In this document: one piece after another, positions 1 through 36,426 of the stretch | Layout of the letters: the number at the start of each line of letters is the position of its first letter | Numbering within the stretch: the stretch's first letter is position 1 | Source: Pseudomonadota bacterium | Lineage (GTDB): Bacteria; Desulfobacterota; Binatia; UBA9968 | NCBI GenBank assembly: GCA_021324155.1 | Contig: JAJPJQ010000037.1 | Location: 1-36,426 of the forward strand | Length of the DNA stretch: 36,426 nucleotides | Direction: 5' to 3' | Program-made: the position numbers and the translations under genes | The notes under the pieces: model-generated | The model's database searches: none | What the model saw: the letters and a program-made list of their open reading frames with translations, nothing else | What the model was told of the DNA's origin: nothing

Positions 1-228
1 CGACATGTCGAGTCCGATGGTAAACAGCAGGATGATAACGCCGATGTTCGCGATCGTCGCCACCGCCGGCACGTCGCCCACGAGCTCGAGCCCGTGCGGG
101 CCGATCACCACGCCCGCGAGGAGAAAGCCGACAATGGCGGGAAGTCCGACACGCTGGAACAAAAAGAGAATCGAGAGCGTGACCGCGAGGACGATCAGCA
201 GCTCTTTAAAGAAGGCGCCCTCGGGCAT
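1..228 (-). CDS. CPA2-family cation:proton antiporter, N-terminal part (runs off left edge)
   Basis: Reading the minus strand from an ATG at 226-228 gives 76 uninterrupted codons up to the window edge. The product begins MPEGAFFKELLIVLAV and holds three hydrophobic segments at about residues 5-23, 27-45 and 55-73. The phrases GLPAIVGFLLAGVVIGPHGL and IANIGVIILLFTIGLDMS are typical of the first helices of KefB/RosB-type monovalent cation:proton antiporters, inner-membrane proteins that exchange K+ or Na+ for H+. The catalytic transmembrane core and any RCK/TrkA domain lie outside the window, so the ion cannot be inferred. It lies downstream of queF on the same strand, separated from it by 135 nt of palindromic repeat, so co-transcription is uncertain. 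Confidence 0.85.
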   Translation of the reverse strand, partial: MPEGAFFKELLIVLAVTLSILFLFQRVGLPAIVGFLLAGVVIGPHGLELVGDVPAVATIANIGVIILLFTIGLDMS

Positions 229-247
229 GGCAGAAATAAATGGAAGA

Positions 248-351
248 TAGAAGTTGGAATCTAGAAGTTAGAATGCGAAGAATCCGCGCCACGGATTGCG
301 CACATGGATGCAGGATCGATCGGAGCTTCTAAATTCTAGCTGCTAAATTCT
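248..351. repeat. AT-rich palindromic intergenic repeat
   Basis: The gap between queF and the antiporter contains two tandem 14-nt units of the form TAGAAGTTRGAATS at about 248-275. A 26-nt segment at 326-351 is their imperfect reverse complement (about 20 of 26 positions by eye). The transcript could fold into a long hairpin with a loop of about 50 nt. The AT-rich TTCTARnTTCTAG composition differs from the GC-rich surroundings. It may act as a terminator or mRNA stabiliser; more likely it is a dispersed intergenic repeat. I see no gene in 229-363. Confidence 0.6.
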
Positions 352-363
352 GGTTACGGCTAT

Positions 364-717
364 TTAGCCTTTGTATTCCGCCGTAATCACCGTATGGATG
401 CCGCCGCGCACGTTAAAGTCGCCCACGACGGTCATCGACTTCGGCCGGCACGCGGCGACGAGATCGTCGAGAATGCGGTTGATCACGTCTTCGTGAAACG
501 CACCCTCGTCGCGAAACGACCAGAGATAAAGCTTGAGCGACTTGAGCTCGATGCAGAGCTTGTCGGGCACGAAGCGAATGCGGATCGTCGCGAAGTCCGG
601 CTGCCCCGTGCGCGGGCAGACGCAGGTGAACTCTGGGCACTCCATGCTGATCTCATAGGCGCGCCCCTGCCGCGGATTGGGAAAAGTCTCGAGCTCTTTA
701 GATGGCCGCGTCGGCAT
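364..717 (-). CDS. queF: NADPH-dependent 7-cyano-7-deazaguanine reductase QueF (type I)
   Basis: The 117-aa product matches the short unimodular QueF family, which reduces the nitrile preQ0 to the amine preQ1 in queuosine tRNA modification in the cytoplasm. The signature [14 protein letters not shown] is at residues 29-42. Cys34 would be the nucleophile that forms the thioimide and Asp41 the proton donor, seven residues apart as in Bacillus subtilis QueF. The QueF motif [20 protein letters not shown] follows at 57-76. Length and motifs indicate an intact enzyme. No queC, queD or queE is nearby. It is divergent from the haem-oxygenase-fold gene, which has a candidate promoter at 771-799. Confidence 0.95.
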
Positions 718-770
718 ATGAGCATCTTACCGCACGCGCTCCGGATTTTCCATTTGCGAGCGACCTCAGA

Positions 771-799
771 TTGACAACGATTTTCGCCGATGATAGACC
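771..799 (+). promoter_or_regulatory. Candidate sigma70 promoter of the haem-oxygenase-fold gene
   Basis: TTGACA at 771-776 is a perfect -35 box. A 17-nt spacer leads to TAGACC at 794-799, preceded by TG in the extended -10 position. Transcription would begin near 806, downstream of the in-frame ATG at 790 and upstream of the ATG at 838. This supports the later start for the following gene. Confidence 0.5.
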
Positions 800-837
800 C
801 TCAGGAGTCTCACCCAGCAAATTCCGGAGGAAAAGTG

Positions 838-1632
838 ATGAGCAATCTCAGAGAGCCGCGCCAGGGCGAAAAGATGAGCGCGGCCGAGGCGAAGGCCTAC
901 GTCGATTATCTTTACGCGAAAATGTACGAGCATTGGAAGGTCAAGGTCCAGGCCGGAGAGTTCATGACGCAGCTCCGCGCCGGCAAGCTGCCGCTGCCGG
1001 TGATGCGGCAATTCTTCAAAAACTGGGGGCGCTTCTCGCTCGAAGTCAACGGCCTCAATGCCGTCTCGTACTACATTCATCTGCCTTTCTTCGTGAAGAA
1101 CTTCGATCTGCTCGGCCCGCTGTGCGCGAAGATCGCCGACGAGCTCATCTCGCCGCAGCCTCCCGGCCACGTGCTCGTCCTGTTGAAGACCGCCGAGGCG
1201 CTGAAACTCTCGCGGCAGGAAGTGCTCGAAGATCCGTATCTGCCCGAGGCGCGCGCGATCAACGACTTCACGCATAAGATTTTCATGGACGGCTCGATCG
1301 CCGAGCTTTGGGGCCTGCACGTGTTCGAGGAATCGCTGTCGCACTGGTCGGGCGAGTGGTTCAAGGCCTTGACGACGCACTATGGCTTCAGCAAATCGCA
1401 GGCGGTTTACTTCTCGACGCACGAAGAGGCCGACATGGAGCCGCACCAGCTCGGCAACACAGGCGTCGAGGCGATGGGCCACGGGATGTTCAACCGCACG
1501 ATTCTCGAGCGCGTGCTGCAGGACGGCAAAATCGATTTCCGCGCGGGCTATTCGATGGAATACTGCGCGCTCGCGATGGTGGATTTGCACGCGCAGATGA
1601 AGCGCGCGGCGATGGAAAATCCCTATCCATAA
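838..1632 (+). CDS. Haem-oxygenase-fold (TenA/PqqC/CADD-like) iron-containing enzyme
   Basis: The 264-aa product looks like a haem-oxygenase-fold protein of the TenA/PqqC/CADD superfamily, many of which are non-haem diiron oxygenases or oxidases (HDO proteins). The ATG at 838 is preferred over the ATG at 790 because GGAGG lies at 826-830, and a putative promoter places the transcript start between the two. Candidate metal-binding side chains lie in EESLSHW (Glu164, Glu165, His169) and in THEEADMEPH (His195, Glu196, Asp199, His203). The HxxxDxxxH spacing differs slightly from what I recall for CADD. No pqq, thi or pab genes are adjacent, so the substrate is unknown. The family call is fairly sure, the chemistry is not. 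Confidence 0.75.
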   Translation: MSNLREPRQGEKMSAAEAKAYVDYLYAKMYEHWKVKVQAGEFMTQLRAGKLPLPVMRQFFKNWGRFSLEVNGLNAVSYYIHLPFFVKNFDLLGPLCAKIADELISPQPPGHVLVLLKTAEALKLSRQEVLEDPYLPEARAINDFTHKIFMDGSIAELWGLHVFEESLSHWSGEWFKALTTHYGFSKSQAVYFSTHEEADMEPHQLGNTGVEAMGHGMFNRTILERVLQDGKIDFRAGYSMEYCALAMVDLHAQMKRAAMENPYP

Positions 1633-1639
1633 AAAGGTT

Positions 1640-1726
1640 AGGCGTGAGGGGTAAGGCGATAAGCAAAAGATCGTTTCTTTTTCTCTTGCCGCTTTTCGCC
1701 CTTGTCACGCCTAACACCTCACGCCT
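1640..1726. repeat. Palindromic repeat overlapping a start codon and signal peptide
   Basis: The 19-nt segment at 1640-1658 is the reverse complement of 1708-1726 at 17 of 19 positions, separated by 49 nt. The arms read AGGCGTGAGGGGTAAGGCG and CGCCTAACACCTCACGCCT. The left arm includes the likely GTG start (1644) of the retropepsin gene and the right arm lies in its signal-peptide region. A hairpin here would include the start codon of the mRNA. Confidence 0.6.
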
Positions 1727-2489
1727 CGGGTTTGTTTTCTCGCAAGAATTCTACCGCTGGACCGATGAGTCCGGCGCGGTCCATTTTACCGATAATCTCT
1801 ACTCGATCCCGGAAAAATATCGCGACCAGGTCCAGAAGCGGCTTCAGCCGGTGAACCGCCCGCCGCCGGCGGCATCCAGCGCGCCGGGTGAAAACCGCGC
1901 CGCGGCCGGCGGACCGATCGTCGTGCCGTTCAAGCGCGCGGGCAACCTGATCATCGTCGAGGGCGCCGTGAACGGCTCGCCCACGCCCTTCATCCTCGAC
2001 ACGGGCGCCGAGATCACGATCCTCCCCTCTTCCTTCGCGAGCCGTTTCAGCGTCGGGCCGAAAAGCGGAATCTTCGTCACGGTGAGCGGCATCGGCGGCA
2101 GCGTCGACGTGCCGCTCGTCGAGATCGGCAGCATATCTCTCGGCGACGCCGAGGTGCGCGACCTCGAAGCGACATTGAACGATACGCCGCTGCCGAACAC
2201 CGGCCTTCTCGGCGCAAATTTCCTCTCGGACTACAAAGTCGACATCAAATACGAGACCAATCAAGTTTTTCTCCAGCCGGTGGACCGCTCGTACGGCGGG
2301 CACAGTTACGAATGGTGGCAGAAAAAATTTCGGCTGTATCTCGCTATCAAGCGGCGCTACGAGCAGGCGGGCGGCGGAAAGTCCGGCAATGAGATTCTCG
2401 ACGGCCAGCTGCGCGCGGTGGAGGACAAGATCGCCGAGCTCGAAGGCCGCGCCTCGCAGGCCGGCATTCCGCGCGATTTCCGGCAGTAA
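1644..2489 (+). CDS. DUF4124 plus retropepsin-like aspartic protease, exported
   Basis: The 281-aa product from the GTG at 1644 (AAAAAGG seven nt upstream) starts with a basic and hydrophobic signal-like segment. Next comes a DUF4124 motif, EFYRWTDESGAVHFTDN, common near the N-terminus of periplasmic proteins. The central region is a single-chain retropepsin-like domain: PFILDTGAEITILPSS carries the catalytic D-T-G, and VSGIGGSV and GLLGANFLSDYKVDI match the flap and the closing strand of clan AA proteases. Such domains work as dimers. The C-terminus is charged and helical. A TTG at 1686 is the only other plausible start and would shorten the export signal. The target is unknown. It converges on the 61-aa gene with a 5-nt gap. 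Confidence 0.75.
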   Translation: MRGKAISKRSFLFLLPLFALVTPNTSRLGFVFSQEFYRWTDESGAVHFTDNLYSIPEKYRDQVQKRLQPVNRPPPAASSAPGENRAAAGGPIVVPFKRAGNLIIVEGAVNGSPTPFILDTGAEITILPSSFASRFSVGPKSGIFVTVSGIGGSVDVPLVEIGSISLGDAEVRDLEATLNDTPLPNTGLLGANFLSDYKVDIKYETNQVFLQPVDRSYGGHSYEWWQKKFRLYLAIKRRYEQAGGGKSGNEILDGQLRAVEDKIAELEGRASQAGIPRDFRQ

Positions 2490-2494
2490 ACGCT

Positions 2495-2680
2495 CTACTC
2501 GCGCGCCGTCGTGCGCGCGAGCCGCTCGATAAAAGCGGCGACCTCTTCCAATCGCGCGCGCGCTTCGCCCTCGGCTTTTTTAATTTCGGCGGGCGGCGCT
2601 GCTTTGTGGATGGCGTCCTCGAAATTCGTCACGGCGATACCGAAGAATTTGAGCAGCCGGCGGGTTTCGTCGGAAGGCAT
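2495..2680 (-). CDS. Small helical protein at the end of the FDH-AOR operon
   Basis: The 61-aa product starts at an ATG at 2680 with GAGGTGG just upstream, 16 nt after the aldehyde oxidoreductase stop. A longer in-frame reading would overlap that gene. It is predicted mostly helical: two charged helices (residues 1-28 and 32-58) joined by APPAEIK, with no cysteines, signal or membrane segment. I do not recognise a family. Its position as the last gene of the operon suggests a role with AOR, perhaps as a chaperone or small subunit, but only the location supports that. Confidence 0.6.
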   Translation of the reverse strand: MPSDETRRLLKFFGIAVTNFEDAIHKAAPPAEIKKAEGEARARLEEVAAFIERLARTTARE

Positions 2681-2696
2681 AGCCACCTCGATTAGG

Positions 2697-4508
2697 TCAA
2701 GCGGATGAACGCGTGAAAGCGAGTCCCAGTTCATTGAGCTTCGTCTCCGGAACGAAGCCCTCGTCGTCCCAGCCGCGCGCGCGGTAGTAGCCGCGGATCA
2801 TCACGCCGAGCTCGCCGGCCGTGAGGCCCGCTCCTTGCGCAACTCCGTTAGGCAGCGTTTCCGTCAGCACGCGCTCGGGCAGCCAGTCGTCGTTCGACCG
2901 CCAGCCCTCGCGAACATTGAAAAGTTTTTTTACCGTGTGGATGCGCTCGCCGGCGCGCCGGAGCTCGTCGGCGGTGTAATTCCATCCGGTCACCTTGCCG
3001 AGCAGATCGGCGGCTTCGGCGTAGAAGTCAGTAAAGCACTTGCGCAAAAACTTGCACACGATGAGCGAGTCCATTACGGCGGCGAAATTCTCCGACTCGG
3101 CCACGAGCGCGCCGCGGCCGGGCTCGGCGGCGAAGCGGTCGACGGCGCCGGAGAAATCGGCTTCGTACGCGCCGGACCGATTGTGGCATGCCCCGCGCGG
3201 GCTCACCGCCAGCCCGAGCGCCATGGTCTTCAAGCTGCGCGGCTCGTAGCCGGGCATCTCGAGACCTTTGACGTGCATCGCCCAGTGGGCGCTCGCCTTG
3301 CCGGTCGCTTCCGCCGCACGGCGCGATCCCTCGGCGAGCAGCGCGCCGAGGCCATCGCGCCGCGCGATCGCCGGGATCGCGGCGAGCAGCGCCGCGCCGT
3401 CGCCGAAGCGCAACGAAAGCTTGTCGTCCTTTAACAGACCGCGCTCGGCGCATTCCATCGCCCACGCAAGCGTGCCGCCCGCGCTGATCGTGTCGAGGCC
3501 GAATTCGTCGCAGAGCCGCGCGGCTTCGAGCACCGTATGCGCATCTTGCACACCGCAGAGCGGCCCGAGCGCGAACAGCGTCTCGTACTCGAGCCGCTGC
3601 TCTTCGCCCGCGGCGGATTTGAAAAGGCGTTCGCAGCGAATCGTGCACGAAGCGCAGCCGTGCCGGCGGCTGAAATGATTCTCGGTGAGCGTCTCGCCGG
3701 AGAGATCGTCTTCGGACTCGAATGTGGATTGGCGAAAATTCCGCGTCGGCAGCGTGCCGAGGCGGTTGAACACCGAGAGATTCGCGACCGTGCCGATGCT
3801 ACGATATTTGTCGGTGAGCGGTCCGAGACTTTTCCGGCGCAGCGAATCTGCGATCGCTTCGACGCCCGCAGCATCGGCGACGGAGGTGCCGCGATCGCCG
3901 CGAATCGCGATCGCCTTCAGCTGCTTTGCGCCCATCACGGCGCCGACTCCGCCGCGGCCCGCATGCCGTCCCTCGTTGCTGATGGTGGCGAAGCGGACGC
4001 GGTTCTCCCCCGCAAGCCCGATCGCCGCCACGCGCGCCTCGCGCGCGTTCAATTTATCCCGCACGAAGACCTCGGTCGCCGCGGCGCTCTTTCCACGACA
4101 CGCTTCGGCGTCGCCGAAAACAACCTTGCCTTGATCGATAAAGATGTAGCTGAGCGATTCCGCGCGTCCGGTGACGACCAGCGCGTCGATACCGGCGCGC
4201 TTGAGCTCGAGTGCGAAGTTGCTCGACGAGAGCGAATCCGCGACGAAGCCGGTGAGCGGCGACTTCGTGACGACGGCGAACTTGGCGGTCGTCGTGAGGC
4301 CGGTGCCGACGAGCGGCGCGCTGGCGAAGATGAGGGGATTTTCCGGCGCGAACGGATCGACTCCCGGCGGCGCCCATTCGTACAGCAGGCTCGCGCCGAG
4401 CCCGATACCGCCGAGGAAAGCGCGCAGCCTCGCCGCTTCGATCTCATGCCACGAGCTTTGGCGGCGGCTGAGATCGACGTGCAGCAGGCGGCCGTGAAAA
4501 CCGTGCAT
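2697..4508 (-). CDS. aor: Aldehyde:ferredoxin oxidoreductase (tungsten-type AOR)
   Basis: The 603-aa product has the full AOR length. This cytoplasmic family uses a tungsten bis-pyranopterin and one [4Fe-4S] cluster to interconvert aldehydes and carboxylates with ferredoxin as electron carrier. The cluster ligands are visible as C285-x2-C288-x3-C292, with a distal Cys485 in DSLIVC that also belongs to the pterin-binding motif. The N-terminal domain (about 1-205) shows AOR phrases such as FLGGIGLGASLLYEW, PLTGFVADS and GRHAGRGGVGAVMGAKQLKAI. The gene starts 2 nt after the MobA-MoaD fusion, so a pterin-sulfur carrier is made with it. No ferredoxin partner is encoded nearby. Substrate is unknown; acyl or aromatic aldehydes are likely for the family. 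Confidence 0.93.
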   Translation of the reverse strand: MHGFHGRLLHVDLSRRQSSWHEIEAARLRAFLGGIGLGASLLYEWAPPGVDPFAPENPLIFASAPLVGTGLTTTAKFAVVTKSPLTGFVADSLSSSNFALELKRAGIDALVVTGRAESLSYIFIDQGKVVFGDAEACRGKSAAATEVFVRDKLNAREARVAAIGLAGENRVRFATISNEGRHAGRGGVGAVMGAKQLKAIAIRGDRGTSVADAAGVEAIADSLRRKSLGPLTDKYRSIGTVANLSVFNRLGTLPTRNFRQSTFESEDDLSGETLTENHFSRRHGCASCTIRCERLFKSAAGEEQRLEYETLFALGPLCGVQDAHTVLEAARLCDEFGLDTISAGGTLAWAMECAERGLLKDDKLSLRFGDGAALLAAIPAIARRDGLGALLAEGSRRAAEATGKASAHWAMHVKGLEMPGYEPRSLKTMALGLAVSPRGACHNRSGAYEADFSGAVDRFAAEPGRGALVAESENFAAVMDSLIVCKFLRKCFTDFYAEAADLLGKVTGWNYTADELRRAGERIHTVKKLFNVREGWRSNDDWLPERVLTETLPNGVAQGAGLTAGELGVMIRGYYRARGWDDEGFVPETKLNELGLAFTRSSA

Positions 4509-4510
4509 CG

Positions 4511-5530
4511 CTAACCCCCGGCGTCGGCGGCGACGATGAAAATCTTATCGCCGGGATTGATGCGCGCCGCGGGGTTGCGCACGAATTGTAAGCCGTTCAC
4601 GTTGCATGCGTACCCGCTGGAGAGCGCGCTTTTTTGCGCGTCGATGACGCGGCCCGCGAGCACCGGCAATCGCGCAGCGAGCGCCGCGAGAACGTCCGAC
4701 AGTGTCGCCGCGGCCGGCAGCGACAGCGAAATTTCTCTCGTTTTGGCGAGCAGACGCGGCACGCCGAAAAGCTCCACCGTGACGGAGACAGGGACAGAGA
4801 CGGAGCTGATATGTTTATTCAGTGTCTCGTTTTTCTGGCTTCTCTCCGGCTCTGTCTCGACTCTCTGTCTTTCGTTCCATTTTTGCTGCGCCGCTTCGTA
4901 ATCTGCCGGGCTGTTCATATTGAAAAAGCTTAGGCCTTCCGGATCGACGCGCCGGATCTCGTCCTCGACGACCTTCCTCGTCCGCACCTTGTCGTAAAGA
5001 TAAATCGGCCTAAGCTCGCCGCGCTCGAGCTGCTGCGCGAGGAGCGGCAGCACGCTGCGGCGATAAACGGCGCACAGCGGTTGGAACCGCTCCTGCCAAT
5101 AAGGCGCGACGATGTCGTTGTCGTCGATCAGCGCGACGAGATAGCCGATCAAGTCGGTGCTAAGAAACGGAACGTCGCAAGACGTGACGAAACAAAATTC
5201 GCCCGCCGCCTCGCGCATGCCGTAGTAAATGCCGCCGACGGGGCCTTGATAAGCGATATCGTCGTGGACGAGAGTTACTTTGGGGCGATTGGGTTTGTCG
5301 AGGTCATTGGGATGGGAACTCAATAAACTCTTCAAGTCGAATTGTTGGTCGGGAGCGGCGACGATGATGAGATCGGAGAAGAGCGATTGGAGCTTACGCG
5401 CGATGTGCAGTATGAGCGGCTCGCCGTCGAACGGCAACAGCGCCTTCGGCCGTCCCATGCGCGAGCTTTTGCCGCCGCCCAGAATGACCGCGGAGCCGTT
5501 CGCTATAAGATTGTTGCTTCCGTGTGTCAC
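4511..5530 (-). CDS. MobA-MoaD fusion: molybdopterin nucleotidyltransferase plus sulfur carrier
   Basis: The 339-aa product joins two cofactor proteins. Residues 13-218 are a MobA-type nucleotidyltransferase: ILGGGKSSRMGRPK at 16-29 is the GTP-binding motif and CDVPF at 118-122 the metal-binding Asp motif. Residues 249-339 are a MoaD/ThiS beta-grasp protein ending in Gly-Gly, the end that is adenylated and thiocarboxylated by MoeB-type enzymes. The linker (220-248) is polar and contains a repetitive Ser-Val-Pro stretch encoded by a tandem and inverted repeat. The start is a GTG at 5530, ten nt after the preceding stop, with a weak Shine-Dalgarno. MobA would modify the formate dehydrogenase cofactor; the MoaD domain sits next to AOR, as MoaD genes often do. 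Confidence 0.9.
   Translation of the reverse strand: MTHGSNNLIANGSAVILGGGKSSRMGRPKALLPFDGEPLILHIARKLQSLFSDLIIVAAPDQQFDLKSLLSSHPNDLDKPNRPKVTLVHDDIAYQGPVGGIYYGMREAAGEFCFVTSCDVPFLSTDLIGYLVALIDDNDIVAPYWQERFQPLCAVYRRSVLPLLAQQLERGELRPIYLYDKVRTRKVVEDEIRRVDPEGLSFFNMNSPADYEAAQQKWNERQRVETEPERSQKNETLNKHISSVSVPVSVTVELFGVPRLLAKTREISLSLPAAATLSDVLAALAARLPVLAGRVIDAQKSALSSGYACNVNGLQFVRNPAARINPGDKIFIVAADAGG
4781..4869. repeat. Tandem and inverted repeat inside the MobA-MoaD linker
   Basis: Four consecutive 6-mers of the form GACRGR lie at 4781-4804. A partly complementary segment at 4845-4869 begins TCCGGCTCTGTC. On the coding strand these encode the alternating Ser-Val-Pro stretch just before the MoaD domain and the Gln/Glu-rich end of the MobA part. 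Composition and periodicity differ from both flanking domains. Confidence 0.65.
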
Positions 5531-5539
5531 GACCGACCA

Positions 5540-5920
5540 TCAGCGGAAGGCTCTCACATTGTCGTGCCCGTCGCCGTCCTTGCCGGCGAATGCGTCCTCG
5601 GACGGCGCGCCCCGATCGAGCCACGCCTTGAAGTCGCCCAGCGAATGCGCGAGACGCCATTCATCGAAAATCGAGTGCGCCATGGCCGTCACGGCGCCTG
5701 AAAGCTCCGGCGCGCAGGTTCGCGGATAATCGAGCAGCCACGCCTCGAACGCGTCCGGCTCGGGATCCGCTTCGGCGGCGCGCGCGAGCAGCTCTCGCTT
5801 AATCCCGAGGCCGATCGCGTCGGGCGTCTGGTCGCGCTTGCGGCTGCGCCGGCGGCCTTCGGCCGCCTCGAGTGCGGCGAGCAGGGCTTGGCAGACTTCG
5901 CGTGGACGAATCGTGGACAT
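5540..5920 (-). CDS. Uncharacterised protein between fdhE and mobA-moaD
   Basis: The 126-aa product starts at the ATG directly after the fdhE stop (TAGATG) and ends 9 nt before the MobA-MoaD GTG, so it is firmly inside the operon. It is soluble and rich in Ala, Arg, Glu and Asp. It has a basic patch near 23-30 and a motif FEAWLLDYPRTCAPELSGAVTA-like at about 58-80, followed by AHSIFDEWRLAHSLGDFKAWLDRG. No metal-binding motif, signal or membrane helix is visible. I do not recognise the family. Position suggests an accessory of formate dehydrogenase maturation or Mo cofactor handling, by inference only. Confidence 0.75.
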   Translation of the reverse strand: MSTIRPREVCQALLAALEAAEGRRRSRKRDQTPDAIGLGIKRELLARAAEADPEPDAFEAWLLDYPRTCAPELSGAVTAMAHSIFDEWRLAHSLGDFKAWLDRGAPSEDAFAGKDGDGHDNVRAFR

Positions 5921-6799
5921 CTACTTTCTCCAGGAAAAGAATTTATCACTCGGGCGGGCTTTTTCCACTACCGCGATGTCGAGCGCGTAGCCGGCGCCCG
6001 GCGGCCTTTTGTAGCCCTGCTCCAGCGCCGCCATGTCGAGATCGACGTTCGCGAGGTCGTCGAGTATCACTCTCGCCGGCGGACTCGCCTGAAGACGCGT
6101 GAACGTCTTTACATATCCGAGGCAGCGCTTGCACGACTCGACGACGCGCGTCGCACCGTCTTTCTCCGGCACCAGGCGAGCGAGCTGCTCGTGATCGTCC
6201 ATGCCGCAAAACGGACAGACGAGGCCGACCATTCGCCATTCGGAGGCGCAGCGGCCGCAGCGGAGGTAACGGTTCCGGTCGATGCCGCGGACTTCGGCGA
6301 ATGCGGGCCATGCGCCGCATACGGGACAGTAGCCTTCCATCCAGCTAATCGGAAGCGAATTCGCCCAGCGGCGGCACGCGTGAAGAAAAGGAACGGCCAG
6401 CTGCGACGCGACCGCCTGAAACGCATCGGCATCGGTGCCGAAGCGCGCGGCCGTCTCGCTGAGCGCCGCGCCATCCTGGCATAATGAAGCCTTCAAGAGG
6501 CCGAGCGCGTCGGCGCCGGAGGCTGCTTCGAGCGTCGCCATCGCCTTCGTACCGCTCTTGAACGCGGTGCGGAGAAGCCGCGCCGTCCAGTCTCCAACAG
6601 TTTTTCTGTCGAAGGTTATAGTCGCGTCGGAAAGAAGCGGAACTTTGTTTTCACTTGCTTTGGCGACGGCAGGCACGAACGCCTCCCACCGGTGATCGTC
6701 CAGTTCTTCGACGACGGCGCGCACGACGGCGAGCCACGGCCCCCACTCCGGACGCTGCCGTCCGAGATCTTCGAGGCTCGTCTCGCCCGAAGCCGTCAT
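5921..6799 (-). CDS. fdhE: Formate dehydrogenase accessory protein FdhE
   Basis: The 292-aa product has the FdhE layout: a helical N-terminal half and a C-terminal rubredoxin-like half with four CxxC motifs (CPVCG, CGRC, CPFCG, CKRC). FdhE is a cytoplasmic protein required for activity of respiratory formate dehydrogenases; it binds iron and interacts with the catalytic subunit before Tat export. WMEGYCPVCGAWPAFAEVRG, RYLRCGRCASEWRM and LVCPFCGMDDHEQL are characteristic. Its start overlaps the end of the lipoprotein gene (ATGA, 6796-6799), so it is translationally coupled. fdhD, the sulfurtransferase normally also needed, is not in the window. Confidence 0.93.
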   Translation of the reverse strand: MTASGETSLEDLGRQRPEWGPWLAVVRAVVEELDDHRWEAFVPAVAKASENKVPLLSDATITFDRKTVGDWTARLLRTAFKSGTKAMATLEAASGADALGLLKASLCQDGAALSETAARFGTDADAFQAVASQLAVPFLHACRRWANSLPISWMEGYCPVCGAWPAFAEVRGIDRNRYLRCGRCASEWRMVGLVCPFCGMDDHEQLARLVPEKDGATRVVESCKRCLGYVKTFTRLQASPPARVILDDLANVDLDMAALEQGYKRPPGAGYALDIAVVEKARPSDKFFSWRK

Positions 6800-7026
6800 T
6801 GCCGGCTGAGCCGGTCCGCCTGGCGGGCTGGGGCGAGCGGGGGATTTTGCGTCTTAATGAGCTTCGGCGTGTTGGCGAATGGGTCGGAGCCTTCGTGCAT
6901 GAGCACGTTCTGACCGTCGCGGTTGCCGACGTCCGCGCCCGGTCCGCCGCCGCGGGTGCGGCTCGCCTCGGGGCTGCTGCATGCGATGAGTAGAATTAGG
7001 GACATGCAGAATAAAATGACGCTCAC
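6796..7026 (-). CDS. Small lipoprotein of the formate dehydrogenase operon
   Basis: The 76-aa product begins at a GTG (7024-7026) with AAGGAG six nt upstream, one nt after the nrfD stop. It has a short hydrophobic segment ending in LLIAC, a lipobox with the acylated cysteine at residue 16, so it should be a membrane-anchored periplasmic lipoprotein. The mature part is small and polar, with the phrase NVLMHEGSDPFANTPKLI. It is sandwiched between nrfD and fdhE, with an ATGA overlap to the latter. A role in assembly or anchoring of the periplasmic formate dehydrogenase is plausible from position only. Confidence 0.75.
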   Translation of the reverse strand: MSVILFCMSLILLIACSSPEASRTRGGGPGADVGNRDGQNVLMHEGSDPFANTPKLIKTQNPPLAPARQADRLSRQ

Positions 7027-7027
7027 G

Positions 7028-7933
7028 TCATACTCCTTGGGCCGAGAAGACGATGATGAGGCGCAGGAGAAAGCCGCCAATTAAGACAAGCACGGCGATA
7101 CCCAGCACGTTGTGCTCGCCGAGCAGGTCTCGGCGCCAGAACAGCGCGAGCGGTATCCCCATGCCGAGGATGATAACGCCGAGCAAGAGCAGCACGCCCC
7201 AGGCGCTAACCAACGCGCGAAATACCGGACCGAGACTGACCAAAAATGCGATAAGGACAATGAGTTCGAGGAGAACGACCCAGCCGTCGAGACGATGGAG
7301 CGCGTTCACGCCGGGCATCGTCCAGCGCGACCTATGTGCGAGCAGCAGCATCAGCGAAGCCGAAATCGACGCCGCGGAAATGACAAAGAGCATCCCGAGC
7401 AGCGGCGAATCGGACCATATCGGCCGATTCGTCACGGCCAGTAACACCCCGGTGTAACCGGCGACGAAAAATGCGAGCAAGCCGCCGATGATGGAGATAA
7501 CGGCGCCGACCGGCGCCGGGGGTCGCCACATGCGCGCGCGCGGCGAATCGATGCGGCCCTCCTCGGAAAGTGCGCTCACGAAAGCGATCAGCGAGAAGAG
7601 CCCGAAGATCGTCAGCGCCCACGAGCCGAGCGACATCGGCGACCACGGCTTGAACATAGGCTGGAACGTATTCGACTCGATCAGCATGTGCCAGAAGCGC
7701 AGCGGCCGATGAAGATCGAGCGTCAGCAGAATCCCGCTGAGCACGATGCACGGAAAGGAGATGTAATAACCGAGGCGCGCGAGCGGACGATCCGTCGGCC
7801 GGCCGAGGAAGTCGATCATCACGGCGATGAAATAGCAGCCGCCGGCGAGGCCGCCGACGAAAAAGTAAAGCACTACGAGCCAGCTCCAATCCGGCGGCGC
7901 GCTGAAAAACGTACTCGATGGAGGTGTGTTCAT
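7028..7933 (-). CDS. nrfD: NrfD-type membrane subunit of formate dehydrogenase
   Basis: The 301-aa product starts at the ATG at 7931-7933, overlapping the beta-subunit stop by ATGA; an open reading extends far upstream but is not coding. It is almost entirely hydrophobic with about eight to nine transmembrane helices. WLVVLYFFVGGLAGGCYFIAV near the N-terminus and the YISFPCIVLSGILLTLDLHRP segment are typical of NrfD/PsrC quinone-reactive anchors. It replaces the di-haem cytochrome b (FdnI) used in Escherichia coli and would pass electrons from formate to the quinone pool without haem. Confidence 0.9.
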   Translation of the reverse strand: MNTPPSSTFFSAPPDWSWLVVLYFFVGGLAGGCYFIAVMIDFLGRPTDRPLARLGYYISFPCIVLSGILLTLDLHRPLRFWHMLIESNTFQPMFKPWSPMSLGSWALTIFGLFSLIAFVSALSEEGRIDSPRARMWRPPAPVGAVISIIGGLLAFFVAGYTGVLLAVTNRPIWSDSPLLGMLFVISAASISASLMLLLAHRSRWTMPGVNALHRLDGWVVLLELIVLIAFLVSLGPVFRALVSAWGVLLLLGVIILGMGIPLALFWRRDLLGEHNVLGIAVLVLIGGFLLRLIIVFSAQGV

Positions 7934-8715
7934 GGCCGCTCCTCCGCACCGCGGTTGCGGAAGTTGATGACTCCGAAGAGACTCACCAGGACCGCGCCTA
8001 GCACCGAGAACCACGAGCCCAATTTCAAATTGCGCGTCGGCATCTGCGGATCGGGCGGCAGGTTGTAAACTTCCGGTCTGTCGACGAGCAGATAAAATGA
8101 GTTGAGGCCGCCGAGCATCTTTTCGTCGGCGCCGTAAAGATACGCGCGCTTCTCGCCCATCTGTTGCAGCTGCGCAACGCGCTTCTGCGCCCGGTCCTTC
8201 AGCTCGCGGATCGTGCCGAACTGGATCGACTCCGTCGGGCACGCCTGTGAACAAGCAGGCTGCATGCCGGCTTGCAGTCGGTCGTAGCAGAGCGTGCATT
8301 TTTGCGCGGTGCCGGACGCGGGATTGATGTCGATGACGCCAAACGGACACGCCGAGATGCAGTCGCGACAGCCGTTGCAGGCATCGGACTGGATAACCAC
8401 CGTGTCGAACTCGGTGCGGATGATCGCGCCGGTCGGACAAACCTCAAGACAGGCCGCCTGCACGCAGTGCTTGCAGACATCGCTCATCAACAGCCAGCGG
8501 CCGTCTTTGCGGTCGTCGGTGAACTGCTCGACGAATTTCACGTGGCGCCAGTGAATACCGTCGAGCGCGCGCGTGTTGTCGTAGCTGTTGCCGGAGAGCG
8601 TGGTCTGGCCGCCGTTCCTGCTGGGGAGCTGGTTCCATTCCTTGCAGGCGACCTCGCACGCTTTACAGCCGATGCACACCGTTGTGTCGGTGTAAAATCC
8701 CATTGGCTCAGCCAT
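7930..8715 (-). CDS. fdnH: Formate dehydrogenase beta subunit, four [4Fe-4S] clusters
   Basis: The 261-aa product is an FdnH/HybA-type ferredoxin subunit. Cysteine groups CIGCKACEVAC (14-24), CKHCVQAACLEVC, CNGCRDCISAC and CTLC/CSQAC give ligands for four cubane clusters. A hydrophobic helix near the C-terminus (LGSWFSVLGAVLVSLFGVI) would anchor it in the membrane. It lacks its own Tat signal, so it probably crosses the membrane bound to the Tat-bearing alpha subunit. GAGGTGA precedes the ATG, which is 8 nt after the alpha-subunit stop; the next gene overlaps its stop codon. Confidence 0.94.
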   Translation of the reverse strand: MAEPMGFYTDTTVCIGCKACEVACKEWNQLPSRNGGQTTLSGNSYDNTRALDGIHWRHVKFVEQFTDDRKDGRWLLMSDVCKHCVQAACLEVCPTGAIIRTEFDTVVIQSDACNGCRDCISACPFGVIDINPASGTAQKCTLCYDRLQAGMQPACSQACPTESIQFGTIRELKDRAQKRVAQLQQMGEKRAYLYGADEKMLGGLNSFYLLVDRPEVYNLPPDPQMPTRNLKLGSWFSVLGAVLVSLFGVINFRNRGAEERP

Positions 8716-8723
8716 AGATCACC

Positions 8724-11700
8724 TCAAGCCTTTTCGACGTTACACACGAAGGCTTTGCCTTCGTGCATCGAAACGTTCGGATCGCCGACGAGAGCCGTGA
8801 GCTCGTTCACCACATCGCCGGTCGAGAGACCCTCGTAGCCCCAGTGCCACGGCATGCCGACCTGATGGACGACCTTGTCGCCGATCTTGTACGGACGCAT
8901 ACGCTTGGTGACCAGAGCCTTCGCTTTGATTTGTGCGCGCGGGCTCGATATCTTCACCCAATCTAAGTTCTTGATCCCCTTTTCTTGCGCCAGCTCAGGG
9001 CTGATTTCGACGAACAGCTCCGGTTGCAGCTCCGTAAGCCATGGATTCCATCTGCTCATGGCGCCGGAGAGGTAGTGCTCCGTAAGACGGTACGTTGTCA
9101 AAGCATACGGAAACTTCGGATCCATCGGCGCCGCCAACGGGTTGGCGGGGTCTTTCCATATCTTGACGACCGGACTCGACTGCTGCTGGTAGAGCTGGTT
9201 CTTAACCGGAGACTCGACCGGCTCATAATGCGTCGGCAGCGGCCCATCGACCATTCCCGACGGGGCGAAGAGCCATCCGAGACCGTCGGCGCGCATGATG
9301 AACGGCGCGGTACCGGGCAGCGCATCCATGCCCGCCGCCCCCGGTTTCGCCTTGTCGTTCGGCGGCTTGGTCGCGATGTAATCCGGCACGTCGTAGCCGA
9401 CCCATTTTTTCGCCTCGGCGTCCCACCAGACCCACTTTTTGCGCTCGCTCCAGGGCTTGCCTTCCAAATCCGCCGAAGCGCGGTTGTACATGATGCGCCG
9501 GTTCGCCGGCCAGGCCCATCCCCACTGCAACTGCGCGCCGGGTTGGCCCGGCGGATCGGGCGTGCGGCGGTCCGGCAGATATTTGTCGGGCGCGGGAAAC
9601 ATGCCTGAGTAGATCCATGAGGCGCAGGTGGTCGAGCCGTCATCTTTCAACTCGGCGAAGCCGACGCAATGGCGCGCCGGATCGTCGGTGAAGAAACCGT
9701 TCATCTCCTTGTTAATCTTTATCCACGACGGCTCCCCTTTTTTTCTCTCTTCGGGATTCTCGTGCTCGTATTCCCAGGTGACGTTTTTCCAGCATTCGTC
9801 GCGTGGGAGCGTCGAATTCGCATAGAGCTTTTTCAGCCGTTTGCCGAGCTCGTAGCTGAACCATGTATCGGATTTACAGTCGCCGGGCGCCTCGGCGGCT
9901 TTGTGATGGAACTGCAGCATGCGCTGCGTGTTGGTGAACGTTCCGTCGATCTCCGCGACCTGCGTCGCCGGCAGGTAGAAGACTTCCGTCTTGATGTCGG
10001 CGGGCTTCACCTCGCCGCTCTTGACTTCCGGGGCCCCTTTCCAGTAGTTCGCGCTCTCCGTCAGCCAGTTGTCTTTTACGACGAGCCATTCCAGCTTGCG
10101 CATCGCCGCGCGCTCGAGACGCGCATTCAGCGAGGTCGCCGGATTCTGCCCGACGAGGATCATCCCTTTGACCTTGCCCGCGTTCATCGCGGCAAACATC
10201 GCCATGTGCGAATGGTCGCCGAGGATCTTCGGATGCCAGTCGTAGCCGAACTGGTTTTCCGGCGTCGCCTTATCGCCGTAGACTGATTTTAGATACGAAA
10301 CCATGAACTTCGGCATGTTCGCCCAGTAGCCAGTCGGCAGCGTCTCGGCGGTCAGGTAATCGCCCAGCGTATCGTGCTTCTTGAGCGCGGTAGGCGCGGC
10401 CATGTAGCCATGGATCGAATGGTAAAGCGTTGGCACATCAGTCGATCCCTGGATCGACGCGTGGCCGCGGAGCGCCATGATGCCTGCGCCGGGCCGTCCG
10501 ACATTGCCCAACAAGAGCTGCAGCAGCGCGGCGCAGCCGATGATCTGCACGCCGTGGGTGTGCTGCGTCCACGCGACGGCGTAGGCGAAGGACACGGTGC
10601 GGTCGGCGCCGGAGTTGGCGAGGATCGTTTCGGCGACCTTGAGGAAAGTCTCCTTCGGACAGCCGGTATTCTGCTCGACCATTTCCGGCGTGTAGCGGCT
10701 GAAGTGCCGCTTCAAAATCTGGAAGACGCAGTGCGGATTTTGCAGCGTCATGTCCTTTTCAGGAGCCGGCTTCACCAGCGCTTGAACGAGCGCGGTGAAG
10801 GGCGGTTTCGAAGTCTCGTTGCCGCTCGGCTGAGCGCCGCTCTTCGGTGCCGCAGGACCGCCCGGCTGATTAGCCTGGCCTGTCGGCATCTTACCGGCCT
10901 CACCGGATTGCGCGGTGCTCGCGGTCCGCCCCTGATCGCCGATTTTTGTGCGCGCGTATTGCCAGGTCGCGCCGTCGTACTGCCCGATGAACGCGTTGAA
11001 GGGCCACTCAGGCACTCCGCCCTTGTACTCTACAAGGCCGGAGAAAACGCCGTTGAGATCTTCGGTGTCTTTGAAGTCTTCATTGATGATCGTCGCGGCG
11101 TTGGTGTAGTTGACGAGCCATGTCTTGAAGAACGGATCGGTCTGCCACCGCTCGTTGTTGATCACGTAATTGATGATGCCGCCGAGAAAAGCGATGTCGG
11201 AGCCCGCACGCAACGGCGCGTAGATGTCGGCGACGGCGCTCGTGCGCGTGAACCGCGGATCGATGTGGATGATCTTCGCGCCGTGCTCGACCTTGGCCTT
11301 CATCGGCCAGCGGAACGCAACGGGATGGTTCTCCGCCATGTTCGAGCCCATAACGACGATGCAGTCGGAGTCGCGCATGGCTCGCGGATACATCGTGGCC
11401 GCGCCGCGGCCGAAGCGTGTCCCCAGACCGGGGACGCTGGAGCTGTGTCATATTCGCGCTTGGTTCTCGATCGCGACGATGCCGAGCCCGCGCATCAACT
11501 TCTGATGCACGTGGTTGAACTCGGTCTCGAGCGTCGCGCCGCCGAGCGCAAAGATCGCCGGCGTCATGTTGACGAGCTTGCCGTTGGGAAGCCTCTCTAT
11601 GAAGGTCTCGTCGCGTGTCTTCTTCACTAGCTCGGCGATGCGGTTCATCGCGCGGTCGAGATCCCACACTTCCCAGTCGGTGCCGCCGGGCGAACGGTGC

Positions 11701-12023
11701 AGCACTTGCGTAGGCCGGTTGGGGTTGACGTGAAGCTGGAAAATCGCCGCGCCCTTCGGGCAGAGCGTGCCCTCGTTGTGCGGGCTTCGCGGGTCGCCTT
11801 CTATGTTAACGATGTGACCGTCGACCGTGTGGACAAGGGTGGCGCAGCCGACCGAGCAGTAAGGACACAGGCTGGGAGTAACCTTCGCATTTTTGATCCG
11901 GAGCGCCTGCGCCTGCGCAACTGCGGGCCCGAGGTTCACTCCAGATCCGACCAACCCTCCGAGCGCCGTTCCGCTGGCGGCGGCGACGGAGAAGCGGAGA
12001 AAGTCACGCCTGGAAACGTCCAT
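8724..12023 (-). CDS. fdnG: Formate dehydrogenase catalytic subunit, selenocysteine-containing, Tat-exported
   Basis: The 1099-aa selenoprotein oxidises formate to CO2 at a Mo/W bis-MGD centre in the periplasm. The start has GAGGAGG five nt before ATG. Residues 4-11 (SRRDFLRF) are a twin-arginine signal. Cys53, Cys56, Cys60 and Cys88 bind a [4Fe-4S] cluster. Codon 192 is UGA (11448-11450) in the context ENQARI-U-HSSSV. This is the position of selenocysteine in the FdnG family (NQARV-U-H), and the frame continues past it for 907 more codons. A SECIS-like hairpin follows. A Gly/Pro/Ser/Gln-rich insertion lies at about 366-408. The gene is first in the operon. selA, selB, selC and selD are not in the window but must exist if this is functional. 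Confidence 0.95.
11414..11438 (-). promoter_or_regulatory. Bacterial SECIS element of the formate dehydrogenase selenocysteine codon
   Basis: In the mRNA the hairpin begins 9 nt after the UGA. The upper stem is GUCCCC paired with GGGGAC around the loop GGUCU. Below it AGC pairs with GCU, leaving a two-nt bulge (AC) on the 3' side. The GGUCU apical loop is the same as that I recall for Escherichia coli fdhF, where SelB recognises it. The 18-nt distance from UGA to loop is within the bacterial range. Confidence 0.85.
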
Positions 12024-12087
12024 AGAACCCTCCTCGGAATAGGTCCGTAAGACTTATTTTAAAGGGCTATATAGTACCCCTGTTTCC

Positions 12088-12116
12088 TATATCTCCTAGG
12101 GATAAACGGCTGTCAA
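12088..12116 (-). promoter_or_regulatory. Candidate promoter of the formate dehydrogenase operon
   Basis: On the minus strand, a perfect TTGACA (12116-12111) lies 88 nt before the fdnG start in an AT-rich region unlike its surroundings. About 17-19 nt downstream is GATATAGG, which offers a -10 of the form GATATA or TATAGG. A second AT-rich block, ACTATATAG, lies slightly further downstream. I recognise no FNR, NarL or sigma54 site. Confidence 0.45.
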
Positions 12117-12179
12117 GGGTAAAATCTTTTGTGAAATTAAAGGGAAACAAAGACGCAAAATGGCGATATTAGGATAAAT

Positions 12180-12204
12180 ATGGCCGGCAGGCTCCGCCGG
12201 CCAT
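12180..12204 (-). terminator. Hairpin between the DUF4388 gene and the formate dehydrogenase operon
   Basis: ATGGCCGGC at 12180-12188 pairs perfectly with GCCGGCCAT at 12196-12204 around a 7-nt loop. On the minus strand it is followed by ATTTATCC, a weak U-rich tail. It lies 91 nt downstream of the DUF4388 stop codon and upstream of the fdnG promoter, so a rho-independent terminator for the DUF4388 transcript is likely. Confidence 0.6.
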
Positions 12205-12295
12205 CACGCATCGTGATTTCTATGGATATTGATGCGATCGTTGACTGCCAAGCCGGTGGATGCGGTCGCGCACCTGCGTTGCGGCCGGCTCTTCA

Positions 12296-13141
12296 CTACA
12301 ACGTGAAATTCTGGGAATTCGCGGGCGGAACTTTGAGCGCGCGGATCTCTTCGCTCATGCGCTGTTGAAAGCGGGCCTTCAGTCGCTTGTCAGGGATGAC
12401 TTGGCATACCGATTCCACCAGCTCGGGAATGCGGCTCTTGGGAAACGCATCTTCCGTCGCGCCGAGCGCGGCGATCTGGTCGCGGACAACGACGGACGCG
12501 ATCGGGCCGGATACCTCGGCCAGACCGTGAACCATGCGATCGAAAAAGCCCGGCGGAACCGGATCGGCGACCGTTTTACGCGCCGTCTCTCTGGTGGCGG
12601 CCGCGCCGCCGGCAGCGAGTTGGACCAAGCCCTCTTTATGCAGCGCGCAGATAATTTTCGCGGTCTCGAAATAGGGCAGCTTCGCGGCTTCGGCGACCGA
12701 TTTTACGGTGCGAGCGGAATTAATCCGGCTCAAGATTTTCCATTCATCTGCGCTAAGTGAAATCGGGCGCGAGAACTGCCCGTCGGCTTCGGCGATGCGG
12801 AACACGGCGTTTTCGGTCGGCACGATTTCCTGAATGCGCTCGAGCTCGCGGGAGACCCCGAGCCATTCCGACAGCATGTCGCGGGTCGGACGCGAGACTG
12901 TTCGTTGCGCAACGCTGGCGTCCTTCGTCAGCGTAAAATTCCCCTCATTCCAGGTGATCGGATGGAAAAAAGCCTTTTCGCCTTCGCCGAGAGGGGAAAC
13001 CGCATGCGCAACTTCGCCGTCGATGAAATAGATGTCGACGGCCTCGTTGCCGCGGCTGAGCCTCAGCTGTCCGGATTTTTTTGTCAGAATGCAGAGTTGC
13101 AGAACGTCGGTCAGACTGATTTGCGAGAGTGAGCCTTGCAT
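12296..13141 (-). CDS. DUF4388 (PATAN-like) domain protein
   Basis: The 281-aa product starts at the ATG at 13141, with GAGGAAGG about 9 nt upstream. The N-terminal 100 residues match the DUF4388 pattern (MQGSLSQISLTDVLQLC, then SGQLRLSRGNEAVDIYFIDG-like). This domain is frequent in Deltaproteobacteria and Cyanobacteria signalling proteins and often sits beside response-regulator or GTPase modules. The middle part (about 125-185) looks like a winged helix, with SADEWKILSRINSARTVKSV. The C-terminal 80 residues are helical and unassigned. No receiver or kinase domain is present. A cytoplasmic signalling or adaptor role is likely; the partner is unknown. Confidence 0.75.
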   Translation of the reverse strand: MQGSLSQISLTDVLQLCILTKKSGQLRLSRGNEAVDIYFIDGEVAHAVSPLGEGEKAFFHPITWNEGNFTLTKDASVAQRTVSRPTRDMLSEWLGVSRELERIQEIVPTENAVFRIAEADGQFSRPISLSADEWKILSRINSARTVKSVAEAAKLPYFETAKIICALHKEGLVQLAAGGAAATRETARKTVADPVPPGFFDRMVHGLAEVSGPIASVVVRDQIAALGATEDAFPKSRIPELVESVCQVIPDKRLKARFQQRMSEEIRALKVPPANSQNFTL

Positions 13142-13175
13142 CGGTGTTCCCTTCCTCGACGGTTGACGCCCGAAC

Positions 13176-13262
13176 CTACAGGTCCATTTCGCGGGCGACC
13201 GACCCGAAGATGAAAGCAAATAAGGACGCGGCGATTATTGTCAGGACGGTTAGCAGCAGCAT
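13176..13262 (-). CDS. Possible 28-aa single-span membrane peptide
   Basis: A short frame from an ATG at 13260-13262 encodes MLLLTVLTIIAASLFAFIF followed by GSVAREMDL and a TAG. AGGTGA lies five nt upstream of the ATG. The product would be one transmembrane helix with a short charged tail, in the size range of peptides such as CydX or KdpF, although it matches neither. It ends 34 nt before the DUF4388 start on the same strand, so the two could be co-transcribed. Coding evidence is limited to the ribosome site and hydrophobicity. I see nothing else in 13263-13427. Confidence 0.4.
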   Translation of the reverse strand: MLLLTVLTIIAASLFAFIFGSVAREMDL

Positions 13263-13427
13263 TGTTTCACCTGTGCGGGTCGTCGATTCATCGCGGCGAT
13301 TTCCGCCTCTCCTAGTGTGTAGAAGAAGCCGGTCGAAACGACAATGAGGTAAACACCCGAATGCGGCGGGAAAAAAGCCCGAAAAATCACCGCCATCGAC
13401 TACATGCGGCGCGTTGTGTGAGATGGT

Positions 13428-13790
13428 CTATTCGGAATGCAGCGCGATTCTGTTGCCCTCGCTATCGAGGACAATCGAGCGATACCCGTGCGGACCGATC
13501 TGGTGCTTTGGCTCGAGTACCTTACCGCCATTCGCCCCAACCGCAGCGATTGCCTGATCGAGGCGGCCGTTGGCGTTTAAATAAAGAAGCGGCCCCTTCG
13601 TGGAGGGCTCATCGCTCTCGCCTTTGAGGAGGCAGCCGCCGGCGTCGCCCTCGCTGTGCGGCAATACGCCGATGCCGGTGCCCCCGAACTCCTCCTTTTT
13701 CACATTTCCGCCCAGGACGGCGGAGTAGAACTTGATCGCGCGGTCGAGATCTTTTACCGGGATGTCCACCCAGACGATTTGATTGGCCAT
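13428..13790 (-). CDS. VOC-family (glyoxalase-like) protein
   Basis: The 120-aa product is a single vicinal-oxygen-chelate module: MANQIVWVDIPVKDLDRAIKF-like start, then FYSAVLGG, and near the end GPHGYRSIVLDSEGNRIALHS. Such proteins form dimers of paired beta-alpha-beta-beta-beta units. Members include glyoxalases, dioxygenases and antibiotic-binding proteins. This one resembles the small PhnB/CFP30B-like group without an assigned reaction. GGAGGAG precedes the ATG at 13790, and ilvD ends 17 nt upstream, so it is probably co-transcribed with ilvD. The link to branched-chain amino acid synthesis is unclear. Confidence 0.85.
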   Translation of the reverse strand: MANQIVWVDIPVKDLDRAIKFYSAVLGGNVKKEEFGGTGIGVLPHSEGDAGGCLLKGESDEPSTKGPLLYLNANGRLDQAIAAVGANGGKVLEPKHQIGPHGYRSIVLDSEGNRIALHSE

Positions 13791-13807
13791 GATTGTCTCC
13801 TCCAGAA

Positions 13808-15481
13808 CTATCTTGTCACTGCTCCTTCCGATGCGGAAGAGACCAGCTTGGCGTATTTCGCCATGACGCCGGTTTTGTAGCGCGGCGCCGGCGGCGTCCA
13901 ATTTTTCAAGCGCGCGGCGATTTCGTTCGCCGAAAGATCTAGATCGAGACGGCGCTTCTCGATATCGAAGACAATCGTGTCGCCGTCGCGCACCGCAGCA
14001 ATGGGACCGCCCGCCGCGGCCTCGGGCGCGACATGGCCGGCCATGAGTCCGTGTGTGGCGCCGGAAAAACGTCCGTCGGTCAGCAGCGCGACGGAATCGC
14101 CGAGACCGGCGCCGACGAGCGCCGCGGTGACGGCGAGCATCTCGCGCATTCCGGGGCCCCCTTTCGGCCCTTCGTAGCGGATCACGACAACGTCGTTGGC
14201 TTTGATCTGCTGCCGCTGCACCGCCTTGAACGCGTCTTCCTCGCGGTCGAAGACCCGCGCCGGACCGCGGTGGAGCATGCGCTCGTGTCCCGCGACTTTG
14301 ACGACGCATCCTTCGGGCGCGAGATTGCCGTGCAGTATCACGAGGCCGCCGGTTGGCTTCAGCGGTTGGGACACAGGCCGGAGCACCTCCTGGCCTTTTG
14401 CCTCGACGGCTTGCGCAGCAGCCTCCCCGAGCGTTTTCCCGGTGACCGTTAGCGCATCGCGGTGCACCAGTCCGGCCTCTGTCAGCCGCCGCGCGAGCAG
14501 CTGGATGCCGCCCGCCGCGTAGAGATCGTTCGCGACGAACCTACCGCCAGGTTTTAAATCGGCCAGCAACGGCGTGCGCGAGCTGATGTGGTCGAAGTCG
14601 TCGATTGTGAGCGGGACGCCGGCCTCGCGCGCGATAGCGAGCAGGTGGAGCACGGCGTTCGTCGAGCCGCCGGTGGCGGCGACGGCCGCGATCGCGTTCT
14701 CAAGCGCCTGGCGCGTGACGATACGCGACGGACGGATATCTTTTCGCAAGAGTTCCATCACGAGCTCGCCCGCTTTGAACGCGGCGTCGTCCTTCTCCTC
14801 CGCGACGGCGGGAATGCCGTTGCTGCCGAGCGGCGAGATGCCTAAAAATTCCATCACGGTGGACATTGTATTGGCCGTGAACTGCCCACCGCAGGCGCCG
14901 GCGCCGGGACAGGCGCTGTCCTCGATCGCCTTGAATTCTTCGGCGCCGATCTTGCCGCCAGCGTACGCGCCGACCGCCTCGAACACATCCTGAATTGTGA
15001 GATCGCGCCCGGCGAGGCGCCCGGGAGCGATCGAGCCGCCATAGAGCGCGAGTCCTGGGATATCGAGACGGGCAAGCGCCATCACGACACCGGGATTGGT
15101 CTTGTCGCAGCCCGAGATGCACACGAGCCCGTCGAAATGATTGCCGCGGGCGACCAGCTCGATCGAATCGGCGATCACTTCGCGGCTGATGAGCGAACAC
15201 TTCATGCCCTCGGTTCCCATGCTGATGCCGTCGGAAATCGAGACCGTATTGAACTCCATCGGCGTCCCGCCCGCGGCTCGGATGCCTTCCTTCACCTTCG
15301 CCGCGAGCCGGCGCAGGTGGAAATTGCAAGGTCCGATTTCGATCCAGGTGTTGGCTACGCCGATGATCGGGCGCGCAAGATCCTGATCGGTAAAACCGAC
15401 GCCTTTCAGCATCGCGCGCGACGGCGCGCGGTCCGGCCCCTCGGTAATCACACGGCTCCGCTGTTTTCCGTCTTCCGGCAT
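13808..15481 (-). CDS. ilvD: Dihydroxy-acid dehydratase
   Basis: The 557-aa product is IlvD, which dehydrates 2,3-dihydroxy-isovalerate and 2,3-dihydroxy-3-methylvalerate to the 2-keto acids of valine and isoleucine synthesis. Three cluster-ligand cysteines are visible: Cys52 in GPCNFH, Cys125 in [10 protein letters not shown] and Cys197 in [12 protein letters not shown], as in bacterial dehydratases of the bacterial-plant type. The C-terminal [10 protein letters not shown] carries the catalytic serine region. The ATG at 15481 has GAGGAA at a good distance; the TTG codon just before it is too close. No other ilv or leu genes are adjacent. Confidence 0.96.
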
Positions 15482-15674
15482 CAATGTTCCTCGCTAATTT
15501 AGAATGGAGTATCTCAGAAATTTAACTATGCCGAAGCTTGTTTTGCAAACTCCGCTCCCGGCCGCCGCTTTCGCTTCCCGCAGTCCCGGCTTATCGATCG
15601 CACTCATCCGGCGGTGTTTCGCGATTCGCGCCTTGGCGCCCGCAGGGGAAAAAAAATGCGCGACTATGCCTTGA

Positions 15675-15692
15675 GCGGTCGGCGCCGACCGC
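15675..15692. promoter_or_regulatory. Perfect 18-bp palindrome before the 202-aa exported protein
   Basis: GCGGTCGGCGCCGACCGC at 15675-15692 is an exact palindrome ending 13 nt before the ATG at 15706. It could be an operator for a dimeric regulator, or could hide the ribosome site in an mRNA hairpin. No promoter is obvious nearby. Otherwise the 15482-15705 gap shows nothing recognisable. Confidence 0.45.
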
Positions 15693-15705
15693 CTATCCTG
15701 TCGGC

Positions 15706-16314
15706 ATGCCCCAGAGGCTTTTCAGCAAATCCTGTACGTTAGTTATCGCCGCGGGTTTGCTGATTCAGCTCACCGCGTTTGGTATCGCGCGCTCGCGCGA
15801 GGACGGCAACAGACTGCAGCGCAAGATCGATGATATCGTCGCGAACGGATCGGCGCGGACGCCGAAATCGAAAATCACGCCGCTCTCCGAAAGCGAAGTG
15901 AACTCCTATCTGGCGTTCAATGTCCGGGATAACATTCCCCGCGGCTTGGCGCAGCCGGAAATTTCAATGGTCGGCAACGGGACGCTCACCGGCCGGGTCC
16001 TCGTCGACATGGACGAGTTCAAGCGCGGACGCGATACGCAAGACTTCCTGGACCCGCTGAATTACATCTCCGGACAAGTACCCGTCACGGCGCGCGGCGT
16101 GCTGCGCGCGGAAGGCGGCAAGGGCCGCTTTCAGCTGGCCTCCGCCGAGCTCATGGGCGTTTCGCTTCCGCGACAGCTCGTGCAGGAGTTGGTCGGCTAC
16201 TTTTCACGGACGCCGGAAAATCCGCGCGGATTCGATCTCGATGCGCCGTTCGATCTGCCGGCGAAAATCCGCAGAATCGAAATTAAGCAAGGCGAGGCGT
16301 TGGTCGCGCAGTAA
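15706..16314 (+). CDS. Exported protein of unknown function
   Basis: The 202-aa product begins MPQRLFSKSCTLVIAAGLLI, a Sec signal or N-terminal anchor. The rest reads like a beta-rich periplasmic domain: ITPLSESEVNSYLAFNV, SMVGNGTLTGRVLVDMDEF, VPVTARGVLRAEGGKGRFQL and a C-terminal LPAKIRRIEIKQGEALV. This alternation of conserved Gly-containing strands resembles lipid-binding DUF2993/LmeA-like proteins, but only loosely. The ATG at 15706 is chosen because the earlier in-frame segment is low-complexity and unlike a signal. It converges on the next gene with a 3-nt gap. Confidence 0.65.
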   Translation: MPQRLFSKSCTLVIAAGLLIQLTAFGIARSREDGNRLQRKIDDIVANGSARTPKSKITPLSESEVNSYLAFNVRDNIPRGLAQPEISMVGNGTLTGRVLVDMDEFKRGRDTQDFLDPLNYISGQVPVTARGVLRAEGGKGRFQLASAELMGVSLPRQLVQELVGYFSRTPENPRGFDLDAPFDLPAKIRRIEIKQGEALVAQ

Positions 16315-16317
16315 CGT

Positions 16318-16725
16318 CTATGCGGCCAGGCGCGCTCTCCTTTTTTTGCAGCCGCTCGTGCCGCCGCCATCCTTTTTCGGTTGCGCCGCGCGATTTAAAT
16401 GCCGCAACAAACCCTTCCGGATGTATTGCGGATTCCATCCGAGCGTCACGCACACCTGATTGAAGGAAAACAGCCAGTCGCTGTCCTGTTCCAGGATCCA
16501 TTCTTCGGCGTCTTCGAACAGCTGCCGCGTCTTCGGACTGCGCGACGAAGCGTATTTCTGAAAGCATTCGATCGCGTCTTCGAGCACCGCCAGCATCAAC
16601 GTTTTCTCAGGCAGGAGCGGCAGCCGCCGTTGAAACGTATTTTGATACTGGGCAGGTAAAACTGGATCCAGTTGGAAAAGAGATCGGATTTTGTCGTCTA
16701 CAGTCAATTTCGTGCCATAGCTCAT
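16318..16725 (-). CDS. Conserved-looking small cytoplasmic protein of unknown function
   Basis: The 135-aa product has GGGGAG seven nt before its ATG. The core reads MLAVLEDAIECFQKY, then FEDAEEWILEQDSDWLFSF and NQVCVTLGWNPQYIRKGLL. This looks helical and ends with a basic, Lys/Arg-rich tail. I recall similar short proteins as unannotated in Deltaproteobacteria and related phyla. The C-terminal helix pair before the tail could be a helix-turn-helix (VTLGWNPQYIRKGLLRHL), which would suggest DNA binding, but this is weak. It is convergent with the exported 202-aa protein. Confidence 0.7.
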   Translation of the reverse strand: MSYGTKLTVDDKIRSLFQLDPVLPAQYQNTFQRRLPLLPEKTLMLAVLEDAIECFQKYASSRSPKTRQLFEDAEEWILEQDSDWLFSFNQVCVTLGWNPQYIRKGLLRHLNRAAQPKKDGGGTSGCKKRRARLAA

Positions 16726-16817
16726 TGGAACGCTCCCCTTCTGTGGAAATAATACGCGTCGACCCTCGAGACGGATTGTCGGCGCGGAACTGTAACGCCA
16801 TCGCGGGAATGCCCGCG

Positions 16818-17144
16818 TTAGCTGACAGTCGGGGGAGCGCGTGCGAAGGCGGAACGCAGCAGAAAATTACGCGGAAGCTGCTGCGCGGCGTCGGCAGAAA
16901 AAACCCGGGCGGTGAAAGAAGGCTGCCAGTCGAGCGCCGCCGTCGCAACGGCGTCGAGTTTTTCGCCACCGGGATTTTCTTTCGAGTCTTTGGTAACCTT
17001 GGCGACGAAGCTGTGACTCGGCTGTGACAGCGTGATCTCGATGTCCCAATCGTCCTGCAGGCACAGGGCGAATATCGTGAACGCGAGCGCGCCTAGAATC
17101 AGGCGCGGCCAAGCGCTGTGGATAAGTTTATCCGTAAGGGACAT
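16818..17144 (-). CDS. Small N-terminally anchored protein, unknown function
   Basis: The 108-aa product has one hydrophobic segment (WPRLILGALAFTIFALCL, about residues 12-29) followed by a polar region with FVAKVTKDSKENPGGEKLDA. It would be a periplasmic protein with an uncleaved anchor or signal. No clear Shine-Dalgarno precedes the ATG at 17144. No family is recognised. Coding is supported by the coherent anchor and by a position flanking the repeat-rich divergent region at 17153-17260. A short hairpin, CGCGGG/CCCGCG at 16802-16817, lies just after the stop but lacks a U-tract. Confidence 0.5.
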   Translation of the reverse strand: MSLTDKLIHSAWPRLILGALAFTIFALCLQDDWDIEITLSQPSHSFVAKVTKDSKENPGGEKLDAVATAALDWQPSFTARVFSADAAQQLPRNFLLRSAFARAPPTVS

Positions 17145-17152
17145 GCGAGCTT

Positions 17153-17223
17153 GGTATACGAAAACCCATGGAACATGTCAATGGGTTTTTCAATACCTAG
17201 TTGAAAAACAATATGGGTTTTTC
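17153..17223. promoter_or_regulatory. Inverted and direct repeats in a divergent promoter region
   Basis: GGTATACGAAAACCCAT (17153-17169) is the imperfect inverse of ATGGGTTTTTCAATACC (17181-17197), with an 11-nt centre. The half-site ATGGGTTTTTC recurs as a direct copy at 17213-17223, 32 bp after 17181. The region is AT-rich and lies between two divergent genes. Two TTGACAA motifs follow at 17233-17239 and 17253-17259. The layout suits an operator array for a dimeric repressor, possibly controlling the EamA gene. Confidence 0.55.
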
Positions 17224-17305
17224 TGTCGATATTTGACAACTCTTTGCAACGTTGACAAAGACACGGAAGCATCATGCGGAGCCTAACGGATAATCCTCGA
17301 GAATC

Positions 17306-18211
17306 ATGAATGAATTTCGTGGTTTAGCAGCGGCCCTGATCGGCAGCTTTCTCGGCGGTACCGCCTCCGCCGGGACTCGTTTTGCCGTGGGCGCGCTCGA
17401 TCCTCTGGCCGTCGTCGCGTTGCGCTACGGCATCGGAGCGCTTTTTTTGGCACCCTTTGCCGCGGTGTCTCTGCGGAAGCTCGGCAGCTTCCGCGAGGCT
17501 GCTTCGGTCGTAGCGCTCGGCGTCGTTTTTTTCGCCTTGTATCCTTATCTATTTTCGCTCGCCTTCGCGCACACGACCGCGGCGCGCGGGGCGCTTGTGC
17601 TTTCCACGATGCCGCTCATGACCATGGCCATCGCCCTTCTGCTGGGTGAGGAGAGATTTTCGTTGCGCAGACTCATCGGCATCGTTCTCGCGATGGCGGG
17701 ACTCGCCTATGCGCTGTCGCCCAAGTTGGAGAGCGCGGCGCCCGATGCCCGAAAAGGCGATCTCATCATGATCACCGCGGCTTTCGTCCAGGCCGGCTGC
17801 AACGTCGTGTCCCGGTCTTACATCAAGCGCTTCGGCGCGCTTCCGTTCACGGCGCTCGCAATGTGCGTCGGCGCCGCTGTGCTGGTCGGCTTTTCGGCAG
17901 CGACGAATGTTTTCGAACCACTTGGCGCATTGAGCGGCGCCGTGTGGGCAGTGATGATCTATTTAGGCGTAATCGGCTGTGCTTTCCTGTGGGTGCTCTG
18001 GTCGGCGGGCATACGGCTGGCAAGCCCGTCGCTCGTGGCAATGACGGTGACCGTTAACGCGCTCACGGCTTCTTTCCTCGGCGCAGTCTTTTTATCCGAG
18101 CCTGTGGGCCGCGAGTTCTTTGCGGGATTGATCGCTGTCTTCGCGGGGATCGCGGTTGCGACAAATGCGTTCACCAGAAGGTCGGCCGTCCGAGAACTGC
18201 CGCCCGTCTAA
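17306..18211 (+). CDS. EamA/DMT-superfamily transporter
   Basis: The 301-aa product has ten predicted membrane helices arranged as two EamA repeats (about 5-140 and 150-290), the usual layout of drug/metabolite transporters of the inner membrane. Typical phrases are ALRYGIGALFLAPFA, ALVLSTMPLMTMAIALLLGEE (end of repeat one) and LTASFLGAVFLSEPV (end of repeat two). These pumps export amino acids, metabolites or toxic compounds; the substrate cannot be read from sequence. It is the first gene of a plus-strand run and lies directly after a repeat-rich regulatory region. Confidence 0.9.
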   Translation: MNEFRGLAAALIGSFLGGTASAGTRFAVGALDPLAVVALRYGIGALFLAPFAAVSLRKLGSFREAASVVALGVVFFALYPYLFSLAFAHTTAARGALVLSTMPLMTMAIALLLGEERFSLRRLIGIVLAMAGLAYALSPKLESAAPDARKGDLIMITAAFVQAGCNVVSRSYIKRFGALPFTALAMCVGAAVLVGFSAATNVFEPLGALSGAVWAVMIYLGVIGCAFLWVLWSAGIRLASPSLVAMTVTVNALTASFLGAVFLSEPVGREFFAGLIAVFAGIAVATNAFTRRSAVRELPPV

Positions 18212-18279
18212 TATCCAGTACGCGTGGCTCCAAGGATTGCCGCGTGTTATAAGACACAGGTGCCGAAACGATACCATCT

Positions 18280-19134
18280 ATGAAGAGGCATCGATTCAAG
18301 CAAGTCGATGTATTCACGCGAGAGCCCTTCATGGGCAATCCCGTCGCCGTCGTTATCGGCGCCGACGGATTGATGACGGAGGAGATGCAGCGAATCGCGG
18401 CGTGGACCAATCTCTCCGAGACGACATTCATCCTGCGTTCCGAGCGCGCCGACTATCGCTTGAGAATCTTCACGCCGAAACGTGAGCTGGGCTTCGCCGG
18501 CCATCCAGTGATCGGCAGCGCGCACGCGGCGCTGGAAAGCGGCTACGCCGAGGCGCGCGGCGGCGTACTGCGCCAGGAGTGCGGAGCGGGTATTTTTGAC
18601 TTGTCGGTCGAGGAGAATGCCGACGCCCGGCGCATCTTCGTCCGCGCGCCCGGCCCGAAGATCAGCGGCTTCGACGCCGTGGATGCGCTCGCAGCCGCGC
18701 TCAGCGCGGGAATCTCGCCTTCCCCGCTCGTGATCGAAACCGGCCCCAAGTGGATCGTGGCGGACCTCGCCAGCGCCGAGAAGGTCGCGGCGGCGAAGCC
18801 GGATTTGAACGCCGTTGCAGAGCTCAGCGCCGCACACAGCGCAACCGGCGTCGTCATATTCGGCAAAGCCGAAGACGGCGTAAGCGCGCTTCACGTGAGA
18901 GCGTTCGCCCCCGGCGACGGCATTCCCGAAGATCCCGTCTGCGGCAGCGGCAACGCCGCCGTCGGCGCGTACCTCCATCATACCGGTGCGCGAAGCGAAT
19001 ACGGCTCGGCCTATATCGCGCGCCAGGGTATGAACGTCGGCCGTGACGGGCGCATTGCCGTCCGGATCACCGACAAGGGCGTCGAGATCGGCGGCGGTGC
19101 CATAACGACGGTGGACGGTCACATCGACATCTAA
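18280..19134 (+). CDS. PhzF-family isomerase/epimerase-like protein
   Basis: The 284-aa product matches the PhzF fold, two diaminopimelate-epimerase-like halves. Conserved segments are FMGNPVAVV, NLSETTFIL with the catalytic Glu47, FTPKRELGFAGHPVIGSAHA, and DPVCGSGNAAVGAYL. PhzF itself isomerises trans-2,3-dihydro-3-hydroxyanthranilate in phenazine synthesis, but most family members occur without phenazine genes, as here, and their reactions are unknown. The next gene starts 5 nt downstream and encodes an FAD monooxygenase-type protein, so the pair may act in one pathway. No clear Shine-Dalgarno is visible. Confidence 0.88.
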   Translation: MKRHRFKQVDVFTREPFMGNPVAVVIGADGLMTEEMQRIAAWTNLSETTFILRSERADYRLRIFTPKRELGFAGHPVIGSAHAALESGYAEARGGVLRQECGAGIFDLSVEENADARRIFVRAPGPKISGFDAVDALAAALSAGISPSPLVIETGPKWIVADLASAEKVAAAKPDLNAVAELSAAHSATGVVIFGKAEDGVSALHVRAFAPGDGIPEDPVCGSGNAAVGAYLHHTGARSEYGSAYIARQGMNVGRDGRIAVRITDKGVEIGGGAITTVDGHIDI

Positions 19135-19139
19135 GCTCT

Positions 19140-20360
19140 ATGACCGATAAAAACCTTCACACGACGTGTGTTATTGCCGGCGGCGGGCCCGCCGGCATGA
19201 TGCTCGGCTACCTGCTCGCGCGCGCCGGCGTCGACGTCGCGGTGCTGGAAAAGCACGCCGATTTCCTGCGCGACTTCCGCGGCGATACCATTCACCCTTC
19301 GACCCTCGAAGTCATGCACGAGCTCGGCCTGCTCAATGAATTTCTCAAGCTGCCGCACCAGGAGATACGCCATCTGACTGGGCAGCTCGGCACCCTAGAT
19401 CTTACGCTGGCCGATTTCTCCAACGTGCCGACGCGCTGCAAATTCATCGCCTTGATTCCCCAGTGGGACTTTTTGAATTTTCTCGCGGAGCACGCCGCGC
19501 GATATCCGAACTTCAAGATTCTGATGGAAGCCGAAGCGACGGATCTGATCAACGAAGATGGGCGCATCGTGGGCCTGCGCGGGCGAACGAAAGACGGTCC
19601 GCTCGACGCGCGCGCCGATCTCGTTGTCGCCGCGGACGGCCGCGGCTCGGTGCTGCGCGAGCGCGCCGGGCTGTCGATCATCGACCTCGGAGCGCCGATG
19701 GACGTCTTGTGGTTCCGGCTCTCCCGCAGGCCCGGCGATTCCGCTCAGGTCATGGGACGCTTTGACCGGGGCAGAATTTTCGTCATGATCAACCGCGGCG
19801 ACTACTGGCAGTGCGGCTTTGTCATCGCCAAGGGACGCAATGAGGAGATCCGGCGCGAAGGCTTGGACGCGTTTCGCGCGCGCGTCGCGGAGGCCGGGCC
19901 GCAGTTCAAAGACCGCGTCGGCGAGATTACGGATTGGGAGCAGGTCAAGCTCCTGACCGTCAAGGTCGACCGGCTGAAAGAATGGTCTTGCCCCGGCCTT
20001 CTCTGCATCGGCGACGCGGCGCACGCGATGTCGCCGGTCGGCGGCGTCGGCATCAATCTCGCGATCCAGGACGCGGTCGCCGCGGCGAACATTCTCGCCG
20101 CGCCACTCAAAGAAAATCGGCTCAAGCCCGACGATCTCCACGCCGTGCAGCGCCGCCGCGAGTGGCCGACGCGCGTGACCCAGGCGCTGCAGGTCGCCGT
20201 GCAGAAGCGCGTCATCGCCCGCGCACTGGATGAGACCGAGCGTTTCCACCCGCCGCTCCTGCTCCGCTGGTTGGCGAGAATCTCTCTGCTGCGACGCATC
20301 CCGGCGCGGCTCATCGGCGTCGGCGTCCGGCCGGAGCACGTGAGCGCGGCGCTACGGTAA
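19140..20360 (+). CDS. FAD-dependent oxidoreductase, group A flavin monooxygenase type
   Basis: The 406-aa product belongs to the p-hydroxybenzoate hydroxylase/UbiH-type family. Three FAD fingerprints are present: GGGPAG at 14-19 in the Rossmann beta-alpha-beta, the DG motif LVVAADGRGS near 163-172, and the GD motif CIGDAAHAMSPVGGVGINLA near 291-310. Members hydroxylate aromatic or polyketide-like substrates with NAD(P)H and O2. The product starts 5 nt after the PhzF-like gene. The C-terminal tail lacks the thioredoxin-like domain of phenol hydroxylases. The substrate is unknown. Confidence 0.9.
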   Translation: MTDKNLHTTCVIAGGGPAGMMLGYLLARAGVDVAVLEKHADFLRDFRGDTIHPSTLEVMHELGLLNEFLKLPHQEIRHLTGQLGTLDLTLADFSNVPTRCKFIALIPQWDFLNFLAEHAARYPNFKILMEAEATDLINEDGRIVGLRGRTKDGPLDARADLVVAADGRGSVLRERAGLSIIDLGAPMDVLWFRLSRRPGDSAQVMGRFDRGRIFVMINRGDYWQCGFVIAKGRNEEIRREGLDAFRARVAEAGPQFKDRVGEITDWEQVKLLTVKVDRLKEWSCPGLLCIGDAAHAMSPVGGVGINLAIQDAVAAANILAAPLKENRLKPDDLHAVQRRREWPTRVTQALQVAVQKRVIARALDETERFHPPLLLRWLARISLLRRIPARLIGVGVRPEHVSAALR

Positions 20361-20433
20361 AACAGCCCCTTGAATTGTCAGCGGCGGCGCGCTAAGCCGT
20401 TTGCGTTTCAATTTTTCAGTCCTGAGGTCTGCT

Positions 20434-21063
20434 ATGCGAATCCTGAATCACCTCTTCGAAAACAACCGCAAGTGGGCGTCGACGATGACGCAGCGCGACC
20501 CGAATTTTTTCAAGCGGCTCTCGCACCAGCAGACACCGCAATATCTCTGGATCGGCTGCGCGGACAGCCGCGTGCCGGCGAACGAGATCGTGGGCCTTTT
20601 GCCCGGAGAGCTCTTCGTCCACCGTAACGTCGCGAACGTCGTCGTCCATAGCGATTTAAATTGTCTATCGGTGATCCAGTATGCGGTCGAAACGCTGCGC
20701 GTACAGCACATCATCGTGTGCGGCCACTACGGCTGCGGCGGCGTGCTGGCAGCGCTCCGCGGCGAGCAGCTCGGCCTCATCGATAATTGGCTGAGACACG
20801 TGCAGGATGTGCGCGATAAAAATTTCCCCGCCCTCGAATTTTTCCGCGACGAAGCCGAGCGCCATCATCGGCTCTGCGAGTTGAACGTCGTCGAGCAGGT
20901 GCTGAACGTCTGCAGGACGACCGTCGTGCAGGGCGCCTGGGAGCGCGGGCAGTCGCTAGCCGTCCACGGCTGGATCTACAGCATCGGCGACGGTCTGCTG
21001 CGCGATCTCGATATCTGCATTACCTCTCCCACCGAAATGCGCCAGCGCGCTGCTAAGCCTTAA
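20434..21063 (+). CDS. can: Beta-class carbonic anhydrase
   Basis: The 209-aa product is very close in pattern to Escherichia coli Can: LWIGCADSRVPANEIVGL, GELFVHRNVANVVVHSDLN and HIIVCGHYGCGGVLAAL. Zinc ligands are Cys42, His98 and Cys101, with the Asp44/Arg46 dyad. It hydrates CO2 to bicarbonate in the cytoplasm. GAGGT five nt before the ATG at 20434 selects this start over an in-frame ATG 33 nt upstream. The GarR-like gene follows after 18 nt. Confidence 0.95.
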   Translation: MRILNHLFENNRKWASTMTQRDPNFFKRLSHQQTPQYLWIGCADSRVPANEIVGLLPGELFVHRNVANVVVHSDLNCLSVIQYAVETLRVQHIIVCGHYGCGGVLAALRGEQLGLIDNWLRHVQDVRDKNFPALEFFRDEAERHHRLCELNVVEQVLNVCRTTVVQGAWERGQSLAVHGWIYSIGDGLLRDLDICITSPTEMRQRAAKP

Positions 21064-21081
21064 CGGCTTGGGGAGACAACC

Positions 21082-21969
21082 ATGAGCGAAACGATCGGCT
21101 TCATCGGCCTCGGCATCATGGGCAAGCCGATGGCGCGGAATCTCCTGAAAGCCGGCTATCCGCTGCTCGTTCATAACAGGAGCCGCGCTTCGGTCGAGGA
21201 GCTGGCCCAGGAAGGCGCGGCGCCGGCGGCGAGCGCGCTCGAAGTCGCCGCCGCGGCGGACATTCTAATGACCATGCTGCCCGATTCGCCCGATGCCGAG
21301 CAGGTCTACAGCGGAGCGGACGGAGTTTTCGCCGGCGTGAAGACGGGCGCGCTGCTGATCGACATGTCGACGATCTCGCCGATCGTCGCGCGCAAGCTCG
21401 CGGCCGAGGCGGAACGCCGCGGCTGCGATATGCTCGATGCGCCGGTGAGCGGCGGCGAAGCCGGCGCGATCGGCGCGACGCTGTCCATCATGATCGGCGG
21501 CAAGACCTCCGCCGTCGAGCGCGCCATGCCCGTGTTTCAGAAGCTCGGCAAAAACATCGTACACGTCGGCGAAACCGGCGCCGGACAGATCGCCAAGGCG
21601 GCGAATCAGATCGTCGTCGGCGTCACGATCGCCGCCGTGAGCGAAGCGCTCGTACTAGCCGCAAAGGGCGGCGTCGATCCGGCGAAGGTCCGCGAGGTGC
21701 TGCTCGGCGGCTTTGCGCAATCGAAAATCCTCGACGCGCACGGGCTCAAGATGCTGGAGAGAAACTTCAAACCCGGCTTTCGCATCCGGCTGCACGAGAA
21801 GGATTTGAAGATCGCGCTGGCGAGCGGCTCGGAGTACGGGGTGCCGCTGACGACGACCGCGGTCGTCGCGCAGATGATGGCGGCGCTTAAAGCCACCGGC
21901 CGCGGGGATTTGGATCACGCCGCGCTGGTCAACTTGATCGAGGACCTGGCCGGAAAGAAGCTGGCCTGA
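21082..21969 (+). CDS. garR: 2-hydroxy-3-oxopropionate (tartronate semialdehyde) reductase-like
   Basis: The 295-aa product matches GarR across its length. It has the NAD(P) motif GFIGLGIMGKPMARNL, the substrate-binding DAPVSGGEAGA at 119-129, the catalytic Lys172 in GAGQIAKAANQI and the C-terminal NFKPGFRIRLHEKDLKIAL. The family reduces tartronate semialdehyde to D-glycerate or oxidises related beta-hydroxyacids. GGGGAGAC lies upstream of the ATG. No glyoxylate carboligase or glycerate kinase is adjacent, so other beta-hydroxyacids remain possible. The gene ends the plus-strand group; a 188-nt gap with repeated TTC boxes follows. Confidence 0.88.
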   Translation: MSETIGFIGLGIMGKPMARNLLKAGYPLLVHNRSRASVEELAQEGAAPAASALEVAAAADILMTMLPDSPDAEQVYSGADGVFAGVKTGALLIDMSTISPIVARKLAAEAERRGCDMLDAPVSGGEAGAIGATLSIMIGGKTSAVERAMPVFQKLGKNIVHVGETGAGQIAKAANQIVVGVTIAAVSEALVLAAKGGVDPAKVREVLLGGFAQSKILDAHGLKMLERNFKPGFRIRLHEKDLKIALASGSEYGVPLTTTAVVAQMMAALKATGRGDLDHAALVNLIEDLAGKKLA

Positions 21970-22075
21970 AAACTCCTTAGTCCGCTTGCTAATCGGAAGC
22001 CGAGCGATTTCAGCCCCTTCCAGCCCATAATCCTCCCCTTCACCTTTCGTCCGCTCCGGTCGAACAAGTCAATTA

Positions 22076-22113
22076 TTCCCGAATTTTTCGAACTATTTTC
22101 ATACTGCTTTCGA
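22076..22113 (+). promoter_or_regulatory. Four 11-bp-phased TTC boxes resembling CreB cre tags
   Basis: TTC occurs at 22076, 22087, 22098 and 22109, exactly 11 bp apart, as TTCCC, TTCGA, TTCAT and TTCGA with six-nt spacers. The Escherichia coli CreB site is TTCAC-N6-TTCAC, which has the same period. The array lies 45-82 nt before the start of an operon encoding CreB and CreC homologues. A perfect palindrome, GGAAAATTTTCC (22133-22144), and a strong ribosome site, AAAGGAGGG (22146-22154), follow. The rest of 21970-22075 shows nothing clear. Confidence 0.5.
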
Positions 22114-22157
22114 ATCCGGCCTCTACCTTTGCGGAAAATTTTCCCAAAGGAGGGCTC

Positions 22158-24164
22158 ATGTTCAAGGTCTCACGCAGGTTTTTGTTAGTGCTGTTCGTCG
22201 CCGCCGGCTTTGCAGCATTCACGACCCGGGCGGAGGAGCCGCCCGGCGACCGCACGCTGTCGCCCTATTTCCTGATCGAGAGCGCCGATCAATCGGTCGA
22301 CCGCTTTCCGTTAAAGGACACGCAAGTCGAAGTCGATATCAGCGGCGTCATCGCCGAGGTCGTCGTCCGGCAAACGTATTCGAACGACGGCACGCGCCCG
22401 ATCAGCGGCCGCTACATCTTCCCGCTGTCGACGCGGGCCGCAGTTCACGGCATGCAGATGACGATCGGCAACAACGTCATCACCGCGAAGATCAAAGAGC
22501 GCGAGGAAGCGCAAAAAGAGTTTCAGGAGGCCCAGAGCCAGGGCAAAACTGCATCGCTGCTGCAGCAGCAGCGGCCGAACGTCTTCAGCATGAACGTCGC
22601 GAACATCCTGCCGGGGGATAACGTTGAGATCGAGCTGCGCTACACTGAGCTTTTGGTGCCGACGGATAAAACCTACGAATTCGTCTACCCAACCGTCGTC
22701 GGCCCGCGCTATGCGGGCCAGCCGAAAGAGGAAGCGGTGGAAACCGATCGATGGGTGCAGAGCTCGTACCTGCCCGAACGCGCGGACCCACCCACAAAGT
22801 TCAACATTACCACCCGGCTTTCGACCGGCGTGCCGCTGCAAGAAATCGCCGTCGCGTCGCACGACACCGATATCCTTCAAGAGAGCCCGTCGCGAGCGAC
22901 GGTCGCGCTCATCGACCCCGACACCTTCAGCGGCAATCGCGATTACATCCTCAAGTTCCGGCTCGCCGGCGACGAAATCCAGTCGGGCCTGATGGTGTAT
23001 CGCGGCGATGATGAGAACTTTTTCCTTTTGATGGTGCAGCCGCCGCGGAAAGTCCTCCCGGCGCTCATCCCGCCGCGCGAATATATTTTCGTTGTCGATG
23101 TCTCCGGATCCATGAACGGCTTTCCACTGGAAGTCTCCAAAACACTGCTCAAAGACCTAATCGGAAATTTGCGGCCGACAGACAAGTTTAACGTAGTCCT
23201 GTTCGCAGGCGCTTCGCGCGTCATGGCGCCCGCGTCGCTGCCCGCGAGCGCCGGCAATGTCGCGCGCGCGGTCCAATTGATCGACCGCCAGCAAGGCGGC
23301 GGCGCGACCGAGCTACTGGGCGCGCTGCAGCAAGCGAATGCGATTCCCCGCGATCAGGCTTTTTCCCGGACCGTACTCGTCGTGACCGACGGCTTCATCG
23401 CCGCCGAGCGTGCCGCGCTGGAGGAGATTCGCAGCCACCTGCATGACACGAATGTTTTCGCGTTCGGGATCGGCAGCAGCGTCAACCGCTATCTCATTGA
23501 GGGCGTGGCCTTCGCGGGTCAAGGGGAGCCCTTCGTTGTCGGCGATGCCACGGAAGCGCCCGAGGCAGCGCGGAAGTTTCGCGAATACGTTCAATCTCCG
23601 ATGCTGCGGAACATCGCGCTTTCGTACACCGGATTCGATGCGTACGACATCGAGCCGGCCGAGATTCCCGATCTTTTTGCCGACCGTCCGATCGTCGTCT
23701 TCGGAAAGTGGCGCGGCGCCTCGAATGGAGTCGTAACGGTCTCCGGGAATGCGGGCAACGGAGTGTACACGCAAAGATTCAATATGGCCGAAGCGCAATC
23801 CTCCGAGGCGGATCACGCGCTGCGCTATCTGTGGGCGCGGACGCGCATCGCGCGCTTGTCGGATTACGTGTTCGACGGCGATCCGCAGATTAACCGGCCC
23901 GCAGTCACGACGCTCGGGCTCCAGTACAATCTCCTGACGCCTTACACATCGTTCATCGCCGTCCACGAAGTCGTGCGCAATCCTGGCGGCGACAGCGAAG
24001 AGGTGGACCAGCCGCGGCCGCTGCCGCTGTATGTCTCGAATCTCGCCGTGAACAGGGTTCCCGAACCCGGAATGACTCTGCTCGTCGCAATTATCCTGCT
24101 GCTTTTCTCCGCAACGATGGTGCGGCGAAAACGGCTTCTTGACTTCGTGCGGCGTCGGCGATGA
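22158..24164 (+). CDS. VIT-VWA surface protein with PEP-CTERM sorting signal (exosortase target)
   Basis: The 668-aa product starts with a Sec signal (MFKVSRRFLLVLFVAAGFAA). Residues about 35-165 form a VIT domain (ISGRYIFPLSTRAAVHGM, then KIKEREEAQKEFQEA), as in inter-alpha-trypsin inhibitor heavy chains. A von Willebrand A domain follows at about 306-480 with MIDAS residues DVSGS (314-318) and Asp411 in VTDG. The C-terminus is a PEP-CTERM tripartite signal: VPEPG (634-638), a hydrophobic helix and an Arg/Lys-rich end. This signal is cut by exosortases for surface anchoring or secretion. The stop overlaps the start of the exosortase gene. The domain order matches targets of the proteobacterial dedicated sortase system, which end in LPXTG instead. 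Confidence 0.92.
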   Translation: MFKVSRRFLLVLFVAAGFAAFTTRAEEPPGDRTLSPYFLIESADQSVDRFPLKDTQVEVDISGVIAEVVVRQTYSNDGTRPISGRYIFPLSTRAAVHGMQMTIGNNVITAKIKEREEAQKEFQEAQSQGKTASLLQQQRPNVFSMNVANILPGDNVEIELRYTELLVPTDKTYEFVYPTVVGPRYAGQPKEEAVETDRWVQSSYLPERADPPTKFNITTRLSTGVPLQEIAVASHDTDILQESPSRATVALIDPDTFSGNRDYILKFRLAGDEIQSGLMVYRGDDENFFLLMVQPPRKVLPALIPPREYIFVVDVSGSMNGFPLEVSKTLLKDLIGNLRPTDKFNVVLFAGASRVMAPASLPASAGNVARAVQLIDRQQGGGATELLGALQQANAIPRDQAFSRTVLVVTDGFIAAERAALEEIRSHLHDTNVFAFGIGSSVNRYLIEGVAFAGQGEPFVVGDATEAPEAARKFREYVQSPMLRNIALSYTGFDAYDIEPAEIPDLFADRPIVVFGKWRGASNGVVTVSGNAGNGVYTQRFNMAEAQSSEADHALRYLWARTRIARLSDYVFDGDPQINRPAVTTLGLQYNLLTPYTSFIAVHEVVRNPGGDSEEVDQPRPLPLYVSNLAVNRVPEPGMTLLVAIILLLFSATMVRRKRLLDFVRRRR

Positions 24165-25009
24165 GCGCTCGGCCGGAGCTCAGAGCCGTGCAACTGTCCT
24201 GCCGCGAAGCGACAAAATCTGCGCTCAAGACGCTCGGCGTCCACGCGCTTCGCAACGCCGCGTATCTGCTGCCGGCGCTCGGCCTGGCGGTAATGATCAA
24301 ATATCATTACAGCCGCGCCGGCAGCGAAGACCTCCGGTGGATCCTCTGGCCCACCGCGCGACTCGTGGAGCTCTTCAGCGGAATCGCATTCGCCGAAGAG
24401 CTCCATGCAGGCTTCATCAGCCACAGCCGCGGTATCCTCATCGCGCCCGCGTGCGCGGGCGTGAATTTCCTCGTCGTCGCGTTCTCGGTCGCGGTGGTCG
24501 CCGGCCTGCGGCATATTAGGAAATTAAACCTTCAGATGGCTTGGCTCGCCGCTGCGCTGATCAGTGCTTACGTCGTCACTATATGCGTCAATGCCGCGAG
24601 GATCCTTGCGTCGATCTATTCGTACGAGACGCGGCTTTTTTCATTGTGGATAGCTCCGGCGCGGCTGCACCTCCTGGAAGGCGTTTTGATTTACTGCTTT
24701 TTCCTCAGCATCTTTTATAGGATAATCGACGGCGGCCTAAGCAGGGCATGCAGTCCAAGCGCATCGGCTGTGTCCGAAAAGCAGGACCCGCGATTCAGGA
24801 TGACAGCGGCATTACCTTCATTTTGTTACTTGGTCGTGACGCTCCTCGTCCCATTGCTACATGGCGCGGCGAGCGGCGAACCGGGACGATTCGCGGAACA
24901 CGCGGCAATCGTGTTGACGGCGTGTTGCGTCGTCGGGCTCCTTTTTTCGTCGCAGGTTGGATGCAGGCGGATGCGCGACCTGCTTAGGCAGCGCCCGACC
25001 CGCGAATGA
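24161..25009 (+). CDS. Exosortase (XrtK-like), dedicated to the adjacent VIT-VWA protein
   Basis: The 282-aa integral membrane protein carries the exosortase catalytic triad: Cys98 in IAPACAGVNFL, Arg147 in CVNAARIL and His170 in ARLHLLEGV. Six or more membrane helices surround these. Exosortases are transpeptidase-like enzymes that process PEP-CTERM tails at the inner membrane. From memory the sequence best resembles the exosortase K class; this needs an HMM search. The last 85 residues form an extension with two more hydrophobic segments. ATGA overlaps link it to the target gene upstream and to creB downstream. No EPS synthesis genes, which accompany most exosortases, are nearby. Confidence 0.9.
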   Translation: MSARPELRAVQLSCREATKSALKTLGVHALRNAAYLLPALGLAVMIKYHYSRAGSEDLRWILWPTARLVELFSGIAFAEELHAGFISHSRGILIAPACAGVNFLVVAFSVAVVAGLRHIRKLNLQMAWLAAALISAYVVTICVNAARILASIYSYETRLFSLWIAPARLHLLEGVLIYCFFLSIFYRIIDGGLSRACSPSASAVSEKQDPRFRMTAALPSFCYLVVTLLVPLLHGAASGEPGRFAEHAAIVLTACCVVGLLFSSQVGCRRMRDLLRQRPTRE

Positions 25010-25692
25010 AGAGTACCAAAGCACGCATCCTCGTCGTCGAAGACGAGCCGGCCATTGCCGAGACGATTCAATACGCGCTCGAGACAGACGGATTTGAAAC
25101 CGTCTGCGTCGCGACGGGAAAGCCCGTTCTGTCTCTGCTGGAAGAGCAGCAGATCGATCTCATCGTCCTCGACATCGGACTCCCCGACATCAGCGGCGTC
25201 GAGCTGTGCAAGGAGCTGCGCAAAAGTGATCGCGTCCCGGTGATTTTTCTCACCGCCCGCAAAGACGAGATCGACCGCGTCGTCGGGCTCGAAATCGGCG
25301 CCGACGATTATGTCGTGAAGCCGTTCAGCCCGCGCGAGCTTTCCGCGCGCATCCGCGCCGTGCTGCGGCGCGTGCGAAAGCAGCCGGAGCCGTCGCCGGC
25401 GCGCGGCTTTCGCATCGACGACTCGCGGCGCCGGATCACCTACTGCGGCGCGGCGCTCGACCTCTCACGCTACGAATACAATCTGCTGAAGGTGCTCGTG
25501 CTCCGGCCGGGGCATGTATTCTCGCGCGATCAGTTAATGGATCTTGCCTGGGAAGTCCCCGAGTCGAGCATGGACCGGACCGTCGACGCGCATATTAAAA
25601 ACATCCGCATCAAACTCAAAGCCGTGAGTCCCGATATCGATCCCATCGTCACCCACCGCGGCGTCGGGTACTCCTTGAGAGAGGATATATGA
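25006..25692 (+). CDS. creB: OmpR-family response regulator, CreB-like
   Basis: The 228-aa product has an N-terminal receiver domain with Glu11/Asp12-Asp13-type acidic pocket (VVEDEP), phospho-acceptor Asp56 in LIVLDIGLPD, Thr83 and Lys105, and a C-terminal winged-helix OmpR-type DNA-binding domain ending VTHRGVGYSLRED. Its partner is the kinase that follows and overlaps it by ATGA. The kinase is clearly CreC-like, which supports CreB for this gene. It probably controls the exosortase operon itself through the TTC boxes at 22076-22113. creA and creD are absent. Confidence 0.88.
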   Translation: MKSTKARILVVEDEPAIAETIQYALETDGFETVCVATGKPVLSLLEEQQIDLIVLDIGLPDISGVELCKELRKSDRVPVIFLTARKDEIDRVVGLEIGADDYVVKPFSPRELSARIRAVLRRVRKQPEPSPARGFRIDDSRRRITYCGAALDLSRYEYNLLKVLVLRPGHVFSRDQLMDLAWEVPESSMDRTVDAHIKNIRIKLKAVSPDIDPIVTHRGVGYSLREDI

Positions 25693-27170
25693 GACTCGGA
25701 ACGCGCATTTTCTTGTGCGGTCTCTTCATTTTCGCTCTGTGCTTTTCGTATCCGATCAAGTGGACGCTCGACAATTTGCGCACCCGCTATCTCGAAGGCG
25801 TGGAAGAGCCGCTGGTCGACCAGGCGAATATCCTCGCCGCGGTCGTAGCGCGCGAAATGGAAGCGGGAGCTTTCGACCGCGAAAAATGGTACCGCGCGTT
25901 CGAGAGCGCCCGCGCGCGGCATTTGTCCGCGCGTATCTACAACCTGGTGAAGACCGATGTCGATCTGAAAATGTACATCACCGACGCGTCCGGCCGGATC
26001 ATCTTCGACTCCGAGGATAGGCAAAACCTCGGCACCGATTACAGCGCGTGGCAAGACGTCAGCCTGACGCTCGAGGGGAAATACGGCGCGCGCAGCAGCG
26101 CGGCGGCGAGCGCAGATCCGACGGTCAAAGTCCTGCATGTGGCCGCGCCGGTGATCGTCCACGGCAAGATCGCCGGCGTTTTAACCGTCGCGAAGCCGAC
26201 GACGAACATCAATCAGTTTTTGAAGAACGCCAAGCCCCAGCTCTTCAAGGTCGGCGCGTTCGCCGGACTGGCCGCTGTGCTTCTAACCTATATCGCTTCC
26301 ATCTGTTTGACGCGGCCCATCAAACGGCTGACCGCTTATGCGAACGCCGTCGGCGCGGGCAAGCGCGTCGACTTTCCCGAGCTCGACCGCAGCGAGATCG
26401 GCGAAATGGGAAGTGCGTTCGCGAAGATGCAGGAAACGCTCGAGGGCAAGAAATACGTCGAGGAATACGTTCAGAAGCTCACGCACGAGGTGAAAAGCCC
26501 GCTGTCGGCGATCCGCGGAGCCGCGGAGCTTCTGGACGAGAGAATGGAGCCGGAGCAGCGGCGCCGCTTCCTCTCGAACATACGAAACGAGACGAGCCGC
26601 ATCCAGGAGATCGTCGACCGCATGCTGGAGTTGGCGGCGCTCGAAAACCGGAAGATGCTCGAAAAGCGCGAGCGGCTCAATTTTTCAGAGCTGGTCGAAT
26701 CCGTCGTCGATGCCAAGCGTCCGGCTTTGGCACAACGCCGTTTGTGGGTTTCCAATGACGTGCCGGAGAATATCGTTATCGAAGGCGACAGCTTCCTACT
26801 GCATCAGGCGCTCTCGAATTTGCTTCAGAACGCGATCGACTTCAGTCCGGACGGCGCGGAGATCCGCTTAAGCGGCGGCGCTGAGGGTGGACGCTTCACG
26901 TTCGTCATCGAAGACAACGGCAGCGGCATTCCCGAATTCGCGGTCGACAAAGTCTTCGACAAATTTTTCTCTCTGCAACGGCCCGATACCGGCAAAAAGA
27001 GCACCGGGCTGGGATTGAGCTTCGTAAAAGAAGTGATCGATTTGCACGGGGGCGCAGTCACGCTGCAAAACCGGCCGCAGGGCGGCGCGAGCGCAATCGT
27101 ACAGATGCCGGCCGACGTCGAGAGGGCTGCGGTGACACCGACTACTCACGCCACGCCGGCATTTTCGTGA
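25689..27170 (+). CDS. creC: Sensor histidine kinase, CreC-like
   Basis: The 493-aa product has a membrane helix at about 7-22, a periplasmic sensor domain (about 23-185), a second helix (187-205), HAMP (about 207-258), a HisKA domain with phospho-acceptor His266 in KLTHEVKSPLSAIRGAAELL, and an ATPase with N box (LLQNAIDFS), G1 (DNGSGIPE) and G2 (TGLGLSFV). The periplasmic segment MYITDASGRIIFDS, then GTDYSAWQDVSLTLEGKYGAR, closely follows Escherichia coli CreC. It would sense an envelope state relevant to the VIT-VWA protein; the signal is unknown. Its last 29 nt overlap the convergent DapA-like gene. Confidence 0.92.
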   Translation: MRLGTRIFLCGLFIFALCFSYPIKWTLDNLRTRYLEGVEEPLVDQANILAAVVAREMEAGAFDREKWYRAFESARARHLSARIYNLVKTDVDLKMYITDASGRIIFDSEDRQNLGTDYSAWQDVSLTLEGKYGARSSAAASADPTVKVLHVAAPVIVHGKIAGVLTVAKPTTNINQFLKNAKPQLFKVGAFAGLAAVLLTYIASICLTRPIKRLTAYANAVGAGKRVDFPELDRSEIGEMGSAFAKMQETLEGKKYVEEYVQKLTHEVKSPLSAIRGAAELLDERMEPEQRRRFLSNIRNETSRIQEIVDRMLELAALENRKMLEKRERLNFSELVESVVDAKRPALAQRRLWVSNDVPENIVIEGDSFLLHQALSNLLQNAIDFSPDGAEIRLSGGAEGGRFTFVIEDNGSGIPEFAVDKVFDKFFSLQRPDTGKKSTGLGLSFVKEVIDLHGGAVTLQNRPQGGASAIVQMPADVERAAVTPTTHATPAFS

Positions 27171-28212
27171 GGTGCTGCGCTCTGATTCCTTTCGCGTAGT
27201 TCGCCTTGCCGACGACGAATTCTTCTTCCGGCGCTGCGACGGGTTCGATGCCGATTTTCTTATAGCAGTCGCGAATTTCCTTTCGGCCCTGCGCGTCTAG
27301 CACGGCGCCCTCGCCAGGGTCTTTCCCGCCGCGCGGCAACCCGCCGTTACCGCCGACGCACCAGTGATAGTAATTGATGTGCGCCCACGGATGGCTGCCT
27401 TTTAGCAGGAATGCTTCCTGGAGATTGTGAACGTATTTGTAGGCCGGCATCATGCGCCAGAAAAGCGGCATCGCGTCGTCAAGGCGTCTCTTGTTTACTA
27501 AATCCATGAGCTCGACCAGGTAAGGCTTCTCCGGCGACTGCAGCGACTCGACGACCCACTGACCGGTCCATTGAATGTTGTAGTGCTGCGCGAGAATGGG
27601 GAGCAGCTCGAGATTCGCCGGGCCGAGCAGAATCCGGTCGCTCAGCCGCTCGCACAGCTCGTAGGCGGCGCCGATGTTGATCGGCTGCGTAAGCTTCATG
27701 CCGATGACGTTGGGCACATCGGCGAGGCGGTCGAAGACGTCGAGCGGCATGCCGCTCGGGTACAAGTGGCGCAACGCTGGGCAGTTGTATCCGTAAAGGA
27801 TGATCGCCAGGCGCGTCGCGTCGATCAGGCGGCGCAGGTATTTGTAGACATCCTCCGGCGATTCCGCGCGCAGATTCCGCGGATATTCGATGAACGCGTG
27901 CGTGCAGCCGAGCTTCTCGCCGTGGACGAGAAGCTCAAGGCATTCATCGGTATTTTTGAGTGCGGCGTTGACGCCAACGAGAATGCGGCCGCCGCTTTCG
28001 TCGCAGACGATCTCGAGAAAGCGCTTCTTCTCCGCAAGCGTCGTGTCCGTGCTCGAGCACATCGCGGAGAAAAATCCCTGCCGGATGCTCTCGCGCACGT
28101 CGTGGCGGATGCCCTCCTCGTCGAGCTCCTCGAAATCCGGCGAGAAGGCGGTCTTGAGGGAGTCCTCGACGCCGCGATATTTTTCCCGCGCCCAGTCTTT
28201 TTGCGCGGACAT
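27142..28212 (-). CDS. Dihydrodipicolinate synthase-family aldolase/hydratase
   Basis: The 356-aa product is a class I aldolase of the DapA/NAL superfamily. The Schiff-base lysine is Lys173 in VIGMKLTQP and the partner tyrosine is Tyr142 in LYGYNCP. The family usually forms TIM-barrel tetramers. It is about 60 residues longer than DapA, with extensions at both ends, and lacks lysine-biosynthesis neighbours. A catabolic aldolase or dehydratase acting on a 2-keto acid is more likely. It is the last gene of the minus-strand catabolic cluster, 4 nt after the amidohydrolase. Its 3' end overlaps creC by 29 nt. Confidence 0.85.
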   Translation of the reverse strand: MSAQKDWAREKYRGVEDSLKTAFSPDFEELDEEGIRHDVRESIRQGFFSAMCSSTDTTLAEKKRFLEIVCDESGGRILVGVNAALKNTDECLELLVHGEKLGCTHAFIEYPRNLRAESPEDVYKYLRRLIDATRLAIILYGYNCPALRHLYPSGMPLDVFDRLADVPNVIGMKLTQPINIGAAYELCERLSDRILLGPANLELLPILAQHYNIQWTGQWVVESLQSPEKPYLVELMDLVNKRRLDDAMPLFWRMMPAYKYVHNLQEAFLLKGSHPWAHINYYHWCVGGNGGLPRGGKDPGEGAVLDAQGRKEIRDCYKKIGIEPVAAPEEEFVVGKANYAKGIRAQHLTKMPAWRE

Positions 28213-28216
28213 ATAG

Positions 28217-29269
28217 TTACTTGAGATAGCCCGCCGCCGTCTCCGGAAGCGGGGACTCGTCGAGCCACATGAGCTTCGCCGGATTATCTTGAAGCATTAC
28301 TTTAACTTCCTGCTCCTTGATGCCGAATCCCAAGAGCGCGCGGATGAAGACGCGCATGCCGTCGACCGCGTCCAGATGCAGCACCTGGCCGAAGTCGCTG
28401 CCGATGATGCAGCGGTCCGGGCCGATCTGTTTGATCGTCCGGATCGTCTCCATCGGGTCGGCGACCGGCTGGTAGAGGCTCGGGATCATCGGCTGACAGT
28501 ACGTGCCGACATACACGCCCAGATCTCGGAGCTGCTTCATCTCGTCGAGCAGCAACTTATTCAGTTCGAGCAGAGGGTGGTCGAGCGTCGCGCGCGCGCC
28601 TATCTCCTTGGCGAGCTTGGCGAGCGGCAGCAGCTCCTGGAAATCGGTGTGGCCGAAGCCGATGCCGACTTTTCTTTCTGCCGCCATCTCCATGATCTGC
28701 CTCACTTCCGGCAGCACCTTGCCGTCTTCCGCGACGAGGCGCACGCCGCCCTTCTCGGGCTGGCCTGCGCCGCGCCAGAAGCCGAGCGACGTGAACGTCG
28801 GGAACCAGATCATTTTGAAATTAGGATATTGCAGGCCGACGCGGATGTACTCCGGGCGCATGCCGTGGCAGGTCCCCGCGCCGCCTAAGACAAGTACCCG
28901 GTTGCTCAGCTCGCCGCGCTTGATCATGTCGTCGATGTAGCGCTGCGTGAGATAGGCGGAGGTCGCGCTCACGTTCCAGTGATCTTTGAAGGCGATGGCG
29001 CGCATGCCGCACTTCGACGCCTCGACGGCGATCTGGATCATGTCCTGCGAGCGGTGCACGAAATCGGGATAGGCGTGGATGTGGCAGTCGATGGCGCCCT
29101 TCAACAATTCGTTCTCGACGCCCGGAGAAATCTTCAGCATCTCCGGGTTGTCCTTCAGCATCTGATAGAAATAGTCCTTGGCGTTGAGCTGCTTCACCCG
29201 CTCGACGCTCAGCGTCCGCCCCACCATTAAGCTCTCGGCCGCCGCCGCGTCTGCCGCGAAATCACACAT
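28217..29269 (-). CDS. Amidohydrolase-like metal-dependent hydrolase (DUF6282-like)
   Basis: The 350-aa product has amidohydrolase-superfamily metal motifs: DCHIHAYPD with HxH at 63-65, FKDHW, GFGHTD, LDHP and GSDFG with the final Asp. The GAIDCHIHAYPDF form is what I recall for DUF6282 proteins. These TIM-barrel enzymes hydrolyse cyclic amides, lactones or decarboxylate substrates; this one is unassigned. GGGAGA before the ATG at 29269 supports that start. It sits 4 nt upstream of the DapA-like gene, and the two are likely sequential enzymes. Downstream of the luciferase-like gene there is a 55-nt spacer. Confidence 0.82.
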   Translation of the reverse strand: MCDFAADAAAAESLMVGRTLSVERVKQLNAKDYFYQMLKDNPEMLKISPGVENELLKGAIDCHIHAYPDFVHRSQDMIQIAVEASKCGMRAIAFKDHWNVSATSAYLTQRYIDDMIKRGELSNRVLVLGGAGTCHGMRPEYIRVGLQYPNFKMIWFPTFTSLGFWRGAGQPEKGGVRLVAEDGKVLPEVRQIMEMAAERKVGIGFGHTDFQELLPLAKLAKEIGARATLDHPLLELNKLLLDEMKQLRDLGVYVGTYCQPMIPSLYQPVADPMETIRTIKQIGPDRCIIGSDFGQVLHLDAVDGMRVFIRALLGFGIKEQEVKVMLQDNPAKLMWLDESPLPETAAGYLK

Positions 29270-29324
29270 GAGAAATCTCCCTTCCCGATTTAAAGTTAAA
29301 GTTTAGATTGGTGTCGAATAGCGC

Positions 29325-30329
29325 CTAACTGCTTTTACCCCAGGCTTCGAGAAACCTTCGCGCGTCCTCGACCACGGGCTCGGTCACCGGCACGTACGGC
29401 GTGACGAGCCGCGTCGCGCCGGCTTCCTTGAACGGGACCAATTTGTCTTTGATCTCCTCGATCGACGTGCCCGGCACGACCGGCAGCTTGTCCATATATT
29501 CGTCCGTGAGCGCCGCCATCGCCGCTTTGAAGCCGCCCTGCTGGAATGCGGACTGGATCGCGTTGACCTCGGCGTCGAAGCCTAGGCCTTTCAGCATGTC
29601 GCTGTAATGATCCGCGAGGTTATAAAACGTGAGCACCTGGCGCAGCTTCGAGCGCGCCTTGGCGCGATCGGGATTGAGCGACACGCGGCACTTGGCGATG
29701 ATATCGATTTTGCTTGGGTCGCGTCCGGCTTCCTTCGCGCCCTCGCGCACGCGGGCCGCGATCTCGCGAATCTTGGCCGGCGTCGCCATGTTGATGAAAA
29801 CCCCATCGGATATCTTGCCGACGAGCTTCGTCATCTGCGGCCCGAGCCCGGCGAGATAAATGGGAAAATGCGGATGCGACGGCTTCCACGATAGCTGGAA
29901 TCGCTTGCCGGTCTGGTAGATCTCGCCTTCGTACTCGACGCGCTCGCCCGCGGCGACCTTGCGCGTGATGTCGATATACTCGCGCGCGCGCTTGAGCGGC
30001 CGGTCGAAGACGCCGCCATGCCACGCCGCGATGCTCTTGTTCGCGACGCCGAGGCCGAGCAGCAACCGTCCGTTCGACAGATCCTGCAGCGTCGCCGACT
30101 GAATGCCGAGCGTCACCGGGCTCCGCCCGTAGATGTGATAAATCGCCGTGCCGAGCTTGATCGTCTTGGTCCGGCTCGCCGCCGCGGAGAGTAGCACCAT
30201 CGGATCGGTGCTGTTCGACTCCCCTTTCCAGAAGGCGCCGAAGCCGACTTTCTCCGCGAGCTCAACGAGCTCGATCACGCCCGGCGCGGGATAGTGCGCG
30301 GCGGAGTTTATTTCGATGTCATGGATCAT
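29325..30329 (-). CDS. Luciferase-like (LLM) flavin-dependent oxidoreductase
   Basis: The 334-aa product belongs to the bacterial luciferase-like fold: residues MIHDIEINSAAHYPAPGVIE to VGFGAFWKGE, then KTIKLGTAIYHIYGRSP, TLQDLSNGRLLLGLGV and FPIYLAGLGPQMTKLVGKISDG. Members bind FMN or F420 and oxidise or monooxygenate small molecules. The cofactor cannot be decided from the sequence. A second LLM gene occurs 3.7 kb upstream in the same cluster (33038-34015) and belongs to a different subgroup. The gene is preceded by a 225-nt gap with palindromic repeats. Confidence 0.88.
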   Translation of the reverse strand: MIHDIEINSAAHYPAPGVIELVELAEKVGFGAFWKGESNSTDPMVLLSAAASRTKTIKLGTAIYHIYGRSPVTLGIQSATLQDLSNGRLLLGLGVANKSIAAWHGGVFDRPLKRAREYIDITRKVAAGERVEYEGEIYQTGKRFQLSWKPSHPHFPIYLAGLGPQMTKLVGKISDGVFINMATPAKIREIAARVREGAKEAGRDPSKIDIIAKCRVSLNPDRAKARSKLRQVLTFYNLADHYSDMLKGLGFDAEVNAIQSAFQQGGFKAAMAALTDEYMDKLPVVPGTSIEEIKDKLVPFKEAGATRLVTPYVPVTEPVVEDARRFLEAWGKSS

Positions 30330-30404
30330 GGCGTCAGTCCTTTTTGATCAACGCAACAAAAACGATGTTTATCGTGAGCACAGGTACAAGGCAACTGTCT
30401 ACCC

Positions 30405-30540
30405 TCACCCCTTCCCTTTCCCGCCGGGAGAGGGCGAATAATGCATGCGATTGTAGATTGTCGCGCTTAGTCCCTCTCGCAACACGACGAGAGGAAGTAT
30501 TGTTATTTGATTCCCTCTCCCCATGGGAGAGGGCGAGCGT
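30405..30540. repeat. Cluster of three CCCTCTCCC/GGGAGAGGG-type hairpins
   Basis: Within the gap between the second M24-fold gene and the LLM gene, three small palindromes follow each other. CCCTTTCCC/GGGAGAGGG lies at 30414-30434. CCTCTCG/CGAGAGG lies at about 30473-30495. A perfect CCCTCTCCC-CAT-GGGAGAGGG lies at 30513-30533. The arms are related to each other and to the palindrome at 32965-33033. This looks like a dispersed REP-like element; it could also stabilise or terminate the transcript. No gene is seen in 30330-30554. Confidence 0.7.
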
Positions 30541-30554
30541 GCCGGGCATGAATT

Positions 30555-31727
30555 TTAGGCCACCGAAATCAATTTATGATCCCGCTTCGACAGCCGCTCT
30601 GCTCCTTTGTCTGTGACGAGCACTGTGCCGCCCCAGGCGAGCTGGACTTTACCGTCCGTGCTTTTCACCGAAGGACGCCAGAGCCAAAGCGTGTTTTTCT
30701 CGATCGTGAGGCCTTTCAATTTGTCGACGGACGTCGAGGTATCGATGACGGGGCCGTCGTCGCCCGCGCCGCGGCCGGCGAGAAAGATGTTCGCCGTAAG
30801 GCCGTCTTTTTTCTCGACGCTCTTGCCGAAAGCGAGCAGTTCCGCGCAAGGCGTCCCGGGTCTGAGCAATTTGAGGCCGGCGTCGTAAACTTCCTTTTGC
30901 CGCGCCGCTACTGGTTTCCACGCGTCGGGAATCTCTCCGAGCAAAAAGCCCTGGTACTCCGCGGCGATCTGCGTGCCCCAAACCGAAATCACCTCGCCTC
31001 CGATGAAAATATTCTTTTGCAAGCGGACCCCGATCGGCGGGTCGGCGTAGCGTTTACCGTCGATCGTGAGCGCGAACGGAAAATATTCGTTTCCCTGCTC
31101 CATCATCGACGCCATGACGTCGGCGTAGACCTGCGCCGCGTCCGCGCCGATGCGCGCGATTTTTTTAAGCTCGTCGATGCCGCTCTCGGCGATCGCGGTC
31201 GCTTTGCGCATCGCGGCGATCTCTTCGTCGCCCTTGATGTAGCGCACGAAACCGACGACGTCCGTGGCGTCCTCGAATTTCGCATTCGGCAGGCGCTTTA
31301 CCACGGCGGAAAACGCGCCGTGATTGACGACACCGTCCATGGAAGTGACGTGCGAGACCCTGCCGCCCTTGAGGCCGGCGACGCCGATGTGCGCGCGCTC
31401 CATGCCGCATTCGATGAGCGCCTCGGCCATCGGCTCGTTCCACTCGCGGCCGACCTGCCACGGCTCGGGCGCCCACGTGTTCTTTGAGCTGCGGTCGGCG
31501 ATGATAATCGGTGCGCGGCCGTCGGTCGGCATGATCACCGACGAGCAGCGGAGCTGCGTGAGATAGCGCGCGTCGACGCCGTCGCCGAGCGGCACGAAGA
31601 TACAGTCGAAGCCGGCCTTTTTGCCAGCCTCTTTGACGGCGTTCCACCGCCGGTCGCGCTCCGCGGTCGAGTAATCGGCCCATACGTAAACGGTGGCTCC
31701 GGCGCGCGCAGGTGGTTTGTAAGCCAT
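30555..31727 (-). CDS. M24-fold (creatinase/prolidase-like) protein lacking metal ligands, copy 2
   Basis: The 390-aa product starts at the ATG at 31727 with AGGAG seven nt upstream, 10 nt after the preceding paralogue. An N-terminal creatinase-like domain (about 15-160) precedes a pita-bread domain. The five metal-binding residues of M24 peptidases seem to be replaced. The two Asp positions fall in VISVWGTQIAAEYQGFLL, the His in GHG is Arg319, the first Glu is Arg351 in WLWRP, and the second Glu is Gly in AWGGTVLVT. It is therefore unlikely to be a metallopeptidase. Creatinase, which shares the fold, works without metal, so a hydrolase acting on a small C-N compound is possible. Confidence 0.82.
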   Translation of the reverse strand: MAYKPPARAGATVYVWADYSTAERDRRWNAVKEAGKKAGFDCIFVPLGDGVDARYLTQLRCSSVIMPTDGRAPIIIADRSSKNTWAPEPWQVGREWNEPMAEALIECGMERAHIGVAGLKGGRVSHVTSMDGVVNHGAFSAVVKRLPNAKFEDATDVVGFVRYIKGDEEIAAMRKATAIAESGIDELKKIARIGADAAQVYADVMASMMEQGNEYFPFALTIDGKRYADPPIGVRLQKNIFIGGEVISVWGTQIAAEYQGFLLGEIPDAWKPVAARQKEVYDAGLKLLRPGTPCAELLAFGKSVEKKDGLTANIFLAGRGAGDDGPVIDTSTSVDKLKGLTIEKNTLWLWRPSVKSTDGKVQLAWGGTVLVTDKGAERLSKRDHKLISVA

Positions 31728-31737
31728 GGCGTTTCTC

Positions 31738-32949
31738 CTACTGAAGCGAAATGAGGCTCGGGGTGCGTTTGACGAGCTGCTCCGCACCGTTCTTCGTAAT
31801 GACGATGCAGCCGCCCCAGCTGTACTGGATCTTTTCGTCGGCGGACATCGCGATCGGCTTCCAGATGAAAACGTTGCCTTCATGGACGACGACGTCGCGC
31901 GTCTTCTCGCCGCGATCCTGCGGTGTGATGAGCGGCCCGTCGTCGCCGTAGCCGCGCCCGTGCATCAGCGTGAGAGTCTTTCCGCCGCGCTTCTCGCCGA
32001 AGCCGTTGACCGCGTCGACGAATTCGCCGAACACGATGCCGGGCTTCAAAACCTCAAGGCCCGTGTAGAAAAGGTCGCGCTGCACATCGACGACGCGCTG
32101 CCACGCTTCCGGCACCGGCCCGAGCAGAAATCCCTGCTGCTCCTGCGCGATCAGCCCGCCCCAGAGCGCGTCGGTCTCGTTGTGAATGCGAAAATTCGCT
32201 TGGAGCACACGACCGAGCGGCGGGTCCTCGAAGCGCGGCAACCTCACTTGATCCATCGGACCGGTGTAAAGCGCTAGCGGATAGTAGCCGCTGCCGAGCT
32301 CGAGCATGCGGTGCATGACGCGCGTATACAGGTGCGAATCCGTAACGCCGGGCCGCGCGACGCGGCCCATCTCCTCGATGCCGGCCGCCGCGATCGCCGC
32401 GCCGCGGCGCAGACAATCGATTTCTTCCTGGCTTTTGACGTAGCGCGCGAAGGCGACGACGTCGTGATCATCTTCGAAGCTTGCATTCGGCATCCGGCGC
32501 AGCATCTCGGCATAGGACGTGTGATTCACGACGCCGGCGTACGCGCGGCCGTGGACCATCTTGCCGCGCTCGAGGCCCGTGACGCCGATGCGCGCTCGCT
32601 CCATGCCGCATTCGGCGAGCGCCTCGGCCATGGCCGCGCCCCATGAGCCGTTCACCCGGCGAGGGTCGGGGATCCAGTCGTTGCCGCCGCGATCGCTGAT
32701 AATGATCGGCTTACGCCCGTCGGTCGGCAGAATGACCGCGGAATTTTCCAGCAGTGTTAGATAACGTTGGTCGGAGCGCATGCCGCGCGCCTGCTCCAGA
32801 GATAAGTGTTGGTTGCGCCCGTCGACGCACAGCGGGACGAGAATGCAATCGAAGCCCGCCGCGGCGGCGTGCTTTCGCACCGACTCCCATCGCCGGTCGC
32901 GCTCTGCGAGCGTAAAGCCTTTCCACGTCGTGTCGGCGGGAGCTTCCAT
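31738..32949 (-). CDS. M24-fold protein lacking metal ligands, copy 1
   Basis: The 403-aa product starts at the ATG at 32949 with GGAGG five nt upstream. An in-frame extension to 33036 is encoded by a palindromic repeat and rejected. It is a paralogue of the next gene with the same layout, e.g. ERDRRWESVRKHAAAAGFDCI and GRGYGDDGP. The same substitutions appear: Arg332 for the GHG His, Lys364 in FIWKP for Glu, and Gly in SWGGCIVIT for the last Glu. Conservation of these substitutions between the diverged copies suggests a shared, non-peptidase role. They may form a heterodimer. Confidence 0.82.
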   Translation of the reverse strand: MEAPADTTWKGFTLAERDRRWESVRKHAAAAGFDCILVPLCVDGRNQHLSLEQARGMRSDQRYLTLLENSAVILPTDGRKPIIISDRGGNDWIPDPRRVNGSWGAAMAEALAECGMERARIGVTGLERGKMVHGRAYAGVVNHTSYAEMLRRMPNASFEDDHDVVAFARYVKSQEEIDCLRRGAAIAAAGIEEMGRVARPGVTDSHLYTRVMHRMLELGSGYYPLALYTGPMDQVRLPRFEDPPLGRVLQANFRIHNETDALWGGLIAQEQQGFLLGPVPEAWQRVVDVQRDLFYTGLEVLKPGIVFGEFVDAVNGFGEKRGGKTLTLMHGRGYGDDGPLITPQDRGEKTRDVVVHEGNVFIWKPIAMSADEKIQYSWGGCIVITKNGAEQLVKRTPSLISLQ

Positions 32950-32964
32950 GTGCCCTCCAGCAAT

Positions 32965-33033
32965 CCGCTTGCTTCCCCTCTCCCTTCCTCTCCCCCGCGG
33001 CGGGGGAGAAGATAAAGGTGAGGGGGCTTGCGG
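32965..33033. repeat. Long palindrome between LLM and M24-fold genes
   Basis: CCGCTTGCTTCCCCTC... (32965-32997) is largely the reverse complement of 33001-33033, which ends GAGGGGGCTTGCGG. The arms are about 33 nt and the central CCCCCG/CGGGGG is perfect. It resembles the CCCTCTCCC hairpins at 30405-30540 and lies in the same operon. It fills the gap between the LLM stop and the M24-fold start. Confidence 0.7.
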
Positions 33034-33037
33034 CAAA

Positions 33038-34015
33038 TTAATTTTGCTTTGTTTGAAGTTTCAGCCGCGGCTTGACTTCGTTTAACAACAATCGTGTCTG
33101 CACTTCAATATCCGGCGCGACGAACCGCGCCACGACGCCGGTCATGCCGGCGGCGACGTATCGTTGCAGCTTCTCGGCGCATTCTTCCGGTGTGCCGAAG
33201 AACGGACTCAAATGCTTGAGCTGCGCGGGCGGCTGCCGGAAGTAACTCTCCGCGAGATTCCAGCCCTCTTCTTCGGCTTTATCCTTGACCGGATGAAGAT
33301 GAAACGTCGCGAATAGCATAGAAGGCAAATTTCTCTTTTGTCCGAGCTCGCGCGCGAAGCGCTCGATCTTAGTGCGGCGCGCGGCAAATATCTGCGGTGT
33401 TTGGGCGACGGTGAACCAGCCGTCGCCCAGGCGCGCGACGCGCTTCAAAGCGTTTTCGTTGTCGCCGGCGGCGCACCAGATCGGGATGGATTTTGTAACC
33501 GGCATCGGCTGGACGCCGATACCATTCAACCGAAGATACTTTCCTTGGAAGGAGACGCTCTCTTCCGCCCAGAGCCGGCGCATCAGCTGAATCGCCTCGT
33601 CGAGGCGTCCCGCTCTCTGCTCGAACGGCACGCCGCAAGCCTCGAACTCCTGCTCGGCGAATTTATACTGCGGCGCGGCGCTGACGCCGATAATGATGCG
33701 TCCCGATGAGATCACGTCGAGCGTCGCGAGCGAGTGCGCGAGCAAGACCGGATTTCTCAACCCGGCGATCAGCGGCACAGCGCCGATTTTGATTTTTCGC
33801 GTCTTGGCCGCGAGTGCGGCCATTACCGTGAGACAATCGGCGTGCGCGCGGTCCATGCGCGCGATGCGCGGGCTGTCGCCGATCCAAAGATGATCGAAGC
33901 CCGCCGCCTCGGCGTCTTCGGCGGCGCGCCAGAATTCTTCCAGGCCGGCGGGAGCGCGGTCGTTGCGGACCCAATGGCGCGTGTGCAGCAGCAGGCCGAA
34001 TTCGACGCCTGCCAT
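33038..34015 (-). CDS. Luciferase-like (LLM) flavin- or F420-dependent oxidoreductase
   Basis: The 325-aa product starts at an ATG that overlaps the stop of the Asp-box gene (TGATG), giving coupled translation. Typical LLM sequence includes EFGLLLHTRHW, AAGFDHLWIGDSP, KTRKIKIGAVPLIAGLRNP, VISSGRIIIGVSAAPQYKFAE and VARLGDGWF. The IGDSP and GVSAAPQ phrases resemble F420-dependent reductases, but the cofactor remains open. Lying between a CoA-transferase/propeller pair and the M24 pair suggests a redox step in the same pathway. Confidence 0.88.
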   Translation of the reverse strand: MAGVEFGLLLHTRHWVRNDRAPAGLEEFWRAAEDAEAAGFDHLWIGDSPRIARMDRAHADCLTVMAALAAKTRKIKIGAVPLIAGLRNPVLLAHSLATLDVISSGRIIIGVSAAPQYKFAEQEFEACGVPFEQRAGRLDEAIQLMRRLWAEESVSFQGKYLRLNGIGVQPMPVTKSIPIWCAAGDNENALKRVARLGDGWFTVAQTPQIFAARRTKIERFARELGQKRNLPSMLFATFHLHPVKDKAEEEGWNLAESYFRQPPAQLKHLSPFFGTPEECAEKLQRYVAAGMTGVVARFVAPDIEVQTRLLLNEVKPRLKLQTKQN

Positions 34016-35022
34016 CAGTGCGCGACGCGAATGCTCATCACCTGCGGTATGCCGGAGATGATCTGCTCGAACGACTCTCCCGCGTCTTCCGTCATCCAGA
34101 CGCTGCCGTCGTTCATACCGACGGCAAAACAATCCGGATCGTCGGCATCGCCCGCGACGGCGCGCGGCGCGGCTGTCATATGCTCAGGCAGGCCGCCGGA
34201 AAGTCTGCGCCACGAATCGCCGCGGTCGTCGCTGCGGTAAAAGCCGGTGTCGCCGCCTTCCGGCCGGCGCCAGAACGGCGGCGGCACCGCGGCAGCGGCG
34301 GTGAAGAATGTTTTCGGCCGTGACGGGTGAAACGCGACCTGCGCCATGTAGCGGCGGTCGAGCCCGTTCGAAGACTGCGCGAAGCTGTCTCCGCCGTTCG
34401 TGCTCTTGTAAAAGAATTTGCCCGAGGTAGAGATCACGATCGACGGATCGTCCGGCATAACCGCAACCGAATGCGAATCGAACTCGGTGCCCTCTTTGAT
34501 ATTCTGCCAGCTCGCGCCGCCGTCGCGGCTGCGCACGAGCCAGCCTTCCTCGATGGCGCCGAAAATAATTTTCGGATCGTCCGGCGCCAGCGCGAGTCCT
34601 TTGACATGGCTCACATGCGGCGGATTGGGAAAAGTCCAGTCGATCGTCTCGGCGAGGGTTCTTAGCCCCTCGCAATCGCTCCAGCTTTCGCCGCCGTCGC
34701 TGCTCTTGAAAACAGATGACGGACCGGTGCCGAGCACGAGCTCGCCGGTCAGCGGATGCTGCGCGAGCGACCAGGCTTCCTTATAAGTGATGCCGTCGTT
34801 GATCTCGCGCCAGCTTTCGCCGCGGTCCTCGCTGACCAAGACGCCGCAGCGGCCTGTCGCAGCGTACATCCGCCGCGGCTCGCGCTTATCGATTACGACC
34901 GGCGATCTTAACGCCCCCTTGCCCTGCAAGCCCGCCGCCCGCGGCTCATAGCGGCCGTTCCGCACCGCCGCTGTGAACAATCCTTTGTCGGTGCCTATAT
35001 ATAGGATGCGATCTTCGCTCAT
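34015..35022 (-). CDS. Asp-box (BNR) beta-propeller protein
   Basis: The 335-aa product holds six Asp-box repeats of the SxDxGxxW type: SEDRGESW at 64, SSDGGESW at 107, SRDGGASW at 165, STNGGDSF at 207, SDDRGDSW at 264 and TEDAGESF at 311. Such repeats mark sialidase- or sortilin-like beta-propellers. There is no signal peptide, no sialidase Arg triad that I can identify, and no membrane helix, so it is probably cytoplasmic and non-sialidase. It is coupled by ATGA to the CoA-transferase and by TGATG to the LLM gene. Its biochemical role is unknown; it could be a lactonase-like enzyme or scaffold. Confidence 0.85.
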   Translation of the reverse strand: MSEDRILYIGTDKGLFTAAVRNGRYEPRAAGLQGKGALRSPVVIDKREPRRMYAATGRCGVLVSEDRGESWREINDGITYKEAWSLAQHPLTGELVLGTGPSSVFKSSDGGESWSDCEGLRTLAETIDWTFPNPPHVSHVKGLALAPDDPKIIFGAIEEGWLVRSRDGGASWQNIKEGTEFDSHSVAVMPDDPSIVISTSGKFFYKSTNGGDSFAQSSNGLDRRYMAQVAFHPSRPKTFFTAAAAVPPPFWRRPEGGDTGFYRSDDRGDSWRRLSGGLPEHMTAAPRAVAGDADDPDCFAVGMNDGSVWMTEDAGESFEQIISGIPQVMSIRVAH

Positions 35023-36245
35023 AATCGCTCCTGCCGCCCGCCGTGCCGGTGGGCGCTGCCGATTTTTATGACTCCCTCATCCTCGAGCTCCCGCAGCTCC
35101 TCCGAATCGCAGCCGATCTCGGCGAGAATGCGCGCGGTCTGCTCGCCGACGAGCGGCGCCGGCTTCGCCGGATCGGGCGAAAGCTTCGTGTAGCTCACCG
35201 GACCGCCGACAAATTTCCAGCGGCCGGCTTTCGGGTGGCTGACCTCTTCGACCATGCCGAGATGTTGCACCTGCGGGTCGTCCAGGACTTCGGCGATGTT
35301 GTAGAGTGGCGCGGCGGGAACGTCGTGCTTTTCCATGAGCGCGAGCCATTCCGCGCGCGGCCGCGAGGCGAACGTCGGCTTCAGCTCCTCTTCCAGCGCG
35401 GTGTAATTCTGCTTGCGTGCTTCGCGCGTCTTGAAGCGCTCGTCGGACAACAGCTCGGTGCGGCCGGCGGCTTCGAGAAACGATTTCCAGAATTTTTCCG
35501 GCACCGAGCAGTGGATCGCCAGCGGCAACCCATCGCTCGCGACGAAGGCGAACGCGTGCGCGTTTTTCACCCGTGCCGCGCGGTCGGGAACCTGTCCCGT
35601 GCGGAGATATCCGGCGGCGGTCTCGCCGATGAACGAGAGCGTCGCCTGCAGCAGCGAGGTCTCGACCTTCGAGCCGTGGCCCGTCTTCTGACGCGCCAGC
35701 AGCGCGCCGAGGATACCGTAGCACGCCGACATGCCGGTGGTGTAGTCCGAGAGCGCGATTCCCATTACCGACGGCTTGTCGGGATCGGTGAGCACGCTGA
35801 GCAACCCGCTCATCGCTTGCCCGAGCGTGTCGAAGCCCGGCTTCTCGGCGTACGGTCCGCTCTTGCCGAAGGCGGAAATCGAGCAGTAAACCAGCTTTCG
35901 GTTCGCGACGCGGAGCGCGTCGTAACCGAGCCCGAGGCGCTCGGCAGCGCCCGGGCGGAAATTCTCGACGAAGACGTCGGCTCCCTTGACTAGATTGATG
36001 CAGATCTCTTTGCCCCTGTCGCTCTTGAGATCGAGCGCGAGGCTTTCCTTGTTGCGGTTCAGGTGCGCGAAGTTAGGGCTGTAGAATTCGTCGGCGGCGA
36101 AATAGCGGTACGGGTCGCCCTCCGGCGGCGGCTCGATCTTGATCACGCGCGCGCCGAGCTCGGCGAGCAGCGCCGTGGCGTACGGTCCGGTCACGAACGT
36201 GGCACATTCAATGACAGTGATGTCGTTGAGCGCGTTGACGGGCAT
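35019..36245 (-). CDS. Class III CoA-transferase (CaiB/BaiF family)
   Basis: The 408-aa product matches the family III CoA-transferases, interlocked dimers that move CoA between acids through an aspartyl-CoA intermediate. Motifs include ATFVTGPYATALLAELGARV, FAHLNRNKESLALDLKSDRG, VENFRPGAAERLGLGYDAL and ALSDYTTGMSA with catalytic Asp167. AGGAA lies 8 nt before the ATG at 36245; an upstream in-frame ATG at 36293 has no better site. It is the first gene of the minus-strand catabolic cluster and would activate an acid substrate as a CoA thioester. Confidence 0.92.
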   Translation of the reverse strand: MPVNALNDITVIECATFVTGPYATALLAELGARVIKIEPPPEGDPYRYFAADEFYSPNFAHLNRNKESLALDLKSDRGKEICINLVKGADVFVENFRPGAAERLGLGYDALRVANRKLVYCSISAFGKSGPYAEKPGFDTLGQAMSGLLSVLTDPDKPSVMGIALSDYTTGMSACYGILGALLARQKTGHGSKVETSLLQATLSFIGETAAGYLRTGQVPDRAARVKNAHAFAFVASDGLPLAIHCSVPEKFWKSFLEAAGRTELLSDERFKTREARKQNYTALEEELKPTFASRPRAEWLALMEKHDVPAAPLYNIAEVLDDPQVQHLGMVEEVSHPKAGRWKFVGGPVSYTKLSPDPAKPAPLVGEQTARILAEIGCDSEELRELEDEGVIKIGSAHRHGGRQERL

Positions 36246-36287
36246 GAAAAAAATTTCCTGTCGTAATGTTCCACGACGTTTGCAGTC

Positions 36288-36328
36288 TGTCAACCGCCGT
36301 TGACAACGCGGCGTGCGGGGTGATAGTC
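36288..36328. promoter_or_regulatory. Divergent promoter region with back-to-back TTGACA boxes in an inverted repeat
   Basis: TGTCAAC-CGCC-GTTGACA (36288-36305) is a perfect inverted repeat. Each arm contains TTGACA facing outwards, so it can serve as -35 for both directions. On the plus strand a 16-nt spacer leads to GATAGT at 36322-36327, which precedes the VOC gene. On the minus strand the -10 is unclear. An operator function for a dimeric regulator of the CoA-transferase cluster is possible. Confidence 0.45.
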
Positions 36329-36349
36329 CGGCTCCAGGAGGATACCGCC

Positions 36350-36426
36350 ATGGGCTTCGCGCGCATCCGTCACATCGCCATCTACACCGAAAACTACGAC
36401 AGGACCGCCCGCTTCTATCGCGATAT
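36350..36426 (+). CDS. VOC-family (glyoxalase-like) protein, N-terminal fragment at the window edge
   Basis: An ATG at 36350 with CAGGAGG at 36335-36341 opens a frame of 25 codons before the window ends. The product starts MGFARIRHIAIYTENYDRTA and continues RFYRD, the usual first strand and helix of vicinal-oxygen-chelate proteins (glyoxalase I or extradiol dioxygenase fold), with His8 at the place of the first metal ligand. The reaction cannot be inferred from this fragment. It is divergent from the CoA-transferase cluster. Confidence 0.75.
   Translation, partial: MGFARIRHIAIYTENYDRTARFYRD

What the first reader, a model, noticed from the sequence alone, without database searches (positions are those of the whole stretch)
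22076..22113. Four TTC boxes phased at exactly 11 bp upstream of the CreBC-exosortase operon
TTC occurs at 22076, 22087, 22098 and 22109. CreB of Escherichia coli binds TTCAC-N6-TTCAC, also an 11-bp period. The array precedes the operon encoding CreB and CreC homologues, so an autoregulated promoter with a diverged half-site (TTCGA/TTCAT) is predicted. Four half-sites would allow two CreB dimers to bind one helix face.
Basis: partly seen in the sequence, partly recalled or inferred. Interest (0 to 1): 0.65.

Follow-up and report, generated by a model that had tools for sequence, protein, structure and literature searches.

The report
Four-box CreB operator upstream of exosortase operon
A run of four short DNA boxes, spaced one helical turn apart before an operon for a surface protein, its sorting enzyme and a two-protein stress sensor, recurs in front of the same operon in about thirty other bacterial genomes and is most likely the switch through which the sensor turns on its own operon.

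Summary
In detail: TTC at 22076, 22087, 22098 and 22109, the only such array in the window and in the 4.8-Mb genome. Of 31 VIT–XrtK loci with CreBC beside them, 28 carry four TTC boxes at exactly 11 bp before the first gene; L069 also has four, L100 three, and L066 has a scaffold gap there. No other period from 7 to 16 gives a fourfold match. In 30 arrays other than the window's, 105 of 120 boxes are TTCAT or TTCAC, like the E. coli cre half-site. A -10-like hexamer starts 15 nt after the last TTC in 28 of 33 arrays, the window included. Twelve loci lack adjacent CreBC: the array is in three of three whose genome has CreC elsewhere, and in one of nine without a CreC match. Similar arrays precede creD, NagZ-like genes and a separate creB. 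Best reading: a tandem cre-type operator where CreB~P replaces the -35, making the operon self-activating. The window's copy is the most degenerate (one TTCA box of four), similar boxes serve other regulators, and binding is untested.

The parts
22076..22080 (+). box 1, TTCCC (promoter-distal)
   Evidence: sequence; column mostly TTCA[C/T] in relatives
22087..22091 (+). box 2, TTCGA
   Evidence: sequence; column mostly TTCA[T/C] in relatives
22098..22102 (+). box 3, TTCAT (the commonest box in relatives)
22109..22113 (+). box 4, TTCGA (promoter-proximal)
22124..22129 (+). -10-like hexamer TACCTT, first base 15 nt after the first base of the last TTC
   Evidence: A at 2 and T at 6 at the same offset in 28 of 33 arrays; at most 8 of 33 at any other offset from 5 to 34
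22146..22154 (+). ribosome-binding site AAAGGAGGG
   Evidence: sequence
22158..24164 (+). VIT-VWA surface protein, 668 aa, ending in VPEP, a hydrophobic stretch and an arginine-rich tail; likely XrtK substrate (inferred)
   Evidence: PF08487 and VWA; TIGR03788 414 bits, below its 552 cut-off; C-terminus
24161..25009 (+). exosortase K (XrtK), 282 aa
   Evidence: TIGR04287 110 bits, cut-off 55
25006..25692 (+). CreB response regulator, 228 aa
   Evidence: NF008296 327 bits, cut-off 273; recognition-helix region like E. coli CreB
25689..27170 (+). CreC sensor kinase, 493 aa
   Evidence: NF008312 571 bits, cut-off 356

Best explanation
The four boxes are a tandem cre-type operator: direct-repeat half-sites TTCA[T/C] at 11-bp steps, diverged in this copy. 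Phosphorylated CreB binds them head to tail, as PhoB does on pho boxes. Box 4 ends 10 bp before the -10 hexamer (22124-22129), so bound CreB takes the place of a -35 element and helps RNA polymerase start at about 22136. The transcript encodes the VIT-VWA surface protein, its likely dedicated sorting enzyme XrtK, and CreB and CreC, so activation is self-reinforcing. In relatives CreB probably also controls creD and a NagZ-like beta-N-acetylhexosaminidase, so the signal is probably envelope or peptidoglycan stress. Shown by computation: array conservation, consensus, fixed -10 spacing, co-occurrence with CreC, presence before creD. Inferred: binding by CreB, activation rather than repression, autoregulation, the start site, the signal.
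For: Conservation: 28 of 31 CreBC-adjacent loci have 4x TTC at 11 bp and none has it at any other period from 7 to 16; L069 makes 29. In 30 of the 31 (L066 left out) 29 have 4x, against a mean of 0.007 loci per set of shuffled sequences. L066 has a 100-N gap there; a four-box array before a VIT N-terminus lies beside another gap of that assembly (L158). Consensus: 105 of 120 boxes (30 arrays, window left out) are TTCAT or TTCAC although only TTC was selected for; positions 4-5 are 65% identical between loci, against 25% upstream. -10 spacing: 28 of 33. Co-occurrence: of 12 loci without adjacent CreBC, an array of 3 or 4 boxes is in 3 of 3 whose genome has CreC and in 1 of 9 without a CreC match at E 1e-40; CreB matches of 52-64% are in the same three genomes only, 46% or less elsewhere (reported at E 1e-45). 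The 8 array-less loci have no 4x array anywhere in the fetched locus. Regulator swap: L093, sister to L101 in the VIT tree (99/88), carries a marine-sortase-type kinase/regulator pair instead of CreBC and has no array. Targets: creD in L153 (506 bits, cut-off 275), a weak creD-like gene in L157 (47 bits), two NagZ-like genes, a separate creB in L151. E. coli has TTCACCGTCACTTCAC 77 nt before creD. CreB helix region: RTVDAHIKN[I/L]R in most XrtK-linked CreBs, RTVDTHIKTLR in E. coli.
Against: In the window only one of four boxes has the TTCA core, and no exact TTCAC-N6-TTCAC is present. L085's draft genome (G528) has the VIT array and a second one before a NagZ-like gene (L155) but no CreC match and no CreB match at E 1e-45. 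Similar arrays occur near OmpR-family regulators only 33-35% identical to CreB (L146, L152; with one TTGA box L159-L161), and the Streptomyces PHO box core is GTTCACC (PMC4415409). Of three in-trans CreBC loci, only L151 has an array of 3 or more boxes within 900 bp before creB; L162 and L163 do not. Of 11 other arrays outside VIT genes, 6 have the -10 pattern at offset 15 and 5 do not, and several precede genes with no plain envelope role or, in L156, no gene on that strand. The own genome's second creD-like locus has no array. Six of the eight array-less loci group together, so the contrast is about three changes, not eight, and its clustering is not unusual among shuffled labels. In S. maltophilia creBC does not autoregulate and CreBC lowers creD (PMC4689548, passages).
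Confidence: 0.85

Rival explanations
1. Another OmpR/PhoB-family regulator that also uses TTCA-type 11-bp repeats, not CreB, binds the array.
For: Arrays of the same type lie near regulators 33-35% identical to CreB. The Streptomyces PHO box has the core GTTCACC in 11-nt repeats (PMC4415409, passages). The own genome encodes other OmpR-type regulators up to 44% identical to CreB. One array-bearing genome (L085) has no CreC or CreB match at the limits used.
Against: The array tracks CreC across VIT-XrtK loci, is absent where another two-component pair takes CreBC's place (L093), and precedes creD.
Confidence: 0.1
2. The repeats are phased T-tracts that bend DNA or act as an UP-like element; TTC itself is not read by a protein.
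For: The window's boxes sit in T-rich DNA with a helical period, and T is common just before the boxes.
Against: What is conserved includes the A after TTC (about 0.9) and T or C after it, neither selected for. Promoters that look GC-rich by eye, such as L063, L089 and L097, keep the boxes. Eight of nine VIT-XrtK loci whose genomes have no CreC match lack it.
Confidence: 0.03
3. Chance phasing of TTC in an intergenic region.
For: A single instance in 400 bp has a shuffle frequency of 6 in 20,000, not negligible over the many motifs a reader might try.
Against: The same phasing precedes the orthologous genes in 29 of 30 loci scored, and it is unique in the own genome.
Confidence: 0.01
4. CreB binds the array but represses the operon, or this degenerate copy no longer works (a variant of the main reading, so its odds overlap with it).
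For: In S. maltophilia CreBC lowers creD expression (PMC4689548, passages). The window boxes are the least consensus-like of 31 arrays.
Against: The fixed 10-bp gap between box 4 and the -10, with no TTG among the triplets shown for the expected -35 position (30 of 33 arrays), is activator-like geometry. The TTC phasing and the -10 are kept in the window.
Confidence: 0.15

Closest known systems
cre tag of E. coli CreB
   Same: Direct repeats at an 11-bp period with a TTCA core; such a pair lies before creD in E. coli, and arrays lie before creD in relatives of this system; CreB helix region shared.
   Different: Four half-sites, five in L063, L071 and L084, instead of two; fifth base more often T than C (69 TTCAT, 36 TTCAC of 120); fixed spacing to -10; serves a surface-protein/exosortase operon that contains creBC itself; window boxes diverged.
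pho box / PhoB and PhoP promoters
   Same: 11-nt direct-repeat units bound in tandem head to tail (PMC4415409; PMC3348028); sites overlap the -35 region (PMC3348028); the Streptomyces core GTTCACC is close to the box found here (PMC4415409).
   Different: E. coli core is CTGTCAT (PMC4415409); the regulator here scores 327 bits to the CreB model (cut-off 273) and 211 to PhoB (cut-off 296).
Proteobacterial dedicated ('marine') sortase system (TIGR03785, TIGR03787, TIGR03788)
   Same: VIT-VWA target and an OmpR-type two-component pair; a dedicated sorting enzyme (recalled).
   Different: Here the sorting enzyme is an exosortase (XrtK) and the pair is CreBC; TIGR03788, TIGR03787 and TIGR03785 score below cut-off. 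None of the 29 VIT/VWA-matching loci L010-L038, some of them VWA matches only, has a 4x TTC array.

Membership tests
cre tag (CreB operator) | direct repeat with 11-bp period | tested here: met
   period-specific across orthologues
cre tag (CreB operator) | exact pair TTCAC-N6-TTCAC in the window copy | tested here: not met
   absent from the window; boxes TTCCC/TTCGA/TTCAT/TTCGA; in relatives 36 of 120 boxes TTCAC and 69 TTCAT. Hence filed as a diverged variant, not as a cre tag
cre tag (CreB operator) | located before creBC- or creD-type genes | tested here: met
   operon holding creBC; creD in L153, weak creD-like gene in L157
cre tag (CreB operator) | bound by CreB in vitro | not testable with these tools
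   needs EMSA or footprint
PhoB-type promoter architecture | boxes overlap the -35 region at fixed distance from the -10 | tested here: met
   NANNNT at offset 15 in 28 of 33
CreB (NF008296) | score above curated cut-off | tested here: met
   327 against 273 bits
CreC (NF008312) | score above curated cut-off | tested here: met
   571 against 356 bits
Exosortase K (TIGR04287) | score above curated cut-off | tested here: met
   110 against 55 bits
Marine sortase target (TIGR03788) | score above curated cut-off | tested here: not met
   414 against 552 bits

The most novel reading that the evidence does not exclude
VIT-XrtK-CreBC is a self-contained, laterally spread envelope-damage response in which CreBC, through a four-box promoter lacking a -35, switches on surface display of one VIT-VWA protein together with its own exosortase, as part of a peptidoglycan-stress regulon with creD and NagZ-like genes. 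The exosortase module has exchanged its two-component regulator at least once, with loss of the operator.
Probability: 0.45. Interest if true: 0.7.

Novelty: new variant of a known kind. Interest (0 to 1): 0.56.

Why it matters
It gives an exosortase system a likely regulator and a readable operator. The pattern TTCA[T/C]-N6 four times, then the -10 after a 10-bp gap, can be searched in genomes to propose CreB targets outside the few model species. It ties PEP-CTERM-type surface sorting to CreBC, a system activated in Pseudomonas and Aeromonas by loss of PBP4 (PMC2654508, passages; PMC4689548, passages), and so offers a concrete stimulus to test on an uncharacterised system. My searches for 'exosortase'+'XrtK' (no paper), 'exosortase'+'vault protein inter-alpha-trypsin' (one paper, on Riemerella biotin synthesis by its title), exosortase/sortase/VIT domain/two-component (two papers), archaeosortase+exosortase+PEP-CTERM (11 papers, listing only) and 'CreBC'+'Desulfobacter' (one paper, on algal fermentation by its title) listed no paper whose title or abstract start describes this operon or operator; none of these papers was read, and most subscription journals are not held.

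Tried and rejected
Chance and T-tract curvature were considered and rejected on conservation. A sigma-70 consensus scan of 21900-22250 found no promoter, as expected if there is no -35. The exact cre tag is not in the window. XrtK in plasmids: no match. Two TTCA arrays with 2 mismatches on contig C20 of the own genome do not stand out: a scan of that region for at least 3 of 4 TTC printed nothing. The own genome's second creD-like/regulator/kinase locus on C41 has no array. Some genome hits are simple 11-bp tandem repeats (G561), not operators.

Rows dropped before counts: L061, L062 and L064 (same loci as L082, L074 and L100); L067, L075, L096 and L108 (no usable upstream sequence); L110 (no VIT or XrtK hit); L066 from the shuffle test and the -10 count (scaffold gap); L099 (best four-box register holds three TTC) from the -10 count. 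In some searches L080 was read in a more distant, chance-like register (TTCAT, TTCGA, TTCAA, TTCTG); one search uses the promoter-proximal one, which changes 100 of 120 to 105 of 120. One search names L080 among five-box arrays; one search shows it has two separate matches, and the five-box arrays are L063, L071 and L084. My notebook calls the L066 gap 'masked' and says that all four first relatives end in VPEP; only L063 and L064 showed it.

Of the hits, every exact TTCAx4 match outside VIT promoters was followed up except the four in G561; of the one-mismatch hits only some were (L150, L153 second strand, L157, L159-L161). No structure was predicted: a monomer model would not test DNA binding.

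Full report
OBSERVATION. The four TTC triplets are at 22076, 22087, 22098 and 22109. The pattern TTC(N8TTC)x3 occurs once in the window on either strand, 0 of 100 dinucleotide shuffles contain it, and it is unique in the 4.8-Mb genome, the reversed-pattern control giving 0. In shuffles of the 400 bp before the gene, 6 of 20,000 reach four boxes. TTCAC-N6-TTCAC is not there; its matches with up to 2 mismatches (14) do not exceed chance (19.3).

CONTEXT. The boxes start 82 to 49 bp before the start of a 668-aa VIT-VWA protein (PF08487) whose C-terminus holds VPEPGMTLL, a hydrophobic stretch and RRKR. Next come an exosortase K (TIGR04287, 110 bits against a cut-off of 55), CreB (327 against 273) and CreC (571 against 356). 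Each gene overlaps the next by 4 bp, so they are probably one transcript. XrtK is found in 1 of 148 genomes of the class, the own one, and above cut-off in 5 of 395 drawn from the phylum, the own one included. The four others all carry the order VIT-XrtK-CreB-CreC. The own genome is thus an isolated carrier in its class, which suggests lateral spread (inference).

CONSERVATION. An alignment of five XrtKs found 46 loci in genome contigs, by title mostly Desulfobacterales, Desulfobulbaceae and unplaced Deltaproteobacteria, with single Nitrospirae, Acidobacteriota, Myxococcota and other records. After dropping duplicates and loci without upstream sequence, 43 VIT genes could be examined: 31 with CreBC adjacent (window included) and 12 without. 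Of the 31, 28 have four TTC at exactly 11 bp. L069 also has four, beyond the first 400 bp. L100 has three. L066 has a 100-N gap at the start of the gene, and an array followed by a VIT N-terminus lies beside another 100-N gap of the same assembly (L158). None of the periods 7-10 or 12-16 gives a fourfold match in any of the 31. Against dinucleotide shuffles, 29 of 30 observed (L066 left out) compares with a mean of 0.007.

THE MOTIF. Arrays were picked only by TTC, yet the next two positions are also conserved: in 30 arrays other than the window's, 69 of 120 boxes are TTCAT and 36 TTCAC. Mean pairwise identity is 0.65 at those two positions, 0.36 in the spacers and 0.25 upstream. A hexamer with A at position 2 and T at position 6 starts exactly 15 nt after the last TTC in 28 of 33 arrays; the next best offset has 8. 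The window has TACCTT there (22124-22129). The distance from this -10 to the chosen start codon varies from 34 to 250 nt, so the array is fixed to the promoter, not to the gene. No TTG is among the triplets shown for the expected -35 position (30 of 33 arrays shown). This is the arrangement of PhoB-type promoters, where 11-nt repeats are bound in tandem (PMC4415409, passages) and overlap the -35 (PMC3348028, passages).

WHO BINDS. Three results point to CreB. First, co-occurrence: among the 12 loci without adjacent CreBC, CreC is found elsewhere in three genomes (L080, L094, L099, E up to 1e-40; the L099 one is 38% identical with one internal TAG), and all three have an array of three or four boxes. 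Of the nine genomes with no CreC match, only L085's has one (Fisher p 6e-8 with L066 counted as having it, 8e-8 without L066). The genomes are drafts of untold completeness. CreB matches agree: 64, 63 and 52% identity in those three, 46% or less or none in the other nine. The eight array-less loci have no four-box array anywhere in the fetched locus. This p does not allow for shared ancestry: six of the eight group together (94/92), the label needs about three changes, and it is no more clustered than shuffled labels. One case is telling: L093 is sister to L101 (99/88) but carries a marine-sortase-type kinase and regulator in CreBC's place (474 and 301 bits, both under cut-off but best hits) and has no array.

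Second, targets. Over 34 genomes, TTCAx4 with at most one mismatch gives 77 matches against 7 for the pattern read backwards; 30 of 34 genomes have one, and 13 of the 77 are in G561, several of them plain tandem repeats. Exact arrays precede creD (L153, 506 bits against 275), a separate creB (L151) and two NagZ-like beta-N-acetylhexosaminidases (L147, L155; 173 and 163 bits, under the 207 cut-off). A version with three TTCA boxes and a CTCA box precedes a weak creD homologue in L157 (47 bits, under cut-off). Other arrays precede a glycine-zipper protein, an MG2 protein, a Nudix protein, a ferredoxin, a different regulator and an efflux protein; one (L156) has no gene on its strand. Of these 11 non-VIT arrays 6 have the -10 pattern at offset 15. 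creD is the usual readout of CreBC activation (PMC4689548), and in E. coli TTCACCGTCACTTCAC lies before it.

Third, the protein: the CreB recognition-helix region reads RTVDAHIKN[I/L]R in most of these loci, with single changes in a few, and RTVDTHIKTLR in E. coli. Against exclusivity: similar arrays stand near regulators only 33-35% identical to CreB (L146, L152; with one TTGA box L159-L161), the Streptomyces PHO box has the core GTTCACC (PMC4415409), two of three in-trans CreBC loci have no array before creB, and L085's genome holds two arrays but no CreC or CreB match.

THE WINDOW COPY. Only one of its four boxes has the TTCA core; of 31 four-box arrays 23 have four, 5 have three and 2 have two. 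Its CreB keeps the shared helix. It is probably a weaker site; loss of function cannot be excluded.

MECHANISM. Inferred: CreC, on envelope or peptidoglycan stress, phosphorylates CreB; CreB binds the four half-sites in tandem; box 4 ends 10 bp before the -10, so CreB stands in for a -35 contact; the operon including creBC is raised. In P. aeruginosa PBP4 loss activates CreBC and creD rises (PMC2654508, passages). The sign of control can differ: in S. maltophilia CreBC lowers creD and creBC is not autoregulated (PMC4689548, passages).

LITERATURE. The cre tag was defined by Avison et al. and CreB binds it in vitro, as cited in PMC3962086 (passages). PMC4689548 gives a 16-bp S. maltophilia tag of the same form. 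In Salmonella, CreB also binds a promoter without a typical tag (PMC7873081, one passage). Searches for the operon or XrtK listed no description (listings only).

VERDICT. Observation confirmed, interpretation supported, and extended to a conserved four-half-site CreB-type operator with fixed promoter geometry. It is a new variant of a known operator type in a new setting, not a new kind of system.

Noticed in passing
L093:852-3751: In a Desulfofustis MAG the VIT-XrtK pair is flanked by a marine-sortase-type kinase/regulator pair instead of CreBC, and the TTC array is missing: a regulator exchange between two sorting systems.
   Followed up: partly
L152 (G546:C39), two arrays; L146; L159-L161: TTCA (or TTCA with one TTGA) 11-bp arrays near other OmpR-family regulators with 33-35% identity to CreB, before an outer-membrane efflux protein, a ferredoxin-like gene and a Rieske-like (by eye) gene. 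The box type may belong to a wider regulator subfamily.
   Followed up: no
L147 and L155: Two NagZ-like (GH3) genes with long N-termini sit behind four-box arrays in two genomes, suggesting peptidoglycan recycling in the regulon.
   Followed up: partly
L154 (G544:C116): A second, truncated VIT gene keeps an array identical over 37 bases to a stretch of the array of the complete operon in the same genome.
   Followed up: no
L095: creBC runs opposite to VIT-XrtK; a three-box array faces the other way just upstream of the four-box array, hinting at a divergent target.
   Followed up: no
G000:C41 (L168:2591-6167): The own genome has a second, weakly creD-like gene next to a regulator 44% identical to CreB and a kinase, without a TTC array.
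   Followed up: partly
L149 (G547:C62): A four-box array with TAGGAT at the standard offset precedes a large MG2-domain protein.
   Followed up: no
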